This document shows, piece by piece, positions 1 through 64,000 of a DNA stretch of 64,000 nt. The notes under the pieces were generated by a model. It made no database searches and had not been told where the DNA came from. It worked only from the letters and a program-made list of their open reading frames with translations. Source of the stretch: Bdellovibrio bacteriovorus str. Tiberius (GTDB taxonomy: Bacteria; Bdellovibrionota; Bdellovibrionia; Bdellovibrionales; Bdellovibrionaceae); assembly GCF_000317895.1 (NCBI RefSeq), contig NC_019567.1, positions 1,674,001 to 1,738,000 of the forward strand, written 5' to 3'. The stretch's first letter is position 1; every line of letters starts with the position of its first letter. Made by a program: the position numbers and the translations under genes.

Positions 1-1
1 T

Positions 2-826
2 TGGCTTGCTGCAAATCAACCAACTCAACAAGTGATGTCCTCCAATGGATGTAAACTGGAACAGCCTAGTGTAATTGTGCGTGGACCTAAAGTGACGTGG
101 AGTGGGAAGTGTGAAAATGGATATGCAGAAGGGTATGGCTATGTGACCGTACCCAATGTGAATCAAAAAGGACAAGAGGATGGCAAGTGGTCTTATTTGA
201 TTCGGTATAGTCAAGGTAAGAAAATCGCTGGCAGCTATTTCTTGTATGATGTGGTTCTAAACTCAGGAACCAAAAGCACGGTAGTTTTTCGTATGGGAGC
301 GGCTTTGTCCCCAATGCATATTGAGACTTTAAAGCCCTGCGCTACCATCAAACCTTGCAAAGAGCTGATGGCTGCAAAAGCTTTGGGTGGGAAAAATCCT
401 GAAGGGATGGCGCCGGTTTCTGATTTCATGCCTCCGATTGCTGACACTCGTGGGGGTGGGGATCGTCCTCCGGCATTTGATCCGAACCCTAATCCAAATC
501 GTCCAGCCAATCCGGCGCAGCCACCGATGAATGGTGGGAATAATTCTTCTTCTGCTGGCGGCTATGGTATCGGCAAGTACAAAGCTCCGAAAGTGGCTTG
601 TGATGACTATGCTTTGGGCCTTGAGATGGACAAACATTCTGCGACGATCAATGAGGGTGTGGGAGTTTGCGACAACGCGAAAGCTACGGCGAAGCTTTAT
701 GAGTTCTATGCGAACTTGTTAGAGGCTAGTTGCCCGAGCAAAGCAGCCGAGGTGGCGCAAGTGCGTGAAGCGGTTGAATCTGCCAAACAAACGATTCGTG
801 GCAGTTGCGCTGATTATGGCTACTAG
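2..826 (+). CDS. Unknown exported-type protein, C-terminal part (open at window edge)
   Basis: The reading frame is open back to base 2, so the true start probably lies outside the window; GTG 32 and ATG 35 are possible internal starts but have no signal peptide. Near the N-terminus a stretch with the pattern W-S-G-x-C-x-x-G-x-A-x-G-x-G resembles a single MORN-type repeat. A low-complexity linker rich in Pro, Asn and Gly follows (around 450-560 bp), then a small Cys-containing helical C-terminal domain with five cysteines. Paired cysteines suggest an extracytoplasmic location. It converges on gspK and shares a terminator with it. I do not recognise a family, and a link to secretion is only suggested by position. 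Confidence 0.7.
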   Translation, partial: WLAANQPTQQVMSSNGCKLEQPSVIVRGPKVTWSGKCENGYAEGYGYVTVPNVNQKGQEDGKWSYLIRYSQGKKIAGSYFLYDVVLNSGTKSTVVFRMGAALSPMHIETLKPCATIKPCKELMAAKALGGKNPEGMAPVSDFMPPIADTRGGGDRPPAFDPNPNPNRPANPAQPPMNGGNNSSSAGGYGIGKYKAPKVACDDYALGLEMDKHSATINEGVGVCDNAKATAKLYEFYANLLEASCPSKAAEVAQVREAVESAKQTIRGSCADYGY

Positions 827-851
827 TTAGAAAAGATTAGATTTAAAAAAC

Positions 852-880
852 AAAAACCCCGGTTCATCGCCGGGGTTTTT
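852..880. terminator. Bidirectional intrinsic terminator
   Basis: A perfect stem CCCCGG / CCGGGG (857-862 and 870-875, 7-nt loop) is flanked by an A run on the left and a T run on the right. It can therefore terminate both the plus-strand gene ending at 826 and the gspGHIJK transcript ending at 888. Confidence 0.9.
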
Positions 881-887
881 TATTTTT

Positions 888-2180
888 CTATCTTTCATTC
901 CAATAGACAACTCTTGGCGGGCCTTTGGGGATTTGTGTGGCGTTGTTGCCGGCGTTACCTCCGCCGGGATTACCGCTTGGGTTGCCTCCGGCGGCGGGGT
1001 CGGGATTGCCGCTGCTTTGGTCGCCACCGGCTGCAGCCTTTTTGTCTTTGTCGACGTATTTTTTCACTTTGCTTGCGGTTTTTTGCAAGTCCATCACCAC
1101 CGCAACAATTTCGCGGGTGGCGCCGGCGAATTCACCGGTGCTGCGGATTTTAAAGTTCATCACGCTGTCGCAGATCAGCGGAACGTCTTCAGGATTTCCT
1201 TCCGTGCGGATGCCTTTGCCTTGAACGAATTGCCAGAAATCGCTGCTGCCGCCGCCTTGGTCACATTTGAACTGTCCACCTTCTTCTTCAGATCCGCGGC
1301 GTTTGATGATCTCGGTGACCACTTCGTCGGTCATGGCCGGGTCCAGGGATTTTAGAACTTCGCGGGTGGCGATGTTCGGGTTGATCCCTTTCATTCCATA
1401 AATGGTCACTCGCGGGGCCAGCAGGTCATAGAAGTCATCGTTCATGCCTGGAACCATGTGCAGTTCCGCGATAGATCTGAACGGACGGTTCGGAGGATAG
1501 TAATCGCTTTGCGAAGCCTGGTTCAGTTCAGCATAATTGGCGCGTTTGTCGCCGCCGTTTAACGAAGCGGACTTCGGGCTCATCCAGTCGGCGATGTTGT
1601 TCACCAGTTCGTCAAATCGGACGTTGCTGTATTCACGCTGGAAGTTTTCGTCTTCTTTAATTTTTTGCGCAAAGATGGTGACCAGCTGTTTTTTCGTCAG
1701 TTCCTGCAACGACTTTGACGGGGAGGCCAAGTCATTCAGGTCGATCTTGGATCCTTCATCCTCGATCGTCACAATGTAGCTTGTGTCCATCGTGGAATCG
1801 GCGACGGCCTTTTTGAAGGCATCTTTGTCGATCGCGCTTAATTCATCCGGGATCGGCAGTGGCCACGCAAACGGGAACTGCCAGATTTGATCCAGCATCT
1901 TGGTGTCACCCAGCTTGTCGCCCAATTTGCTCTGGGCCTGTTGATAGATCTTGATACGCAGCAAGCTCAGCTGCATGCCGGATTTAGCGGCATAATATGC
2001 TTTCACGCGGTTTAAGCCCTGTGAATTCACCAGATATTCGACGTTGGAATCATAGGACACTTCCATCGCAATCCACATCATCAGCATGATACAGGCAATC
2101 GCGATCATCAGCGCGATGCCTCGGGCATTATTGATTGGGCGCTTGAGTTCGCGGCCAAGAGCTTTGATTGCCTTGAGCAT
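888..2180 (-). CDS. gspK: Type II secretion minor pseudopilin GspK
   Basis: GspK is the large minor pseudopilin that caps the periplasmic pseudopilus with GspI and GspJ. ATG 2180 is preferred because a strong GAGGAGGG lies about 6 nt upstream; a GTG at 2186 is too close to it. A prepilin-like site occurs at Gly21/Ile22, followed by a hydrophobic helix. Position +5 is not Glu, as is usual for GspK. The central region carries helix-hairpin-helix-like segments typical of the family (around residues 220-300). The last about 45 residues form a Gly/Asn/Pro-rich tail that I do not know from classical GspK. It overlaps gspJ by about 50 bp and is last in the gspGHIJK block. No gspL or gspM follows. 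Confidence 0.9.
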   Translation of the reverse strand: MLKAIKALGRELKRPINNARGIALMIAIACIMLMMWIAMEVSYDSNVEYLVNSQGLNRVKAYYAAKSGMQLSLLRIKIYQQAQSKLGDKLGDTKMLDQIWQFPFAWPLPIPDELSAIDKDAFKKAVADSTMDTSYIVTIEDEGSKIDLNDLASPSKSLQELTKKQLVTIFAQKIKEDENFQREYSNVRFDELVNNIADWMSPKSASLNGGDKRANYAELNQASQSDYYPPNRPFRSIAELHMVPGMNDDFYDLLAPRVTIYGMKGINPNIATREVLKSLDPAMTDEVVTEIIKRRGSEEEGGQFKCDQGGGSSDFWQFVQGKGIRTEGNPEDVPLICDSVMNFKIRSTGEFAGATREIVAVVMDLQKTASKVKKYVDKDKKAAAGGDQSSGNPDPAAGGNPSGNPGGGNAGNNATQIPKGPPRVVYWNER

Positions 2181-3012
2181 TTGCACCCTCCTCTGGATTG
2201 TTCGGGAAGTGAATAGGGACGATAAGTTGCATTGAATACTTTTTGCTTTTCCCGGCGGTTTTCTTTTCCACGGTCAAAGAGATCTCAACTGCTTGAGGGA
2301 ATTTGCCTTTGGTCGCTGCATCGCCTTGAGCATCCGTGCGCCAGTCATTGGCCCAATCTTGTTTGCCTTTACCCATATAGCGCAGTTTGAATTCGCTGAC
2401 GTTTTCAAGCAAAGCCACTTCGTCGCCACCTTTGGTGACATCCAAGTCCACATAAGGGGAGCTTCGGCGCCACAGGCATTTGGAACTGCCGCCACCTTCG
2501 CGCAGTGATTTACAGTCGCGCAGGGTATAGCCGACTTCGATAAAGTCTGCCTGTTTGGTGTTTCTGACGGTGCGGGCATTGTTCATGGTCACGAAATTGA
2601 TGGACTCGTTGTTACCCACGAAGTGGGTCTCAGGATCACGACGGGGAACTTCGCGTTGTTCTGCCGGGTCTTGTGTTTCATTGGTGATCGGGCCGGGGTT
2701 GCCGCCAGGGAATCCGCCATTAGGGATGGTGCCGCCGCCGGGATTGCCATTGTTGTTTGTATTCTTTTTCTTGATCAGCTGTTCCAGCTCTTTTTCAACG
2801 TCGCGATAGTGGTAAGCCAGATTGATGTCTCTTTCCAGCAGGCGCAAACCGTCGCGCATACGGGACACATCATCGATCTGATCCTGCAGTTTGACCTTGG
2901 CCTTCACGGCCTGTTGAATGGCCTGCGCCGTCAGCATCGTGAGTGTCCCCAGGATGGTGATCGTGATCATGAGCTCAATCATGGTAAAGCCGCGGTTGTG
3001 TTTCATCATCAC
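2128..3012 (-). CDS. gspJ: Type II secretion minor pseudopilin GspJ
   Basis: The N-terminus MMMKHNRG|FTMIELMI is a canonical type III (prepilin) signal, with cleavage after Gly8 and Glu at +5, followed by the hydrophobic assembly helix. GspJ forms the pseudopilus tip with GspI and GspK. At 294 residues it is longer than a typical GspJ (about 200). Much of the excess is an Asn/Gly/Pro-rich insertion at roughly residues 85-115 with no obvious fold. The start overlaps the gspI stop as ATGA (3009-3012), so translation is probably coupled. The C-terminus ends in another low-complexity stretch overlapping gspK. Confidence 0.9.
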   Translation of the reverse strand: MMMKHNRGFTMIELMITITILGTLTMLTAQAIQQAVKAKVKLQDQIDDVSRMRDGLRLLERDINLAYHYRDVEKELEQLIKKKNTNNNGNPGGGTIPNGGFPGGNPGPITNETQDPAEQREVPRRDPETHFVGNNESINFVTMNNARTVRNTKQADFIEVGYTLRDCKSLREGGGSSKCLWRRSSPYVDLDVTKGGDEVALLENVSEFKLRYMGKGKQDWANDWRTDAQGDAATKGKFPQAVEISLTVEKKTAGKSKKYSMQLIVPIHFPNNPEEGANAQGNQSSWPRTQAPNQ

Positions 3013-3509
3013 ATCCCCGGCATCGAAGGCAGTGGCAGTTCCTTGTCATAATCGACAAAGTACTGGGTGGCGGAAAACTCCAGCGGTTTTTTCGCCCCTT
3101 TGTAAATGACTGTAACTTTGACTTCTTTCACCGACTTGGAAAGGTGCTCTGTCAGTGTCTTCATCACGGTCAAAGCCATTTCATCCGCACCCCCAGCCTG
3201 AGCGGTCAGGGTCGCTGAAATATCCGGAACTTCAAATTCTTTGGAGGTCATTTTCCAGGTGTATTGCGGGTACTCAGAGCCAAAGTCGTCTTCGGTTTCT
3301 TCGGGGATGGAGTCCAGAGGTTTTCCGGCGTACTCCATTTCGACTTCGACCATTTTTCTTTCAAGCAAAGCTGTGACTTCGGTGGAAAGCTGGGTCTTGC
3401 GGACACGCATGAAAGAACCGCTCCAGGAATTCGCCAAAAGCATAATTCCCGAGGACAGGATCACCATCGCCATGATGGTTTCAATCAATGTGAATCCGTT
3501 TTTTTTCAC
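3009..3509 (-). CDS. gspI: Type II secretion minor pseudopilin GspI
   Basis: This 166-residue protein starts MKKNG|FTLIETIMAMV, a class III signal with cleavage after Gly5 and Glu at +5, then a hydrophobic N-terminal helix. Size and position between gspH and gspJ match GspI, the subunit that nucleates the pseudopilus tip complex. Start and stop overlap its neighbours as ATGA on both sides (gspH at 3506, gspJ at 3009-3012), which indicates a tightly coupled operon. Confusion with GspH is unlikely because both are present in the usual order. Confidence 0.9.
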   Translation of the reverse strand: MKKNGFTLIETIMAMVILSSGIMLLANSWSGSFMRVRKTQLSTEVTALLERKMVEVEMEYAGKPLDSIPEETEDDFGSEYPQYTWKMTSKEFEVPDISATLTAQAGGADEMALTVMKTLTEHLSKSVKEVKVTVIYKGAKKPLEFSATQYFVDYDKELPLPSMPGM

Positions 3510-4090
3510 CGCTGGACTTCCTTTAACGAAGAAGCTTTCTCAATGATATCAGCTTGACCCGTTAAAGGATTAAAAACAAGAGTCCAAGTTAAATTATTTC
3601 CATTCGTGATCTGCACAGCAGAGGCTTCCACAAAGCCCTCTGGGAAGAAATGGATGTAGGCCACCCCGGAAGTCATAGGGGATTTCATATTCACAGTTTC
3701 AACCGAGGCAAAACGCAGGCCCTCGGGAAGCTCTTTTTCTTTTTTCAGCAGGGACTTGTCCATCTGAAACAGTGGAGGAGGAGCATCCTCTTCATCCCGG
3801 TCTTTTTCTTTTTCCGCGGCTTCAGGATCCACAGCTTGGGGGCCACTGGCGCGTTCCAGCCAATACTTTTCCTCTCCCGGTTCCATGCTGATGGCCAGGC
3901 GGTAAGTGGAGTTGGTCAAACGGGCTTTGTTGCGGATTTCTTTGGAAAGAACGATGAAGTTGCGGGCGACGGTCTTGATGTTGCCGTCTTTTTTGAGAAG
4001 TCGGGGGGCTCCCACTGTGATCAAGGCGGCCATAATGGCCAGCACGATCATGATCTCAATGAGAGTGAAACCCCGCTTATTGCCAAGCAT
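3506..4090 (-). CDS. gspH: Type II secretion minor pseudopilin GspH
   Basis: The N-terminus MLGNKRG|FTLIEIMIVLAI is a canonical prepilin signal with cleavage after Gly7 and Glu at +5. GspH is a minor pseudopilin linking the tip complex to the GspG shaft. Residues about 80-100 hold a strongly charged Glu/Asp/Lys insertion followed by three prolines, which looks like a surface loop. The gene starts 5 bp after the gspG stop with no clear ribosome site of its own, so it probably relies on translational coupling. Confidence 0.88.
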   Translation of the reverse strand: MLGNKRGFTLIEIMIVLAIMAALITVGAPRLLKKDGNIKTVARNFIVLSKEIRNKARLTNSTYRLAISMEPGEEKYWLERASGPQAVDPEAAEKEKDRDEEDAPPPLFQMDKSLLKKEKELPEGLRFASVETVNMKSPMTSGVAYIHFFPEGFVEASAVQITNGNNLTWTLVFNPLTGQADIIEKASSLKEVQR

Positions 4091-4095
4091 CTGAA

Positions 4096-4506
4096 TTAGT
4101 TCAGATCATCCAGCGTGATGTCTTTGTCAAAGCCAGAACCACCTTCGCGGCCGTCTTTACCCAAAGATTTCAAAGAGTATTCGCCACCTTCCAGTTCGTA
4201 AACCAGATCGTGACCGAATGGATCCTGAAGTTTCTTGGTGTAGTAAGGCTGAGGACCCCAGTTGGAGCAGTTTGGATCAGCAGTTGTCAGGCCTTCCAAA
4301 GTCTGAGGATATTTACCGCAATCCGTGTAGTACATGGAAAGGGCGTTCACGATTTGTGTCAGTTGGATCTTAGCCTCTTTGGCTTTGGATTTATCCAATT
4401 GTCCCGTGATGTTAGGAAGAAGAAGAGCTGCGATACCACCGATGATGGCAAGGACGATCATGATTTCAATCAGAGTCATACCCTTGCGGTTTTTGAGAAG
4501 AGACAT
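4096..4506 (-). CDS. gspG: Type II secretion major pseudopilin GspG
   Basis: GspG polymerises into the pseudopilus. The 136-residue protein has the prepilin site KNRKG|MTLIEIMIVL (cleavage after Gly9, Glu at +5), the conserved segment around Tyr-Tyr-x-D-x-G-x-Y-P, and the C-terminal calcium loop ending G-K-D-G-x-x-G-G-x-G-x-D-x-D-I. Length is standard. AAGGAG lies 6 nt before ATG 4506 and a promoter candidate lies just upstream, so gspG heads the gspGHIJK block. In most bacteria gspG follows gspF directly; here they are about 2 kb apart with opposite-strand genes between. Confidence 0.95.
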   Translation of the reverse strand: MSLLKNRKGMTLIEIMIVLAIIGGIAALLLPNITGQLDKSKAKEAKIQLTQIVNALSMYYTDCGKYPQTLEGLTTADPNCSNWGPQPYYTKKLQDPFGHDLVYELEGGEYSLKSLGKDGREGGSGFDKDITLDDLN

Positions 4507-4530
4507 ACTTACTCCTTTTTACAGACATTG

Positions 4531-4558
4531 AGGATAGCAAAACCTAGCCCAAAATCAA
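4531..4558 (-). promoter_or_regulatory. Candidate sigma70-type promoter for gspGHIJK
   Basis: Read on the minus strand, TTGATT (4558-4553) and TATCCT (4536-4531) are separated by 16 bp. The -10 lies about 25 bp before the gspG start codon, which gives a short leader containing the AAGGAG ribosome site. This supports separate transcription of the GHIJK block. Confidence 0.45.
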
Positions 4559-4628
4559 AGGACAGAGCGGCAGCCGGACTAATGTCACATAATAATTCTT
4601 CGCTCTGTTGGCTGCGGTTATGCGACGC

Positions 4629-4760
4629 CCGGAGAATTCGCTGTGGGAACCCTTCTCGCCTCGGACAGTCCTCGCTCGTGTGTGTCCGTTTTGTTTCGAG
4701 TCGTTTTGTAGGCTCGTCTGCGGAACTCGGCGCGCAGGGTTCCCACAGCGAACTCTCCGG
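4629..4760. repeat. R1 element, copy 1: long inverted repeat with conserved cores
   Basis: Arms at 4629-4652 and 4737-4760 are complementary at 23 of 24 positions. Between them lie two short cores, GACAGTCCTCGC (4664-4675) and CTGCGGAACTCGG (4718-4730), which recur exactly in the second element at 29951-30116. The arm sequences are unrelated to those of copy 2. The two cores are themselves partly complementary. The element sits in the otherwise gene-free 4507-4932 region between the divergent gspG and the gene at 4933. I see no coding capacity in it. Confidence 0.75.
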
Positions 4761-4932
4761 ACTCGTTAATCGAATCACAAGAGGACTTTATGGGACAATA
4801 GTCGGGACTGCCTTTGCTGGGTTGTGAAGGTATGGGGATAGTTTGGGATGGGGAGTTTATGGGTTACTTTAGGTTTTTGGTTGGACGTTTGTCTGTCTTG
4901 TTTTGAGTAAGGAAGCTGCCGATAAGTTTGGG

Positions 4933-5994
4933 ATGAGAAGTATATTTGGTGTCGTGTTCTTGTTTTTGATGCAGGCGCAGGCGTTTGAGATTTCTAAGAA
5001 ATCAGATCGGCTTGTTTTGTCGGGGGCTTGTGAAGAGGGGAAAAGTATTTATTCCTCTTTGGCGAAGTGGAGTAGGAATGCCAAAACCGGCAAAACTTGT
5101 GACCCTGGTTCTGTGATGGATCAGCCGGGCGAGTCATGTAATTTCGATATCACGGATTGTGTGCCTGAACATGTGGTCAAATATCATGGGGCCACGCCTG
5201 AAGTGGACGGTCCGAACTGTTGGAACTTGTCCCTGGTGATGAGTAATATTTTGCCTTCCATGCGTTATTCGACTCCGGAAGAAATGAATTTCTATATGCG
5301 TCCGCCTCTTTGCCGTGCGCTAAAAGACGGTGAAAAGAAAGAGCCAGGGGATGTGGGAGCCATTCGTCAGATCGCCGGCGTGGGTAAGACCAACGAATAT
5401 CATGGTTTCATTTATATCGACGAAAAGATCGCCTATTCAAAAAATGGTTTTAGCAGCATGGCCCCTTATGCGCTTCAAACTCTGGATAAGGTTTATAAAA
5501 CCTATGAAGTCCCCAACAAGCAGGAATGCCGTCAAAATGTCATCAATGCCAAAAGCTCTAAATGCGGGCAGGCCGTGGCATTTTACCGTTGTGATTCCAT
5601 GGAAAACTATTTGAAGAACAACCAGAATGTGCCGGATCAGGTTCGTGAAACGTTCAAGGGGATGGATGCAGCTGAAAACTGCGTGCAGGAAGCCTTGTTC
5701 AAAGGGGATGCGTTGGGGGCTGAAGCCCGCAAGAATCTGCGCGAAACGGGGCTTGCTCTGGTTGAATACCTGAAAGATGCTAAAAACAAACCCGAGATCG
5801 CCAAGATGAAACCTGACGAGCGTGACTTCATGCTGGGAAGTCTGCAACTGCGCCTGGCTGCATTGGGTGACCAATTGCAGGTGGTGGCGATGGATAAGCA
5901 GGATCGGGAAACCTTTACGGCAGCGGGCGAATTAAGACACATTTCTGAGATGGTGCAAGCCTCTGCAAAGCAGCTGAAAAAAGGAGCTCGCTAA
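4933..5994 (+). CDS. Exported protein of unknown function, possible NlpC/P60-like fold
   Basis: ATG 4933 is chosen because it gives a clean signal peptide (MRSIFGVVFLFLMQAQA, cleavage near residue 17); a TTG at 4903 would add ten residues ahead of it. The mature protein is Cys-rich in its first half. Cys96 in N-C-W-N-L-S, then G-D-V (139-141), then His157 in Y-H-G-F-I-Y-I, follow the order and spacing of the Cys...GD(L/V)...H-x-x-I-Y pattern of NlpC/P60 peptidases. That resemblance is my inference from motifs only. The C-terminal 130 residues are helical and charged. The gene overlaps the downstream lipoprotein gene (TAATG), so they form a pair lying between the two halves of the secretion locus. 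Confidence 0.75.
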   Translation: MRSIFGVVFLFLMQAQAFEISKKSDRLVLSGACEEGKSIYSSLAKWSRNAKTGKTCDPGSVMDQPGESCNFDITDCVPEHVVKYHGATPEVDGPNCWNLSLVMSNILPSMRYSTPEEMNFYMRPPLCRALKDGEKKEPGDVGAIRQIAGVGKTNEYHGFIYIDEKIAYSKNGFSSMAPYALQTLDKVYKTYEVPNKQECRQNVINAKSSKCGQAVAFYRCDSMENYLKNNQNVPDQVRETFKGMDAAENCVQEALFKGDALGAEARKNLRETGLALVEYLKDAKNKPEIAKMKPDERDFMLGSLQLRLAALGDQLQVVAMDKQDRETFTAAGELRHISEMVQASAKQLKKGAR

Positions 5995-6419
5995 TGAAAA
6001 ATGCATTCTTGATGTTGTTGGCAGGATTTGTTTTTGCGGGCTGTGGGTCTGTTTGGAAGGGGCCGGAGCCAGCGCCCGTGCGCAAGCCTGATAATGCCTC
6101 GGTGACGGCGCAGGAATTGAAAACCTGGGGGCCGGTGAATCTGTTGCAGGGGCTGAAAAGTCATTGCTGCAATGGCGTGATGATCGAAAAGACGGCAGTC
6201 ACTTTCTGGGGCGAAGCCGAGATCGCAGAACTGCAGAAATACGTGGACGACACAACTCCGTCAGCGCCGGTCTATCGTCCGTCCAGCGCGGTGATGTGCC
6301 GCGGACCAAAATATGTTTCATCCGTGGGGCGTGAAGCCCGCCACTTGATCGAGGGGATAAAAAAAGGGACTTACCCCGTCTCGCAATGCTCCACCTACGA
6401 TCTGCAATTCTCCGAATAA
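5994..6419 (+). CDS. Small lipoprotein of unknown function
   Basis: The 141-residue product has a type II signal peptide ending V-F-A-G-C, so Cys16 would be lipidated. The mature part contains two adjacent cysteines (H-C-C-N-G) and two further ones, and no family I recognise. The start codon overlaps the stop of the preceding exported-protein gene, so the two are co-translated and may act together in the envelope. The gene ends at a terminator shared with gspF, which converges on it. Confidence 0.75.
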   Translation: MKNAFLMLLAGFVFAGCGSVWKGPEPAPVRKPDNASVTAQELKTWGPVNLLQGLKSHCCNGVMIEKTAVTFWGEAEIAELQKYVDDTTPSAPVYRPSSAVMCRGPKYVSSVGREARHLIEGIKKGTYPVSQCSTYDLQFSE

Positions 6420-6449
6420 AAAAAGGAGCCCCAAGGACTCCTTTTTTTT
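6418..6449. terminator. Bidirectional intrinsic terminator
   Basis: A run of seven A followed by GGAG (6418-6428) pairs with CTCC followed by a T run (6438-6449), with inner C-C/G-G pairing. It sits between the convergent lipoprotein gene and gspF and can serve both. Confidence 0.8.
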
Positions 6450-6472
6450 GTTTCTATTTTTTGCGCTAAATT

Positions 6473-7690
6473 CTACCCCGCAACGTTCGCCATTTCGAAC
6501 ATTGGGACCATGACGGCCATAACGATCATACCGATCGCGGCACCCATGATAACGATAACGATCGGACCCATGATGCTGGTCAGACCTTCCAATTTGGTTT
6601 TTACCTGGAAGTCATAGGCGTCAGAGACCTGGCTTAGCATGTTTTCCAGCTCGCCGGTTTTTTCACCGATGTTCACCATGTGAATCACGATAGGCGGGAA
6701 CTGGCCGGATTTTTTCAAAGGACCGGCAATAGATTCACCCTCAGAAATATTGCTGCGGGCTTCATCGATCGCTTTAGCCAGAACGTGATTGTCGACAACG
6801 TTTCTGACAATATCCATCGCAGCCAGCATCGGCACGCCACCGTTAAGCAGGGTTGCCAAAGTACGGGTGAAGCGGGACACTGCCACCATGCGAACCGTCG
6901 GGCCGATCAGCGGTAATTTCAAAGAAATCGCATCCCACTGGTTTTTACCAGCCGGAGTGTTTCTCCAGTTACGGAAAAGCAGATACACAATCAGCATGCT
7001 TCCCAAAATCAAGTACCAGTAATTCACCGCGAACTGGGACGCATCAATCAAAGCCACCGTGTACCACGGAAGCTGCAATTGCGGAGCAGACTCAAACACG
7101 GTCACCATTTTCGGAATCAGGAAGATGAACAAGAAGCCCATCAAACCAAACGTCACAACCAGCATGATCACCGGATAAGTCATGGCACTGCTGACTTTAG
7201 CGCGCAAATCGGCCTGCGCCTCGGTGAATTCCGCCAGACGCATCAAGATGACATCCAAGCTTCCTGACATTTCACCGGCTTCCACCATTGACACATAGAT
7301 CGTGGTGAAAACGTTCGGGTACTTCAACATCGCTTTATGCAAAGTTGAACCTTCGTTGACCATGTTCTTACAGTCGGCCAAAGCTTCTGCCAGCGTCGGG
7401 TTTTCAACCTGTTCAGAAACGGCTGTCAGCGCGTCGACCAAGGGAATGTTGGCTTTGATCAAAGTCGCCAGCTGACGGGTCATCAAAGAAAGGTCTTTGA
7501 CGCCAACAGTTTTTGTGGCGCGGGGACCGGATTTCTTTTTTGGATCGACCTTCTTTTTGTCTTTGATGTCGATGACAAAGATATTGTCTTTTTTGAGCTT
7601 GGTGCGGGCCGCACGCTGGTTCTCAGCGTCGATGGTCCCTTTAACGTTTCTTCCGTCTTTCGACAGGCCTTTGTACTCAAAAATAGGCAT
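6473..7690 (-). CDS. gspF: Type II secretion inner-membrane platform protein GspF
   Basis: GspF is the polytopic core of the inner-membrane platform, contacting the GspE ATPase. The 405-residue protein has the short N-terminal segment MPIFEYKGL typical of the family, then two repeated T2SSF helical domains (about 70-195 and 270-395). Each is followed by membrane helices near residues 170-195, 220-240 and 375-400. The family signature E-x-G-E-x-S-G-x-L occurs in the first domain and E-K-T-G-E-L in the second. A ribosome site (AAGG) lies 8 nt upstream. It is separated from gspE by a 124-bp hairpin-rich spacer and is the last gene of gspCDEF. Confidence 0.96.
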   Translation of the reverse strand: MPIFEYKGLSKDGRNVKGTIDAENQRAARTKLKKDNIFVIDIKDKKKVDPKKKSGPRATKTVGVKDLSLMTRQLATLIKANIPLVDALTAVSEQVENPTLAEALADCKNMVNEGSTLHKAMLKYPNVFTTIYVSMVEAGEMSGSLDVILMRLAEFTEAQADLRAKVSSAMTYPVIMLVVTFGLMGFLFIFLIPKMVTVFESAPQLQLPWYTVALIDASQFAVNYWYLILGSMLIVYLLFRNWRNTPAGKNQWDAISLKLPLIGPTVRMVAVSRFTRTLATLLNGGVPMLAAMDIVRNVVDNHVLAKAIDEARSNISEGESIAGPLKKSGQFPPIVIHMVNIGEKTGELENMLSQVSDAYDFQVKTKLEGLTSIMGPIVIVIMGAAIGMIVMAVMVPMFEMANVAG

Positions 7691-7722
7691 CGTGGTTACC
7701 TTGGTTAATGACTCTTCAATTG

Positions 7723-7816
7723 TGGCGGCGAGGCCGCCTTTGTTTTTATTGAAGCAGCCGAAGCTGCTTCAGCCTACGCCCTGCCGGGGCTTCGGCTCTG
7801 CCCGGCAAGCCGGCTT
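7723..7816. repeat. Hairpin array between gspE and gspF
   Basis: Four adjacent palindromic segments occupy this 124-bp spacer: GGCGGC/GCCGCC (about 7723-7738), GAAGCAGC/GCTGCTTC (7751-7770, perfect 8-bp stem), TGCCGGG/CCCGGCA (7782-7807, with an inner GGC-TTCG-GC), and the palindrome AAGCCGGCTT (7807-7816) covering the gspE stop. No T run follows on the minus strand, so it does not look like a terminator for gspE. RNA processing or mRNA-stabilising structures are possible. Confidence 0.6.
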
Positions 7817-9509
7817 AAATATCCAGTTGCGTATTGGAGGTCAGTTCTTCAATTGTCGTGATACCCGCAAGGACTTTTTGAATCCCGTGGTCACGGAAGG
7901 TCCTCATTCCGTTGGCAACTGCTTGTCTTTTAATTGTATTACCGTCTTTACGCTGCATGATCAATGAGCGGATGTCATCCGTTACGATCATCAACTCTCC
8001 AATATTGGTACGACCGGAATAACCTTTCTGCGAGCAGTGGTTGCAACCCATTGCTTTGCAGATATTGGCCTTGTTGGCTTCTTCGCGAGTGATACCCAGC
8101 AGCTGAATTTCGAAATCCGTGGCTTCATGCGGGGCTTTACAGTGCGGGCAAAGAACACGCACCAAACGCTGGGCGATAACACCCGTGATGGAAGTTGCAA
8201 TCAGGAACGGCTCAACCCCGAAGTCGATCAGACGGGGGAAGGCCCCGGCGGAGTCATTCGTATGCAGTGTGGATAGAACCAAGTGACCCGTCAAAGAGGC
8301 CTGGATCGCCAGTTCGGCTGTTTCCAAGTCACGAATCTCACCGACCATGATGATGTCAGGGTCTTGACGAAGGAAGGAACGAAGGCCGGCTGCGAAAGTC
8401 AGGCCGATCTTTGAGTTCACTTGCACCTGACCGATACCGTGGATACGTTGCTCCACCGGATCTTCAACTGTCAGGATATTCACGTCAGGCTGATTCAGCT
8501 TGGAAAGGGCACCATACAAAGTGGTGGACTTACCAGAACCCGTCGGACCCGTAACCAGGAAGATCCCGTAGGATCTGGTCAGGATGTCCTCTTCCATTTT
8601 GGACAGATTATCCTGAGAGAAGCCCAAAGCCGCCAGTTCGCGCACCACAGAAGACCTGTCTTGAATACGCATAACCAGACGCTCACCGAACGTGGTAGGG
8701 ACGCAAGACAGACGAATATCGATATCTTTACCACCGACTTTCAAAGGAATACGACCGTCCTGGGGCAAACGCTTTTCGGCGATGTTCAGATTGGCCATAA
8801 CTTTGATACGGGACGTGATGGCGTTTTGAAGCTTTTTAGGTGGTTTGAACACGTCGAACAAAATACCGTCCGTACGGAAGCGCACGGCCATGTCTTTTTC
8901 ATAAGGCTCGATGTGGATATCAGACGCTTTTTCTTTCACCGCACGGAATAGAAGGCTGTTCACCATCTTGATCACCGGAGCGTCATCTTCGCCGGCCTCA
9001 AGCAAATCCACGATAGGATCATCCAGGTCGTAATCTTCTTCGGCGATTTCATCCAGACCCGAAAGATTCGCGGTGCTTTTTTCGTAAACTTTATTGATCG
9101 CATCCTGAACACGGCTGGAGGTGGTGATCAGAGGGCGCACGCGCTTTCCGAACAGCACCTTCATGTCATCCAGGGCTTTGAGGTTCACCGGATTACTGGT
9201 CAGTACCACCAGCAGGTCCGCGTCTTCCTTGTAGGGAAGGACGTTGTGCTGTTTTGCGTAGTTGATAGGAAGGTCCCGGATCAAGTCGACTGCGATCTCG
9301 CTGACGGGGATGTCCCGGATAAAATCCAGGCCCAGTTCTTTGCACAGATCGGAGACCACTTCATCCGCCGTGGAAAATTCCTTCGCAGCCAAAGCCTCGC
9401 CGACGGTGACGGGTCTCACCACCGAAGGGTTGTTTAACACAGAACGGATTTGGTCCTGTGTTAAAGAGGTCGATTTGGCAAGTATCGTTGAAACATCCAC
9501 GGAGGCCAT
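7815..9509 (-). CDS. gspE: Type II secretion ATPase GspE
   Basis: GspE is the cytoplasmic hexameric ATPase that drives pseudopilus assembly. The N-terminal N1E domain (about 1-150) is followed by the catalytic domain. Walker A is GPTGSGKST at 321-329 and the Walker B region is D-I-I-M-V-G-E-I-R-D around 385-394. The Asp and His boxes are present. The zinc-binding CxxC pairs are Cys454/457 and Cys489/492. Length (564) is normal for the family. GAGGAG sits 8 nt before the start and overlaps the gspD stop codon, so translation is coupled to gspD. A GspE usually docks on GspL, but no gspL is seen in this locus. Confidence 0.97.
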   Translation of the reverse strand: MASVDVSTILAKSTSLTQDQIRSVLNNPSVVRPVTVGEALAAKEFSTADEVVSDLCKELGLDFIRDIPVSEIAVDLIRDLPINYAKQHNVLPYKEDADLLVVLTSNPVNLKALDDMKVLFGKRVRPLITTSSRVQDAINKVYEKSTANLSGLDEIAEEDYDLDDPIVDLLEAGEDDAPVIKMVNSLLFRAVKEKASDIHIEPYEKDMAVRFRTDGILFDVFKPPKKLQNAITSRIKVMANLNIAEKRLPQDGRIPLKVGGKDIDIRLSCVPTTFGERLVMRIQDRSSVVRELAALGFSQDNLSKMEEDILTRSYGIFLVTGPTGSGKSTTLYGALSKLNQPDVNILTVEDPVEQRIHGIGQVQVNSKIGLTFAAGLRSFLRQDPDIIMVGEIRDLETAELAIQASLTGHLVLSTLHTNDSAGAFPRLIDFGVEPFLIATSITGVIAQRLVRVLCPHCKAPHEATDFEIQLLGITREEANKANICKAMGCNHCSQKGYSGRTNIGELMIVTDDIRSLIMQRKDGNTIKRQAVANGMRTFRDHGIQKVLAGITTIEELTSNTQLDI

Positions 9510-9514
9510 CAGAA

Positions 9515-11812
9515 TTACTCCTCAATAATAGGTTCAGCAGTTGCAGGAACATCCGCATCAGACGGAGCTTCTGCTTTGCGGCGGATTTCATCCAGTTTGG
9601 CGCCGTATGGATCCACGCCGCCCTGAGCTTTTACGAAATCAACGCGTTCATCAAGCTTCTTAGTCACAATGGCATTGGCTTCGATGTTGTTACGCACGAT
9701 TTTCGGAGTCAGGAACACAACCATGTTCGTTTTGTCTTTTACGATCGTGCGGGACTTGAACAGCCATCCAATAATTGGAATATCGCCCAGCAGAGGCACT
9801 TTCGTGACGGACTCCTGGTCTTGTTCTTTCATCAAACCACCCAGAACCACCGTGTCGCCGTTATTCACGTTGATCACAGTTTTCAGGGAACGTTTTGCCA
9901 AAGGCTGTGTGGAATCCTGGAACGCTTTCGGTGTGGAAGCTGTTGAAAGCTGGGCCACCTGTTGCTTGATTTCCATGCGGATCTGATTCGAAGCCGGGCT
10001 GATGAATGGTTTGATCGCAAGTTTGATCGTCGCGTCTTCAAACTGCGGAGTTCTTACCGTCGTGCCGCTGGTTCCAACGTTTTGCACGTTTTCACCGACA
10101 ACGACTTTGTCGCCCACTTCCAATTCACCCTCTTGATTGTCCAAAGTCATCAACTGAGGAGTGGACAGGATGTTGGCTTTTTTCGCGGTTTTCAGGAAGT
10201 TGATGAAACCCAAAAGACTAGGGATCTTCAAAGTCGTTTTGGAAACCGGATCCGTCACTTCCACCGTTTTACCCTGACCGAAGCCGATCACGGCACCAGA
10301 ACCACCTGTCGGGGACAGGAAGTCATTGATATTGGAAAGACCGTTGAAACCGACCTTGCCGTAACCACTGTCGCCGTACTGGTAGTAACCAATACCCCAG
10401 GAATTACCGTCATTCACAGACATTTCCATGATAATGGCTTCAACAAACACCTGGTCACGAGGGGTGTCAATTTTAGAAAGGATATTCAGAACCACATCGT
10501 AATCCTGCTTGCTTGCAGTCACGATCAGGCTGTTGGTGGTTTTATCAGCTGTGATTTTAACATCGCCACCGAAGATTTCCTGAGGAGCTTGCATCCCTTG
10601 AGAACCCAGCGGGGACAGCAGACTGCCACCAGTTGCCGGTTTTGGAGCGGCATCCTTGGTCACACCCTGAAGTGTTTGAGCGATCTTTTCAGCATCACCG
10701 TGGCGAACGTTGTAAACGTAAACGCCACCGGATTCTTCAGCGCGGATTTTGAAGTCCAACTGAGAAATCAGCTTTTTAATACGCACGATACCGGATTTGT
10801 TACCCACTACGATGATAGAGTTGGTACGGTCATCCGGAATCGCCATAAAGAAGCTTGCGCCCTGCTGGGATGTCGCACCCGCAGAACGGGAGAATCTTGG
10901 AACGCCGGCAGTGAAGGTGCCGGGAGCAGAACCTTGAGTTTTATTGCCTTTATTGACGATTTTATCAACGAGGTCCGCAAGATCTTTGGATTTAGCGTAC
11001 TTAACCGGGATCACTTCAAGTTGTTCTTCAAATCCTGGAACATCCAGCTGGCTGATGATTTTCATCACGCGGTCGATATTGGAACCGTAATCCGAGATGA
11101 TGATGGAGTTTGTTGGCTCGTAGATGTTCATTTCGCCGTCTTTGGACGGCAGGATGCGCAGGTCACGGTTCACTTGAGAAGCTGAGATGTGCTTCAAGTG
11201 GATGATACGTGTGATCATCTGATCTGCGTTAGGGTAGTAAGCGCCGGAGAACGTTTCGATGTTATCACGCTGGGCATTTCTTGCGGATTTGACTTTCAGG
11301 AAGCTTCCGGAAGGAACCACGGTGAAACCATTGATTGCCAAAGCGGACAAGAACGCTTTGTAAGCTTCAGAAACGGTGATCTTGGTTGGGGCGATGATCG
11401 TGATTTTGCCACGAACGCCCGGATCGATGATGAAGTTCTTGCCGGTCAATTCGCTGATCGCGCGAATGATGTCAGAAATCTCGACATTCGGGAAATCGAA
11501 AGATTCGATGGTTTCCGGGAAGTTTTTGTTATTGATGTCTTCAATCGGGGCTTTGGCAAACTTGTCTTTTTCCGCCTTGGTCAAAGGGGAGGAACCGGTT
11601 GCTGCCTCAGAACCACCGCGTGGAGCCATCCCGGACGGACCGCCGGAATTGCCGCCGCCAAAATCAGAAGGAGCGGAGTCGCCACCACCCATGTCGCCGA
11701 AATCCGGTGGCGGTGGTGGAGGCGGGAAGTCCTCAAACTGAGCCTTTGCTGCCGGGCCCACAAGTTGGGCCGTCATCAATGAAGCAAGTCCTATGCTGAC
11801 GTTCTTTTTCAT
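9515..11812 (-). CDS. gspD: Type II secretion outer-membrane secretin GspD
   Basis: GspD forms the outer-membrane channel of the type II system. It has a Sec signal peptide (cleavage near AKA-Q, residue 24). An unusual linker follows, with seven prolines (30-36) and then a Gly/Ser/Pro-rich stretch to about residue 76. Then come N0 (about 100-175), three N1-N3/KH-type domains, and the secretin barrel (about 480-735) with V-P-L-L-G-D-I-P-x-I-G-x-L-F near its end. The C-terminal tail is acidic. AGGAGGAG upstream of ATG 11812 is a strong ribosome site and lies within a short CTCCT/AGGAG palindrome. No GspS pilotin is obvious nearby. Confidence 0.97.
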   Translation of the reverse strand: MKKNVSIGLASLMTAQLVGPAAKAQFEDFPPPPPPPDFGDMGGGDSAPSDFGGGNSGGPSGMAPRGGSEAATGSSPLTKAEKDKFAKAPIEDINNKNFPETIESFDFPNVEISDIIRAISELTGKNFIIDPGVRGKITIIAPTKITVSEAYKAFLSALAINGFTVVPSGSFLKVKSARNAQRDNIETFSGAYYPNADQMITRIIHLKHISASQVNRDLRILPSKDGEMNIYEPTNSIIISDYGSNIDRVMKIISQLDVPGFEEQLEVIPVKYAKSKDLADLVDKIVNKGNKTQGSAPGTFTAGVPRFSRSAGATSQQGASFFMAIPDDRTNSIIVVGNKSGIVRIKKLISQLDFKIRAEESGGVYVYNVRHGDAEKIAQTLQGVTKDAAPKPATGGSLLSPLGSQGMQAPQEIFGGDVKITADKTTNSLIVTASKQDYDVVLNILSKIDTPRDQVFVEAIIMEMSVNDGNSWGIGYYQYGDSGYGKVGFNGLSNINDFLSPTGGSGAVIGFGQGKTVEVTDPVSKTTLKIPSLLGFINFLKTAKKANILSTPQLMTLDNQEGELEVGDKVVVGENVQNVGTSGTTVRTPQFEDATIKLAIKPFISPASNQIRMEIKQQVAQLSTASTPKAFQDSTQPLAKRSLKTVINVNNGDTVVLGGLMKEQDQESVTKVPLLGDIPIIGWLFKSRTIVKDKTNMVVFLTPKIVRNNIEANAIVTKKLDERVDFVKAQGGVDPYGAKLDEIRRKAEAPSDADVPATAEPIIEE

Positions 11813-11855
11813 GTTGCTTCTCCTCCTGAGGAGTTGTCTTAAAATCCTTTTAAGT

Positions 11856-12770
11856 CTATTGGATATTGTACGTCATGGTTTCGTTTTTACCGTTACGTTC
11901 CACTTGAAGAGTCACTTTTGGTGAGTTCTTCAGGGTGTTGTAAAGTTCCATGGCTTTTGCAGGGCTGTCGACAGGGGTGCCGTCGACAGACTTAATGACG
12001 TCCATTCTTTGGATGCCAAGTTGTTCGTAAATGCTGCCTGGTTGCATGTCCAAAATGCGGAAACCGTTGATGTTGCCGGTGCCGGGCTCACGATTTGGAA
12101 CCGCACGGGCTTGCATCAGAATGCTGGACAGATCGTTGGTGTATTTCAATAGGTCTGCACGTTTGATCACGAAGTTGTTGTCGCTGACTTTTTGGACTTC
12201 TTTGCCGGAATCACCTGTTGATTTGCCAGCGCCGAAAGCGACTTTGCCGCCTTCTTTTTTCATTTCGATGTATTCAAGACGGTTTGAATTCAGATTGCGG
12301 AATACCACCTTTTGGCGTTCCACTTTCATGATTTCAGCCATGCCTTCGATCTGTTTGCCGGGGCTGTAAGAAACCACACCTTGCTTGCCGCGAATTTCAA
12401 TGGCGGCCAGGGATTTTTCAGGGTTGGAATGCACCAAAGTTCCGATCAGATTCAAAGGCAATTGCGACGGAACCGGATCTGCTTCGCGTTGGGCTTCTGC
12501 GCCTTTGGATTTGTCCACCAGCGCATCCGGAATCACACCGCTGGAAGCAAAGATGTTACGACTGGTGATAGAGTTGTAAGCACCACGGCTGACGCCGGCT
12601 TCAAACTGACTGGATTTCGGATGGGACGGGGGAGCAGATTGCGGAAGCATCTTATCGCGATAGGCGAGAATGCCCAGATCGGCCACGCAGTAACCAATAA
12701 ATGCAAAGAGAATATAGGGATACCACTTTTCAAGTGGTGGTCTTTGATTCTTCGAGTTGCGTGAAGTCAC
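11856..12770 (-). CDS. gspC: Type II secretion linker protein GspC
   Basis: GspC connects the inner-membrane platform to the secretin N0 domain. The 304-residue protein has a short cytoplasmic start, one membrane helix (about 17-37), a homology-region domain (about 70-165), and a C-terminal PDZ domain (about 225-304) containing G-S-I-Y-E-Q-L-G-I and D-V-I-K-S-V-D-G. The start is GTG 12770, with AAGGA about 10 nt upstream. It is the first gene of gspCDEF and is divergent from the gene at 12946. Confidence 0.93.
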   Translation of the reverse strand: MTSRNSKNQRPPLEKWYPYILFAFIGYCVADLGILAYRDKMLPQSAPPSHPKSSQFEAGVSRGAYNSITSRNIFASSGVIPDALVDKSKGAEAQREADPVPSQLPLNLIGTLVHSNPEKSLAAIEIRGKQGVVSYSPGKQIEGMAEIMKVERQKVVFRNLNSNRLEYIEMKKEGGKVAFGAGKSTGDSGKEVQKVSDNNFVIKRADLLKYTNDLSSILMQARAVPNREPGTGNINGFRILDMQPGSIYEQLGIQRMDVIKSVDGTPVDSPAKAMELYNTLKNSPKVTLQVERNGKNETMTYNIQ

Positions 12771-12867
12771 GGCTATACAATCCTTTGTAATTAACCAGCA
12801 TTACTGCTGACAGCTCCTAGTCCTTGGGCCTCTGGTTAGCCTATCAAAAAGGCTTGGTGACTGCACT

Positions 12868-12909
12868 AAAAAATACATACTGGACCCTGGTCTGGGTCTT
12901 GTATTTTTC
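12868..12909. promoter_or_regulatory. Nested terminator-like hairpin in the gspC/12946 divergent region
   Basis: AAAAATAC (12869-12876) pairs with GTATTTTT (12901-12908). Inside this stem, GACCC (12883-12887) pairs with GGGTC (12894-12898). The A/T-flanked GC stem resembles a bidirectional terminator but lies upstream of both neighbouring genes, so it may act as an attenuator or operator. Its function is unproven. Confidence 0.45.
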
Positions 12910-12945
12910 TGCACACATTTCGTAAAGATAGGTCATGATAGGGAT

Positions 12946-13512
12946 ATGAGAATTCTCTACTTCACGGATGGAGCAGGAATCGATCTCTTGGGTATTCGCG
13001 AATCCTTATTGCGGATCCCGGAGGTGCTCACCTCTCTACGTCGAGGCCAGGAACAGGCACGATACGTAGATTTGATGCAGGTGATGGCATTGCCGGACGA
13101 AGATTTTCGTCTGGTCCCTTCTGTATTGAGAAACTACCTGATCAATTTAGTGCAACGGGGACTGCATCAGCGCTGGATCAATCGTGATCACCGCGCCGAT
13201 TTGATCCTTCGTCGTATCAATCATCGTAACTTTGCTGAAATTAAGGCAGAAGTTATGAACTTCATCCATGGAAAGCTGGAAGGCCGTCCGGTGGCGACCA
13301 AGGATCTGCATTTGTTGCATTTCCTGAGTTCCATCGAAATCACCATTATCGGTCCGGGCTACGATGAAATCGAAATGTGGTTGCGTCGTGAAATCTCAAC
13401 CCGCAGTGATGTGAAGGTTTTGATCAAGGATGTGATTGCGTCCGATCCGCAATTGGACTGGTTCTGGCCGCACGTTTCTGAAACGATGGTTTCCTCGGCT
13501 GGACTTATCTAA
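12946..13512 (+). CDS. Conserved-looking protein of unknown function
   Basis: This 188-residue protein has no signal peptide or membrane helix and is rich in Arg, Leu and Ile. I recognise no domain. It reads as a compact alpha/beta cytoplasmic protein. The middle part (about residues 60-110) is strongly basic with many Arg, which could favour nucleic-acid or phospholipid contact, though this is only a composition-based remark. It stands alone between the divergent gspC and the chemotaxis receptor gene. Confidence 0.75.
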   Translation: MRILYFTDGAGIDLLGIRESLLRIPEVLTSLRRGQEQARYVDLMQVMALPDEDFRLVPSVLRNYLINLVQRGLHQRWINRDHRADLILRRINHRNFAEIKAEVMNFIHGKLEGRPVATKDLHLLHFLSSIEITIIGPGYDEIEMWLRREISTRSDVKVLIKDVIASDPQLDWFWPHVSETMVSSAGLI

Positions 13513-13559
13513 ATAAACAAAAGTTACACCCTTAAGACCCCATAGAAAATACCGAAAAG

Positions 13560-13580
13560 CCCTCCACAATTATGTGAGGG
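13560..13580 (+). promoter_or_regulatory. Hairpin covering the ribosome site of the chemotaxis receptor gene
   Basis: CCCTC-(C)-ACA (13560-13568) pairs with TGT-GAGGG (13573-13580) around an ATTA loop. The 3' arm is the GAGGG ribosome site, five bases before ATG 13586. If formed in the mRNA, it would occlude initiation. Confidence 0.45.
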
Positions 13581-13585
13581 TCGCT

Positions 13586-15064
13586 ATGAACGTGTTCGCG
13601 AAAGTTCGTCTTTTTAATTTATTGTCAGTCGGTTTGGTGTTGGCGCTGTATGTTTGTATCGGCACAGCGTTTCACTATGAGTCTGAGTTGAATCGGGCCC
13701 ACGAATCGAAGTTTGAATCCATCCAACTGGCGCAGCAGCTGCGCGATGATTCTGCGGCGTTGACCCGCAATGCCCGCACTTACGTGGTGACCGGGGATAA
13801 AAAGTTTGAAGAGGAATATTTAAAAATTATTGCCGTTCGAAATGGTGATGAAGCGCGTGCGGATGGCAGAAAAGTGTCCGCGAAAGTCCTGATGCAGGAA
13901 GCGGGATTCACCGCAGAAGAGTTTGCTTTGCTGGCGGAAGCCGAAAAGCGTTCCAATGATCTGGTGAAAACTGAAACAGCGGCAATGAACGCAGTCAAAG
14001 GACTGTATGCTGACAGCTCCGGCCAATTCACTGTGCGAAAAGAGCCTGATCTGACCTTGGCGCGCCAACTGATGCATGATGAATCCTATCACAAGTTCGT
14101 GAATACCATTGGTGAACCCATCGATAAATTCGAAGCCGTGTTGCAGGCACGTGTGCGTGGGGCTGTTGAAAAGGCATTGTGGTACGCAAAGCTTGCCCTG
14201 GGCTGTGTCGCGGTGATGATTATCGCCTTGTCAGTGACGATGTTTATGTCGTCTTTCTCGCTGAAAGAGGGCATTCGTCTGCAAACTGAATCTTTGTCGG
14301 CCGCTTATGCGCAGATTCGTCGTCTGGTCACTGATCTGACCGGCTCAAGTTCTGCGTTGTCCGCGGCTTCTACAGAATCTGCAGCTTCCCTGGAAGAAAC
14401 CGTGGCGTCTTTGGAAGAGCTGACCAGCATGATCAAACTGAATGCGGACAACGCGAAGATGGCTTCTGACGTGTCGCAGGTTTCCAAAACCACTGCCGAA
14501 GAAGGCGCGCAAGAGATCGCTTCCCTGATGCAGTCAATGAACGAGATTGCCAGCTCTTCAAGAAAGATCGAAGAGATTGTAAATGTGATTGATGATATCG
14601 CGTTTCAGACGAATCTGCTGGCGCTGAATGCGGCGGTTGAAGCAGCCCGTGCGGGCGAGCAGGGAAAAGGTTTTGCGGTGGTTGCGGAAGCAGTTCGCGC
14701 TCTGGCTTTGCGCAGTGCCACTTCGGCAAAGGAAATTTCCGGATTGATTTCTGAAAGCGCAAATCAAGTGGAGCGAGGGCAGGCAGTTGCAAAAAGCAGC
14801 CACGAGGTTCTTAATAAAATTGTGGCTTCCGTGAATAAAGTGGCCAGTCTGAATAACGAAATCGCAACCGCCAGCCAGGAGCAAAGCACCGGGGTGTCGC
14901 AGATTTCCCAGGCGATGAATCAGCTGGATCAGGTCACGCAAACCAATGCATCTTCTTCAGAAACTATTTCTGAGGCGGCGGGAAGTTTGAATCATTCCAC
15001 CGAAGGACTTACAGCCACCATCAACAATCTTGAGACCCTGACTGGTCTCAAGAAAGCCGGCTAG
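13586..15064 (+). CDS. Methyl-accepting chemotaxis protein without a clear HAMP domain
   Basis: This is a transmembrane chemoreceptor. An N-terminal membrane helix (about 5-27) is followed by a helical periplasmic sensor of about 175 residues of the four-helix-bundle type, then a second helix (about 202-225). Only about 25 residues later the methylation/signalling coiled coil begins, so a normal HAMP domain of about 50 residues appears to be missing. The signalling tip contains the conserved hairpin [20 protein letters not shown] with G-K-G-F-A-V-V-A-E-x-V-R. No C-terminal CheR-binding pentapeptide is seen. ATG 13586 is chosen over GTG 13574 because GAGGG lies 5 nt upstream. It converges on the next gene with a 3-bp gap. 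Confidence 0.93.
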
Positions 15065-15067
15065 AAG

Positions 15068-16522
15068 TTAATTTCCACACATGCCGTCAAATGAGCTCTT
15101 ACCCTTGGGGTAAGGTTTGCAGACCTTGGCGGCAAAGCGCGCACCGGCCGCATGTTGTGAAACCGTCCAGTCAAAATCAGTTTCCCAGGACTTCACCGTG
15201 CGCACCGCTTTACGGCAGGATTCCATCGTCAAACCGTTGCCACAGATGTTTAAGCTCACTTCCGTTTTGGCAATCAACCACTGCAGGAACGGGTGCGGGC
15301 CCCACAGCTGATCGCGCGAACAAGGCAGACTGATGCCGGCCACTTCGCCGCTCACATGCCAGGAAGAATAGATGCCGCTGGCAACCATGTTATCCATGTA
15401 CTTTTCCAACATCTTGCGTGCGCGTTCTTCAATGCGCGGCACGGACAGATCAAACGGTGCACCGACAGTCTTTAAGAAGTTACAGAAAGGATCTTTGGCC
15501 ACCTTGTCATAGCCGCATTGCTTTTCGCGGCCACGTTTCAGCGTGGTTTCAATGACGGTTTGTTCAAAGGTGCGACCCATGCCACGCAAGGCGACCTCTT
15601 TGGTTCTTTGCAGGCTCCAGAACAAATGGGCCGGGGTTTCAATCTGCTGACAAAGGCGAATACCGCGATAAAGGTGGGCCGCCATGGATTCAACCTGAAT
15701 GGCCAAAAGGGGGCTTAAGCCGGCCTCGATCATTTGGCAGGTCATGAAAGCCGCGCCCATCACATGATAGTTTTTAGAGGCAATTTGAACGTCTTTTTTG
15801 CCCGGGTACTGAATGCTCAGAACTTTCTTTTTCAAATCATCACTGATGTCCGATGCTTTGGAAAGTCCACCAGCCACATAGAAATCTGCGAATTGGGAAG
15901 GACAGACCGTGTTGATTTCAGAGTTCCCATCCGTCGGGGAATAAAGCTCGTCGGAAGATATACCCGTGCTGGTCAGTTTGATTTCAACATCCTGATTGGT
16001 GAATTCACCCTGGTTTTTATCATCATGTCCGCAAAGGCCAATCAGACTCATCGCCACGTTGGGATTTCCGTTGGCGTACTTCAGAGCTTTTTCATACAGC
16101 CAGCCGGGTTTTAGGTCCTTGCGGTTTTTCCCTGCCACGTCCCCCAAAGAGGGCCGCGCATGACGGGATTTATCACCTTCAGCGGTTTGGCGCTGTTTTG
16201 TGCTTAGTTTTAAATCGCGATAGAACAAATAGGCTTTTTCCGCAAAGCAGGCATTTTGTTCGAACTGCTGTTCAAAGAACAAAGCCACGCCGGTGTTGGC
16301 GTTGGCCACTTCGTTGTCATAGGAATAGGACTTCAGGGAAAGAATGTTGTAATAGCGTTCCAGGCCGTCTTTTACGCCCGAATTGGGAAGCTTGCTGATC
16401 AGGGTTAAAGCGATCTTGTTGGCGGAAGAGATGTTGTTCACATCCGGCCCCAGGTCGCTGGCTTGAGCGGTCAAAGAAAGGCTCAAAACCCCGGCAACCA
16501 GGGCTTTAGAGAACTGTTTCAT
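15068..16522 (-). CDS. Secreted protein of unknown function
   Basis: ATG 16522 gives a typical signal peptide (MKQFSKALVAGVLSLSLTAQA); an alternative start at 16552 would add ten residues. The mature protein of about 460 residues has numerous cysteines, suggesting disulfides. A segment around G-L-C-G-H-D-D and several Trp/His-containing motifs in the C-terminal third do not match a family I recognise. Its size and export signal fit a periplasmic or secreted enzyme or binding protein, but nothing more can be said. It lies alone and converges on the chemoreceptor gene. Confidence 0.75.
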   Translation of the reverse strand: MKQFSKALVAGVLSLSLTAQASDLGPDVNNISSANKIALTLISKLPNSGVKDGLERYYNILSLKSYSYDNEVANANTGVALFFEQQFEQNACFAEKAYLFYRDLKLSTKQRQTAEGDKSRHARPSLGDVAGKNRKDLKPGWLYEKALKYANGNPNVAMSLIGLCGHDDKNQGEFTNQDVEIKLTSTGISSDELYSPTDGNSEINTVCPSQFADFYVAGGLSKASDISDDLKKKVLSIQYPGKKDVQIASKNYHVMGAAFMTCQMIEAGLSPLLAIQVESMAAHLYRGIRLCQQIETPAHLFWSLQRTKEVALRGMGRTFEQTVIETTLKRGREKQCGYDKVAKDPFCNFLKTVGAPFDLSVPRIEERARKMLEKYMDNMVASGIYSSWHVSGEVAGISLPCSRDQLWGPHPFLQWLIAKTEVSLNICGNGLTMESCRKAVRTVKSWETDFDWTVSQHAAGARFAAKVCKPYPKGKSSFDGMCGN

Positions 16523-16647
16523 TTTGAGATGGCGCACTTGAGAGTTTCCCATACCGGAAAATGAAGCAAAACCAGCGCCTGCTTGGGATAAGGCAGGGTT
16601 GATTTAAGCCCCTAAGCACTGTCGAAAGTGCCCAAAATAGTTACCGT

Positions 16648-17778
16648 TTACAGGGCAAAGAAGGGCTCGATTTCAGCGGGTTTTTCGTTGTTCGGATGCA
16701 TGAACGAAGGCACCTCTGAATCCGGGGGAATCAGCAGGTAAACCCCGAACGGCATCTTTGCGGAAATCCAGTTGCGGGGACGGCGATAGATAAATTCAGA
16801 GCGTGTTTGTGTGTACACCAGGAATTCATTTTCCTTGGCGTCATCAAAGGCCTTCCAAAGCAGGCTTTCAAAAATGTCGCCGTTGTCGGCAAACAGGAAA
16901 TTCAAATATTTAAAATTCAATCCCGCTTCGATTTTCAGACGGGAATAGGGCTTCGTCAAAGTGCGGGTCCATCCCAGCATTTTTCCGAATTTCAGGAACT
17001 GGCGGAAGTTGTGCCCGCGCAAAGAATACTGCATCGGAATAAATTCCTGCATGCCTCCGGCAGACCACGGGGCCACGCAGCCCACGATGTTTTCATTCTT
17101 GTCAAAAGCGATGATGAAATCTTCCAGCTTCAAACCCTTCCAGCGCTCGAGTTTTTCCATAAAGCTGGTTTCATCCCACGTTGTGGCCAGATCGCGCTGA
17201 CGGGATTTTTGTGTGATATAGTAAATCAAAGCATCCACGTTCTGTGCGCTTCCGCGGCGCAGGCGAAGATGCGGCAGGGGATTGGAAGCCCACGGCAAAC
17301 GGCCATGCACCGACACCATGTTAAAGCGTCGGAACAGATGATAGTTCGGCAAAGGACGCTTCATCGAGCGGGGACGCACAAAGGCATTCAGTGCCTGCAC
17401 ATCCGCCATGCTCATCACCGAAAACAGGTACTTGTTCCCCAGAGTGTGAGACACCTCGTTCATCACCGGCAAAAAGTGCTGAGACCATTCTAAAATCGCA
17501 CGACGGTTGGAGGAAATACGCAAATCCCGGCCAAAGGCGACCGTGGAAACTTTCCCATCCAGCCACACATCGCGCACCACGAAGCTGGCCATGCCCTCGA
17601 TTTTGTTTTCATCGGTTTTAAGCTGGTAAGTCAGGTGTTGATCGGATTGCACGGAATAGGGCGCGAAAAAATCCTTTTCGCGATCAATGCGGATTTCAAC
17701 CGGGCCGTTCAACGGGAAGCTTTTGTAAAACTCAACAAGGGCTTTGGAGTCCTCAGGTTTTGCGATCTCTAATCTCAT
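16648..17778 (-). CDS. GNAT-like acyltransferase domain protein
   Basis: The 376-residue cytoplasmic protein starts at ATG 17778 (AGGA about 9 nt upstream, 10 bp after the previous stop). Residues 1-180 read like a GNAT fold: an initial strand MRLEIAKPEDS, helix K-A-L-V-E-F-Y, and central strands near G-M-A-S-F-V-V-R and S-T-V-A-F-G-R-D-L-R-I. A second half (about 190-376) contains another strand pattern, N-I-V-G-C-V-A-P-W, suggesting two tandem GNAT-like domains. The substrate is unknown. It follows the cobalamin adenosyltransferase gene closely, so the two are probably co-transcribed. Confidence 0.65.
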   Translation of the reverse strand: MRLEIAKPEDSKALVEFYKSFPLNGPVEIRIDREKDFFAPYSVQSDQHLTYQLKTDENKIEGMASFVVRDVWLDGKVSTVAFGRDLRISSNRRAILEWSQHFLPVMNEVSHTLGNKYLFSVMSMADVQALNAFVRPRSMKRPLPNYHLFRRFNMVSVHGRLPWASNPLPHLRLRRGSAQNVDALIYYITQKSRQRDLATTWDETSFMEKLERWKGLKLEDFIIAFDKNENIVGCVAPWSAGGMQEFIPMQYSLRGHNFRQFLKFGKMLGWTRTLTKPYSRLKIEAGLNFKYLNFLFADNGDIFESLLWKAFDDAKENEFLVYTQTRSEFIYRRPRNWISAKMPFGVYLLIPPDSEVPSFMHPNNEKPAEIEPFFAL

Positions 17779-17788
17779 TAAGTTTTTC

Positions 17789-18364
17789 CTAGGTTTTCTT
17801 CCAAAGAACGTCAGCAACCCCGTGTTTCATGTTGGCCCAGCGGGCTGCCACGAACAGATAGTCGCTCAGTCGGTTCAGATACTGCAAAGTCATGGAATAG
17901 CGTTCGTCTTTCACGGCAATTTCGGCGGAACGACGCTCGCTGCGACGGCACAGGGTGCGCGCCACATGCAGGTGTGCTGATGTCGGGTGACCGGCTGGCA
18001 GGATAAAATTGCGCAGCTCGGGCAGGGTTGTGGTCAGTTCGTCAATCTGCAGTTCCAGATAGCGGATTTGTTCTTCCGTAATGGGCGGCAAAAGTTTGAA
18101 GACCTCATCTTTTTCAGTCGCCAGCAGGCTTCCGATGTTGAAAAGCTCGTTTTGCACTTTTTCCAGAGAATTACTGAGTTCTGACATCTCAGGGAAGGGG
18201 GCTAAAGTCGAACGCACCACGCCCAGATAGCTGTTCAGTTCGTCAACGGTGCCATAAGCCTCGACGCGTGGATTGAATTTCTCAACACAGGAGCCGTCCA
18301 CAAGGCGTGTGCTGCCTTTGTCGCCGGTGCGCGTATAAATTTTGGCTTTGGGAGCATTCGTCAT
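17789..18364 (-). CDS. Cob(I)yrinic acid a,c-diamide / cob(I)alamin adenosyltransferase, PduO type
   Basis: The enzyme transfers the adenosyl group of ATP to cob(I)alamin to make the coenzyme B12 form. The 191-residue protein shows the family ATP-binding start T-R-T-G-D-K-G-x-T-x-L and the central E-x-Y-G-T-V-D-E-L-N-S. It also has the C-terminal signature F-I-L-P-A-G-H-P-T-S-A-x-L-H-x-A-R-T-x-x-R-R-x-E-R, which matches PduO/MMAB rather than CobA or EutT. ATG 18364 is preferred, with GAAGGG about 9 nt upstream. It overlaps nothing on its strand and is divergent from the amidohydrolase gene 68 bp away. Confidence 0.92.
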   Translation of the reverse strand: MTNAPKAKIYTRTGDKGSTRLVDGSCVEKFNPRVEAYGTVDELNSYLGVVRSTLAPFPEMSELSNSLEKVQNELFNIGSLLATEKDEVFKLLPPITEEQIRYLELQIDELTTTLPELRNFILPAGHPTSAHLHVARTLCRRSERRSAEIAVKDERYSMTLQYLNRLSDYLFVAARWANMKHGVADVLWKKT

Positions 18365-18432
18365 AGATTTGACCCTTCTTGTATTTAGTGTCACGGTTAA
18401 GGTCTATCAGGTCAAGAAGTGAGAGTTTATAT

Positions 18433-19248
18433 ATGACAAGCGCAAATGAGATTCCTTTGATAGTGACGATCCCCCATTCCGGCGAAAACGTTCCTGATCA
18501 AACGCCTTGGCTGAAGTCTTTGCCCGAGGAAGTTTTGATGTGCGACGTGGATCGCTTTGTCGACTTTCTGTATGAACCGACTTTGCACAAGCTGCATATT
18601 CCCTATGTGAAAACCGAGTGGCACCGCTATGCGGCCGATTTGAATCGGGTGCCTGAAGACGTGGACGCAACTTCCGTTATCGGCAACAGCAACCCGGCAG
18701 GCATGCACAACCGTGGCTTTCACTGGGTGATCACGACTTACAAACATCAGCTGATGAAAGAACCAATGTCCGTGGAGGCGCACAACGAACTGGTGAAACT
18801 GGTTTACGAGCCCTTCCATGCCGGCGTTCGCAAGCTGTATGCGGACTTGCACGAAAAAGGTTTTAAGAAAACTTATCACATTGATGCGCACAGCATGCCT
18901 TCTTTGGGGACCAGTGAACATCGCGATCCAGGCGAATTGAGAGCCGATATCGTTGTCAGCGACAGCAAAGGCAAAAGCTGTGATCCCCGCTTTAAAGATC
19001 TGGTGATTGCGGCCTATGCCTCTGCCGGATTCAAGGTCGGTTACAACTGGCCGTATTTTGGCGGACGCGTCACAGAGCAGTATGGCGATCCAAAACGCGA
19101 GCAGCATACACTGCAGGTGGAGCTGAATCGTTCGTTGTACATGGATGAAAAGACCAAAAAATTGAAGCCGGAAGAAGCGAAGAAAGTTCAGGAGAAGCTT
19201 CTGTCGGCCGTCAGTTATGTCCGCAACAATTTGCTGCATATAATGTAG
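18433..19248 (+). CDS. N-formylglutamate amidohydrolase family protein
   Basis: The family hydrolyses N-formyl-L-glutamate in histidine breakdown or related N-acyl amino acids. The 271-residue protein has the typical opening I-V-T-I-P-H-S-G (zinc-binding His/Ser region), D-V-D-R-F-V-D, the central H-I-D-A-H-S-M-P motif and a C-terminal V-E-L-N-R-S-L-Y. Length is normal for the family. ATG 18433 is preferred over upstream in-frame starts that would run into the divergent gene's promoter region. No other histidine-degradation gene is seen nearby, so the physiological substrate is uncertain. Confidence 0.9.
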   Translation: MTSANEIPLIVTIPHSGENVPDQTPWLKSLPEEVLMCDVDRFVDFLYEPTLHKLHIPYVKTEWHRYAADLNRVPEDVDATSVIGNSNPAGMHNRGFHWVITTYKHQLMKEPMSVEAHNELVKLVYEPFHAGVRKLYADLHEKGFKKTYHIDAHSMPSLGTSEHRDPGELRADIVVSDSKGKSCDPRFKDLVIAAYASAGFKVGYNWPYFGGRVTEQYGDPKREQHTLQVELNRSLYMDEKTKKLKPEEAKKVQEKLLSAVSYVRNNLLHIM

Positions 19249-19278
19249 GGCGTCGTAAAGCCAAAAAGCATGGTCTTA

Positions 19279-19342
19279 AAAGCCGATCTAAACTATTGAT
19301 AGCTATACCAAAATCAATAAGCTCTCAATAAGGATCGGCTTT
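19279..19342 (+). promoter_or_regulatory. Nested inverted repeats in the resB leader, covering its start
   Basis: AAAGCCGATC (19279-19288) is perfectly complementary to GATCGGCTTT (19333-19342), which contains part of the AAGGA ribosome site and the first two bases of the TTG start codon. Inside the loop, TATTGAT (19294-19300) pairs with ATCAATA (19313-19319). Such a fold would hide the start site of the respiratory block. The transcription start is unknown, so it may instead act at DNA level. Confidence 0.55.
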
Positions 19343-20756
19343 GGATAAATCCTCTGCGCCCCAAAAATCCCTGTTCAAAAGAATCAATAAGCCTTTGGCA
19401 TCGTTGAAGCTCGCGGTTTTCATCATCGTATCCCTGGCCGTGATCACCGCAGTGGGGACATTTGTTGAAGCCCGCTACGATGCTTATGCCGCTAAAAAAA
19501 CGGTTTACGACACATGGTACATGTACGGGATCATGGGCCTTTTGGTGATCAACTTGACGGCCGTGATGGCCGATCGCTGGCCGTGGAAAAAACGCCATGC
19601 CGCCTTTGTTTCAGCACACATCGGGATTATCATTTTGCTGGCGGGTTCGCTTCTGACTTGGAAGTGGGGCCTGGATGGTTCCATGCGTGTGGGGATTGGT
19701 GAATCCAACAACTTCGTGCAAACCGCTGAAACCGACATCGTTGTTTACACGTCGTTTGACGGGGACCGCTACACGAAAACTCTGGAACAGGAAGTGGACT
19801 TCTTTAAGAATCCGCCCACTGTTGAAAAGCCTTTCATCATTCCTGCGTATGAAGGTGAAATCAGAATTGTTGATTACAAAAAATACGTTGTTCCATCCAA
19901 GAAGGTGATCGAAGGCGAAGTCGGCAAATCCGGCGCGGGCCTGCGTTTCCAGCTTCAGAATGACAACGTGAATGTGATCGAATGGCTGGTTCAGAAAAAA
20001 CCGGGCAATCTGGTCAGTCATAATTTCGGCCCGGCGCAAATCTTTATGGGGCCGGCTCCAGAAAAACCTCGTGGTGCCAATGAAATCTTCCTGACTCCGG
20101 AAAAAGACGGTTTGAAATACGTGGTCTTCCAGAAAGACTCTGACAAGCCTTTGAAAAAAGGTTTTGTGAAAGAAGGCGACGTGTTTGATCCGGGCTTTAA
20201 AATGGCCCTGAACTTCCGCGTGCTGCGTTTCATGCAGGCCGCCCGTGAAGACTGGGATCTGCAGGATTCCAGCCGTCCCACGCCGCTGACCACTTCTGCG
20301 GTGAAAATCATCTTTGACGGCAAGGAAAACTGGGTTCTTCTGAATGACATGGTGAAGCTGTTCACCACGAATTCTGTGTACCTGTTGACGTACGGCAACC
20401 GCCGTATTGATTTGGGTTTCAATTTGAAGCTTAAGAAATTCGAAGTGGCCCGCTATCAGGGAACCATGCGTGCGGCGGCCTATGAAAGTCTGGTGGAAGT
20501 TCCGGACTTTGGCGAATATCTGATTTCGATGAACGAGCCTTTGAAATACAAAGGCTTGACCATCTATCAGGCGAGCTTCCAGGAGGAAGACGGGCGTCCG
20601 GTGGCCTCCATCTTCTCCATCAATCATGACCCGGGAAGATTCCTGAAATATCTGGGCTCATTGGTGCTTTCATTGGGTATCGTGCTGTTAATGTGGTTTA
20701 AACATCTGGACTTCAAACTTGCCCGTAAAACGGGAGCAGGGACGAAAGAATCATGA
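19341..20756 (+). CDS. resB: System II cytochrome c maturation protein ResB/Ccs1
   Basis: ResB works with CcsA to move haem across the membrane and attach it to apocytochromes c in the periplasm. The 471-residue protein begins at TTG 19341 (AAGGA 6 nt upstream). Membrane helices lie near residues 22-44, 62-80 and 90-110, followed by a large periplasmic domain (about 115-425) and a final helix near 430-450. The first helix region A-S-L-K-L-A-V-F-I-I and the C-terminal G-L-T-I-Y-Q-A-S-F are typical of the family. It overlaps ccsA (20753-20756, ATGA). It supplies the machinery needed by the multihaem cytochromes encoded downstream. Confidence 0.92.
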   Translation: MDKSSAPQKSLFKRINKPLASLKLAVFIIVSLAVITAVGTFVEARYDAYAAKKTVYDTWYMYGIMGLLVINLTAVMADRWPWKKRHAAFVSAHIGIIILLAGSLLTWKWGLDGSMRVGIGESNNFVQTAETDIVVYTSFDGDRYTKTLEQEVDFFKNPPTVEKPFIIPAYEGEIRIVDYKKYVVPSKKVIEGEVGKSGAGLRFQLQNDNVNVIEWLVQKKPGNLVSHNFGPAQIFMGPAPEKPRGANEIFLTPEKDGLKYVVFQKDSDKPLKKGFVKEGDVFDPGFKMALNFRVLRFMQAAREDWDLQDSSRPTPLTTSAVKIIFDGKENWVLLNDMVKLFTTNSVYLLTYGNRRIDLGFNLKLKKFEVARYQGTMRAAAYESLVEVPDFGEYLISMNEPLKYKGLTIYQASFQEEDGRPVASIFSINHDPGRFLKYLGSLVLSLGIVLLMWFKHLDFKLARKTGAGTKES

Positions 20757-22393
20757 AAAAAATATTTCTCATCATTGCTTCATTGTTGGTGACTTGTGCC
20801 GCTGTGGCCAAGCCCGGTGATCTGCTGAAATCCATGCCGGTTCAGGACGGCGGTCGTATCAAGCCTTACGACAGCTTCGCCAAAGAAATGCTGGAAATTG
20901 TCTATGGCAAAACCAAATTCGAAGGCCGCAATGCCACCGAAATCGTTTTGACGTGGATGCTGTCTCCGCAGGCGTGGGAAGGCAAAAAAATCTTTGAAGT
21001 GCGCAACCATCAGGTTTTGCAAGCGATGAATCTTCCGAAAGATCAGCGCTATTTTAACGGTGAAGAGCTGTTTGCCAACGAAAGATTCACCCTGCTTCGT
21101 CAGGAGCTTCAGGCCAAGCGTGAAACCAAGGAAAAGCTGGATCCTTATTTCCAGGCTTTGCAGCGCCTGGAAAATCAGTTCTTTGTATTTCAGGAAATCG
21201 CCGCCGGCCGCATGATGAAGGTCGCTCCTCCGAAAGAAGGCGACACGTGGCTTGCCGTGGCGGATTTGCCAGAACATCTTCAGGCTAAGTTCCTGGATGT
21301 GACCAAGGCCTTTGTGACTTATCTGGGTGTGATCGCGGAAAAAGGGGATTCTTCAGTTTCCGGCAAAGCTCTGGATGAAGCGGTTGCGGCGTTTGAGGCG
21401 GCAGCGCAAACAGAAAATCCGGCGTTGTACAGTCTGGGCGGCAAGATCACGGCGGAAGTTCACTATAATTCCTTCCATCCTTTCCGTTGGGCGTATGTGT
21501 TCTATTTCCTGGCGTTCATCGTGTTGTTGTTGGTGTGGGCTTTAAGTAAAGAGTCTCTGATGACGACAGCGTGGGTGCTGTTGGGGATCGGTTTTGCACT
21601 GAACACTTATGGATTTGGTTTGCGCATGTACATCATGGATCGCGCACCGGTATCCAATATGTATGAAACGGTTGTCTGGGTTGCCTGGGGAACGGTGTTG
21701 TTTGCGGCGATTTTGGAAATCATTTACAAATACAGATTGATTCTGGTGGCGGGGACTTTGGTGGCGGCCTTCGGTCTGGTGATCGCGGACTTTGCTCCAG
21801 CGGTTTTGGATCCTTCCTTGCAGCCGCTTGAGCCGGTTTTGCGCAGCAACTACTGGCTGACGATCCACGTGATGACAATCACTATCAGTTATGCGGCTTT
21901 CTTCCTGGCGTTCGGGTTGGGTGATCTGGGCTTGTTTTATTATTTGCGTGGTGAAGATAAACACCAGGCGCAGATCAAAGCCATCACCACCAGTATTTAT
22001 CGTGCTATGCAGATTGGTGTCGCGTTCCTGGCTCCGGGGATCATCCTTGGTGGTATCTGGGCCGATTACTCTTGGGGCCGCTTCTGGGGCTGGGATCCAA
22101 AAGAAACTTGGGCTTTGATCGCGTTGCTGGGTTATCTGGCGGTGTTGCATGCACGCTATGCGGGCATGTTGAAGCATTTCGGAATGGTAGTGACAGCGGT
22201 TATCACTTTCTCTTTGGTGATCATGGCGTGGTACGGAGTGAACTTTGTGCTTGGCGCGGGGCTTCATTCCTACGGCTTCGGTGCCGGTGGGGTTGAGTAT
22301 GTGTCTGCTTTCGTGGCAGCACACATGCTGTTAGTGGTTTATGTGAGTGTGATTAGACAAGGTAGAGGGAAAAAGGCGACGAAAGAGTCTTAA
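20753..22393 (+). CDS. ccsA: System II haem-handling protein CcsA/ResC
   Basis: CcsA carries haem to the periplasmic side for covalent attachment to CxxCH motifs. The 546-residue protein has a signal-like N-terminal helix, a periplasmic N-terminal domain of about 220 residues, then about eight membrane helices. The tryptophan-rich haem-binding loop W-G-R-F-W-G-W-D-P-K-E-T-W is near residues 443-455, and external histidines follow. The long N-terminal domain makes it larger than minimal CcsA proteins (about 300 residues). The start overlaps the resB stop, so synthesis is coupled. It is followed after about 175 bp by the act operon. Confidence 0.94.
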   Translation: MKKIFLIIASLLVTCAAVAKPGDLLKSMPVQDGGRIKPYDSFAKEMLEIVYGKTKFEGRNATEIVLTWMLSPQAWEGKKIFEVRNHQVLQAMNLPKDQRYFNGEELFANERFTLLRQELQAKRETKEKLDPYFQALQRLENQFFVFQEIAAGRMMKVAPPKEGDTWLAVADLPEHLQAKFLDVTKAFVTYLGVIAEKGDSSVSGKALDEAVAAFEAAAQTENPALYSLGGKITAEVHYNSFHPFRWAYVFYFLAFIVLLLVWALSKESLMTTAWVLLGIGFALNTYGFGLRMYIMDRAPVSNMYETVVWVAWGTVLFAAILEIIYKYRLILVAGTLVAAFGLVIADFAPAVLDPSLQPLEPVLRSNYWLTIHVMTITISYAAFFLAFGLGDLGLFYYLRGEDKHQAQIKAITTSIYRAMQIGVAFLAPGIILGGIWADYSWGRFWGWDPKETWALIALLGYLAVLHARYAGMLKHFGMVVTAVITFSLVIMAWYGVNFVLGAGLHSYGFGAGGVEYVSAFVAAHMLLVVYVSVIRQGRGKKATKES

Positions 22394-22567
22394 ATTTGGT
22401 GTGCACAATATTTGAGCGGACGGGTCCGAGTTTCTCTCTTTTTCAATATGCTTGCAAAAAGAATATGGACAACTGGACTTTTCCACCATTAAATAGGAGC
22501 AAACTAAAATTAGGACAGCATTCGTTTGTCTTTGGCCCACATCGTAATGAGTTAGCGAAGGATGATT

Positions 22568-23107
22568 ATGCATCGGGTATTCAAAAGAACAGCGGCGGGC
22601 GCAATTGCGTTTATTGGCGCGCTCATGGTTACAACACTTCTCACAGGCTGCAAATTCCAGCCGGGTTGGGGATATAATAAAGGATACGCTCCAGAACAGC
22701 CGATTCCTTTTGAGCATTCCCTGCACGTGGGTACACACAAAATTCAGTGTCAGTACTGCCACAACCAAATTGAGAGAACAAAACACGCAAACATTCCTGC
22801 ACTTTCAACGTGCATGAACTGTCACTTGCAGGTTGCAACTGACAAACCTGCGATTCAAAAGCTGCGTGAAGCTTATGACAACGGTGACTCCATTGAATGG
22901 ACTCGCGTTCACATGCTTCCGGACTTCGTTCACTTCAACCACAATGCCCACATTGCCAAAGGCGTGAACTGTCAAACGTGCCACGGTCCGATTGAGACCA
23001 TGAAAACCGTTCAACAGTTCTCTGATCTCTCTATGGGTTGGTGCGTGAACTGTCACCGTCAGCCAGAGAACAAAGCTCCTCTTAACTGCTCAACTTGCCA
23101 CTACTAA
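22568..23107 (+). CDS. actA: Alternative Complex III pentahaem cytochrome subunit ActA
   Basis: ActA is the multihaem cytochrome c subunit of Alternative Complex III, which oxidises menaquinol and reduces a cytochrome c. Five CxxCH sites are visible (CQYCH, CMNCH, CQTCH, CVNCH, CSTCH) along with extra His ligands. The N-terminus is a lipoprotein signal ending L-L-T-G-C. ATG 22568 is chosen because the AAGG lies 7 nt upstream; ATG 22562 would be too close. It is the first gene of actABCDEF, immediately downstream of resB-ccsA. The 22394-22567 spacer should contain its promoter, but I see no confident one. Confidence 0.93.
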   Translation: MHRVFKRTAAGAIAFIGALMVTTLLTGCKFQPGWGYNKGYAPEQPIPFEHSLHVGTHKIQCQYCHNQIERTKHANIPALSTCMNCHLQVATDKPAIQKLREAYDNGDSIEWTRVHMLPDFVHFNHNAHIAKGVNCQTCHGPIETMKTVQQFSDLSMGWCVNCHRQPENKAPLNCSTCHY

Positions 23108-23119
23108 GGGTTTGGTAAA

Positions 23120-26100
23120 ATGTCTGAACATCATGATCACGATCACGATTTAGAAATGAAAAAAGCGCTTCGCCCGAAAGTGGAGCGTGACACAAAATAC
23201 TGGAACAGCCTTGAACAATGGAGCAATGATCCTGAGTTCAACAAAATTGCTTCCACTGAATTCCAGTCCTCTCCATTGCGTGAGAGTGACGATGAAGGCG
23301 GCTGGGCACGCCGTGAATTCCTGAAGCTGATGGGTGCATCCCTTGCGATGGCTTCTGCAGGTTGCATCCGTCGTCCGGTTCAGAAAATCGTTCCTTACAA
23401 TAAACAACCAGAAGAAGTGACTCTGGGTATGGCGAACTACTATACCTCTGCTTACTTCGATGGTTCTGACGCTTTGGGTGTTTTGGTTAAAACACGCGAA
23501 GGCCGTCCTATTAAAATTGAAGCAAACCCTGGTCATCCATTCAGCGTTAGCGGTTTGAGCATCCGTTCCCAGGCTTCTTTGTTGTCCATGTATGACCCTG
23601 AAAGACTGAAAGGTCCTCAGCGCAATCTGTTCAACGAAAAGAAATCCAACAGCCAGGTTATCGACGTTAAGTGGGAAGACCTGGACAAAAAAGTTGTTGA
23701 GCAATTGAAGAAAGGTGACGTTGTCATCCTTTCCGGCAACGTGGCGTCCCCGGCAACCCGCGCGGTGATCGGTGATTTCGCACAAGGTTTCAAAGCCAAA
23801 CACGTGGTTTGGGAAGCTCTTTCAAATGACGACGTTCGTGAAGGTCAAAAAGCCTCTTATGGCGACGATGTGGTACCGGCATTCCGCTTCGATAAAGCGA
23901 AAATGATCGTTTCCATCGATGCTGACTTCCTGGGTACATGGATTTCTCCTACGGCATTCACGAATCAGTTCGTTGAAGGTCGTAAAGACATCAAAAACAT
24001 GAGCCGTCTGGTTTCCTTCGACTCCAATTACTCTTTGACTGGCGCCAATGCGGACATCCGCATGAAAATCAAGCCTTCCCAGCAACTTGAAGTTGTGATG
24101 GGTCTTCTTCACGAAATCATCGTGAAGAAAGGTGCTTCCTCTCAAGCTGGCAACAGTGCGGTGAAAGCGGCTTTGGCTCCATTTGCTGATGTAGCTAAAA
24201 AACTGAATGTTGAACCTGCTTTGTTCGCGAAAGTGGCGGCAGATCTTTGGGCTAATCAGGGCACATCCCTGGTGGTTGCGGGTGGTATCACCACTTTGAC
24301 TGAAAAATCCCAAGAACTTCAGGTGGCAGTGAACTTCCTGAACTCCATCCTGGGTAACGACGGTAAAACCGTGGACCACAACGGTGGAAACAAAGGCGAC
24401 AAAGCTTCCCATGCTGACATGGCTGCTTTGATCAAAGACATGAAAGATGGCAAAGTGAAAACTTTGATCATCCACCGTGTGAATCCAGGCTTCGTTCTGG
24501 GCGCGGACATGGGCTTTGCAGAGGCAATCAAAAAAGTCGATCTGGTTCTTTACACAGGTGACCGTATTGACGAAACAGGCGTATTTGCTGACTACATCAC
24601 TCCGGACAACCACGCGTTGGAATCCTGGAGTGATATGGAACTGGCTTCGGGTGTTTACAGCATCTGTCAGCCGTCCATCCGTCCAATGTACGACACTCGT
24701 TCCTTCCAGTTGTCTTTGATGACTTGGGCGTACCTTGCGAGTGTGGGTCCATCCCGTCTTCGTGACTACGAGACCTTCTATGATTACCTGCGCGTATTCT
24801 GGAAATCCGACATCTTCCCTAAACACGGGAAAGGTCAGGGCTTCGAGGACTTCTGGCAGACAGCTTTGCAAAAAGGTTATGTAGGAGAGATCAGCTCTGG
24901 TTCTTCTTCTCGTTCCTTCAAAATGGATGCATTTACATCCATCAAGCCAGCAGCGGCGAAAGAAGGCTTTGAACTGGCTCTTTATTCCACGTCTCAGCAC
25001 GGTGACGGTTCGCTTGCGAACGTTTCCTGGTTGCATGAGCTTCCAGATCCAGTGACCAAAGCAGTTTGGGACAACTATGTGATGGTTTCTTTGGCGACGG
25101 CTGAAAAGCACGGCCTGAAACAAGCCACTGTGGTTGAACTGACTGTGGGCGGTAAAACTCTGGAACTTCCAGTGTTGATCCAGCCAGGTCTGCATGACGA
25201 CGTTCTGGCAGTGGCTGTGGGCTTCGGTCGCACGCGTGCTGGTAAAGTGGGTAACGGCATCGGTCAAAACGCCTTTGTCTTCGTTACTGCCAAAGACGGT
25301 AAAGCCGTTGCAGCTGGAACTGCTGCGTCCTTCAAGAAAACTTCCAAGAAGTATGAAATTGCGATCACGCAAGGTCACCACACAATGGAAGGCCGTACTA
25401 TCGCGGTTGAAGCGACACTGGCTGACTACAACAAAAAGAAATCCACAGGCATCCCGCACCCTCACGTATGGTCCATCTGGTCCGGTCACGAATACAGTGG
25501 TCACAAATGGGGTATGGCGGTTGATCTTCATACTTGCACAGGCTGTTCTTCCTGCGTGATTGCATGTCAATCCGAGAACAACATCCCGGTTGTGGGTAAA
25601 AGATACGTTCTTGAAGGTCGTGAGATGCACTGGTTGCGTATTGACCGTTACTACATCGGCAATCCGGAAAACGCAGAAGCGGTATTCCAGCCGGTTATGT
25701 GCCAACACTGTGACAATGCTCCGTGCGAAACGGTGTGTCCGGTTCTGGCGACGGTTCACTCTGACGAGGGTCTGAACGACATGGTTTACAACCGTTGCGT
25801 TGGTACTCGTTATTGCGCGAATAACTGCCCTTACAAAGTACGTCGTTTCAACTGGTTCAACTATGCGAAACTGATCGAGAAGCCGATGCACATGGCTCTG
25901 AATCCTTCTGTGGGCGTTCGTACCCGCGGGGTGATGGAAAAATGTACATTCTGCGTTCAAAGAATCCAGGATGCCAAAACAGTGGCTCGCAATGAAAAAC
26001 GTCAGTTGAAAGACGGGGATGTTAAGGTTGCGTGTCAGACTGCATGTCCTGCAGGCGGTATCGTATTCGGTGACCTGAATGATCCAAACAGTGCTGTAGC

Positions 26101-26253
26101 CAAAATCTTCAAAACTGAAGAACGTGGTTACGCACTTCTTGAAGAGTGGCACGCGGCTCCGTCCGTTCGCTATCTTTCCAAGATCCGTAACAATGATAAA
26201 GAATCAACTGGTGATCAAAAAGGTCACGGTACTGCAAAACAAGGTGAGCACTC

Positions 26254-26257
<4 letters not shown>
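23120..26257 (+). CDS. actB: Alternative Complex III molybdopterin-like/iron-sulfur subunit ActB
   Basis: The 1045-residue protein combines a molybdopterin-oxidoreductase-like part (about 90-760), which in this family lacks cofactor, with a C-terminal four-cluster ferredoxin part. Motifs include C-T-G-C-x-x-C-x-x-A-C, C-Q-H-C-D-N-A-P-C-x-x-x-C-P, C-V-G-T-R-Y-C-x-x-N-C-P and C-T-F-C...C-x-x-A-C-P. A twin-arginine signal (R64-R65-E-F-L-K) with a following A-S-A-G-C (Cys82) indicates Tat export and possible lipidation. The signal is preceded by an unusually long 60-residue extension that begins with a His/Asp cluster (H-H-D-H-D-H-D). The stop overlaps the actC start. Confidence 0.95.
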
Positions 26258-27614
<1,357 letters not shown>

Positions 27615-27615
<1 letters not shown>

Positions 27616-28139
27616 TGGCGGCTAAATATACTAAAGGTATTGCTGGTATCTGGTTGGAAGAGCATCAAATTCTGAAAGCGACCCGCAAAGTGCGTGAGTC
27701 CGGTTTCACGAAGTTTGAAGCGATCTCTGCTTATCCTATTCACGGAATGGAAGAAGCCGCGGGCATCAAACGCTCGTGGATTCCTTATGTGGCCTTCACT
27801 ATGGGTCTGGCTGGTTTGGCTGGCGGTTTGGGTCTGACTTATTGGACTTCCGCGGTGAACTGGGCCGTAAACGTCGGTGGTAAGCCGTTCTTCAGCTTGC
27901 CTGCGTTTGTACCTATCATGTTCGAATTGACGATTTTGTTGTCGGCGCTTTCTTCAGTAGGGGCTTTGTTCTATGCCTGCGGTATTCCGCGCATGGATCC
28001 ACCGGTGATTGATCCGGATCTAAGCTGCCACAAGTTCGCTATCTTTATCCCGCACAATGACAACGGTTACGACGAAGCTAAAATTGAATCCATGTTCAAA
28101 GAGCTTGGCGCAACTGAAGTGAAGAAGACGGAGTACTAG
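27615..28139 (+). CDS. actD: Alternative Complex III subunit ActD (DUF3341)
   Basis: ActD is a small membrane subunit of the complex. The 174-residue protein has a cytoplasmic N-terminal ferredoxin-like part (about 1-55, including A-Y-P-I-H-G-M-E), two membrane helices (about 58-82 and 95-122), and a short C-terminal domain with D-P-x-x-I-D and a Glu/Lys-rich end. Length and layout match the DUF3341 family. GGAGG lies upstream within the end of actC. Confidence 0.9.
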
Positions 28140-28143
28140 TAAG

Positions 28144-28725
28144 ATGAGAAACATCGTGAATATTTCAATGGGTGTTGCAGCAGCAGGATTGGCTGTTCTG
28201 GCGTTGTCCAGCTGCGGTCCTCGTGGCAACAAGCCGAATGTGGAAATTATCCAGGATATGATGGTGACTCCGGCTGTGAAGGCTCAGTCCTACGATGCGG
28301 ATGCTCCTCATCACCGTGGTATGCGTGTTCCTCCAGAAGGTACAGCTCCGGTTGGTTTTGAACCGTACCAGTATGCTACGGACGTGGAAGCCGCTTCCAA
28401 GAATCTGAAAAATCCACTGGCTGGCAAAATGGACGAAGAGACTTTGATCGTAGGTCAGAAATTCTACGAGACAAACTGCGCTCTTTGCCATGGTTACAAA
28501 GGTGAGGGCGGTGAGGCTGCAAAGTCCACCATCTCTGCAAAAATGGCTTTGAAACCACCTTCTTTGCTGACTGATAAAGTCAAAGGCTGGACTGATGGTC
28601 ACATGTATCACGTGATCACAGTGGGTCAGGGTGTGATGGGTCCTTATGCTTCCCACATTCCTCAGCAATACCGCTGGCAGGTTGTTAACTATATCCGCTT
28701 CCTAGAGAAGCAAGAAGCTAAGTAG
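28144..28725 (+). CDS. actE: Alternative Complex III monohaem cytochrome c subunit ActE
   Basis: ActE is the monohaem cytochrome c that probably passes electrons out of the complex. The 193-residue protein is a predicted lipoprotein (L-A-L-S-S-C) and has a single haem site, C-A-L-C-H-G-Y-K-G-E-G-G. The distal axial Met is probably in the G-V-M-G-P-Y-A motif near the C-terminus. Region 50-90 includes the Y-D-A-D/R-G-M-R-V-P-P-E-G-T motif seen in ActE proteins. It lies between actD and actF with very short spacers. Confidence 0.92.
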   Translation: MRNIVNISMGVAAAGLAVLALSSCGPRGNKPNVEIIQDMMVTPAVKAQSYDADAPHHRGMRVPPEGTAPVGFEPYQYATDVEAASKNLKNPLAGKMDEETLIVGQKFYETNCALCHGYKGEGGEAAKSTISAKMALKPPSLLTDKVKGWTDGHMYHVITVGQGVMGPYASHIPQQYRWQVVNYIRFLEKQEAK

Positions 28726-28732
28726 GTTGTAA

Positions 28733-29935
28733 ATGGGCGCAAGCAATCATCATGTAAATCTGCATGTATCGAAATTTGAAGCTCCGGCGAAATTGAAAAC
28801 GCTGAGCTTCGCCCTGATCGCTATTGGTCTTTTGACTTTCGTGATCGGTCTTATGAAAAATCAGGACAGATTGTGGACTTCCTATTTGGTGTCCTATTTC
28901 TACTTCTCTTGCCTGGCATTGAGTGGTTTGTTCTGGATCGTTATCAACAACGTGGCTAAAGCCGGCTGGTCTGTATCCATCCGTCGTTATGCTGAAGCAA
29001 CAACGTCCTTCCTGCCGGCGATTTTGATCGGTGGTTTGGTTCTGTTGGTTGGTTTCAAACACCTTTACCCTTGGGCAAACCCAGAGGTGGTGGCTGAAAA
29101 TCCGGTGATCGCAGCGAAAACCGGCTACCTGAACATGGGTGGCTTCGTGATTCGCCTGTTCATCTTTGCGGTCGGCTGCATGATCTTCCGTCATGTGATC
29201 GTGGGCAACTCTTTGAAACAGGACAAATCCGGTGACGAGTCTTTGACGACGAAATCCGTGGCTCCGTCTGTTGGTTTCATTGTGTTCTACGCATTGATGT
29301 TCTCTTTGTTCTGCGTGGATCTGTTGATGTCCTTGTTGCCAACCTGGTACTCCACCATCTTTGGTATCTATGGCTTCTCTGGTATGTTCCAGGCGGGCAT
29401 GGCATTCCTGGCGATCGTTATCGTTTTGATGAGACGCTCTGGTTTGGTTAAAGGTTATGTGACTGAAGAGCACCAGCACGACGTGGTGAAATACCTTAAA
29501 GGTTTCTCCATCTTCTGGGCTTACATTGCGTTCTCTCAGTTCATGTTGATCTGGTACGCTAACATCCCTGAGGAAACAGAATACTACATCGCGCGTGCAC
29601 AAGGCGGCTGGATGAGCATCTCTATGGCTCTTCTGATCTTCCGTTTCGTGGTTCCGTTCCTGGCGCTTTTGCCTCGTGGAATGAAACGCAACGACAGCAA
29701 CGTGTTGTTGATCTCTGTGTTGGTATTGGTAATGCAATACGTGGACATTTACTGGATGGTTTACCCGAACTTCTTCGACGGTCACGTGACCTTCGGATTC
29801 TGGGAAATCGGCATCTTCGCTGGTTTCGCGGGTGCGTTCCTTCTGACAATCATGTCCTTCTGGTCTAAGCACTCTTTGGTTCCGTTGAAAGATCCAAGAA
29901 TGCACGAAGCGCTGAACCACCACGTTGCTTACTAA
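28733..29935 (+). CDS. actF: Alternative Complex III membrane subunit ActF
   Basis: ActF is the second NrfD-like polytopic subunit, paired with ActC in the membrane core. The 400-residue protein has ten or so hydrophobic helices and a loop containing Y-W-M-V-Y-P near residues 340-345. The start is ATG 28733, 7 bp after actE. It is the last act gene; a strong terminator (30002-30030) inside an R1 element follows. No cytochrome oxidase operon follows, unlike the ActABCDEF-caa3 arrangement known in other bacteria, so the terminal oxidase must be encoded elsewhere. Confidence 0.92.
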   Translation: MGASNHHVNLHVSKFEAPAKLKTLSFALIAIGLLTFVIGLMKNQDRLWTSYLVSYFYFSCLALSGLFWIVINNVAKAGWSVSIRRYAEATTSFLPAILIGGLVLLVGFKHLYPWANPEVVAENPVIAAKTGYLNMGGFVIRLFIFAVGCMIFRHVIVGNSLKQDKSGDESLTTKSVAPSVGFIVFYALMFSLFCVDLLMSLLPTWYSTIFGIYGFSGMFQAGMAFLAIVIVLMRRSGLVKGYVTEEHQHDVVKYLKGFSIFWAYIAFSQFMLIWYANIPEETEYYIARAQGGWMSISMALLIFRFVVPFLALLPRGMKRNDSNVLLISVLVLVMQYVDIYWMVYPNFFDGHVTFGFWEIGIFAGFAGAFLLTIMSFWSKHSLVPLKDPRMHEALNHHVAY

Positions 29936-29950
29936 GTAGCACGTGGTCGC

Positions 29951-30116
29951 CTGACGGAGTGGGGGCCTTGGCCCTCAAAACGCTCAGACAGTCCTCGCAC
30001 GAAGGGAGCCTTTCTTGGCTCCCTTTTTTTATTCTTTTTACTCTTCTGATTACTACTGCCGTTTTTTCAGGTGCTGCGGAACTCGGTTTTGAGGGCCAAG
30101 GCCCCCACTCCGCCAG
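29951..30116. repeat. R1 element, copy 2: long inverted repeat with conserved cores
   Basis: Arms at 29951-29981 and 30086-30116 are complementary at 30 of 31 positions. Inside lie GACAGTCCTCGC (29987-29998) and CTGCGGAACTCGG (30074-30086), exactly as in copy 1 at 4629-4760, while the arms have no similarity to those of copy 1. The loop also carries the act terminator. The region 29936-30419 contains no gene that I can support. Confidence 0.8.
30002..30030 (+). terminator. Intrinsic terminator of the act operon
   Basis: AAGGGAGCC (30002-30010) pairs with GGCTCCCTT (30017-30025) around a 6-nt loop, followed by a T run to 30030. It lies within the loop of the R1 copy 2 element, 67 bp after actF. 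Confidence 0.9.
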
Positions 30117-30204
30117 CCTCCTGGCTCTTATTCAGCACCGGGTGTTTCATCGCCGCCTCGAAGACGTTTGGCTGTTTCGCCTTTGGCGAAAGGCGCCCGG
30201 ACAG

Positions 30205-30240
30205 AAAAGGTGCCTGGTTGTTTTTTCTGGCTACAGCGCG
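30205..30240 (+). repeat. R2 short dispersed repeat, copy A
   Basis: It begins AAAAGGTGCCTGG, continues TTGTTTTTTCTGG and then CTACAGCGCG. The first 31 bases are identical to copy C (51287) and closely related to copy B (30287). The DNA between R1 copy 2 and this repeat (30117-30204) shows nothing recognisable. Confidence 0.75.
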
Positions 30241-30286
30241 CTGGCGCCGCTGGTCGCCGGTTGGTGGAGGGAGGGGATCTTTATTT

Positions 30287-30322
30287 AAAAGGTGCCTGGT
30301 GATTTTTTACGCCTACAGTGTG
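30287..30322 (+). repeat. R2 short dispersed repeat, copy B
   Basis: It begins AAAAGGTGCCTGG like copies A and C, then differs (TGATTTTTTACGC) before the shared CCTACA. It lies 82 bp after copy A and about 100 bp upstream of the Cys-rich repeat protein gene. Confidence 0.7.
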
Positions 30323-30419
30323 TCATTGGTCGGGTTCTTGGCCTGTATTTTGGCCTTATTTGGCGTCTTTAGTTGTTTCTGTTTTACGTTGGCAGATCCT
30401 TGGGCTGTGTGGAGGACGT

Positions 30420-30983
30420 ATGAGAAACTTGCTCTCTGTGCTTGTGATCTTGTTGCTCTTGACGACGGTGGATTCGCTGGCGGTGCCGGTTTCAGCTGCC
30501 GATAAAACTCATAAATTGGTGGATCAGTATTATGCTGCCAAAAGCCTCTGGGGTTCGATTTTAGGCAATCCTCCAAGACCTTTGCCTCCAGAGGAATACC
30601 CGCCGGATTCTCCTAACAACCCTGGCAATCCGCCGCCGAACCGACCGCCGAATTGTCCTCCGGATGGTGGGGGTGGGGGAGGATTTCCGGGTCGGTGTGT
30701 AGAGGCTGTTTGTAAGCAGCTCAGTCGTTTTGACTGTGACGACAAGGATGACATGTACGAAGTCACCCGGGCTTGCCGCAACGTCAGCGGGCCTTGTGTG
30801 ACCAGCATTTGCAGCCGCATGTCGCGTTTTGCCTGTGATGAAAAGGTCGAGGTCTTTGAGGTCGCGGGGCTTTGTCGGGGAGTCGTCGATGTGTCCTGTA
30901 TCGATTATGTCTGCTCGCGCCTGTCGCGCTTTGACTGTGACGAGATATCTGAGCTGCGCGAGGTCGCCCAGCAGTGCCGTTAA
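30420..30983 (+). CDS. Exported protein with Pro/Gly linker and three Cys-rich tandem repeats
   Basis: ATG 30420 follows GGAGGA closely and gives a signal peptide (about residues 1-26). A proline-rich linker (about 50-90) with six consecutive glycines follows. The C-terminal half is three tandem repeats of about 32 residues. Each follows C-(V/I)-x-x-(V/I)-C-(S/K)-x-(L/M)-S-R-F-x-C-D, then a Glu-Val motif, and ends L/A-C-R. Each unit carries four cysteines, which suggests disulfide-stabilised repeats outside the cytoplasm. I do not recognise the family. A strong terminator follows. Confidence 0.8.
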   Translation: MRNLLSVLVILLLLTTVDSLAVPVSAADKTHKLVDQYYAAKSLWGSILGNPPRPLPPEEYPPDSPNNPGNPPPNRPPNCPPDGGGGGGFPGRCVEAVCKQLSRFDCDDKDDMYEVTRACRNVSGPCVTSICSRMSRFACDEKVEVFEVAGLCRGVVDVSCIDYVCSRLSRFDCDEISELREVAQQCR

Positions 30984-31011
30984 GGTGGCTTTATCCTAAA
31001 CTTGAAAACAT

Positions 31012-31044
31012 AAAAAAACGACCGGCTTAAACCGGTCGTTTTTG
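31012..31044. terminator. Bidirectional intrinsic terminator
   Basis: ACGACCGG (31018-31025) pairs with CCGGTCGT (31032-31039), flanked by seven A on the left and a T-rich run on the right. It separates the convergent Cys-rich repeat gene and the LEA-like gene. Confidence 0.9.
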
Positions 31045-31065
31045 TTTTGGGAAATGATTGCGGAA

Positions 31066-31431
31066 TTACTTTTTCATCGTGTCTGAAGCGTCTTTAGCCG
31101 CATCGACCGTGGCATCTTTTCCCTCTTCCACGCGGTTGCCAGCTTTCTTCGCGGCGCACTTCACGTCGCCGTCCATACACACGGCTTCTTCAGCGCGGTT
31201 CATGCCTTTTTTGGCGGTTCTCTTGGCTTTGCGGCCGGCTTTTTTGGTGCCGACTTCGGCGTCTTTGTACATTTCTTTGGTTTTATCGCCAGCCTTGTTC
31301 ATGGCATCTTTGGTGGCGTCTCCGGCTTTTTCCATTTGTGCGCCGGCTTTGTCGGCCATGCTGGGTTCTTCTGCGATTGCAAAAGAGGTCATTGCCAGGA
31401 ATGCGGCGCCAACCATAAAGATCGATTTCAT
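31066..31431 (-). CDS. Small exported Lys/Ala-rich, LEA-like helical protein
   Basis: ATG 31431 has AAGGAG 6 nt upstream and gives a clear signal peptide ending S-F-A-I-A (about residue 20). The mature part of about 100 residues is very rich in Lys, Ala, Asp and Glu. It contains repeated 11-residue-like units such as K-A-G-D-A-T-K-D-A-M-N, as found in late-embryogenesis-abundant and CsbD/YtxH-like stress proteins. Two cysteines lie close together (V-C-M-D-G-D-V-K-C). It may be an envelope stress protein; this is inferred from composition only. Confidence 0.75.
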   Translation of the reverse strand: MKSIFMVGAAFLAMTSFAIAEEPSMADKAGAQMEKAGDATKDAMNKAGDKTKEMYKDAEVGTKKAGRKAKRTAKKGMNRAEEAVCMDGDVKCAAKKAGNRVEEGKDATVDAAKDASDTMKK

Positions 31432-31593
31432 GTGTTTCTCCTTGAATGATGTTTGGGTTTTATGAGCAATATTCAAAGATGTTCATTTGTATTTTTGCTT
31501 AGGTAAATCAGTAATTTAACAATGTTGTTTAAAGCATTCTGTACGACTGTCCACGGGCTATACGGTGATCTCAAATATAGACGCGTTTGATCC

Positions 31594-32304
31594 GTGGGCT
31601 TCCGTTTTGCAATGAAGTCCTTCATGCACAATGAGCGTTTTAAAGACCTTATTTATCTCAGTTCGAGCCAGCATTTGCCTTTGTATCTGCAAAGACTGCG
31701 GGGCGTGCGCTGGTATCGGTCGCGAAGTGCGGCTGAACTTAAGGAAACACTTCAATCTTCAAAAGGGGATCTTCACGTGATCATTCGCACCGAAAACCTC
31801 AGTCTGCGCGCAGTTCAGGCCTTCTTAAGCTGGAGTCACTCACAGATGAAGGCGTCGTTTATTTTTATCGCTCAACATATTGAAAACTCTGTACATCAGC
31901 TTATTTTAAATCGCCCGGACATTCTGGTGTTGAGAGAGTCTGAACGCGAAAGAATAGAACAGCTCGTGACGCGTCGCCTAAACGGCGAAAGTCTGAAAAG
32001 CCGCAAGCAGGACCGCATGGTGGTCAGTTCTCCGGTGATGCTCAAGAAGTCCGTGATGGCCGAAAGTTCCCCGACCGGGGCGTGGGTACAGTTCCTGCGC
32101 GAAGGCCACATGGTGGACTTTTCCCAAGGCGGGGCGCAGATATCCCTGGGGCAGGAACAGGTCCAGAAAAAGGACTTCATAAGTTTGATGTACAAGAACC
32201 AGCATGGCGTCTGGGTGTCTGTGGAATCTCAGGTCCGCTGGGTCGGATGTTCAGCTGATGGCGAGCAGATTATTGGTGTGCAATTTCTTGCGGTGAGTGC
32301 TTGA
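31594..32304 (+). CDS. PilZ-domain protein, probable cyclic-di-GMP receptor
   Basis: The C-terminal 100 residues carry PilZ motifs: R-K-Q-D-R (RxxxR) and, after a spacer, D-F-S-Q-G-G-A-Q-I matching D/N-x-S-x-x-G. These two motifs bind cyclic di-GMP in known PilZ proteins. The N-terminal part (about 1-125) looks alpha/beta, like a degenerate receiver (I-I-R-T-E-N-L-S and F-I-F-I-A-Q-H), without a clear phospho-Asp; this is an inference. Start choice between GTG 31594 and ATG 31612 is open, since neither has a strong ribosome site. It lies upstream of thrS, separated by a structured spacer. Confidence 0.82.
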   Translation: MGFRFAMKSFMHNERFKDLIYLSSSQHLPLYLQRLRGVRWYRSRSAAELKETLQSSKGDLHVIIRTENLSLRAVQAFLSWSHSQMKASFIFIAQHIENSVHQLILNRPDILVLRESERERIEQLVTRRLNGESLKSRKQDRMVVSSPVMLKKSVMAESSPTGAWVQFLREGHMVDFSQGGAQISLGQEQVQKKDFISLMYKNQHGVWVSVESQVRWVGCSADGEQIIGVQFLAVSA

Positions 32305-32364
32305 CCCCTTGAGGGTGGGGGATTACTACTAATGTGATGCAAATGCATAATTATTCATCACATT
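32301..32364 (+). promoter_or_regulatory. Candidate thrS promoter and adjacent inverted repeat
   Basis: TTGACC (32301-32306) overlaps the stop of the PilZ gene. TACTAC or TACTAA (32324-32332) is a weak -10 candidate. Directly after it is a perfect inverted repeat, AATGTGATG (32331-32339) and CATCACATT (32356-32364), with a 16-nt AT-rich loop. It could be an operator or a leader hairpin. Confidence 0.4.
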
Positions 32365-32404
32365 TTCAAACCAGTACGGCGCATTCTGCGACGACCCTTT
32401 CTGA

Positions 32405-32421
32405 CTCCGGCTCAGCCGGAG
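32405..32421 (+). promoter_or_regulatory. Hairpin overlapping the thrS ribosome site
   Basis: CTCCGGCT and AGCCGGAG form a perfect 8-bp palindrome around one C. The last four bases, GGAG, are the ribosome site 7 nt before ATG 32429, so the hairpin would block translation of thrS. Confidence 0.6.
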
Positions 32422-32428
32422 TGCAAGC

Positions 32429-34399
32429 ATGCTAATGTCACAAATTACAATTATTTTGCCGGATAACTCTACGAAGGTTTTTGACCATGAACCGACAGCG
32501 CTGGAAGTGGCGATGTCCATTGGCCCTCGCTTGGCCAAGGAAACTCTGGGCGCAAAACTGAACGGATCAACTGAAATCTCTGATCTTCGCACCGTTTTGA
32601 AAGATCAGACCAAGGTGGCTTTGGTCACCACAAAATCCCCTGAATCCGTTGAGGTTGTTCGTCACTCCTGCGCGCATATCATGGCTCAGGCGATTCAGGA
32701 CATCTGGCCCGAAGTGAAAGTGACCATCGGTCCGGTGATCGACAACGGTTTCTATTACGACTTTGATTCTCCGTTTGCCTTCACTGAAGAGCATTTCGAA
32801 AAAATTGAAAAAAAGATGACCGAGATCGTTTCCAAGGATCTGCCGATTCACCGTGAAAACTGGCCGATTCAAAAGGCGATTGAGACCTTCAAGGGTATGA
32901 ACGAGCGCTTTAAAGTGGAGTTGATCGAGGATCTTGCCAAAAAAGGCGAGACCACTGTCGGCATCTACTTTAACGGCACCAGCTGGTTTGACCTGTGCCG
33001 CGGTCCTCACATCCAGTCCACTGGCCAGATCAAAGCGTTCAAGCTTTTGAGCGTGGCGGGGGCTTACTGGAGAGGTGACGAGAAAAACGCCCAGCTTCAG
33101 CGTGTGTACGCGACAGCGTTCAACGACAAAAAGGATCTGGAAACGTATCTTCACAATATCGAAGAGGCGAAAAAACGCGATCACCGTAAATTGGGTAAAG
33201 AACTGGGCATGTTCTATTTCAACGAACTGGCTCCGGGTTCTCCGTTCTTCACAGGTAAGGGCGCGACGGTTTACAACTCTTTGCAGACCTATCTGCGCGA
33301 GCTGTATTTCGAAACCGGTTATCAGGAAGTCATCACACCGCAGATCTTTGACGTGAACCTGTTCCATACGTCCGGTCACTATCAGAACTACAAAGAAAAC
33401 ATGTTCTTTACCAAGGTGGACGAGCGCGATTTCGCCTCCAAGCCGATGAACTGTCCTTCTCACTGTTTGCTTTATAACTCTGAGAAATATTCCTACCGTG
33501 ATCTGCCGATCAAGATGGCGGACTTTGGTCGCTTGCACCGTTATGAAAAGTCCGGTGCCATGCACGGTTTGACCCGTGTTCGTACGTTCTGTCAGGACGA
33601 CGCGCACATCTTCTGCCGTATGGACCAGCTGCAGGAAGAAATCGCCAAGTTCATGAACCTGCTGAATCGTGTTTACGACAAGCTGGGCATGGGCAATTAC
33701 AAGATCTTCCTTTCCACTCGTCCGGACAACCGTATGGGCAGTGAGGAATACTGGGACATGGCCGAAGGCGCTTTGGCCGAAGCCCTGAAATCCCTGAACC
33801 TGCCATTTGAGCTGAATCCAGGCGACGGGGCCTTCTATGGACCTAAGTTGGATATCATGTTCGTCGATGCATTGAATCGTCCTTGGCAGTTGGGTACACT
33901 TCAAGTGGATCCAAATCTTCCGCAGGCGTTTGATTTGAAATACACGGGCGAAGACAACAAGGAGCACCGTCCAGTGATGCTTCACCGTGCGATTCTGGGC
34001 TCTTTGGAACGCTTTATCGGCGTTTACCTTGAGCACACGGCAGGTCATTTGCCACCGTGGATGATGCCAGTGCAGGTGGCGATCCTGAACGTTACGGACC
34101 GCGTGAACGGTTTCTGCGAAGAGCTGCAAAACTCTTTGAAAGGACACAGTGTTCGCGTTGAGTTTGACCGCCGTAACGAGAAGTTGAATTATAAAATCCG
34201 CGAGGCTCAGCTGCAAAAAATCCCATACATGATTATTGTGGGGGATAAAGAGGCTGAATCCAGAACGGTTTCATTGCGTCTGAGAGACGGTTCAGAACAT
34301 AAAGGTCTGACTGTGGATCAGGTGATGAATTTGATCACGACTGATATTAAAACAAGAAGTTTGCAGAGCTCTCTTGCGAAGTCTGCAACGACAAACTAG
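32429..34399 (+). CDS. thrS: Threonyl-tRNA synthetase
   Basis: ThrRS charges tRNA-Thr. The 656-residue protein has the full set of domains: TGS (about 1-65) and the editing domain with H-S-C-A-H and G-P-V-I-D-N-G-F-Y-Y-D-F. The class II catalytic core contains P-M-N-C-P-S-H and R-V-R-T-F-C-Q-D-D-A-H, and the anticodon-binding domain (about 545-650) contains V-G-D-K-E. The start is ATG 32429 (GGAG 7 nt upstream). It is directly followed by infC in the classic order. In enterobacteria ThrRS represses its own translation through its leader; the leader hairpin here might allow something similar, but that is inference. Confidence 0.97.
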   Translation: MLMSQITIILPDNSTKVFDHEPTALEVAMSIGPRLAKETLGAKLNGSTEISDLRTVLKDQTKVALVTTKSPESVEVVRHSCAHIMAQAIQDIWPEVKVTIGPVIDNGFYYDFDSPFAFTEEHFEKIEKKMTEIVSKDLPIHRENWPIQKAIETFKGMNERFKVELIEDLAKKGETTVGIYFNGTSWFDLCRGPHIQSTGQIKAFKLLSVAGAYWRGDEKNAQLQRVYATAFNDKKDLETYLHNIEEAKKRDHRKLGKELGMFYFNELAPGSPFFTGKGATVYNSLQTYLRELYFETGYQEVITPQIFDVNLFHTSGHYQNYKENMFFTKVDERDFASKPMNCPSHCLLYNSEKYSYRDLPIKMADFGRLHRYEKSGAMHGLTRVRTFCQDDAHIFCRMDQLQEEIAKFMNLLNRVYDKLGMGNYKIFLSTRPDNRMGSEEYWDMAEGALAEALKSLNLPFELNPGDGAFYGPKLDIMFVDALNRPWQLGTLQVDPNLPQAFDLKYTGEDNKEHRPVMLHRAILGSLERFIGVYLEHTAGHLPPWMMPVQVAILNVTDRVNGFCEELQNSLKGHSVRVEFDRRNEKLNYKIREAQLQKIPYMIIVGDKEAESRTVSLRLRDGSEHKGLTVDQVMNLITTDIKTRSLQSSLAKSATTN

Positions 34400-34431
34400 C
34401 CGTCGCACTTACGTGACGCTAGGATTTAACT

Positions 34432-34446
34432 AAACCCCGGAGGTTT
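34432..34446 (+). promoter_or_regulatory. Short hairpin at the infC ribosome site
   Basis: AAACC (34432-34436) pairs with GGTTT (34442-34446), enclosing CCGGA. The GGAGG ribosome site (34439-34443) is partly within it. The stem is short and may be weak. Confidence 0.3.
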
Positions 34447-34449
34447 GCC

Positions 34450-35118
34450 ATTAGCAAGTTTGAAGGTAATTTTAGAGGTGGCGGTCGCTTCGATCGCAAC
34501 AAGAAAGACTCTAAAGACTCATTGAGAGTCAACCGCGAGATTCGCGCTCAACAGATTCGTGTTATCGATGATGAAGGTAACATGCTTGGCGTGATGACAG
34601 TTCCTGAGGCGTTACGTATTGCTGAAGATAGAGGCCTCGATCTTCTTGAGATTGCTCCAACAGCAACTCCTCCTACTTGTAAAATCATGGATTACGGCAA
34701 GTGGAAGTACGAGAACAAGAAAAAAGCCACTGCGGCTCGTAAAAAACAGACTGTTGTAACAATCAAAGAAATCCAGATGCGTCCTCGTACGGATCAGCAT
34801 GACTTTGAAACCAAGATGAATCACGCCCGCCGCTTCCTTCTGGAAGGCGACAAAGTGAAAGTGTCTTTGCGTTTCATGGGTCGTGAGATGGCCCACCAGG
34901 AGTTGGGTATGGAAGTGATGAAGAAATGTATCGCTTTCGTTGATGACCTGGCGCTGGTTGAATCCCAGCCGAAGATGGAAGGTAAGAACATGTTCCTGAT
35001 GCTGGGTCCAGACCCACTCAAGATCAAAGAATACCAGAAGCTTCACCCGAACAAGTCCAAGCAAGACACCAAAGAGCTTGCTGAGCTGGAAGAAGTCGAA
35101 GGCGACGACGAAGAGTAA
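34450..35118 (+). CDS. infC: Translation initiation factor IF-3 with a probable ATT start
   Basis: IF-3 prevents premature subunit joining and checks start codons. The conserved body V-N-R-E-I-R-A-Q-Q-I-R-V-I-D and L-D-L-L-E-I-A-P-x-A-x-P-P-x-C-K-I-M-D-Y-G-K-x-K-Y is clear. The most upstream ATG/GTG/TTG-type start in frame is TTG 34522, which lacks a ribosome site. ATT 34450 is in frame, has GGAGG 6 nt upstream and adds S-K-F-E-G-N-F-R-G-G-G-R-F-D-R. ATT is the known, autoregulated infC start in other bacteria. The resulting protein is 222 residues with an acidic tail. It follows thrS by 50 bp; rpmI and rplT, usually next, are about 10 kb away. Confidence 0.93.
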   Translation: MSKFEGNFRGGGRFDRNKKDSKDSLRVNREIRAQQIRVIDDEGNMLGVMTVPEALRIAEDRGLDLLEIAPTATPPTCKIMDYGKWKYENKKKATAARKKQTVVTIKEIQMRPRTDQHDFETKMNHARRFLLEGDKVKVSLRFMGREMAHQELGMEVMKKCIAFVDDLALVESQPKMEGKNMFLMLGPDPLKIKEYQKLHPNKSKQDTKELAELEEVEGDDEE

Positions 35119-35143
35119 AAATCTGAACAGATTTTTTCAAACG

Positions 35144-35174
35144 AACCCACATGAAAATGTGGGTTTTGTTTTTT
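35144..35174 (+). terminator. Intrinsic terminator after infC
   Basis: AACCCACAT (35144-35152) pairs with ATGTGGGTT (35157-35165) around a GAAA loop and is followed by T-rich sequence to 35174. It would end the thrS-infC transcript just before dtd, and confirms that rpmI-rplT are not in this operon. Confidence 0.85.
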
Positions 35175-35195
35175 AAGCAATCAACAGGAGCCCCC

Positions 35196-35633
35196 ATGAA
35201 AGCAGTCGTGCAACGAGTTCAAAATGCCTCTGTCGTAGTCGATGGAAAGCTTATTTCCTCTATCGAAAAGGGCTATCTGACGCTGCTGGGGGTTGCCAAA
35301 GGCGACAGTGAAGAACAGCTGCAAAAACTGATAACCAAGATCCTTGCTTTAAGAATATTCCCGGATGAAACCGGCAAGATGAATCTGTCCCTGAAAGACG
35401 TGGGCGGGGAGCATCTGATCGTGTCTCAGTTCACACTGCTGGGGGATGCCTCCAAGGGCCATCGTCCCAGCTTCATTGGCGCCGAAGCGCCGGACCGTGC
35501 GAAAGAGCTTTATGAAAAAGCTATGGCCATCAGTGAATCCCAGGGTGTGAAAACATTCGGCGGGGTATTTGGGGCCGACATGAAGGTCAGTCTTCTGAAT
35601 GACGGCCCGGTGACATTGCTGTTGGAAGTCTGA
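35196..35633 (+). CDS. dtd: D-aminoacyl-tRNA deacylase
   Basis: Dtd removes D-amino acids (and Gly mischarged on tRNA-Ala) from tRNA, protecting translation. The 145-residue protein begins [13 protein letters not shown]. It contains the active-site motif S-Q-F-T-L-L-G-D-A-x-K-G-x-R-P-S-F and the C-terminal N-D-G-P-V-T-L with the Gly-cisPro pair. Length is standard. CAGGAG lies upstream of ATG 35196. Its insertion downstream of infC is functionally sensible but outside the usual translation cluster order. Confidence 0.96.
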
Positions 35634-35641
35634 TTAGCGAC

Positions 35642-36664
35642 TTAGCGACGCCACAGCGTCGTCAGCCAACGCCAGACTTCCGCACGGCGCTCGCCGATGT
35701 CGAAATGAGTTCCGTCGAATTCAACATAGTCGTGGTTGATCCCGTTCTTTTTGAATATCGCCGAAATCTGGCGGCATCCGTACTGCAGATGGAAATTGTC
35801 CTTGTTGCCAACATCCAGATAGATCTGTTTGTCCTTCAGACTCTGCACACGTTTTGGCAGAAAGTGCAGCGGATCTTTTTCCAGAATCGTTTCCCACACG
35901 GTCAGATTTTTCGTGCCGTCTTTTTCAAGAGGGAAGTGGAAGTCACCATGTTCGCCCTTCGGCGCATAGCAAGCGGCCATGCCGAAAGCATTTAAAAGCG
36001 TGTGCCAGTTGCGCATCTTCGTCAGTCTGCCATTGCGCAGTTCTTCCAGGGCTTTGAGTCCTGACTGATATTTTTCCCACAGAGGCGCGGTTTGGTAGAA
36101 TTCAGAAAGCAGGCTGGCTTCAAAGAACGAGTCCGGGGCAATCGCGGCAATGACACCAAATACCTCAGGGTATTTTGATCCCAGGTGAAGCGCACCATAG
36201 CCGCCGCTGGATCCGCCGGTCACACACCAGTCAGACTTTTTGTCAGAAGCTGTGAAGTGCTTTTTCACCGCCGGGATCAGCTCCTGCATAATATAATCTT
36301 CATAGTTTCCCACCGCACTGGAATTGATGAACTGGGACCCACCCCAAGTGGTCAGGGCATCGACAAAGACATACAGTGCCTGGGGCGCTTCACCGCGGGC
36401 TGCAGCTTCATTGATAATCTGCACCGGGTTCTTTTCGTTGAATTTGCCATTGAAGTTAAAAGGGGCGTTGCTGGTAAAGCCACTTAAAACCACCACCACG
36501 GGCCACGGGCCTGGCACATGGGGGACCAGCACCGGGTTGAAGCGGGTGGCTGGATCCTGCAGGGGGTTTGACTTCAAAATCGAACTTTCGATTTTCAGGG
36601 TCTCGATTTTGAATTGCGGGGTCTCATAAGAACGATAGTTGGGCAGAACTTCATGATTGATCAT
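35642..36664 (-). CDS. Putative esterase of the esterase D / antigen 85-like alpha/beta hydrolase family
   Basis: The 340-residue protein (start ATG 36664) has the alpha/beta-hydrolase nucleophile elbow G-G-S-S-G-G-Y-G-A-L, an early strand V-V-V-V-L-S-G-F with its oxyanion loop, and a plausible catalytic His in D-G-T-H-F-D-I near residue 322. The layout matches the putative-esterase family (PF00756), which includes S-formylglutathione hydrolase and trehalose esterases. Without a signal peptide it is likely cytoplasmic. It lies 31 bp downstream of the giant lipoprotein gene on the same strand and may be its co-transcribed neighbour. Substrate unknown. Confidence 0.85.
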   Translation of the reverse strand: MINHEVLPNYRSYETPQFKIETLKIESSILKSNPLQDPATRFNPVLVPHVPGPWPVVVVLSGFTSNAPFNFNGKFNEKNPVQIINEAAARGEAPQALYVFVDALTTWGGSQFINSSAVGNYEDYIMQELIPAVKKHFTASDKKSDWCVTGGSSGGYGALHLGSKYPEVFGVIAAIAPDSFFEASLLSEFYQTAPLWEKYQSGLKALEELRNGRLTKMRNWHTLLNAFGMAACYAPKGEHGDFHFPLEKDGTKNLTVWETILEKDPLHFLPKRVQSLKDKQIYLDVGNKDNFHLQYGCRQISAIFKKNGINHDYVEFDGTHFDIGERRAEVWRWLTTLWRR

Positions 36665-36695
36665 GCATGAAATTCTGCCACGTTCACAGGTCAGG

Positions 36696-39600
36696 TCAAT
36701 AGCCTTGCCACTTGTGGATATACGTGGGGTGATGCACTGATTTGGTGATCCCGCCGCCAATATTCATCAAGACAGCAGAATCCGCATAACCGAAGTTTCC
36801 GCCGTAAGCTCGTCCTACGCAGCGCACTTCGCCAGAAGTGGCCAGAGCGCATGTTGAAGAATTGGCCGCCCATACCTTGGTGTACGTGTTGGCTCCATCC
36901 ACAGCTATTGGAATCATAAAGACAGAGTGGCTTCCCGTATAGTGAGGTGCAGACAAGCCGGAATAGGTCGCATTACCCCAGCACTTGATTTGGCTGGCTG
37001 TGATGCCGCAAGTGTGACCCGCCGCCATGGAAATATCAGAATAATCAGCGGAAGAATCAATCGCAGTCGGAGTGTAGCGATTGATGGCAGTACTATCCCC
37101 CAGAAGTCCGTTGAAATTGCTTCCCCAGCATTTCAGTTTGTTCGCGGCAGTGATTCCGCAGGTGTTGTATGGACCCGTTGAAACCTTGGTATAAGAAACC
37201 CCGGAATCAACCACATCCGGAAGGTAATACGAGGAAGTACCGCTGGATTTGGCGATCTGGCCTTGAGAGTTATTACCCCAGCATTTCACAACGCCGGCTG
37301 TGGTGCGACCGCAGGTGTGGGACATACCCATTTCGATGTCGGCGTAGCTGACGCCACTGTCGACAACGGTGAAAGCTGTGCGGGCGGTTGTGTCTCCCAG
37401 CCCCAGTCTGCCGTTGTCATTGTTGCCGGCGCATTTTAAGACACCCGTGGTGGTGATACCGCAAGTGGCGTTATAATACGAAACAACTTTTGTGTAAGTG
37501 GTGGTGGAATCGGCCACCGTCGGGGAATAAACAGTCGTTCCGACGGCCCCGGCTTCACCCAGTTCGCCAACGCTGTTGATGCCCCAGCACTTCATCTGCC
37601 CTGTGCTGGTGATGGCACAGAAATCTCGACTGCGGCGGGAATGGATGTAGCTGTAATTGGTGCTCGGATCAATCATCACCGGTGCTGGACGTCGCGCATC
37701 CGCTTGTGAACCGTCACCAAACGGTCCCTCGGTCGCTTTCATGGAACCCCAGCAATAAAGTTTGTTGGAAGATAATCCACAAGTTCCTGAGTAATGATCG
37801 TCAATTCCATCTTCGCCAAATACGGAAAGTGTATCAAAGTTCCATTCGGATGCTTTGGTCATTTTCTCTGCATAGAGATGACGGGCGTTACCACTGCCAT
37901 AGCTGTAAGCATTTTGTGGCGAGTTGTCGCCCAGCAGGTTACCCCAGCATTTCAAAGCGCCAGTCAGCGTGATGCCGCAGGCACGGGTCGCAGTGGTTTG
38001 AACGGCGGCATAGGTTGTTCCCGCATCTGATGTCGCAGGGACCAACTGCTGATTGGAAGTTCCGTTACCCAGTTGAATCAAGGAATTCACACCCCAGCAC
38101 TGCAAAATATCATTGGAGGTGATCGCACAGGTGAAGCCACGAGCGGATGCAACGGTGCCGTCGTCATTCACGGAAACAGTTTTGTAAGTCTCGGCGCCCG
38201 ACACGGCAACCGGCAGAGAGCGGGTGGTGATACTGCTATCGCCGACCTGACCATAGTTGTTCGTACCCCAGCATTTCAGATTGTTAGTCAGGGTGATGCC
38301 GCATCCATGTTTTGAACCGACAACTGCGAACTTGTAGGACTCGGTCGCATCAATTGCCGTCGGAACGCCTTTGGTTGTGGCAGATCCGTCGCCCAATTGA
38401 TAGTTGCCATTATAGCCCCAGCAGAACAGTTTGTCGTCACTGCGAATAGCGCAGGTGGAACGGGAGCCCGCATGCACATACTTGTAAGAGTTGGTATTAT
38501 CCACGTCCGTAGGCGACGTGCGTCTGGTGGTATCATTCAGTCCCAGCTGGCCATAATCATTTTTACCCCAGCACTTCAGCTTGTTGGCCGTAGTAATAGC
38601 GCAAGAGTGGTAATCACCGGAAGAAACTGAAAGATAAGTCGTCGCGTTGTCCACGTGCAGTGGCGACCATTGATTTCCCGTGGTGCCGCCGCCCGCCTGG
38701 CCGTCACTGCTGTCACCCCAGCAGAACAGGCGGTTGTCCAAAGTGACCGTACAGGTGTGGTATTCACCTGTGGAAACACTTCTGTAACCAGTCACGCCCG
38801 CGATGGTGATGACGAACGGAGAGGCTTTAAAGTCGCTCACGGTGCCATCAATCTGGCGGTACATGTTCGTACCCCAGCAGCGCAGGGAAGAGTCTTCCAT
38901 GATTGCGCACTGGTGGGCCCGGGATATGGAAAGCTGGGAGGCCTTCAGGTTCTTTTCATCATCAGCAATGAAATATTGGGCCTGATAGTTGTCGCCCATT
39001 GTTGCCAGTGGCGAGTCGGTGTGAGTGAAATGCACATTCAGCAGTTTTTCACCCTCAACCAAACTGTTATTCGGGAAGTTCACTGTGATGGTGCCCGTTG
39101 TGGACCCCGCTGGGATGGTGATAAAGCCAGAGCTCAGATTATGGTGGTCCGGATTTACGGCATCACCGGTGACTTGGTAATAGGCAGTCACATCATAACT
39201 TTTCGCTGGAGTCAGGCTGACGTTGATAGTTTGCGATCCAGAACCCTCTTGAACGCGGTTCATTCTGGTGCTGGTGATGTTCACCGCGGAAACAGAATCC
39301 TTCGTCCAGCTGACAGAAACCGCATCGGCCGCCGCCTGGAATACGCTCGTGGCGTCACCACCGAGCACACACAAAGTCACCGGCCCATTTGGCAATGCAG
39401 AAATATTGTCGACGATGGTTGACGACACATTGTAAGCGGCCGAGTAAGTGGCCGTGGCGCAAGTTCCGGAGGTGATAACAGCCTTTTTGTACTGAGTCAC
39501 ACGGAAGCCCGAGACCGTCACATTTAAGACCGACGTTGTTGAAACGCCAACCGGATACCCGGTCAGGGTTGGAGTCGGTGGTGGATAAGGCGTGCTGATT

Positions 39601-42600
39601 TCCCAGGTGCTGACCGCATTACCGATGGTGACTGTGGCGGTGTTAGTTTGTGCGTTGGCGGCCGGGGACGTCATGCGCACCTGGATGACTTGACCGGCAG
39701 AAACAGCAACGGACCCACCCCAGTAGCTTCCGGTGGTGATATTGCGAATCTGGGCATCAGCCCCCGAAACAGTGGCGATCGAAGTCTGATTGAGAGTGCC
39801 GATAGTCGTATTGGATGTCGTGTAACGTGTGCTCAAAGGCGCATTATGAATTTTCGCAAAAGTCGGTGGGGTCGTCAGGATCGGTCCGGGATTTCCCCAG
39901 TAAGCAACCCAGCCGTCGCGCACAGCACTGGTGTCACTGGTGAACTTGACCGTCATTTTTCCAGAGTTCGCGGTTTGGGCTGCCGGAACAGTCGTGCCAC
40001 TGACCTGATTTAGCAGGATCGTCCCGGAGGTGGTCCCGTCAAAGACAGTCACTTTGTCCCAGCTGGCTTCCGTATTGAAAGACATGAAGGTCAGAGTGAT
40101 CGGAGCACCGGTGTTGATCTCAAAGAAACAGGTTTCGTTGTTCTGATACTGGCCGTTGGCTCCGCCGGAATCATAAATGAAGCCCGTGGTGGCTGTCGAT
40201 GCCGTCGCAGAACACATGGACGAGAAGTTTTGCACGTTATAGCGGTCCCACTGATATTCAGTCGGATGCCAGATGGCCTGCCAGGTTCCATTGGTGTGTT
40301 TACCCAGGATACAAAGTTTCAGCCTTTCACTTGCAAACCCGGTGAGGTCGGCGCTGATATGGGTTGAAATGGATGTTTCAGATCCGTATCCAGCTGTAAC
40401 TGTACAGTCCGTCGTTGCGGATGTTCCCAGCTTGTATTTGTAAGCGACAACATTAGTCCCGCCCACAGTGGCGTCCAGGGTGTTGGTGCCGTTATTCGAA
40501 GCCGGCACATTGCTGGCGCTGGCGACAACAAACGGGTAACCCTCGATGACCAGATTTTTTCGTCCCGCCAGGGAATTTGCCGATCCAATAGCCGGCAGTG
40601 TGGCTGTCGCATTGCTGCCCATGGCATCTTTGATGGAAGTGGCGTTGGTTAGTGCTGTCGAAGAATAGTCCAGATCCGCAGCGCTTTGTTCATAGGCCAC
40701 GGTGTAACGGAATGTCAGTTCTGTAGACCCACTGCCGCTAAGGTAGGTCGCAGTCACGCCGGAACCGGCGGCCAGGGTCATGATCGGGTTCGTACCCAGA
40801 ATAGTGACTGGTTTTGTGAAGACAACCTGAATGTCGATGTTGTCGCCCGGCTTGTAAGTGCCGTCAGGATTTGTGGCAGTGACATGAGTCACAGTTGTTG
40901 GCAGCAGTGGAGTCGCCACCATCCAGTAATAGCTGGCATCACCGGCGCGAACATGGGCCAGTCGGTATTGGTCTGTTGCATTTGGCGAAGTCATGCGGAC
41001 TTCAATCCCGTCTCCAGGATTTACAAAGGCCGAGCTTCCGAAAGCGGAAGCCGTCGTGATATTGCGAATTTCAGCGTCATAGCCCGAAACCGAGAAGACT
41101 GTTGCCGTTGAAAGACCATTGACGACAGAGGTGCGGGTATAAACGGTGTTGACGGTGGCATTGGTGACATTGGTCAAAGTCAGAATCGGAGACAGATTCG
41201 GGGCTCCACCCCACATCAGGGCTACGCCGGCTCCGGTGACGGAACCGTCACTTTTGAATTCGGTATACAGTGTACCTGAAGTTGAGTTGACGGCCGTGTG
41301 AAGGGCGGTGCCTGCGACTGGTCCTAAAAGGACGGTGCCGGCAGCTCCGGTTTCGCGCAGTCTTAAGAAGTCATAAGAGATGTTATTTTCTGTTTCATAG
41401 CTGACCGATGCTGAAATCGCGGCACCCGTGGTGATCGAGAAATAACAGTTGGCAATAGTTTCGTTGTCGCTGTAGTTCGCGGCAGGTCCGCCGGAATCAT
41501 ACAGACGCCCTTTAGGAGCGGTGGTGGACTTGACGGTTCCGCACAGATTGAAGGATGGCAGGTTTTCCACATAGTGCCATTGCGCCTGTGTGACGGCGAA
41601 AGCCTTTTGCCAGTTTCCGGCGCTGTCTTTACCCAGAACGCAGATTTTCAGGAACGAATATTTTGGATGTGCACTGATGGTGTCCGTAATCGGGGTCGCC
41701 ACCGGAATTTCAGCTGAATAGTCCGTATAAGTGGAGCAGTCGACAGATGCCGCCAGGCCCAGTTTGTATTTATAAGAAACGACATCCAAACCGGACACGG
41801 TGATGTTAAGTGTGTCGCTGGAGTCAGCTCCCATTGGTGTGTTGCTTAGAATGGCTTTGGCCAGAGGGCTTGAATACGCTTCAATTGCGATGTTTTTGAT
41901 TCCTGCCAATGAATTTGCAGTTCCCGGCGCCGGAAGTGTCAGGGTGGCGTTATTGCTAAGTGCATCCCTCATTGTTCCGCCGTTGAAGGCAAGGGCGGTC
42001 GTGCTGGTGTAATCCAGATCCGGGTTTTCATCACCGGTTTGAACGACATAGTTGAATAGAAGCTGGGTTGTGCCTGAACCACTGGTATAGTTGACCACTC
42101 GGTCTGTCGTGCCGGTTTCAAGTGTCAGTTGCGGGGTGCCTGTGACCGTCACATTTTCATCAAATGTCACACGAACCTGCACGGACTGACCTGGGCCGTA
42201 CACACCATCAGCGGTGGTGGCATCCACAGTCAGAATAACCGGGCCTTGAGAATCCCTTGTCCAAGTCGCCTGGGATGTCGCCGTGGACCAGTTGCCTGCG
42301 GTGTCGCGGCCAAAGACACAGAGCTTGTAAGCCCCTTGCGCCGCCAGGGTGTCGGTGATTTTTGTGGCCACAGCGATATCGCTTCCGGTGTAAGCCGCAC
42401 TGTTGGTGCAGACCTCAGTGCCGCCCGGAACAACCAGGAAGTAACGATAGTGAGTGATGTCCGTACCGCCAACAGTAATATTCAGTGTGCCGGTGGTGTT
42501 GGTTCCAGTCGGAGCACCGGTGATGGTTGCAGCTGCCGGGGACTGAGTGTCTTTCGGATAAGTTGATGAGCCCGTGGCATTGTTTCCACTGGCGCGGCTG

Positions 42601-45182
42601 TGAGAAGCCACCACCGTGAATGGAGTGCCCGAAGTATCTGCCAGGGAACTGAAGTCCAAAGAAGCTGTCCACGAACCCGTGGTGCAGGTTGCAGATCCGG
42701 TCACTCCGGCATGACCCGTGACGGTCAGGTTGACCAAACGGCCGTTTTCAGAGCAGGCGCCAGAAAGGTTAAAGGCTGTTTGATTCAAAGAATTGATAAA
42801 GGTCCCCGCCAACGGAGAAGTCAGTGTGACGGTCGGAGCAACGGAATCATGAATGATGGAATCAAACGCACAGTCAGATTCATTCCCTGCCACATCGCGG
42901 ACTTTGAAATAAATCGTATTGGTATTGTCGGCTGTCGGCAGGGTCCAGGACTTGCTGGCGTTATAGGTTTCCCACGAACCACCATTCAGGCAAAGGGCCG
43001 TGTTGGTAACATACATCTGAACGCCGTCAGTGGTGGTGCTTGCCAATGTGGCGCTAAGGCTTGTGGCGTAGGCATCATTGTTGTTGATAACAAAGCTGTT
43101 TACTGTCGGAACCACCGTGTCTTTTGCAAAGACTTTCGTGACCGTAGGGGCCACCGCGCCGCTGGCGCGTGAGTGATTCAGAGTGAACGTCAGATCCCCT
43201 TGGGCTGAAGTGCTCAGATCCAGAGTTTTAGTCCATGCGCCACTGGAACACGTTGCTGTTGTGGCGGACTGACCGGTCACAGAAATTTCAACGGGGCGGC
43301 CGTCTTCAGAGCAGGCGCCGGAAATCACAAACGCAGAAACATTGGCAAGATTCACAAAGCTGCCATCAGCCGGGGAGGCCAGAGACAGTGACGGCACCGT
43401 GCTGTTGTGAGTGATACCGTCATCATAACAAACAGAAGAGTTGCCTGCGGCATCTCTGAACTTAACGTAAACAGTGTTCAGGGCATCCGCCGTTGGCAGC
43501 GTCCAGGATTTTCCTGTGGCAAAAGCTTCCCAGGTGCCGCCTGTGGCGCATCCAGCGGAGTTGGTGATATACATCTCCGCCGCATCGGTACTTGTCAGTC
43601 CCAGGGAAACAGCAAGGTCATTCGTTGTTGCTGCACCGGAATTAATGCTCAGGGTTCCTGTTGGAGCCTGTGTGTCTTTATTATAGGTCGGGGAATTTGC
43701 CGTGTTGGAGTTTCCAGCAACGTCATTCAAGGAAGCCGTCAGCTGGAAGGTTCCTTGAGGAATATCGCTTAGATCCAGGATCGCTGAAAAGGCAGAACCC
43801 GCACAGATTGTGGTCCCGGTGAAGCCACCAGGACCGGAAAAGTTCACAGAACGGTTGTTTTCAGAACAGGTGCCACTGACAGTGAACGCGGTCACATTGG
43901 CGGAATTGACGATGGTGCCAGCAACCGGAAGCGTGAATGCCAGGGTTGGAACGACGTTGTCATGAAGAATATCATCGCTGACACACGGGGATTCGTTACC
44001 CAAGCTGTCGCGGAATTTCGCATAAACGGTGTTCGTGGCATTGCTGTTGGTCAGAGTCCACGGGGCTGCAGCATTGTAAGCGACCCAGCTGCCCCCCGTA
44101 CAGGCAGCCACCGAGCTCAGATACATTTCTGCGGCATCAGTGACGGAACTGTTCAAAGTTGCACTCAGAGAATTTGTTGCGGCATCACCATTATTCAGAG
44201 CCAAAGAATTCACCGTGGGTGCTGTGACATCGCGGTTGACGGTGGATGTGGCTGTGCGGGTGTTCCCGGCCGGGTCGGTATGGGTTGCTGATACCGCAAC
44301 CGAAGTGCCTGACAACGAGCTCAGGTTCACAGACGTTGAATAGGTTCCGCCAGAACAGAGGACTTCGGCGCTCACGGATCCCGCGGTCACGGAAACATTG
44401 CGGCCCGTTTCAGAACAAGTGCCGCTGACTGTGTAAGAATTTTGATTCACAGATGTGATCGTAGTCAAAGCATTCAGGGTGATTGTCGGCGGCACCACGT
44501 CTTTGGTGATAGCCAGACGGTATTCCTTCGGTGTGCCGCCTGGGGCTGTGACGGTGGCGATCAAGTCACCGCTGTACAGGTTTGGCAAAGAGCTGAAATC
44601 CAGATTTTGTGTCCACTGACGGTCACTGCAGGTAAAGGTCAGCAGAGTGGAGGCTGCGGCGGAAAACTCGATCGAGGATCCCAGCAGACAGGTGCCCTTG
44701 AAAGGCGCTGTGGCCACGTTGCCTTCGTTGATGATGGACTGGGAAAGACTTTCGATGGAAAACGCGCCAAAGTAAGTGATTGGATTCGAACAGGAAGAAG
44801 AAGCCACACTGCCGTCTTTGGAAAGAACGAAGACCTTGAACGTGTACTCGACGCCATCTTCCGGAGTGAAGGTCGGCAGGTGAGATGTTTCAGCAGGACC
44901 GACGTTGGCGACCGGAAGGATCGGGGTGGCGCAAGAGTCGCCGCGGAAATAAAGCACCTGTTGTTCTTTGATGTCGGCTTTTTCAGGAAGGTTCCACTCG
45001 GCCTTAAGCAGGCCCTGCTGGCCCAGGGAATCGCTGTTCCATTTCAGGGTGGTGGGCGTGGAGTTTTCAGCCGCGATTTGCAGTTCCAGTGAACATCCGG
45101 TCAATACCATGAGGGAAAAGGCCAAAAGAAGCCTTTGGGCCCGGTGGATCAGATCGGTGGTGTTAAGAAACGTACAATTCAT
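36696..45182 (-). CDS. Giant multidomain lipoprotein (Ig-like, CUB, Calx-beta, RCC1 repeats)
   Basis: At about 2828 residues this is the largest gene in the window. ATG 45182 gives a lipoprotein signal ending L-T-G-C. The N-terminal half is a series of Ig-like beta domains. Recurrent units are D-A-A-E-M-Y, C-x-x-G-G-S-W-E-A-Y, W-T-L-P-T-A-D, Y-V-K-F-R-D-x-A-G-N and a separate C-S-E-N-G-R. Two CUB-like domains, each with Y-D-S-G-G and an F-x-S-D segment, lie in the middle, each followed by Ig-like repeats. A Calx-beta-like domain with V-x-E-G and N-N-S-L-V-E-G-E follows. The last about 850 residues hold 14 RCC1 units of the type H-x-C-x-I-T...L-K-C-W-G-x-N-x-x-G-Q-L-G, enough for two seven-bladed propellers. 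It is probably a surface adhesin or recognition protein; the target is unknown. Confidence 0.9.
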   Translation of the reverse strand: MNCTFLNTTDLIHRAQRLLLAFSLMVLTGCSLELQIAAENSTPTTLKWNSDSLGQQGLLKAEWNLPEKADIKEQQVLYFRGDSCATPILPVANVGPAETSHLPTFTPEDGVEYTFKVFVLSKDGSVASSSCSNPITYFGAFSIESLSQSIINEGNVATAPFKGTCLLGSSIEFSAAASTLLTFTCSDRQWTQNLDFSSLPNLYSGDLIATVTAPGGTPKEYRLAITKDVVPPTITLNALTTITSVNQNSYTVSGTCSETGRNVSVTAGSVSAEVLCSGGTYSTSVNLSSLSGTSVAVSATHTDPAGNTRTATSTVNRDVTAPTVNSLALNNGDAATNSLSATLNSSVTDAAEMYLSSVAACTGGSWVAYNAAAPWTLTNSNATNTVYAKFRDSLGNESPCVSDDILHDNVVPTLAFTLPVAGTIVNSANVTAFTVSGTCSENNRSVNFSGPGGFTGTTICAGSAFSAILDLSDIPQGTFQLTASLNDVAGNSNTANSPTYNKDTQAPTGTLSINSGAATTNDLAVSLGLTSTDAAEMYITNSAGCATGGTWEAFATGKSWTLPTADALNTVYVKFRDAAGNSSVCYDDGITHNSTVPSLSLASPADGSFVNLANVSAFVISGACSEDGRPVEISVTGQSATTATCSSGAWTKTLDLSTSAQGDLTFTLNHSRASGAVAPTVTKVFAKDTVVPTVNSFVINNNDAYATSLSATLASTTTDGVQMYVTNTALCLNGGSWETYNASKSWTLPTADNTNTIYFKVRDVAGNESDCAFDSIIHDSVAPTVTLTSPLAGTFINSLNQTAFNLSGACSENGRLVNLTVTGHAGVTGSATCTTGSWTASLDFSSLADTSGTPFTVVASHSRASGNNATGSSTYPKDTQSPAAATITGAPTGTNTTGTLNITVGGTDITHYRYFLVVPGGTEVCTNSAAYTGSDIAVATKITDTLAAQGAYKLCVFGRDTAGNWSTATSQATWTRDSQGPVILTVDATTADGVYGPGQSVQVRVTFDENVTVTGTPQLTLETGTTDRVVNYTSGSGTTQLLFNYVVQTGDENPDLDYTSTTALAFNGGTMRDALSNNATLTLPAPGTANSLAGIKNIAIEAYSSPLAKAILSNTPMGADSSDTLNITVSGLDVVSYKYKLGLAASVDCSTYTDYSAEIPVATPITDTISAHPKYSFLKICVLGKDSAGNWQKAFAVTQAQWHYVENLPSFNLCGTVKSTTAPKGRLYDSGGPAANYSDNETIANCYFSITTGAAISASVSYETENNISYDFLRLRETGAAGTVLLGPVAGTALHTAVNSTSGTLYTEFKSDGSVTGAGVALMWGGAPNLSPILTLTNVTNATVNTVYTRTSVVNGLSTATVFSVSGYDAEIRNITTASAFGSSAFVNPGDGIEVRMTSPNATDQYRLAHVRAGDASYYWMVATPLLPTTVTHVTATNPDGTYKPGDNIDIQVVFTKPVTILGTNPIMTLAAGSGVTATYLSGSGSTELTFRYTVAYEQSAADLDYSSTALTNATSIKDAMGSNATATLPAIGSANSLAGRKNLVIEGYPFVVASASNVPASNNGTNTLDATVGGTNVVAYKYKLGTSATTDCTVTAGYGSETSISTHISADLTGFASERLKLCILGKHTNGTWQAIWHPTEYQWDRYNVQNFSSMCSATASTATTGFIYDSGGANGQYQNNETCFFEINTGAPITLTFMSFNTEASWDKVTVFDGTTSGTILLNQVSGTTVPAAQTANSGKMTVKFTSDTSAVRDGWVAYWGNPGPILTTPPTFAKIHNAPLSTRYTTSNTTIGTLNQTSIATVSGADAQIRNITTGSYWGGSVAVSAGQVIQVRMTSPAANAQTNTATVTIGNAVSTWEISTPYPPPTPTLTGYPVGVSTTSVLNVTVSGFRVTQYKKAVITSGTCATATYSAAYNVSSTIVDNISALPNGPVTLCVLGGDATSVFQAAADAVSVSWTKDSVSAVNITSTRMNRVQEGSGSQTINVSLTPAKSYDVTAYYQVTGDAVNPDHHNLSSGFITIPAGSTTGTITVNFPNNSLVEGEKLLNVHFTHTDSPLATMGDNYQAQYFIADDEKNLKASQLSISRAHQCAIMEDSSLRCWGTNMYRQIDGTVSDFKASPFVITIAGVTGYRSVSTGEYHTCTVTLDNRLFCWGDSSDGQAGGGTTGNQWSPLHVDNATTYLSVSSGDYHSCAITTANKLKCWGKNDYGQLGLNDTTRRTSPTDVDNTNSYKYVHAGSRSTCAIRSDDKLFCWGYNGNYQLGDGSATTKGVPTAIDATESYKFAVVGSKHGCGITLTNNLKCWGTNNYGQVGDSSITTRSLPVAVSGAETYKTVSVNDDGTVASARGFTCAITSNDILQCWGVNSLIQLGNGTSNQQLVPATSDAGTTYAAVQTTATRACGITLTGALKCWGNLLGDNSPQNAYSYGSGNARHLYAEKMTKASEWNFDTLSVFGEDGIDDHYSGTCGLSSNKLYCWGSMKATEGPFGDGSQADARRPAPVMIDPSTNYSYIHSRRSRDFCAITSTGQMKCWGINSVGELGEAGAVGTTVYSPTVADSTTTYTKVVSYYNATCGITTTGVLKCAGNNDNGRLGLGDTTARTAFTVVDSGVSYADIEMGMSHTCGRTTAGVVKCWGNNSQGQIAKSSGTSSYYLPDVVDSGVSYTKVSTGPYNTCGITAANKLKCWGSNFNGLLGDSTAINRYTPTAIDSSADYSDISMAAGHTCGITASQIKCWGNATYSGLSAPHYTGSHSVFMIPIAVDGANTYTKVWAANSSTCALATSGEVRCVGRAYGGNFGYADSAVLMNIGGGITKSVHHPTYIHKWQGY

Positions 45183-45396
45183 GTAAATTTCTTCGGGTTT
45201 CTGTGAGCGGAACTGAATCCCCAAGTTGGGGGAAAATGTTCAATAAACTGCTGGAAACACCAGCCTTTCCACCGGGTCCCCGCGGAAATAGGGGCTTTTC
45301 CGGGGGCAATTAAGATACAGCAATGACCGCGGATTTTCCGGCCTAAAATGAGAAATACTCTCAAATGACCTCAAAACCACTAAGTCCTCAAAAAGC

Positions 45397-45425
45397 TTGA
45401 TTTCCCACACCTTTCACCCTAAAAC
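45397..45425 (+). promoter_or_regulatory. Candidate promoter for rpmI-rplT
   Basis: TTGATT (45397-45402) and TAAAAC (45420-45425) are spaced 17 bp apart, about 90 bp upstream of rpmI. It is a moderate match to sigma70 consensus. Confidence 0.4.
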
Positions 45426-45450
45426 AGACAGTCCGTATTTACGACTGTCT
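45426..45450. promoter_or_regulatory. Inverted repeat at the start of the rpmI leader
   Basis: AGACAGTC (45426-45433) and GACTGTCT (45443-45450) are perfectly complementary, with a 9-nt spacer. They directly follow the candidate -10. The repeat could be an operator or, if transcription starts earlier, a leader hairpin for ribosomal-protein autoregulation. Confidence 0.45.
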
Positions 45451-45512
45451 AAGGCAATGGTTAAGAGTCCTCCCTTTCGGGAAGAACGCCTTATCGGTGG
45501 AAGGTATCTAAT

Positions 45513-45704
45513 ATGAAAATGCGCACTCACTCTGGCGCTAAGAAGCGTTTGAAAGTTCTTTCAAGCGGTAAAGTTAAGAAAAAAAGCACTCGCATGCGTC
45601 ACTTGAACTCTCACATGAGCTCTAAGACGAAAAGACAACTAGGCAAAACATCATACGTTGAAGACGCGAACATGCTTCAAGTTCGTCGTTGTTTGGTATT
45701 CTAG
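45513..45704 (+). CDS. rpmI: 50S ribosomal protein bL35
   Basis: This 63-residue basic protein, M-K-M-R-T-H-S-G-A-K-K-R-L-K..., is a standard bL35, with the conserved S-G-K-V-K-x-x-x-x-x-x-R-H-L-N motif. GGAAGG precedes ATG 45513. It is paired with rplT but separated from infC by about 10 kb, unlike the usual infC-rpmI-rplT operon, and it has its own promoter region. Confidence 0.97.
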   Translation: MKMRTHSGAKKRLKVLSSGKVKKKSTRMRHLNSHMSSKTKRQLGKTSYVEDANMLQVRRCLVF

Positions 45705-45771
45705 TTTTTTAAATTTTAAAATTAATGTCTTTCGGTGCCCGGCTAAGTCCGTGGCGTAATAGAGGTTCAAA

Positions 45772-46119
45772 ATGGCTCGTGTAAAATCTGGTAAAACAAA
45801 TCGTGCTCGTCACAAAAAAGTTCTTAAAAGAGCAAAAGGTTACTACTCTGCGGGTTCTCGCGCGTACATCCACGCGGTAGAGAAAAATGACCGTGGTATG
45901 GCTTTCGCTTACCGCGATCGCAAAGTTAACAAACGTAACTTCCGCACTTTGTGGAATCAGCGTATCAATGCAGCAGCTCGTTTGAACGGGACTACATACT
46001 CTCGTTTGATCGGTGGCTTGATTAAAGCTGGCATCCAAGTTGACCGTAAAATCTTGGCTGACCTTGCTATCAACGACGCAGCAGCATTCACTGCACTTTG
46101 CAAACACGCTTTGGCATAA
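45772..46119 (+). CDS. rplT: 50S ribosomal protein bL20
   Basis: The 115-residue basic protein begins [19 protein letters not shown] and contains the typical [11 protein letters not shown]-x-L-W and R-I-N-A-A-A-R motifs of bL20, an early 23S rRNA assembly protein. In several bacteria bL20 represses its own operon by binding the rpmI leader. Here the rpmI-rplT pair stands alone, followed 49 bp later by the mevalonate operon without an obvious terminator. Confidence 0.97.
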
Positions 46120-46168
46120 GCCAAAGCTAAAAAGTACAGCAAAGCTCTGTTAAAGGAGCCTTAGCCCC

Positions 46169-47212
46169 ATGGACGAGTCCAATAGTCAGTTTGAAAAAAG
46201 AAAGCGCGATCATATCAGGATTGCGCTGGATCCTAGGTCCCAGACCGATGGACAAAACGGATTGGACTCGATCACTTTGATTCATGAGGCTTTGCCTGAT
46301 CTGAACTTTAAAGAGGTCGATATTTCGACCTCTTTCTTTTTTTCCGGGGAGTCCATCCCACTTTCTTCTCCGATCTTTATCTCTTCAATGACTGCGGGCC
46401 ACGAAAAGGGGCGCGAGATCAATGAGGCATTGGCGCGTCTGAGTGACCGTCGTCAGATTCTGATGGGGGTTGGGTCTCAACGTCGTGAACTGGAAGATTC
46501 CAATGCTGCCGAAGAATGGGCCCGCGTGCGCAAACAAGCACCGAAGGCCCGCTTGCTTGGCAATATTGGAATCGCTCAGCTCATCAAGTCGCCGATTGAT
46601 AAAATCCGCCGACTGATTGATTCCACGGAAGCCGTGGCTTTGTTCGTTCACCTAAATCCCTTGCAAGAGGCTTTGCAGCCCGAGGGCACCACCGATTTCA
46701 AAAACGGTCTGTCCGCCATTGAAAACCTGGTGAAACTGGCGGGTGTGCCGGTCATCGTAAAAGAAACCGGCTGTGGATTTTCTGTCGAAACTCTGAAGCG
46801 TCTTTCCAGCACCGGTATTTACGGAGTGGATGTCAGCGGCAAGGGTGGGACGCACTGGGGCCGTGTGGAAGGCTATCGTTCGGAAGAATCCGACATGCTT
46901 TATCACGTAGCCCAAACTTTCGCCAACTGGGGCATCAGCACGAAGCAAAGCATGCTGAACGCCATCGAAGCCCGAGTAGAGTATCAGCTCTGGGCATCGG
47001 GCGGCGTGAGAAACGGATTGGAAATTGGTAAACTTATGGCGTTGGGAGCTTCAAAGGTGGGGGTTGCAAAACCTTTCCTGGAAGCGGCTCTTCAGGGCGA
47101 TGAGGCTCTTGAGAAACTTCTGACCCAGCTGGAAACAGAGTTGAAAGTAACGATGTTCTGCACGGGCAGCCGCAATCTGAAAGACCTCCAAAGCAAGAAG
47201 GTGATTCAATGA
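46169..47212 (+). CDS. fni: Type 2 isopentenyl-diphosphate isomerase
   Basis: IDI-2 is an FMN-dependent enzyme that interconverts IPP and DMAPP. The 347-residue protein has the family start R-K-x-D-H-I-R-I-A-L and I-F-I-S-S-M-T-A-G, then M-G-V-G-S-Q-R-R. Later come V-I-V-K-E-T-G-C-G-F-S and V-D-V-S-G-K-G-G-T-H-W, a flavin/phosphate-binding pattern of the TIM barrel, and a final A-S-G-G-V-R-N-G-L-E. It starts the five-gene operon and overlaps mvaA by four bases. It could be co-transcribed with rplT. Confidence 0.95.
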   Translation: MDESNSQFEKRKRDHIRIALDPRSQTDGQNGLDSITLIHEALPDLNFKEVDISTSFFFSGESIPLSSPIFISSMTAGHEKGREINEALARLSDRRQILMGVGSQRRELEDSNAAEEWARVRKQAPKARLLGNIGIAQLIKSPIDKIRRLIDSTEAVALFVHLNPLQEALQPEGTTDFKNGLSAIENLVKLAGVPVIVKETGCGFSVETLKRLSSTGIYGVDVSGKGGTHWGRVEGYRSEESDMLYHVAQTFANWGISTKQSMLNAIEARVEYQLWASGGVRNGLEIGKLMALGASKVGVAKPFLEAALQGDEALEKLLTQLETELKVTMFCTGSRNLKDLQSKKVIQ

Positions 47213-48525
47213 CAAAACAACTTCAGGATATCTTTAAAGGTTTCTCCAAATTGTCTCGTGAAGAGCGTCTGAAAGCACTTAAAGAAGTCGGTGCATTGAA
47301 CGAAGCCGAAGCTGACTATCTTGCCAAGGGCGGGTTGAAAGACACCTCTTTGGGTGAAAAATTCATTGAAAACGTGATCGGTTACTTCCAGCTTCCGCTG
47401 GGCGTGGTGACCAATATGCGCGTGGACGGCAAAGACTTTGTCGTTCCTATGGCGGTAGAGGAAACCTCTATCGTGGCGGCGTGCTCTAAAACGGCCAAAT
47501 GGATCCGTGAATCCGGCTCTATCACAACGGAAGTTGTTGGTAACGAAATCATCGGTCAGATCCAATTGGCTAAAATCCGCAGCTTTGCGGATTTTGAAAA
47601 ACAAATTCTGTCCCAGAAAAATTATCTGATCGAAGCGGCCAACCGCGAAGTGGCCTTCGGCCTGGTTCGTCGTGGCGGTGGAGTGCGGGACTTGCAAGTG
47701 CGCCGTGTGCCTCGCGGTGACGGCACAGATATGGCCGTGATCCACATCCTGATGGATCCGTGTGATGCCATGGGTGCCAACATCATCAATCAGGTGTGTG
47801 AATACCTGAAAGAGCCGATTGAACAGTTTACGGGTGAAAAAGTCACCATGTGCATTCTGTCCAATCTGGTGGATTCCAAAGTCACTCGCGCCGTTGTGCG
47901 CATTGATGACATTGATCCGGAATTGGCTGAAAAAATTGAAGAAGCTTCTTTGTTTGCACAAATGGACCCTTACCGTGCAGCCACCAATAACAAAGGTGTT
48001 CTGAATGGCATTGATCCGATCTTGATCGCGACGGGCAACGACTGGCGAGCAGTCGAGGCGGGCATTCATGCTTATGCTTGCCGTGATGGTCAATATCGTT
48101 CCATTACTCGCTGGTACCGTGAAGGCAAAAGTCTGGTGGGCGTGTTTGAAGCTCCGCTGGTTGTGGGCACCGTGGGTGGTGTGACGACTTTGCATCCGAC
48201 AGCGATGCTTTCCATGAAAATGCTGGACACCAAATCTGCCAACGAATTGTCCCGTATCGTAGCGGCGGTGGGCTTGGTGCAGAATCTGGGTGCTTTGAAG
48301 GCCTTGACCACGGTGGGTATCATCGAAGGTCACATGAAGCTTCACACAAAGAATCTGGCTTTGGGAGCGGGGGCCGAGGAAAAAGAAATTCCTATGGTTC
48401 AAAAGAAGCTGGAAGAAATTCTGGCGATTCGCAAACGCATCTCTTTGAGCAATGCCATCGACGTTCTGAAAGAACTTCGTGCGGCTCAGAAAACCCCTGC
48501 GTCCACGACCCAACATCATTCCTAG
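47209..48525 (+). CDS. mvaA: Hydroxymethylglutaryl-CoA reductase (class II type)
   Basis: The enzyme reduces HMG-CoA to mevalonate, the committed step. The 438-residue soluble protein resembles class II (degradative-type) HMG-CoA reductases, with E-N-V-I-G-Y-F-Q-L-P-L-G-V, V-P-M-A-V-E-E-T-S-I-V-A-A, the central M-D-P-C-D-A-M-G-A-N-I-I-N-Q-V-C-E, A-T-G-N-D-W-R-A-V-E-A-G and the C-terminal G-H-M-K-L-H catalytic His motif. There is no membrane anchor. It overlaps fni (ATGA-type) and precedes the GHMP kinase genes by 9 bp. No HMG-CoA synthase (mvaS) is seen in this window. Confidence 0.95.
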   Translation: MTKQLQDIFKGFSKLSREERLKALKEVGALNEAEADYLAKGGLKDTSLGEKFIENVIGYFQLPLGVVTNMRVDGKDFVVPMAVEETSIVAACSKTAKWIRESGSITTEVVGNEIIGQIQLAKIRSFADFEKQILSQKNYLIEAANREVAFGLVRRGGGVRDLQVRRVPRGDGTDMAVIHILMDPCDAMGANIINQVCEYLKEPIEQFTGEKVTMCILSNLVDSKVTRAVVRIDDIDPELAEKIEEASLFAQMDPYRAATNNKGVLNGIDPILIATGNDWRAVEAGIHAYACRDGQYRSITRWYREGKSLVGVFEAPLVVGTVGGVTTLHPTAMLSMKMLDTKSANELSRIVAAVGLVQNLGALKALTTVGIIEGHMKLHTKNLALGAGAEEKEIPMVQKKLEEILAIRKRISLSNAIDVLKELRAAQKTPASTTQHHS

Positions 48526-48534
48526 GAGCGGACC

Positions 48535-49434
48535 TTGTCTTTGGTCTTCTCCGTTCCCGGAAAAACATTTATAGCTGGTGAATACCTGGCTCTGGCGGAA
48601 GGGCCGACGCTGTTCTTCTTGTCACAACCTTGCTTTGAAACGGAGATTTCCCGGGGCAAGGGTGATGTTCTGGGGATTCACCCGGACAGCCCGGCCGGTG
48701 TTTTCATGAGCAAACACCGGGGCTATTTCAGAAATTTCGATATCACATTCCGCGATGCTTATTCCGGCAAGGGCGGCTTTGGTGCCTCGACGGCGCAGTT
48801 CCTTTCTGTCTATGCGATGTGGCTTTATAAAGAGGCTCACCAAATGGACATGGAAAAGTACCTCGACTTCAAACACATGCTTGAAGTGTACTATCACGTG
48901 GCGTGGAACGGGCAGGGCCAGCGACCAAGTGGCGCGGACCTGGTGGCACAACTTAAAGGATCCATGACCTTCTTTGAAAAACGCCGCGGGATGATCTCGG
49001 TGGCCAGCTGGCCCTTTGATGATCTGGAGCTGTTGCTGGTGCATACCGGGAATAAGCTTGCGACGCATGAACACCTGCGCACGCTGCCGGTATTCCCGAT
49101 CCACGGGCTTGAAAGGGCCATGGGAACAATTCGTGAAGCCTTCAACAAGGTCGACAGTGAGCAGTTCATCGGGGGTGTGAAAGCCTATGCCGACGAACTT
49201 TTGAAACTGAATTTCACCTGCGAGCCGACCCTGAAGCTTCTTTCCGATATCAGGCAACTTCCCGGCGTAAAAGCGGCCAAAGGCTGTGGTGCTTTGGGTG
49301 TGGATGTGATGGCGATCATTGTGGCCAAAGGGGAAACTGCCGGCATTAAAAACTACTGTGAAAGCAAGGGCCTGTCCGTGCTTTCTTCCTCTGATAAAAT
49401 CTCGCTAGGACTTCAGGTCCGAGGAAGCCTATGA
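48535..49434 (+). CDS. Probable phosphomevalonate kinase (GHMP family)
   Basis: The 299-residue GHMP kinase starts at TTG 48535 with AGGAG upstream. It has V-F-S-V-P-G-K-T-F-I-A-G-E-Y at the N-terminus and the phosphate loop Y-S-G-K-G-G-F-G-A-S-T-A-Q (about residues 77-89). Later, G-C-G-A-L-G-V-D-V resembles the GHMP motif 3. With mevalonate kinase and diphosphomevalonate decarboxylase both clearly assigned to the following genes, phosphomevalonate kinase is the remaining step. It is shorter than eukaryotic PMK. The specific substrate is inferred from context. Confidence 0.82.
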   Translation: MSLVFSVPGKTFIAGEYLALAEGPTLFFLSQPCFETEISRGKGDVLGIHPDSPAGVFMSKHRGYFRNFDITFRDAYSGKGGFGASTAQFLSVYAMWLYKEAHQMDMEKYLDFKHMLEVYYHVAWNGQGQRPSGADLVAQLKGSMTFFEKRRGMISVASWPFDDLELLLVHTGNKLATHEHLRTLPVFPIHGLERAMGTIREAFNKVDSEQFIGGVKAYADELLKLNFTCEPTLKLLSDIRQLPGVKAAKGCGALGVDVMAIIVAKGETAGIKNYCESKGLSVLSSSDKISLGLQVRGSL

Positions 49435-50411
49435 AACAAGTGACTGTATCTGCTCCATCCAATATCGCTCTTATCAAGTACATGGGTAAGATCGAGGGCA
49501 CCGGCAATAAACCGACCAACGGTTCATTGTCCTACACTTTGGAAAACCTGCGCACCTACGTTCGTTTGACTGAAATCGAAGCGGGCGAAGACCAATGGAA
49601 ACCGCTGGTGCGTGAAGACCTGCAAAAAATCGAGCTGTCTGAAAAAGGCCAGCAGCGCTTTATCAAGCACCTGCAAAATCTGAAAGACAAGTGGGGCGTA
49701 AAACAGAACTTTCTGATTGAATCCGCGAACAATTTTCCGTCGGACTGCGGTCTGGCAAGCTCGGCTTCAAGTTTTGCCGCTTTGACTTTGGCGGCAGCGG
49801 AAATGTTCCAGCAGATCCACCCACAGCCGTGGGGCACAGATAAAAAATATCTTTCTGAATTGTCCCGCCAAGGTTCGGGTTCTTCCTGTCGTTCTTTGTT
49901 CACTCCGTGGGCTTTGTGGCAGCATGAATACGCAGAACCGATGGCATTTGAAGTCAAAAACCTGCACCACATGGTGGTGATTGTGGAAGACTCCAAAAAA
50001 GAAGTCTCAAGCTCTGAAGCCCACAAGCTTGTGACCACAAGCCCGCGTTTCACGGGTCGTCCCGAGCGTGCGGAATTGCGCCTGAAAGACCTGAGCATGG
50101 CGTTGCAGTTTAACGACTGGCATATCGCACGCCAGATTGTCTGGGATGAATTCATCGACATGCACCGTCTGTTTGAAACCAGCACGCCGTCTTTCACTTA
50201 TATGAACGATGGATCCAAAAAGGTTCTGGAAGATTGCCAGGCGTTTTGGAACAAATGGCAAGATGGCCCGTTGGTGACCATGGATGCCGGTGCCAACGTG
50301 CACTTGTTGTTCCGTCACGATCAGAAAAAACAATTCGCGCAGTACCGTGAGCATTTTGAAAAGGACTTCAAGGTCATGGCTTTTGAAGGTGTGAAAGACA
50401 ATGTCCATTGA
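49431..50411 (+). CDS. mvaD: Diphosphomevalonate decarboxylase
   Basis: This GHMP-family enzyme makes IPP from mevalonate diphosphate. The 326-residue protein shows the signature A-P-S-N-I-A-L-I-K-Y-M-G-K near the start, then N-x-P-T-N-G-S-L-S-Y-T-L. It also has the loop F-P-S-D-C-G-L-A-S-S-A-S-S-F-A-A-L, the G-S-G-S-S-C-R-S motif and D-A-G-A-N-V-H. Length is normal. It overlaps the preceding kinase and the following mevalonate kinase, indicating coupled translation. Confidence 0.95.
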   Translation: MKQVTVSAPSNIALIKYMGKIEGTGNKPTNGSLSYTLENLRTYVRLTEIEAGEDQWKPLVREDLQKIELSEKGQQRFIKHLQNLKDKWGVKQNFLIESANNFPSDCGLASSASSFAALTLAAAEMFQQIHPQPWGTDKKYLSELSRQGSGSSCRSLFTPWALWQHEYAEPMAFEVKNLHHMVVIVEDSKKEVSSSEAHKLVTTSPRFTGRPERAELRLKDLSMALQFNDWHIARQIVWDEFIDMHRLFETSTPSFTYMNDGSKKVLEDCQAFWNKWQDGPLVTMDAGANVHLLFRHDQKKQFAQYREHFEKDFKVMAFEGVKDNVH

Positions 50412-51288
50412 TTTCACCTGCAAAGCCTTTGGTAAGTGCATTATCGCCGGTGAACACGCGGTTTTGCGTGGCGTGCCTGCGGTGGTGTTTCCCATCCAGT
50501 CCCGCAATCTGGATCTAAGCTATTCCCGTGGTGAGCAGCCCTTGGAGCTTCGCCTGGTCGGTGATCACGGCAAAGAATTGCAGCTGCTGGTGTGGGGTGT
50601 GCTTGAAAAGGCCTGCGAACTTAAAGGCATCAAACGCACAGATTTAAAAGGCACATTGTTGCTTGAATCCTCGATTCCAGTTGGCGCCGGTATGGGTGCT
50701 TCCGCCGCACTTTGTGTGGCTCTGACTCGTTGGTTGGGATATCTGGGGTACGTTGTTGAAGATGACTACTATGAATTCGCCCGCAATCTGGAAAACCTTT
50801 TCCATGGTGAATCCAGCGGTGTTGATATCGCCGTGGCATTAAGTGGTGAAGGTCTGCGCTTTGTTCGCAATGGTGAAAAGAAGCCTTTGACCCCGGCGTG
50901 GAAACCGCACTGGTATATCTCTTATTCCGGCAAACGCGGTGTCACCGTGGATGCGGTGAATAAGGTCAAGGACCTGCTTTTAAAAAATCCAGCCGTCGGT
51001 GAGCAGATCGATCAGCAGATGGCTGAAGCCGTCAGTATTTTGGAAACAGCCCTGAAGATGGACGAAAAAACCGGCTTGCCGGTATTGGCCAAAGCCCTGA
51101 CCCTGGCAGGTGACTGTTTTGAAAAATGGGACCTGAACGAAGGTGAACCCGCAAAACACATCGCGTGGCTAAAATCCCAAGGAGCCCTGGCCGTAAAACC
51201 AACCGGTTCCGGCGGCGGTGGCTACGTCTTGTCCCTGTGGACCGCTCTGCCTCCGGCAGAAATCCAATCCCACCTGATCCCTTGTTAA
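50401..51288 (+). CDS. mvk: Mevalonate kinase
   Basis: Mevalonate kinase phosphorylates mevalonate at C5. The 295-residue GHMP protein has the start motif A-F-G-K-C-I-I-A-G-E-H-A-V-L, the phosphate loop I-P-V-G-A-G-M-G-A-S-A-A-L (about 97-109) and G-E-S-S-G-V-D-I-A-V. The C-terminal motif 3 is K-P-T-G-S-G-G-G-G-Y. The length is typical of bacterial enzymes. The stop codon lies inside R2 repeat copy C. It is the last gene of the mevalonate operon. Confidence 0.93.
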   Translation: MSIDFTCKAFGKCIIAGEHAVLRGVPAVVFPIQSRNLDLSYSRGEQPLELRLVGDHGKELQLLVWGVLEKACELKGIKRTDLKGTLLLESSIPVGAGMGASAALCVALTRWLGYLGYVVEDDYYEFARNLENLFHGESSGVDIAVALSGEGLRFVRNGEKKPLTPAWKPHWYISYSGKRGVTVDAVNKVKDLLLKNPAVGEQIDQQMAEAVSILETALKMDEKTGLPVLAKALTLAGDCFEKWDLNEGEPAKHIAWLKSQGALAVKPTGSGGGGYVLSLWTALPPAEIQSHLIPC

Positions 51289-51322
51289 AAGGTGCCTGGT
51301 TGTTTTTTCTGGCTACAAAGCG
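51287..51322 (+). repeat. R2 short dispersed repeat, copy C
   Basis: Identical over its first 31 bases to copy A at 30205 (AAAAGGTGCCTGG followed by TTGTTTTTTCTGG and CTACA). It begins inside the mvk stop codon and occupies most of the spacer to the next gene. Confidence 0.75.
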
Positions 51323-51364
51323 TTAGTATTGGATTAGATCACCAATCCTTCTAAGGCGGCGAGC

Positions 51365-52093
51365 ATGAAGAAAGAGTCCGGCATTTCGCAAGCGTTGTCA
51401 CAATTGCAGAAAGATGTTCAAAGTCAGGCGGACGCCAGTCGCGCCGTCGTCTTGCAAAGATTCTTTAAAACCGGAAAGGGCGAGTATGCCGAGGGCGATG
51501 TCTTTCTTGGCCTGACCGTTCCGCAAAGCCGTAAGATCGCCAAAAAGTATGCTTCCGCCCTTAGTTTAAAAGAGCTTGATAGTCTGATGAAGTCGCCAAA
51601 TCACGAAGAGCGTTTGATAGCTCTGCTGATTTTGGTGTCTCAGTTTCAAGAGGCTTCTGAAAAAGAACAAACCCGTATCTTTAAGCTTTATATCAAGAAT
51701 TCAAAACACGTGAACAACTGGGACCTGGTCGACACTTCAGCGCCTGCAATTATTGGTGGATACCTGCTAAATCGAGATCGTTCGGTTCTGAGGAAACTCG
51801 CGACTTCCAAGAATCTGTGGCAGCGCCGTATTGCCATGCTGGCGACTTTTCGTTTTATCTATAATGGCGAATCCACCGACACACTTAAGATTGCAAAGCT
51901 TCTGCTGAAAGACGAACACGACCTGATTCACAAGGCGGTGGGCTGGATGCTTCGGGAAATGGGTAAAAAAGTCAGCGAAGAAAAACTGCTGAAGTTTCTG
52001 GATCAACATGCGGCCAAAATGCCCAGAACGATGTTGCGCTATTCTTTGGAAAAGCTGTCTGCTGAAAAACGCAAACACTACATGAACAAATAA
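51365..52093 (+). CDS. DNA alkylation repair protein, AlkD-like glycosylase
   Basis: AlkD-type enzymes remove bulky alkylated bases using HEAT-like helical repeats. The 242-residue protein is all-helical in pattern, with F-L-G-L-T-V-P-Q-S-R-K-I-A-K-K-Y (typical of the family), H-V-N-N-W-D-L-V-D (catalytic Asp region), L-W-Q-R-R-I-A-M-L-A-T-F and H-K-A-V-G-W-M-L-R-E-M-G. AAGG lies upstream of ATG 51365. It is adjacent to the mevalonate operon but with no obvious functional link. Confidence 0.93.
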   Translation: MKKESGISQALSQLQKDVQSQADASRAVVLQRFFKTGKGEYAEGDVFLGLTVPQSRKIAKKYASALSLKELDSLMKSPNHEERLIALLILVSQFQEASEKEQTRIFKLYIKNSKHVNNWDLVDTSAPAIIGGYLLNRDRSVLRKLATSKNLWQRRIAMLATFRFIYNGESTDTLKIAKLLLKDEHDLIHKAVGWMLREMGKKVSEEKLLKFLDQHAAKMPRTMLRYSLEKLSAEKRKHYMNK

Positions 52094-52098
52094 GATCA

Positions 52099-52119
52099 GG
52101 CGCAGATCATACCTGCGCC
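52099..52119. terminator. Hairpin between convergent genes, possible terminator
   Basis: GGCGCAG (52099-52105) pairs perfectly with CTGCGCC (52113-52119) around a 7-nt loop. There is no strong T run, so termination is only possible, but the position between two convergent genes fits. Confidence 0.45.
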
Positions 52120-52130
52120 CACTGGATGGA

Positions 52131-52886
52131 TTAACGGTGCTGACAAGAATAGCTGTACAGCGCGATGCTGCCAGCCACCGTGGCATTCAGGGATTCCACG
52201 CTTTGAGTGGAAACCGACAGACGCTGCAGGTTTTTAATCCCGCTAAAGCCCGGGCCCTCTTCGCCCAAAGCGATGCGCACGTTCTTTGGCCACTTGAAGT
52301 TCGCAACACTTTCGCCCTTCATGTCCAAAGCATAGATCTGATCGTTGTTGGAAACAAACTCAGCAAATTTGCCGATCTTAAACAACGGCAGTTTCAACAA
52401 AGCCCCCGCGGAAGCCTTGATCGCTTTCGGGTGGTATGGCGAGCAGCTTTCTTCGGTCAGAATCATTTTGCTCGCGCCAAAAGCCAACGAGGAACGCGCC
52501 AAGGCACCCAGGTTGGATGGATCTCCCAGTGGGGAAATCACTTCCAGGCCTTCGGCTTTAGCCGAAGTCAGCGGAGCGATCTCTTTCGGTTCCAGAACCA
52601 ATAGGTTGTAATGCGTGCCCACGATGTCAATTTCGTTGAATAGAGCTTTTGGCAGTTTGAAAACCGGGATGCGCTGGCCTTTCAGCTTTGGCGCAGTCAT
52701 CGTCACGGACTTCAGGTCCTCGTGAACGATTTCACCCTTGATGCGGAAGTTCGGGTTTTCCAGGAACTCTTCGATCAGCTTTTCGCCCATCAGAATAAAT
52801 TCAGAATGCTTCTTGATTCCGCGCGCAGAGCTTAGATCGCTCCAGCGGCGGAAGTGGTCGTTGGTTTTAGAGCTGATTTCAATCAC
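52131..52886 (-). CDS. SpoU/TrmH-family RNA 2'-O-methyltransferase
   Basis: The family uses S-adenosylmethionine to methylate ribose in rRNA or tRNA, with a trefoil-knot fold. The 251-residue protein has the three SPOUT motifs: P-x-N-L-G-A-L-A-R-S (about 132-140), L-G-E-E-G-P-G-F, and the C-terminal S-L-N-A-T-V-A-G-S-I-A-L-Y. An N-terminal substrate-binding part includes V-L-E-P-K-E. The start is GTG 52886. It is last in a four-gene minus-strand operon beginning with rsmG, another rRNA methyltransferase. The modified site cannot be told from sequence. Confidence 0.9.
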   Translation of the reverse strand: MIEISSKTNDHFRRWSDLSSARGIKKHSEFILMGEKLIEEFLENPNFRIKGEIVHEDLKSVTMTAPKLKGQRIPVFKLPKALFNEIDIVGTHYNLLVLEPKEIAPLTSAKAEGLEVISPLGDPSNLGALARSSLAFGASKMILTEESCSPYHPKAIKASAGALLKLPLFKIGKFAEFVSNNDQIYALDMKGESVANFKWPKNVRIALGEEGPGFSGIKNLQRLSVSTQSVESLNATVAGSIALYSYSCQHR

Positions 52887-52894
52887 GTCTGATC

Positions 52895-53308
52895 CTACTC
52901 GCGGCGGTAAAGTTTCAAGTCGAAGTATTTATACGGACCTTTGATGATGCGAATCTTCGTGCCGTCCATGTCTCTAAAGACAATCACGTCATAGAAGTGG
53001 GTCGGATCCATGGCGATCTTGCCATAGAACAACGGACCGTCAGCTTCCAGCCAGCCAGTGGCTTTATGCGTGAACAGGGCATTGGATTTAATACGCAATG
53101 TGGACAAAGCATCGCCTTCGCGCATCTCCAGATTCACAAACCAGATGGAATTGTGATCGTAAGCCACCCAATCGCCCTGAAGCTGTTCACAAGTGACCGG
53201 CGTCAGTGAAACAACCGTTGGCCATGGAATAACGGGGTCGCCACCCGGGCCGCGGGCATGAGCTGAAATACTGAAAACAGCAAGAAGTACTAACAGGAGT
53301 GTTTTCAT
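52895..53308 (-). CDS. Small exported protein of unknown function
   Basis: The 137-residue protein has a signal peptide (MKTLLLVLLAVFSISAHA) and a beta-rich mature part with strands such as W-L-E-A-D-G-P-L-F-Y-G-K and F-Y-D-V-I-V-F-R-D. A single cysteine remains after processing. It resembles a small periplasmic lipocalin-like or beta-barrel fold, but no family is recognised. ATG 53308 overlaps the stop of the regulator gene (ATGA), and the SpoU gene follows after 8 bp, so all three are translated in sequence. Confidence 0.75.
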   Translation of the reverse strand: MKTLLLVLLAVFSISAHARGPGGDPVIPWPTVVSLTPVTCEQLQGDWVAYDHNSIWFVNLEMREGDALSTLRIKSNALFTHKATGWLEADGPLFYGKIAMDPTHFYDVIVFRDMDGTKIRIIKGPYKYFDLKLYRRE

Positions 53309-54432
53309 AGTGTCGCTTCCTCCGATTGTCTGAAGTGCACAGATGATTGCGGATTAAAGTAATAACCTTTGCGGTCGCGCAGGATGTATCTTGGGCTTTC
53401 CATGTCCGGCTCAAGCAGAGCGCGCAGACGTTTGATCGATACGTAAATCAGATTGTCATGCAGTTCAGGGTCGTAAGCCTGCTGCCAGATGATCTCGATT
53501 AAATCTTCCTTGGAATAACGGGTGCCGGCCTTTTTGATGAACAACAAAGCCAGATCAAAAAGAATATGCTGATTGCGGAAGTCAATCAGACCCTTGTTGC
53601 GTTCCTGAACACTGCGCGCCGCCTCGTCGATCTGGAAGTCAAACTGAGGTGCATTGCGAACAATATCTTCAGGGCACATTTGACGGATGAATTTATAAAC
53701 GCGTGGTAGGCGAGTTTTGTCCGTTCCACGCAACGCCAGTTCAGCGTAGATGCGATAAGCTTCTTTGTTACCCAGTTCTCGGTTCACATGGGCCATTTGT
53801 GCCAGAATACGCGAAATCAGCAGATGGAAGCCGTGCAGTTTGGCCTGTTCATAGCAGTCCCACAAAAGATCATTCGCCGCTTCCAGCTTGCCGGTTTGCG
53901 TGAAGATGTGTGTGCGCAACAAGCGCGACGTCAGCTGCATTTCGGCGTTATCCATTTCAGCCAGAATGGTGTCGAGCTTATTCAGCTGCAGCAGGCTTTG
54001 TGCGAATTGGGCCGGTTCAAAAGCGCGAGTCATCGCATTGGTGAACAGGGCGCGCACCAGGGTATCCAGATCGCCAGCTTGAGTGGCTTTGGTGATGGCC
54101 GAGTTGATGTAGTCTTCGGACTCTTGCATTTTTCCGTTGGCCAAAAGCCATGAACCGATCAGATTTTCGGCCATGCCCTGAAGGCGCTCGTCCGAAGTGT
54201 TGCGGCTTAAAGTCAAAGTCTGATCGATCACGGATTGAGCATCAGAAAGCTCTTCCAGCTCATGACAGCATTGGAAGTACAGACGGGCAGATTCAATCCA
54301 GTCTTGAGAAAGTCCGCGGGCTGAAGCCTCCACCATGGCTTCTTCACTCAATAAACGGGCCTCGTGCAGCGCCCCTTTACGGTGCTGCAAACGTGCCAGT
54401 TGCAATGAAGTGTTCTGGGTGGAGTTTGACAT
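53305..54432 (-). CDS. TPR-like regulator with C-terminal winged-helix DNA-binding domain
   Basis: The first about 260 residues form helical pairs typical of tetratricopeptide repeats (A-L-H-E-A-R-L-L-S-E-E-A and similar units). The last about 100 residues resemble the OmpR/PhoB-type winged-helix domain: strand Q-H-I-L-F-D-L-A-L-L-F, helix S-K-E-D-L-I-E-I-I-W, recognition-helix region L-I-Y-V-S-I-K-R-L-R-A-L-L, and wing Y-I-L-R-D-R-K-G-Y-Y-F. This order (TPR then DNA-binding) is the reverse of typical SARP regulators. It lies between rsmG and a secreted-protein gene, overlapping both. Targets unknown. Confidence 0.82.
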   Translation of the reverse strand: MSNSTQNTSLQLARLQHRKGALHEARLLSEEAMVEASARGLSQDWIESARLYFQCCHELEELSDAQSVIDQTLTLSRNTSDERLQGMAENLIGSWLLANGKMQESEDYINSAITKATQAGDLDTLVRALFTNAMTRAFEPAQFAQSLLQLNKLDTILAEMDNAEMQLTSRLLRTHIFTQTGKLEAANDLLWDCYEQAKLHGFHLLISRILAQMAHVNRELGNKEAYRIYAELALRGTDKTRLPRVYKFIRQMCPEDIVRNAPQFDFQIDEAARSVQERNKGLIDFRNQHILFDLALLFIKKAGTRYSKEDLIEIIWQQAYDPELHDNLIYVSIKRLRALLEPDMESPRYILRDRKGYYFNPQSSVHFRQSEEATL

Positions 54433-55298
54433 CAGTATTTAGCCCAGCGTCTTTTTTCTTCGTTGGACAGTTCGTCCATCAACAGTTCTTCGCCTTCATC
54501 TTCTTCCGGTAAAGGCATGTTTTTGATTTTTTCATAAACCACCAAACGGCGTTCATGCGGCGTTTGCGGCAGGGAATACGCCACATCCTGAACCAGTTTG
54601 TAGTACTCGCCCCAGTCTTTTTTGGCGGCTTCAATTTCAGGTCCCACGCCGGGGCCTTTCATGAAGTAAACGCGGCCACCGATTTCAAGGCAGCTGATCA
54701 CGTTCCCCAGGGTGTTGCCGATATCTTCAACCGCGCGGGTGATCGCGCCGCGAACAGGATAGACGCAATGTTTGTTGATGTTGCGGCCCAGAATGTCCAG
54801 GTTTTGAAGGTTCATCTCGCTGCGGACATGTTTTAGGAATTCTACACGGCGCTGAACGCCTTCACCCAAAAGGATCTGTTGATCCGGGTACATGATTTTA
54901 AGTGGAATCCCCGGAAAGCCAGGTCCGGTGCCGACATCCAGCAATGGGAACTGCAGGTCAGTGTATTTCATGATGATGATGCTGTCGATGAAGTGCTTGA
55001 TGGCCACATCACGCAGCTTCAGCAGGCGAGTGAAGTTCTCTTTTTCCTGATTCAGCATCAAAAGGCGGTAAAAGTGCGCCAGTTGCTGTCTTTGGCTGTG
55101 GCTGACCAGATCAAATCCGTGATTGCGAAAGACATCAGCAAGGCGGTCATTGGCCTCATGAATGTCATAGATCGTCTCTGGTTTCTTATGGCGGCCCATG
55201 TTGGAGGTCGCTGGAGGTGCAGCAACGCCTTTGGACCCATGACGGGCTTCTTGGCGGGCTTTATACGGGCTGTAGTTAGTCTTGTTCTTATGGGCCAT
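54432..55298 (-). CDS. rsmG: RsmG-type 16S rRNA methyltransferase
   Basis: RsmG (GidB) methylates G527 of 16S rRNA at N7. The Rossmann SAM site L-D-V-G-T-G-P-G-F-P-G-I-P-L-K-I is present, followed by the helix R-V-E-F-L-K and A-I-T-R-A-V-E-D as in the family. An N-terminal extension of about 50 residues, rich in Lys/Arg, precedes the domain. The start at 55298 has no good ribosome site. At 288 residues it is longer than typical RsmG (about 210), so a downstream start is possible. It is the first gene of the operon. Confidence 0.85.
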   Translation of the reverse strand: MAHKNKTNYSPYKARQEARHGSKGVAAPPATSNMGRHKKPETIYDIHEANDRLADVFRNHGFDLVSHSQRQQLAHFYRLLMLNQEKENFTRLLKLRDVAIKHFIDSIIIMKYTDLQFPLLDVGTGPGFPGIPLKIMYPDQQILLGEGVQRRVEFLKHVRSEMNLQNLDILGRNINKHCVYPVRGAITRAVEDIGNTLGNVISCLEIGGRVYFMKGPGVGPEIEAAKKDWGEYYKLVQDVAYSLPQTPHERRLVVYEKIKNMPLPEEDEGEELLMDELSNEEKRRWAKY

Positions 55299-55409
55299 AG
55301 CAGTCGGGGGAACATAGGTCCAAAGGCCTTAAACCTCAAGTCTTTTCTGCGCCGTGTGTAAAAGCTAAATGCTTGAAAATACGGGCCTCCAGAGGGATAT
55401 TGAGAACCT

Positions 55410-56435
55410 ATGTCGACGACCAAACTTGATTCCATCAAAGATAACGCCCTGGCGGCCTTTAAAGCGGCCCCCAGCTCCAAAGACCTCTATGATCTGAAAG
55501 TTCAGTACCTGGGTAAAAGCGGGTCCCTGACTGAAATCATGAAAGAAATGGCTTCTTTGCCAAAAGAGGAAAAGCCTCTGTTTGGTAAAAAAGTGAATGA
55601 AGTGAAGCAGCTTCTGGAAGCCGCTTACACCGAAGCAGAAGACGCTCTAAAAAAGAAAGAGATCTCTGCAAAAATGGCGGCTGAGGAAATCGACATGACT
55701 TTGCCGGCGTTCTCCCAACCAAAGGGGACGGCGCACCCGGTGAATATCGTGGTGGAAGAGATCTTCACCGTGATGTCCCGCTTGGGTTACAGCATCCGCA
55801 CGGGTCCGATGATCGAGAAGGACTACTATAACTTTGAAGCCCTGAACATTCCGGCGGATCACCCGGCGCGTGACATGGCCGACACCTTCTTCGTCGACAA
55901 AACCCACGTTTTAAGAACACACACGTCTCCGATTCAAATCCATTCTTTGGAAAATGAAGAGCTTCCATTGCGTGTGATCGGGACGGGTCCGGTGTTCCGT
56001 TGTGACAGCGATATTTCTCACTTGCCGAACTTCCATCAGATTGAAGCTTTGTGCGTGGATGAGAAAATCTCCATGGCGGACCTGAAGGGCACCATCAGCT
56101 TCTTCGTGCGTGAGTTCTTCGGTCCGGGTCTGAAAACCCGTTTCCGTCCAAGCTATTTCCCGTTCACCGAACCGTCTGCGGAAGTGGATTGTTCTTGCCC
56201 GATCTGTAAAGGCAAAGGCTGTTCTTTGTGCAAACAAAGCGGCTGGATTGAAATCGGCGGTTGCGGTTTGGTGAACCCAAAGGTGTTCCAGGCCGCAAAA
56301 ATTGAATATCCTAAATGGCAGGGCTTTGCCTTCGGCTTTGGTGTTGAGCGCATGGCCATCATCAAGTACGGCATTGAAGACATCCGCTTGTTCCCTGAAA
56401 ACGACGTAAGATTCTTAAGGCAGTTTGTAAAATGA
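55410..56435 (+). CDS. pheS: Phenylalanyl-tRNA synthetase alpha subunit
   Basis: PheS is the catalytic subunit of the heterotetrameric synthetase. The 341-residue protein has an N-terminal coiled coil (about 1-90) and the class II motifs: H-P-x-x-x-x-x-D-T-F, [15 protein letters not shown] and [14 protein letters not shown]. Length is normal. It overlaps pheT by four bases. A short pheM-like attenuator peptide was looked for in the 55299-55409 leader and not seen. Confidence 0.97.
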
Positions 56436-58897
56436 AGATCAGTTTAAAATGGCTCCATGATTATGTTGATGTGACCGAATTCTTCCAAAAGCCGGAAGTG
56501 CTGGCGGAAGCTTTGACCCGTGGCGGTTTGGAGGTTGAAGAAATCACCAATCGCGCGAAAGATTTCAATCACGTGGTGATTGGTCACATTCTTGAAAAAG
56601 ACAAACACCCGAATGCTGACAAGCTTTCTTTGTGCCGTGTTTCCACCGGCGAGGGCGTGGTTCATCAGATCGTGTGTGGCGCACAAAACCACAAAGCGGG
56701 GGACCGAGTGATCGTGGCGTTGCCCGGGGCAGTATTGCCAGGCAACTTCGCGATTAAAAAATCTGCCGTGCGCGGTGTGGATTCTGCGGGGATGCTGTGC
56801 TCTTTGAAAGAGCTGGGCCTGGCGACGGAATCTGAAGGCATCGCGATTTTGCCAGCGGATGCTCCGGTGGGTAAAGCCTATGCAGAATACGGCGGTTATG
56901 ACGACGTGACTTTCGAGCTGAAAGTGACGGCGAACCGTGCGGATTGCCTGTCTCACTTTGGTCTTGCGCGCGAAGTTTCGACTTTGTTCGGCAAAGAACT
57001 GAAAGTGCCTTCCTCTGAGCTTAAAACCAACGGCAAATCCACCAAGTCTGAAATTGCTTTGGACGTTAAAGCCTTTGATCTGTGCCCGCGTTATGCGGGT
57101 CGTTTCTTGAAGGGTGTGAAAGTGGGACCAAGTCCTGCCTGGTTGAAAGCTCGTCTTGAAAGTGTCGGCATGAATTCCATCAACAACATCGTGGACGTGA
57201 CAAACTATGTGATGTTGGAGCTGGGGCAGCCATTGCACGCCTTTGATGCGGCTTTCATTAATGGCAAAAAAATCATCGTGGACCGTGCTGTCGCGGGCGA
57301 GAAATTCATCACTTTGGACGGAACTGAAATAGTCTTGAACGGTGCTGAGCTGACCATTCGTGATGTGAATCATCCGGTGTGTCTGGCGGGCGTTGTGGGT
57401 GGTAAAAACTCCGGCGTTTCTGATGCCACGACCGAAGTGTTCCTGGAAGCAGCATACTTCCTGCCGATGAGTGCGCGTAAAACTTCACGTTCGCACGGTA
57501 TCGACACGGATTCCTCTTACCGCTTTGCCCGTGGTGTGGATCCGGATGGAACTTTGCGTGGTTTGAACCGTGCCGCGGCTTTGATTTTGGAAGTGGCCGG
57601 TGGCGAAGCTTATGAAGATAATCATGACTTCTATCCAAATCCGGTGAAAAAAGCGCCGGTGGATATCACCATCAAAACTGTTTCAGACCGTTTGGGTTAT
57701 GAAGCTGAAGAACACAAATTCGTCGACTTCATGAAACGTCTGGGTTGCGAGATCAACAAAAAAGGCGAGACTTTCACAGTCTTGCCTCCGACATTCCGTT
57801 TCGATATCGAGCAGGACATGGACCTGGTCGAGGAATACGCTCGCTTGAATGGGTATGAGCATATTCCAGAGGCGTTGCCTGCTTTGGCGGCGGCTCCAAG
57901 TTTCCATGACAAAGCCTTTATGTTGAATCGTATCACCAGCGAACTTTTGCGTGGTGAGGGCTTCCAGCAGGCGGTGAACTTTGCCTTTGTTGGTTCCAAA
58001 GCTCAAAAAGCGTTCCTGGGTTCCGTGGAATCCATGAAAGCGGCTGGTTTGACGGTCACGGAAAAAGAGATCCGCATCCTGAATCCTCTGAATGAGGAAA
58101 TGGATGTGATGAGAAGTTCCTTGAGCTTTGGTCTGTTCAAAAACATGAACACCAACTTCCACGCTGGCAACATGCAGGGTCGTCTGTTTGAGATTGGCAG
58201 CACGTTCTTTGTTAAGGATGACGGCAGTTTTGCGGAAGGCAGTCGTGCCGGGATGGCTATCTGGGGTCGCGCAAGCAACCTTTGGAACAAATCCCTGGAT
58301 TATCCGGTTGTTTATGAACTTAAAGCGGCAGTTGAAGTTCTGTTGAAGTCTTTGAATATCTCTTCCTACACGTGGGTGACTCCGGCGAACAGCGGTAAAG
58401 GTGGCACTACAGGTGCCAACGAGGTTCCAGAGTTCCTGCATCAAGGGCAGTTTGCGCAGCTTTTGGTGGAAGGTAAGAAAGTGGGCTTCATCGGCACACT
58501 TCATCCGCTTCTTCTTGAAGACAATAAGATTCGTGTTCCTGCGGCTTTGGCCGAATTGGATCTGGATCAGCTTTATAAAGGTCAGCCTCGTCCTTACCGT
58601 ATCCAAAGCGTGTCCAAGTTCCCGATTGTGGAGCGTGACTTCGCCTTTGTGATGCCGAAAACCCTGAAAGTCGGCGATGTCCTGAAGGACATCCGCAAGG
58701 CGGGCGCCGGGTTGCTTCTGAACGTGGACGTCTTTGACCTGTATGAAGGCGAAAAGATGGAAGCGGGCAAGAAGTCCGTTGCGATCCGTATTTGGTTGCA
58801 GGATAAGAATGCCACACTGCAAGAAACCCAGATTAACGAGACAACAACCAAGATTTTGGAAAGCTTAAAGAAGAATTTTGATCTTTCTGTGAGATAA
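56432..58897 (+). CDS. pheT: Phenylalanyl-tRNA synthetase beta subunit
   Basis: PheT provides editing and tRNA binding. The 821-residue protein has the EMAP/tRNA-binding domain (about 40-150), the B3/B4 editing domain with G-x-N-S-x-V-S-D-A-T (about 325-340) and B5 (about 400-470). A class II-like core follows and a C-terminal ferredoxin-fold anticodon-binding domain (about 725-820). Length and domain order are standard. Its start overlaps pheS and it is followed by ihfA, as in many proteobacteria. Confidence 0.97.
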
Positions 58898-58901
58898 ATT
58901 C

Positions 58902-58929
58902 TTGATTGTTTTCAGTTAGTTGTTACGAT
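58902..58929 (+). promoter_or_regulatory. Candidate promoter for ihfA-merR
   Basis: TTGATT (58902-58907) and TACGAT (58924-58929) are 16 bp apart, just after the pheT stop and 35 bp before the ihfA start. It would allow ihfA expression apart from pheST. Confidence 0.4.
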
Positions 58930-58963
58930 TTTATGTAGCACTTGAAGAATTTTAATGGAGTGA

Positions 58964-59335
58964 ATGACTATTATGGCAGGCCAGAACTTAGGTAAATCAA
59001 CTGTGACTAAGGCCGATATCGTCGAGAACGTATATCAGAAGATCGGTTTCTCCAAAAAAGAAGCTTCTGAATTGGTGGAACTTGTTTTCGACACCTTGAA
59101 GACTGTTCTTCAAGATGGCGAAAAGGTTAAGATTTCTGGTTTCGGTAATTTCGTTGTTCGTGGCAAGAACGAGCGTATTGGTCGCAACCCGCAGACGGGT
59201 GAGCAGATCAAGATCTCTGCACGCCGTGTTCTTACTTTCCGTCCGTCTCAGGTTTTGAAGGCGATGTTGAACGGTGAAGAGTACGCTCACTTAAAAGATG
59301 AGGACGATGATGATGACTACGACGACAATGAGTAA
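58964..59335 (+). CDS. ihfA: Integration host factor alpha subunit with acidic tail
   Basis: IHF bends DNA and assists transcription, replication and recombination. The 123-residue protein has the HU/IHF fold: T-K-A-D-I-V-E-N-V, then F-G-N-F-V-V-R, then the DNA-arm motif R-x-G-R-N-P-Q-T-G and R-V-L-T-F-R-P-S. The last about 15 residues are almost all Asp/Glu (K-D-E-D-D-D-D-D-Y-D-D), which is unusual for IHF-alpha. The start may be ATG 58964 (GGAG only 3 nt away) or ATG 58973 (12 nt away). The acidic end overlaps the merR gene. Confidence 0.93.
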   Translation: MTIMAGQNLGKSTVTKADIVENVYQKIGFSKKEASELVELVFDTLKTVLQDGEKVKISGFGNFVVRGKNERIGRNPQTGEQIKISARRVLTFRPSQVLKAMLNGEEYAHLKDEDDDDDYDDNE

Positions 59336-59849
59336 TCCGTCCCTTGAGGCTGACAGCTCCGAGCTGTCGCTAGGGGATCATCATATTGATTTTGTCGAAG
59401 AGACTGAAAAAGCGACGTCTGTCCCGGTGACGGCGACGACTCCGATCTCCATCCCGGCGATGCTGTGTGATGAGAAACTCTTGGAAGAAATCAATGCGAT
59501 CCCGGACAAAATGGGTTTCAAAATCGGCGACGTGGCTGAAATCCTGGGCATCAAACAATATGTTTTGCGCTATTGGGAAACAGAGTTTGAAGTTCTTCGT
59601 CCGAAAAAAGCCTCTAACAACCAGCGTATGTACACTCGTAAAGACGTGGAAAATGCGCTGCTGATCAGAAAGCTTTTGCATCGCGACCGCTTCTCCATCG
59701 AGGGCGCAAGAAATGCAATGAAGGAGCTGAAAGCTCACGTCAGAAAAGAAAAGGACATGACTCAAGTGTACCACAAGCTTGAGGGCATCAATGAAGCGGT
59801 AGAGGATCTGATCCTCGACATCCGCAGAGTCCGCCAGATTTTCAAATAA
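59313..59849 (+). CDS. MerR-family transcriptional regulator
   Basis: The winged-helix MerR domain (about residues 50-125) contains F-K-I-G-D-V-A-E-I-L-G-I-K-Q-Y-V-L-R-Y-W-E-T-E-F, the typical helix-turn-helix with wing, followed by an R-M-Y-T-R-K-D-V-E pattern. An acidic N-terminal extension and a C-terminal coiled coil follow. ATG 59313 is chosen because GAGGA lies 8 nt upstream inside the end of ihfA; several other ATGs are possible (59298-59328). The gene overlaps ihfA by about 20 bp. An IHF-MerR pairing next to pheT is common in deltaproteobacteria. No metal-binding cysteines are seen. Confidence 0.9.
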   Translation: MTTTTMSNPSLEADSSELSLGDHHIDFVEETEKATSVPVTATTPISIPAMLCDEKLLEEINAIPDKMGFKIGDVAEILGIKQYVLRYWETEFEVLRPKKASNNQRMYTRKDVENALLIRKLLHRDRFSIEGARNAMKELKAHVRKEKDMTQVYHKLEGINEAVEDLILDIRRVRQIFK

Positions 59850-59851
59850 AT

Positions 59852-59884
59852 AAAAAGCCACCTCGAAAGGTGGCTTTTTTCTTT
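59852..59884 (+). terminator. Intrinsic terminator after merR
   Basis: AAAAAGCCACCT (59852-59863) and AGGTGGCTTTTT (59868-59879) form a long stem with a 4-nt CGAA loop, then a T run. It ends the ihfA-merR transcript. Confidence 0.93.
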
Positions 59885-59947
59885 TCTAAGGGATGTGCCA
59901 GGTAATTCTGGTGGTCCCGATATGAATTTGATCGAGATCTCAAATTA

Positions 59948-60547
59948 TTAGAAGTAAAAAGCCCAACCGATGTTGAAGTAGGTCGCTTTGACTTCCAGCT
60001 CAATGTCCGTGTTGTCGTCTTTAATAGACGCGGATCCAGCGCCGAGTTCCGCCTTCAAAGCAAAGATTTCGGAAAGTGGGAACCACTTCAAACCGAAACC
60101 CAGACTTGCCGTGCTGCCTTTGGCATCCAGCGTGTCAGATTCCATAACCACGCTTCCAAGACTGAGAGCCGCGTAAGGTACCAGGTCTTCGCCTGGTTCA
60201 TTCTTCAGAATGTTAATATGACCGATCAACTCAAAGGTACCCGCGGTCGTTTTGTCGCCTGTATCTTCGTTTTTGTCAGTAGAAGATGTAAATGCGCCAC
60301 CCAATTCAAATCTGCCGAAGTTGTACAGATATCCAAATTTGGACTCTGTAGATGTGGTTTCTGATTCCGTGTTGGTATCTTTATTTTTAAGCTTTGTATT
60401 AGAGCTGGTCATTTCCCAGGTCATACCGTGCGTGCGCTTTCTCAGGTCCTGATGGGAATCCTGGGATACAGAAGCTTGTGCCGGTGTTTCCTGTGCAAGG
60501 GCATTGACTGAAGTGGTAAGAACAAGGGCTGCAATAAGGTGTTTCAT
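59948..60547 (-). CDS. Probable small outer-membrane beta-barrel protein
   Basis: The 199-residue protein has a signal peptide (MKHLIAALVLTTSVNALA). The mature part alternates hydrophobic and polar residues in strands such as F-G-Y-L-Y-N-F-G-R-F-E-L-G-G-A-F and A-S-L-G-F-G-L-K-W-F. It ends with an aromatic residue (W-A-F-Y-F), the usual C-terminal signal for outer-membrane barrel insertion. It fits an eight-stranded OmpW/OmpX-like barrel of the outer-membrane-protein beta-barrel family. Function unknown. Confidence 0.8.
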   Translation of the reverse strand: MKHLIAALVLTTSVNALAQETPAQASVSQDSHQDLRKRTHGMTWEMTSSNTKLKNKDTNTESETTSTESKFGYLYNFGRFELGGAFTSSTDKNEDTGDKTTAGTFELIGHINILKNEPGEDLVPYAALSLGSVVMESDTLDAKGSTASLGFGLKWFPLSEIFALKAELGAGSASIKDDNTDIELEVKATYFNIGWAFYF

Positions 60548-60637
60548 TTATCCTCCGTGGAAAATATTGTAACGAAGAATAATAAACAATCATTGGTTTT
60601 TGATAACTCAGGCCCTTTGTCCTTTCATATGTGACTG

Positions 60638-60672
60638 ACGCATTCCGCCTCCGCTACGGCGGCGGAATGCGT
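60638..60672. repeat. GC-rich hairpin between the barrel and fibre genes
   Basis: ACGCATTCCGCC (60638-60649) is perfectly complementary to GGCGGAATGCGT (60661-60672), with an 11-nt loop. No T run follows on the minus strand, so it is a weak terminator candidate for the fibre gene. Confidence 0.6.
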
Positions 60673-60685
60673 TGAGGATGTTCGG

Positions 60686-62974
60686 TTAGCGGCAGAATTC
60701 TGCCGTTGAGTCCTGCTGGCAAGCCCACTTTTGCAGGGATTGAATCTGCTGCTTCAAAATTGCATTCTCTGCTTTCAAAGCTTCGTTTTCAGTATTCCAT
60801 TTTGCGTGGAACTCTTTAACAGCTTCAATCAAAGGTGCCACAAGGTTGGCATACTGAACAGCCAGGAACCCATCATTGTCTTTCGTGACCACATCCGGGA
60901 ACACAGTTTGAACTTCTTGTGCGATCAAACCCACTTGCGGACCTTTTTCAAAATTCTTTTGCGGGAACTCATCGGTTCTCCAGTCATAGGTCACACCACG
61001 CAGTTGCAGCACTTTTTCAAGGCTTGAATCAATGGTTGCGATATTGCGTTTGAAACGACGATCGGAAGTATTGGCCCAGGAAGTGCCCCCGGCAGTTCCA
61101 TTCACATGCAACATATAGGCTGGATTTAAAACTCCAATGCCGACCGAGCCCGAGTCAGGTTCTGTTAACAGAGCCCACTTGTTCGTGATCGTTCCCGTAC
61201 CAGTGGGGTTGCGAATCATGATGCCGGTGTAGTTGGTGATCGAGTCATTGGTGGCCGTGACCGCAATCATCTCAAGCCCGTGGGCCGTGGTGATAGAGGT
61301 TCCTCCGGCAGCGGTTCCTTGAAGCATGAATTCTGAAGTGATCGCATTGACCTTTTCCATAACGGGAAGACTTGCCACACCCCGAACTGAGATTTGCCCC
61401 CAAAGGCCCGTCTGCAGTCCAGTGATGGCGGCGGCGGGCGTGCTTTCAGGTGTACTTAAAGCAATTCCCCCGCGCACGCCGTATCCTGTGGCTGAAAGCC
61501 CGCCAGAGTTGCTGATTATGACCTCCGAGTTGATTCCACCCATGGATCCGCTGGTGGCCTTAGTCCCGTCAATGTTGTGTCTGACGCCAATGGCGGGCAT
61601 GGTCTGACTGCCGGCAGAGGATAATTTATGACTGGCCGTTACCAGGAATCTTCCCGTGCCGACAGTTCCGCCACTTCCAATGAAGCGAGAGTCAAAACTG
61701 AATGAAGCCGGGTTTGTTCCTGCAGAGCCCATGTTGCCAAGATAGAAGGAAGCGTCGGTAATGCGCAGACGTTGAGTTCCCAGAACACTGAATGCAAGCT
61801 GGCTTGCTCCGGGGCGGTATATGCCAGTCGTGCTGTCGCCCGAGAAAGAATAAGTTGGGGCGGAATTCGTGCCGTTGGTCCCTTGCAGCGGGAATGTCGG
61901 CGTCATGGCCGGCAGGCGAGCGGCATCAATCGTTCCGCCAGTGATTGCCGCGGCATCAAGACCCGAAATGTTAGAGCAGGTAGAGGCATCGGTAACGGCT
62001 GACCAGGTCAGGGTCTGAGAAGCCATGCACGACGTTGCAAACTGGGTAAGGCCTGAGGAAGTTTTCAAATCATCCACGCCGAAATAAACCGGTTCAAGGC
62101 TGCCTGAATTAAATCGATACACCTGACCATCTAGCGGAGTCGTCGTGGCAACAGCCACGCCCTGAACTTTCGCCACAGTGGGATTGGGAAGAGTTCCGGA
62201 AAGATCCCCACCCAAAGCAGTACTGCTTTGGAATGCACCGGTGATTCTCGAGTCATTGCCCTGGGCCGCCGTTCCCGCAGTTGTACCATAGTTCACCGCC
62301 ACGGTTTTTGTGGTGGTCCCGACGACCGAAACGCCGGTACCAGCAAGCACATCTGAAACCACGCCAGTTCCGCCGGCATCGGTGACACAAGTGAAGTTCG
62401 TGCCGTCAAAGAAGACCACCTGTCCTGCCGTACAAGCCGCCCCGGGAAGTGTATTGGTACGAACAAAATCCGTGGCCGAATAATTTCCCAGTTTCAAAGC
62501 TGACGAAGCAAAATGCGCATAAGGCACAGAGCGGATTTCATTGTCCGGACTGATTTGCATCCAGCCGGTGCCGTCATGGAATTGCACACTCAGGCGGCGG
62601 GATTGGTCCGCGACAGGACCTTTTTGGCTGGCCACGTTGTTACCAGCATCGGCGCAATCCAAAGTGGTGGAGTTATCAAAGACCTCTTTCAAGCCCACGC
62701 TGCCGGAAGTGGGGAACAGCTTGGTGCCAGTTCCCAGTGGCACATCAAAGACCCCTTTAGAGTTCATCATGTTCACGCCGTTTTTCTGTTCGCGATAGTA
62801 CACGCACAGGCCGTCTTCGGATTTGATTTCAAACAGGAAGCTGACGTTGTTGTATTCCAGCGGGGCTCCATCGGATTTAAGAATGCGACCCTGATAGGTC
62901 AAAGTATTCGGAGCAGCCTGCGCCAAAACCGAAAACAACAAAACGGGCAACGTGAATGCAGTAGTTCTAAACAT
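60686..62974 (-). CDS. Fibre protein with C-terminal S74 intramolecular chaperone (MAT-like)
   Basis: The 762-residue protein has a signal peptide (to about residue 20) and an N-terminal beta-rich anchor domain with L-T-Y-Q-G-R-I-L-K. A long repetitive beta region with many Gly/Thr/Ser follows. From about residue 637 it has the endosialidase-chaperone (peptidase S74) domain beginning S-D-R-R-F-K, in which the catalytic Ser and Lys are five residues apart as in phage tailspikes. The domain continues with G-L-I-A-Q-E-V and ends in a coiled coil of about 25 residues. It therefore should trimerise and then self-cleave. This architecture matches the mosaic adhesive trimer fibres described in Bdellovibrio for prey recognition. 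Confidence 0.88.
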   Translation of the reverse strand: MFRTTAFTLPVLLFSVLAQAAPNTLTYQGRILKSDGAPLEYNNVSFLFEIKSEDGLCVYYREQKNGVNMMNSKGVFDVPLGTGTKLFPTSGSVGLKEVFDNSTTLDCADAGNNVASQKGPVADQSRRLSVQFHDGTGWMQISPDNEIRSVPYAHFASSALKLGNYSATDFVRTNTLPGAACTAGQVVFFDGTNFTCVTDAGGTGVVSDVLAGTGVSVVGTTTKTVAVNYGTTAGTAAQGNDSRITGAFQSSTALGGDLSGTLPNPTVAKVQGVAVATTTPLDGQVYRFNSGSLEPVYFGVDDLKTSSGLTQFATSCMASQTLTWSAVTDASTCSNISGLDAAAITGGTIDAARLPAMTPTFPLQGTNGTNSAPTYSFSGDSTTGIYRPGASQLAFSVLGTQRLRITDASFYLGNMGSAGTNPASFSFDSRFIGSGGTVGTGRFLVTASHKLSSAGSQTMPAIGVRHNIDGTKATSGSMGGINSEVIISNSGGLSATGYGVRGGIALSTPESTPAAAITGLQTGLWGQISVRGVASLPVMEKVNAITSEFMLQGTAAGGTSITTAHGLEMIAVTATNDSITNYTGIMIRNPTGTGTITNKWALLTEPDSGSVGIGVLNPAYMLHVNGTAGGTSWANTSDRRFKRNIATIDSSLEKVLQLRGVTYDWRTDEFPQKNFEKGPQVGLIAQEVQTVFPDVVTKDNDGFLAVQYANLVAPLIEAVKEFHAKWNTENEALKAENAILKQQIQSLQKWACQQDSTAEFCR

Positions 62975-63321
62975 GCGAAACTTGTCGGTTTGGCAGTTAA
63001 AATTTTTAAATATTTATTTGACGAATTACCAACCTAAGAATGAAACCCGGCCCTGTGATGGGGGTAAGAAGAGGGAACCTCAAAAGGTGAAATTTGGAAA
63101 ACATGAGAATGATTTTTCAGAGTGAAAATGTCTGCCCCGAAAGGGCGATAGAGAAGCATCTTGTCCAGACATTTCAAAGTGGAGCCTGGCGGCATCCTGT
63201 GAAGTTTTGTTCTGCTAATTTCCACTTTTTCAATTGCTTTGCATTCGAAAAAGTTTCGGGTTCTTTGCGTTGACCAAGGCGGCAATTGCACTAGTCTCGA
63301 ATCCTTTCGAAGGAGTACGTC
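62975..63321. other. Divergent promoter region between the fibre gene and the gene at 63322
   Basis: This 347-bp stretch contains no gene I can support. AT-rich DNA at 62998-63025 may be part of the fibre-gene promoter. The right end carries the candidate promoter for the next gene. Small hairpins are possible around 63135-63150 (CCCCG/CGGGG-like), but nothing is certain. Confidence 0.6.
63270..63297 (+). promoter_or_regulatory. Candidate promoter for the gene at 63322
   Basis: TTGACC (63270-63275) and TAGTCT (63292-63297) are 16 bp apart, with the ribosome site AAGGAG 12 bp further. The -35 is a close match to consensus. Confidence 0.5.
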
Positions 63322-64000
63322 ATGGTAAATATTCTGGGATTGTTGGCTGTAACTTTGTTTTCTTTCGGTGCCGGAGCGGCCCAAATGAATGTCGAAGGCT
63401 CGTGGGGTGCGGACGCCATTCAGTGGCAGATCACGCAACAGGATCGCCACCAAAGCTGGCACATGCAATCCGGTTCTCAGTATAAAAACCTTGAAGTCGA
63501 CAAATGGTCCAATATTGAATCCCAGGTGACCAGCGCGGATGAAAAAACCAATCTGGAAATTCGTTACACCGAAGGTCTGACTCGTTTGTTTGGCCAGCTG
63601 GATGGTAAAAAAGTTGAAGTTTCCATCGAGCACACCAACAACGGCACGCTTCGTTTTTCAGGTGTTTACAAAAATCATCGTCCGTCTTTGCGGTTTGATG
63701 TTCCGACGGTGAATCGTCCGGGCCGGGCAACAGGGTTCTTTAAAAATGACCTGGCCGACCTGTATATTCTGCCACGAGAAAAGGGCTATCACTTCAAAGG
63801 CTATATGAACGGATACTGGATTGACCTCGAGGTTCTAAAAGTCGCTGAAGGATCTTACACCCTTCAGGGCAGCTATCTGAGCAAGAAGATGTCCTTGTCG
63901 GTGACCACAGAGATCCCCATGGATGATCTGATTGAGTATCTATTGTTGGACACTCCGATGCCGGACATCGATTTCCTGAATCTGAATAAAGCCGGCTTCT
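63322..64000 (+). CDS. Exported protein of unknown function (runs off window end)
   Basis: ATG 63322 has AAGGAG upstream and gives a signal peptide of about 20 residues (to G-A-G-A-A). The open frame reaches the window end (226 codons read). The mature part is beta-rich and hydrophilic, with many alternating strands (W-Q-I-T-Q-Q, L-E-I-R-Y-T, V-S-I-E-H) and no cysteine. It does not match a family I recognise. An opposite-strand frame (63034-63633) overlaps it but lacks a ribosome site and is rejected. Confidence 0.8.
   Translation, partial: MVNILGLLAVTLFSFGAGAAQMNVEGSWGADAIQWQITQQDRHQSWHMQSGSQYKNLEVDKWSNIESQVTSADEKTNLEIRYTEGLTRLFGQLDGKKVEVSIEHTNNGTLRFSGVYKNHRPSLRFDVPTVNRPGRATGFFKNDLADLYILPREKGYHFKGYMNGYWIDLEVLKVAEGSYTLQGSYLSKKMSLSVTTEIPMDDLIEYLLLDTPMPDIDFLNLNKAGF

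Follow-up and report, generated by a model that had tools for sequence, protein, structure and literature searches.

REP sequences and REPINs, which are mobilised by RAYT transposases (PMC3116915, PMC3733652), are the first of several described systems against which the R1 element of Bdellovibrio bacteriovorus can be set. Like R1, they are short, dispersed extragenic palindromes that can fold as single-stranded hairpins, and they consist of two inverted half-sites around a variable loop without a transposase of their own. The half-sites of REPINs are tagged palindromes conserved at the base with a loop that varies, whereas the half-cores of R1 lie near the apex and its basal arms, unlike those of a REPIN, are unique and appear to be inverted duplications derived from the host; moreover, the presence of RAYT does not track that of R1. 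No GTAG/CGTC-tagged half-sites were found at the base of the R1 hairpin, which is unique at each locus. MITEs, ERIC/RU elements, and the palindromic elements of Rickettsia are, like R1, palindromic, multicopy, and about 100-170 bp long (RU: PMC2759123). They are occasionally fused in frame to genes, as R1 is at position 2868096 of the window's genome. Their copies have terminal inverted repeats in common and often direct target duplications. The arms of R1, in contrast, are private to each locus, and the terminal inverted repeats common to copies that mark a MITE or IS derivative were not found, as only a proximal stem of 5-8 nt is common within a genome.

Integron attC sites resemble R1 in that they stand directly behind a stop codon in fixed orientation and conserve structure over sequence; their bottom strand folds, as mismatch statistics suggest for R1 as well. 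They differ in that R1 has no R'/R'' boxes at its base and no cassette context, its upstream genes being ordinary chromosomal genes and tRNAs. Neither RYYYAAC nor GTTRRRY boxes were found at the stem base, where the arms have no sequence in common. Finally, inverted duplications of the ODIRA type arise by hairpin-primed or fork template switching (PMC4689423), in which a nascent strand folds back and the flank is copied in inverted form on the other side of a small central sequence, an outcome that resembles R1; however, ODIRA events are one-off and lack a shared mobile core, whereas the copies of R1 have a core in common. The anatomy of R1 is that of a common core between private, host-derived arms in inverted duplication and in fixed orientation, with expansion in some genomes and losses. 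The reading that we prefer, and hold at about even confidence, is that R1 is one family of small, dispersed, non-autonomous mobile hairpin elements that take an inverted copy of the host flank on insertion.

Copies, anatomy, and distribution of R1

The window, by which we mean the whole stretch of 64,000 nucleotides of the B. bacteriovorus str. Tiberius genome that was analysed, holds two copies of R1, both of them where an earlier note on this DNA had placed them, and these are its two longest inverted repeats (within 300 bp). In copy 1 the left arm (4629-4659) pairs at 28 of 31 positions with the right arm (4730-4760); between them lie the left half-core GACAGTCCTCGC (4664-4675), a T-rich apical segment of type B (4676-4717), and the right half-core CTGCGGAACTCG (4718-4729), all on the plus strand. 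Copy 2, also on the plus strand, has the same half-cores at 29987-29998 and 30074-30085, and its left arm (29951-29981), which starts 15 nt past the stop codon of the ORF at 28733-29935, pairs at 30 of 31 positions with its right arm (30086-30116). Its apical segment contains an intrinsic terminator (30001-30034, plus strand), with the stem AAGGGAGCC/GGCTCCCTT and a T run, that is probably the upstream gene's own. The earlier note had reported the same pairing for copy 2 and 23/24 for copy 1, where the arms do pair and the count given here covers the full arm; its view that the cores occupy similar internal positions has to be given up, since the core-to-core distance is 42 nt in one copy and 75 nt in the other.

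The earlier note had also proposed a search of this and related genomes for further copies. The window's genome, searched by pattern and covariance model only, yielded 20 copies with covariance model R1, and 23 of the 24 genomes of the genus carry 2-22 copies. The view that the pair is two coincidental repeats, which the note had tied to a lack of further copies or to unpaired arms, is thus excluded by copy number, conservation, and pairing arms. There are 13 exact GACAGTCCTCGC sites in the genome, 12 of which are intact two-core elements with pairing arms; the thirteenth (L005) is a half element with an intact ortholog (L135) in genome G001. A search with the second core added four copies that carry the left-core variant GACACATCCTCGC. 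The core consists of two half-cores, left RACA(GT|CAT)CCTCG and right CTGYGGAACTYG, and the apical segment between them is interchangeable, being either a simple loop, a hairpin, or a transcription terminator. Together with the proximal stem of 5-8 nt these parts form the unit of about 45-115 bp that is common to loci. The half-cores can pair with each other (AGTCC-T-CGC with GCGGAACT, with changes at the two closing pairs only), which gives an internal-loop structure. The apical segment is a short hairpin, itself covarying, in type A and T-rich in type B, and in two of the three type C copies of the window's genome it holds an intrinsic terminator. Among the six type A copies of this genome, core identity is 84% and arm-to-arm identity equals that of shuffled arms. 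Such near-identical cores in unrelated arms are as expected of a mobile unit.

Copies have a characteristic position and orientation. Gene ends were counted in three sets within a span of -25 to +30 nt around the left arm's outer end. A sense protein gene ended there with no counterpart on the right in 46 cases, and the mirror arrangement was seen in 8 (13:3, 23:2, and 10:3 by set); arms usually start 0-20 nt past the stop codon. Copy 1 is an exception to this placement: it lies between divergent genes, a T2SS protein G/type IV pilin-like gene (4096-4506, minus strand) and the ORF at 4903-5994, and is not behind a gene end. In all 19 tRNA-associated copies, a count that includes orthologs, the tRNA lies upstream and on the strand of the element. 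The tRNAs involved are tRNA-Leu (GAG, UAA, and CAA), tRNA-Arg in G076, and tRNA-Met in G072; given the latter two, the idea that tRNA-Leu is the sole tRNA target was dropped.

Beyond the genus the distribution is patchy, with copies in 41 of 141 genomes of the order and 45 of 369 genomes of the phylum (up to 24 per genome). The exact two-half-core pattern occurs in at least 119 stretches of GTDB genomes from many phyla. The matches listed include Coriobacteriia (Collinsella, Olsenella, Enorma, Eggerthellaceae, and Atopobiaceae) as well as Omnitrophota, Clostridia, Hydrogenedentota, Dormibacterota, Myxococcales, Planctomycetes, and others, and among them arms of at least 15 bp are present at 88 of 114 distinct sites. 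The exact pattern had no match in 2.9 million viral contigs, and one 36-nt query had none in plasmids. In agreement with the earlier note, which knew no named element of this design, no Rfam 15 family scored above its curated threshold for the window and 15 loci from other phyla (the sole match was a tRNA), a relaxed Rfam search of copy 1 gave chance hairpin matches only, and a literature search for the core letters and similar repeats found nothing relevant. In a Clostridia MAG (L241, 5475-5821) the core unit is repeated three times in tandem with a period of 155 bp. Propionigenium maris carries TACAGTCCTCG...CTGCGGAACT sites without pairing arms (L236, L284, L299, L306, and L312), possibly a separate or derived class.

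Pairing and origin of the arms

When 17 copies of the window's genome were aligned outward from the cores, without use of the arms in the alignment, about 91-93.5% of arm cells were paired, compared with 60% after shuffling, and all 14 arm pairs tested had changed on both sides. The covariation score was 0.84, against 0.19 for shuffled arms and at most 0.21 when the partner was shifted by one to three bases. Folded singly, the arms show no more than a mild excess of small hairpins (11 of 59 at p<=0.05). On the strand read, G-U makes up about 0.4-0.7% of arm pairs (1 of 238 cells in the 17-copy set), compared with about 2% on the other strand. Mismatches in the distal arms, summed over three sets of mutually dissimilar copies, are likewise asymmetric on the strand read, with 73 A.C versus 27 G.T and 45 pyrimidine-pyrimidine versus 15 purine-purine, whereas strand-blind mutation of the arms would give A.C and G.T at equal frequency. 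Because an excess of A.C and pyrimidine-pyrimidine on the top strand corresponds to stable G.T and purine-purine on the bottom strand, it seems from these statistics that folding of the bottom strand is what is kept, with a strand bias of mutation as the alternative. G.T on the bottom strand is not much commoner than purine-purine, and for this reason a DNA hairpin would fit better than an RNA helix.

Several lines of evidence indicate where the arms come from. In the 12 inspected copies of G108, the cores have a mean identity of 90%; the arms are 32-86 bp long and 91-99% complementary within a copy, and they are mutually unrelated (30% ungapped identity). Only the innermost 5-8 nt of the arms are common within a genome (CTTCATGC in G108 and AAAAAA in G076). 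Arms are longest and near perfect in the recently expanded set, whereas old copies have decayed outer ends, with a shorter tight arm and DNA beyond it that is still weakly complementary. Complementarity past the arms was detected at p<0.05 in 60 of 126 copies, and same-copy flanks match much more closely than different-copy flanks (overall Mann-Whitney p=4e-22, a value that includes orthologous copies and does not stand for independent events).

This decayed complementarity reaches coding sequence, crosses stop codons, and is found beside both copies of the window. At copy 1 the left flank (4541-4621), on the promoter side of the pilin-like gene, has a decayed inverted counterpart at 4767-4844 (local alignment score 21; 0 of 2000 shuffles as high). 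At copy 2 the 3' end and stop codon of the upstream CDS (29858-29941, plus strand) are the source of an inverted duplication, the decayed copy of which lies at 30124-30206 on the minus strand and still resembles the C-terminal codons of the upstream gene; here the complementarity crosses the stop codon into coding sequence, and alignment of the first segment with the reverse of the second scores 19, reached by 0 of 2000 shuffles and by a fraction of 0.0005 of random window positions. Upstream of the pilin-like gene of G013 and G015, an ortholog of the neighbour of copy 1, an inverted duplication of about 100 nt was recognised by eye. At tRNA sites the left arm holds the 3' end of the tRNA itself and the right arm its inverse, which identifies the upstream gene end as the source and the right side as the inverted copy. 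Judged by these sequence comparisons, flanking host DNA was duplicated in inverted orientation and the arms are what survives of it; they would be private to each copy because each is a remnant of DNA duplicated and inverted locally. The long private stems serve as a natural record from which the retention or loss of complementary arms through time can be read.

In the light of these results, the claim of the earlier note that independent change with retained pairing is the signature of a conserved structure, either an RNA or a cruciform with interacting cores, can be divided. The covariation is real, and a structure in which the half-cores can pair is supported. However, the arms appear to be remnants of local host DNA, and so few G-U pairs on the sense strand are not the usual signature of an RNA helix there. 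That the arms have no sequence in common is correct insofar as they are private to each locus, but a weak GGGGCYTTAGG-like tendency is common to them. Separately, a second dispersed repeat, AAAAGGTGCCTGGTTGTTTTTT / AGGTGCCTGACACTTTTT, lies beside several elements (30200-30300 of the window and loci L187, L189, and L197 of G108) and looks like a RAYT-associated REP of the order.

Proposed mechanism and alternative readings

In the mobile-hairpin reading that we prefer, the unit would arrive in single-stranded form, as a hairpin that is joined to a 3' end of the host where a transcription unit ends. The folded-back 3' end would then prime copying of the adjacent host strand (snap-back synthesis), and the inverted copy would be made before the far side is sealed. 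Later the core-proximal part of the arm would be kept paired, either by selection for the bottom-strand hairpin or by templated correction between the arms, and the outer part would decay. We infer mobility, single-stranded entry, and snap-back copying from the anatomy of the copies. Co-option seems to have turned some copies into hairpins at 3' ends and, in one case, a copy into the beginning of a lipoprotein gene. Counting against the mobile reading, type C holds an apparent host terminator between the half-cores, which the insertion of a compact unit does not explain, and copy 1 has divergent genes on its two sides.

Small repeats known from bacteria bring their own ends, and we know of no bacterial precedent for ends that are built from the host at each site. 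The family is apparently unnamed, and we found no known family whose defining features R1 has. More tentatively, and somewhat short of even confidence, we suggest that it represents a trans-phylum class of mobile nucleic acid that inserts behind transcription units and, as part of the same process, copies the adjacent host strand back on itself; each copy would thereby make its own arms, and the core would serve as a single-stranded hairpin recognised by a host or mobile enzyme. As the core is present in Bdellovibrionota, Coriobacteriia, Omnitrophota, Clostridia, and others, whatever enzyme or process acts on it must be widespread and as yet without a name. It also counts against mobility that a mobilising enzyme was not found through the presence of Y1_Tnp or the neighbour genes of the 119 listed loci of other phyla, among which no neighbour recurs. 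A RAYT was considered as mobiliser and set aside because Y1_Tnp (PF01797) does not track the element, being not found in G002, G011, G014, and G072, which carry 8, 5, 5-6, and 3-4 copies; it may conceivably have been lost after expansion.

The main rival holds that R1 is a structured RNA motif of 3' UTRs or small RNAs that a conserved protein recognises. Its long basal stem and its apical domain would both vary and its internal loop would be conserved; the copies would have arisen by duplication, and the stem would be under selection. We retain this reading because the core is conserved across phyla and its orientation is fixed relative to transcription behind genes and tRNAs; the strong covariation, the very stable fold, and the type A apical hairpin, which changes sequence and stays paired, fit it as well. 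We nevertheless consider it unlikely. The arms are nearly free of sense-strand G-U (0.6%), the mismatches favour the opposite strand, the decayed complementarity extends into coding sequence, and no Rfam family matches. In type C, moreover, sense transcription would terminate between the half-cores and leave a sense RNA without the right arm. For a comparison with published transcripts we take G001 to be strain HD100. None of the eight published attack-phase RNAs of HD100 overlaps a copy (PMC3627812).

Selection could instead have acted at gene ends on a composite terminator or exonuclease barrier, with long hairpins kept because they terminate transcription in both directions and cores at which a factor binds or processing occurs. 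The position 0-20 nt past stop codons, the T-rich loops or true terminators within type B and C copies, and the ordinary terminators found at such places in species without the element are in keeping with this, but a terminator needs no two exact cores of 10-12 nt, and type A copies and most arms have no U-tract. Given also the patchy occurrence of 0-24 copies per genome and the inverted copies of coding sequence, which terminator evolution would not be expected to produce, this reading seems improbable. We find it harder still to credit that R1 is an ordinary palindromic repeat of a known kind, whether of REPIN/RAYT type, a MITE, an ERIC, or an attC site. R1 is indeed short, dispersed, extragenic, palindromic, and multicopy, and RAYT-like genes are common in the order, yet its conserved interior and unique arms are the reverse of the REP, ERIC, and MITE design, several genomes with copies have no RAYT, attC boxes and integron context are absent, and no direct target duplication is seen at the arm ends in comparisons that lack a matched empty site of the same age. 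A chance repeat pair or assembly artefact is already refuted by copy number and conservation. Inverted chimaeras are a known artefact of amplified DNA, and two assemblies have N runs exactly inside a copy, but the 20 copies come from a complete genome on one contig, orthologous copies occur in independent genomes, and 12 of the 13 exact cores belong to intact elements.

Gain, loss, and wear of copies

The history of individual copies bears on the mobile-hairpin reading both ways. Against it, most copies in Bdellovibrio are old and common to genomes, and no clean filled/empty pair of nearly identical genomes was obtained. In its favour, some loci are empty or hold remnants. At position 2868096 of the window's genome the element is present here and in G004 and absent in G001. 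In the carriers a lipoprotein takes its start codon and N-terminus from the element, which is translated in frame (translation by eye; L011, L112, and L148), whereas G001 has a lipoprotein gene with an intact ordinary signal peptide; loss from G001 is as likely as gain in the others. At L149 of the window's genome (~7400) the outer arms alone are left as a core-less palindrome, and G001 and G004 have a full copy there. The locus of copy 2 is full in G000, G001, G004, G019, G003, and G006 and retains mainly the left half in G021, G007, and G018; most other species have a plain terminator at this locus, and the carriers have a similar terminator between the half-cores.

Arm alleles also vary. 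At tRNA-Leu(UAA) several exist in the genus, all of them self-complementary, and between G000, G001, and G004 an orthologous arm is either nearly the same (about 95-100% identity) or mostly different, with an apical segment that stays similar. The notion that arms are rewritten faster than neutral was rejected, because the non-coding right flanks diverge equally and recombination with divergent alleles explains the two classes. Downstream of tRNA-Leu in G005 (L220), an intact element is followed by a second right-arm remnant that matches a different arm allele; one copy seems to have replaced another at this site or to have been inserted within it. On contig C12 of G011 (L230 and L210, at 96275 and 138859), the intact tRNA-Leu(UAA) has no element, and about 42.6 kb away a 64-nt fragment from the 3' end of this tRNA carries one; a genomic island inserted in the tRNA would be expected to give such an arrangement. 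Upstream of the pilin-like gene in G010 (L397), another short repeat is apparently inserted within the left half-core.

The elements have consequences for the genomes that carry them: they mark the 3' ends of genes and tRNAs, alter 3' UTRs, supply one lipoprotein gene start, and can break assemblies. In G006 and G003 (L217 and L218), 13 nt past tRNA-Leu, assembly gaps (N runs of about 42 and 97) fall exactly within the element, which is what a hairpin refractory to sequencing would be expected to cause.

Follow-up and report, generated by a model that had tools for sequence, protein, structure and literature searches.

The resB start of Bdellovibrio bacteriovorus str. Tiberius is preceded by a sequence block that aligns without gaps across the genus and shows own-lineage complementarity to the start region of the gene. 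RNA pairing between the block and the resB start is probably under selection, since complementarity within a lineage exceeds that between lineages. We tentatively propose, with doubt slightly ahead of belief, that the block is an internal resB promoter whose DNA also encodes the inhibitory arm of a hairpin, and that the RNA reading through from the upstream gene is silent. The proposal is based on sequence comparison and fold prediction for a 64,000-nucleotide stretch of the chromosome, referred to as the window, and for the corresponding loci of related genomes, designated by L numbers.

The gap between the FGase family gene and resB measures 92 nt in the window sequence (Table 1). The products of resB and of the resC/ccsA-like gene presumably act in the assembly of c-type cytochromes. 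A second ResB-like gene, at positions 2912339-2913706 of the same genome, is 44% identical to the resB of the window. A search of the phage collection with 19100-19500 gave no match. The window contains GCAAC-N5-GCTGC at 19223-19237; a perfect GCAAC-N5-GTTGC palindrome is present in L005, L017, L018 and L019, and in L017 and L018 it is not within the FGase frame.

Table 1 Features of the FGase-resB region, in window positions.
Feature	Position	Strand	Basis or remark
FGase family gene (N-formylglutamate amidohydrolase)	18379..19248	+	longest ORF; Pfam PF05013, E 8e-48
GGCGTCGAA-like conserved element, GGCGTCGTA in the window	19249..19257	+	alignment; diverged in L005 and L023
Conserved AAAAGCRTRGTCA, with TRGTCA (19271-19276) as -35-like part	19264..19276	+	alignment
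Outer stem, left arm (10 bp perfect; 11 with 19289), in the block spacer	19279..19289	+	
Conserved TAAAYTATTGATAGC, -10-like region and left strand of inner stem	19289..19303	+	putative promoter role
Putative transcription start of the internal promoter	19301..19306	+	-10 candidates
Inner stem, right strand; conserved RGCTNTCA ahead of the Shine-Dalgarno sequence	19320..19330	+	repeat search, fold, alignment
Shine-Dalgarno (SD) sequence AAGGA	19330..19334	+	sequence
Outer stem, right arm, over part of the SD sequence and the first two TTG bases	19332..19342	+	
resB (system II cytochrome c assembly), TTG start	19341..20756	+	ORF list; Pfam PF05140, E 1.5e-18
resC/ccsA-like gene, overlapping the end of resB	20753..22393	+	ORF list; Pfam PF01578, E 3.3e-31

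The perfect 10-bp inverted repeat described in an earlier note on this DNA is present in the sequence, with AAAGCCGATC (19279-19288) and GATCGGCTTT (19333-19342) separated by 44 nt. The second, 7-bp pair reported for the loop, TATTGAT (19294-19300) with ATCAATA (19313-19319), is found as well. In the predicted fold, the inner stem is a different one, within 19294-19304 and 19320-19330 (91% complementary over 11 nt), and pairing of 19289 with 19332 lengthens the outer stem to 11 pairs. The right arm reaches into the TTG codon (19341-19343), taking in its first two bases. By itself, the inverted repeat is ordinary and constitutes weak evidence: perfect 10-bp inverted repeats whose loops measure 3-60 nt number 13 in the window, compared with a mean of 3.55 expected from 20 Markov-1 simulations. 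The fold of the segment 19251-19360 has a z of -4.60, and none of 200 shuffles was equally good. With z = -4.02, the resB start has the second lowest value among 46 gene starts in the window (mean -0.74, sd 1.51), a set of first-possible ORF starts that may include further misassigned ones. The lowest value, -4.54 at 35151, reflects a terminator-like hairpin at a probably misassigned gene start. This hairpin comes after a gene which we take to be infC-like, and the affected gene, presumably dtd-like, probably has its true start at an internal ATG further downstream. The fold upstream of the gene start at 48535 is also strong (z -3.08).

The block was compared among 23 loci of the genus that have a close resB. 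The 24th genome, G009, was left out, as it provided only a match of 44% identity, perhaps to a paralogue. An FGase-like frame, recognised by its C-terminus, ends upstream of resB in all 23 loci. The aligned upstream regions share GGCGTCGAA, AAAAGCRTRGTCA and TTAAAYTATTGATAGC, and RGCTNTCA precedes the SD sequence in most of the loci that have a leader. The block is composed of TRGTC followed, at a fixed distance, by TATTGATA, and the alignment from 19264 to about 19301 is free of gaps in 23 of 23 loci. The spacer between the two elements is mostly near-random in sequence. The T, G, T and C of TRGTC are invariant in 19 of 19 nonredundant rows (L003, L006, L012 and L022 were dropped from the 23), and GATA of the second element is kept in 21 of 23 loci, having diverged in L015 and L023. 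The second element is followed by the resB start codon at distances that vary between loci from 16 to 92 nt. In L016, L020, L021 and L022, where no SD sequence was seen, an ATG lies 16 nt beyond the first base of this element, an arrangement that suits a transcription start just after the block. The leader is almost absent from these four loci, and their resB may be near-leaderless.

In 16 of 24 genomes, the block pattern occurs without mismatch at a single site, the one at resB, whereas a control pattern has no occurrence in the 24. Diverged forms of the block are present in seven more (L009, L015, L016 and L020-L023). Another pattern, for the spacing, was loosened by eye to admit L015 and L023; the alignment is independent of it. 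A search allowing up to three mismatches returned the block's own site and one other, at L040, compared with two matches of the control pattern. The L040 match is taken to be due to chance and overlaps, on the opposite strand, the start of a gene that we take to be HU-like. No further copies were found with up to three mismatches and a fixed N5, a pattern which also misses the window's own site.

The block resembles a fixed-spacing promoter, or an activator site combined with a -10 element. The A form of TRGTCA matches the -35 hexamer at four of six positions by reading, and TAAACT (19289-19294) or TATTGA (19294-19299) within TAAAYTATTGATAGC may serve as the -10 element. Pairing of the conserved TRGTCA with the start occurs in some lineages and is absent from others, which suits a role of this motif in DNA. 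The region 19100-19500 contains no sigma-70-like promoter at 9 of 12 matches to TTGACA-like and TATAAT-like hexamers placed 16-18 nt apart; the rRNA upstream region gave a 9-of-12 match. Of the leaders read, L013 alone has a complete FNR-type box (TTGAT-N4-ATCAA), which is therefore no feature of the genus; TTGAT-AGCT-ATCAA, formed there by the second element, is presumably FNR-like. A promoter of the attack-phase sigma-28 factor (FliA) was also considered and rejected: CCGATC at 19283-19288 is preceded by CAAAA (19262-19266) where TTAAG is expected, and CCGAT at 19283 is not conserved across the genus alignment. The FliA promoter of Bdellovibrio is given as TTAAG-N16-CCGATA in PMC3627812, where the transcription-start map covers the attack phase, without growth-phase starts.

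The poor sigma-70 match also agrees with an ordinary cis-regulatory leader, in which all resB transcripts start upstream of 19249, the block is a recognition site in the RNA, and a protein, a small RNA, a ligand or ribosomes translating the FGase gene open the hairpin. The pairing evidence presented below is identical under this arrangement, and the block is absent elsewhere in the genomic places checked, as is expected of an element with a single target. TATAAT at 19239-19244 could provide the upstream start; however, it is part of the FGase coding sequence and is not conserved in L021 and L022. The pairing state of TRGTCA varies between lineages, unlike that of a fixed RNA fold, and the leader has no Rfam family. 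We consider such a leader unlikely, although a serious contender, and retain the internal promoter as the preferred reading of the block.

In the predicted MFE structures, the block and the start form at least 8 pairs in 15 of 23 genomes, representing 9 of 14 lineages (L001-3, L004, L005, L009, L011, L013, L014, the L016 group and L017/18). At most 4 pairs are formed in 8 of the 23 genomes and 5 of the 14 lineages (L006-8, L010/12, L015, L019 and L023), with none in L010, L012, L019 and L023. The pairing bases largely differ and shift between lineages. The arm of L001 is AAAGCCGATC; AGCGTGGTCTT pairs with AAGACACGCT in L004, GAAGATAGTCC with GGACATCTTC in L009, CGAGCCG with CGGCTCG in L011, and CATAGGGC with GCTCTATG in L016. 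The 19279-19288 arm is not conserved strictly by position: L004 has the same left arm and an altered right arm, and pairs differently. The arm covariation that the earlier note proposed to look for in relatives is found in a changed form: pairing is preserved in the 15 genomes, but by different and shifted base pairs. The fold z of a fixed window (-93 to +20) at resB averages -1.9 over the 14 lineages (-1.7 without L001-L003), and +0.9 at the resC starts of the same loci (n=23). In family members outside the genus (n=6), the resB fold z ranges from -0.8 to +1.0; one of the seven family loci, L029, was left out because its start is unclear.

For the block of each lineage, pairing with the start region of that lineage was compared with pairing to the start regions of the others. 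In the first test, which used 14 nt of the spacer and 16 rows (L003, L006 and L012 were left out as redundant, and L016, L020, L021 and L022 as leaderless), own-lineage pairing gave p 0.005, and 0.0485 without L001/L002. The wide-window, chimera and scan tests included all 23 loci in 14 lineages grouped by eye. In wider windows, own-lineage pairing exceeded cross-lineage pairing (median p 0.0015, and 0.002 when L001-L003 are left out), compared with p 0.09-0.79 for the controls; the complementary strand gave p 0.006, as expected from symmetry. Chimera folds have an own-lineage pairing excess with p 0-0.0035, and 6 of 14 lineages are strong individually, as judged by eye. The limits of the wider-window and chimera tests were chosen once folds had been seen; the surroundings are surveyed by a 110-cell scan. 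The combination of block and start is the strongest cell of the scan (z -3.19, uncorrected p 0.001; 0.013 without L001-L003), and one distant off-target cell also reaches an uncorrected p of 0.01. Leaving out one lineage at a time gives p 0.001-0.004 for block and start, removal of L001-3 and the L016 group gives 0.007, and additional removal of L009 gives 0.04. Chance as the entire explanation, which the repeat count alone could not exclude, is disfavoured by the chimera, wide-window and scan tests. The pairing of the upstream arm with the ribosome site and start, as claimed in the earlier note, is thus supported by the pairing tests, but a resB RNA that begins at the block may lack the arm.

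The block might instead be a promoter or operator without any RNA function, its repeats having arisen by chance or by template-switch mutation, a process that perfects inverted repeats without selection. The abundance of 10-bp repeats in the window, the freedom of the leader sequence to change, and the missing pairing in 5 of 14 lineages agree with this explanation. The own-lineage excess is, however, localised at the start region, save for the one far cell of the scan, and is not seen in the coding controls; coding sequence is constrained, so a mutational bias may remain. We regard the absence of an RNA function as improbable.

We hypothesize that resB is transcribed into two RNAs. An internal promoter would be located between the FGase gene and the resB start, and its DNA would at the same time encode the hairpin's 5' arm. 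RNA reading through from the FGase gene would carry the arm, which would pair with the SD sequence and the start codon, resulting in poor translation of resB. RNA initiated at the internal promoter would be without the arm, and its resB start would be more open. If transcription always started at the block, the RNA would not contain the arm, and selection could not act on pairing of the arm as RNA. If it always started upstream, the rigid spacing of the block, combined with lineage-variable pairing, would be unexplained. A silenced read-through RNA together with an arm-free RNA from the internal promoter would fit both constraints. Read-through is plausible in this model, as no terminator-like site was found in 19100-19500. 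The earlier note had held that a start downstream of 19288 removes the left arm from the RNA; this would apply to the RNA of the internal promoter, and not to the read-through RNA.

At 30 °C, the TTG of the long RNA has a predicted probability of 0.04 of being unpaired, compared with 0.58-0.62 when the RNA starts at 19301 or 19306; for the SD sequence, the predicted values are 0.22 in the long and about 0.40 in the short RNA. The cost of opening the ribosome site is at least 4 kcal/mol higher in the long than in the short RNA in 15 of 23 loci. The two-RNA model is favoured by this opening cost, the gap-free block with its variable distance to the start, the single-site pattern, the pairing tests and the precedent of phage T4. 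Against it count the only partly open start region of the short RNA, the poor match to sigma-70 promoters, the five lineages without the hairpin, the restriction of strong individual pairing to six lineages, the p values of 0.0485 and 0.04 in reduced sets, and the off-target cell of the scan. The switch by temperature, haem or a protein suggested in the earlier note finds little place here, and an RNA thermometer or haem-responsive element is highly improbable: the SD sequence and start are within a predicted stem and the genes presumably serve the assembly of c-type cytochromes, but predicted occlusion is near constant from 15 to 42 °C (TTG of the long RNA unpaired at 0.02 and 0.08, respectively), no Rfam family scored above threshold in 18900-19700, where the single match was at chance level (E 4.7), and neither a haem-related feature nor evidence of a ligand was seen.

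It is possible, if doubtful, that the two RNAs of resB constitute a chromosomal transcript-isoform switch, in which a genus-specific promoter encodes an inhibitory arm, preserved by differing base pairs in most lineages, and which perhaps tracks the switch between attack and growth phases. Read-through RNA produced in one state would then be silent for cytochrome assembly, and RNA from the promoter, produced in another state, would be translated. No paper on this resB leader was found in the literature searched. If the two-RNA model is true, the promoter DNA is doubly constrained, by promoter function and by complementarity to the start of its own gene, and a gene within an operon is insulated from read-through without a terminator. 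A classic device of phage T4 would thereby be extended to a bacterial respiratory operon. The model would also provide a search rule: look upstream of a gene for promoter DNA whose complementarity to that gene's start region holds in each lineage separately.

RNA thermometers that sequester the SD sequence and translational riboswitches hold the SD sequence or start in a stem when untranslated. The resB leader resembles them in the position of its SD sequence and start within a predicted stem, but differs in having no predicted temperature response, no constant aptamer seen and no Rfam match. In yeast, long undecoded transcript isoforms (LUTI) depend on upstream reading frames and chromatin. 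Like the proposed resB read-through RNA, they are longer RNAs that are made and remain untranslated; for resB, a hairpin is proposed instead of upstream reading frames and chromatin. According to PMC3014915, longer transcripts of the T4 lysozyme gene e hide the start, and late promoters are situated in the DNA that codes for the hairpin's 5' strand; T4 soc, 49 and I-TevI likewise have a hairpin in longer transcripts and a late promoter in the 5' strand. Unlike gene e as described there, resB belongs to a chromosomal operon with no phage involved and has no role in lysis or its timing, 5 of its 14 lineages are without the hairpin, and its promoter and transcripts are deduced from sequence. Sequestration of the SD sequence or start in the longer RNA, as in the T4 genes, is predicted for the window and 15 of 23 genomes, and not for the other 8. 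resB shares with gene e a start region that is, by prediction, sequestered in the longer RNA, a structure that is either kept or absent among relatives, and, if our model is correct, promoter DNA in the 5' strand that gives rise to an RNA without the arm.
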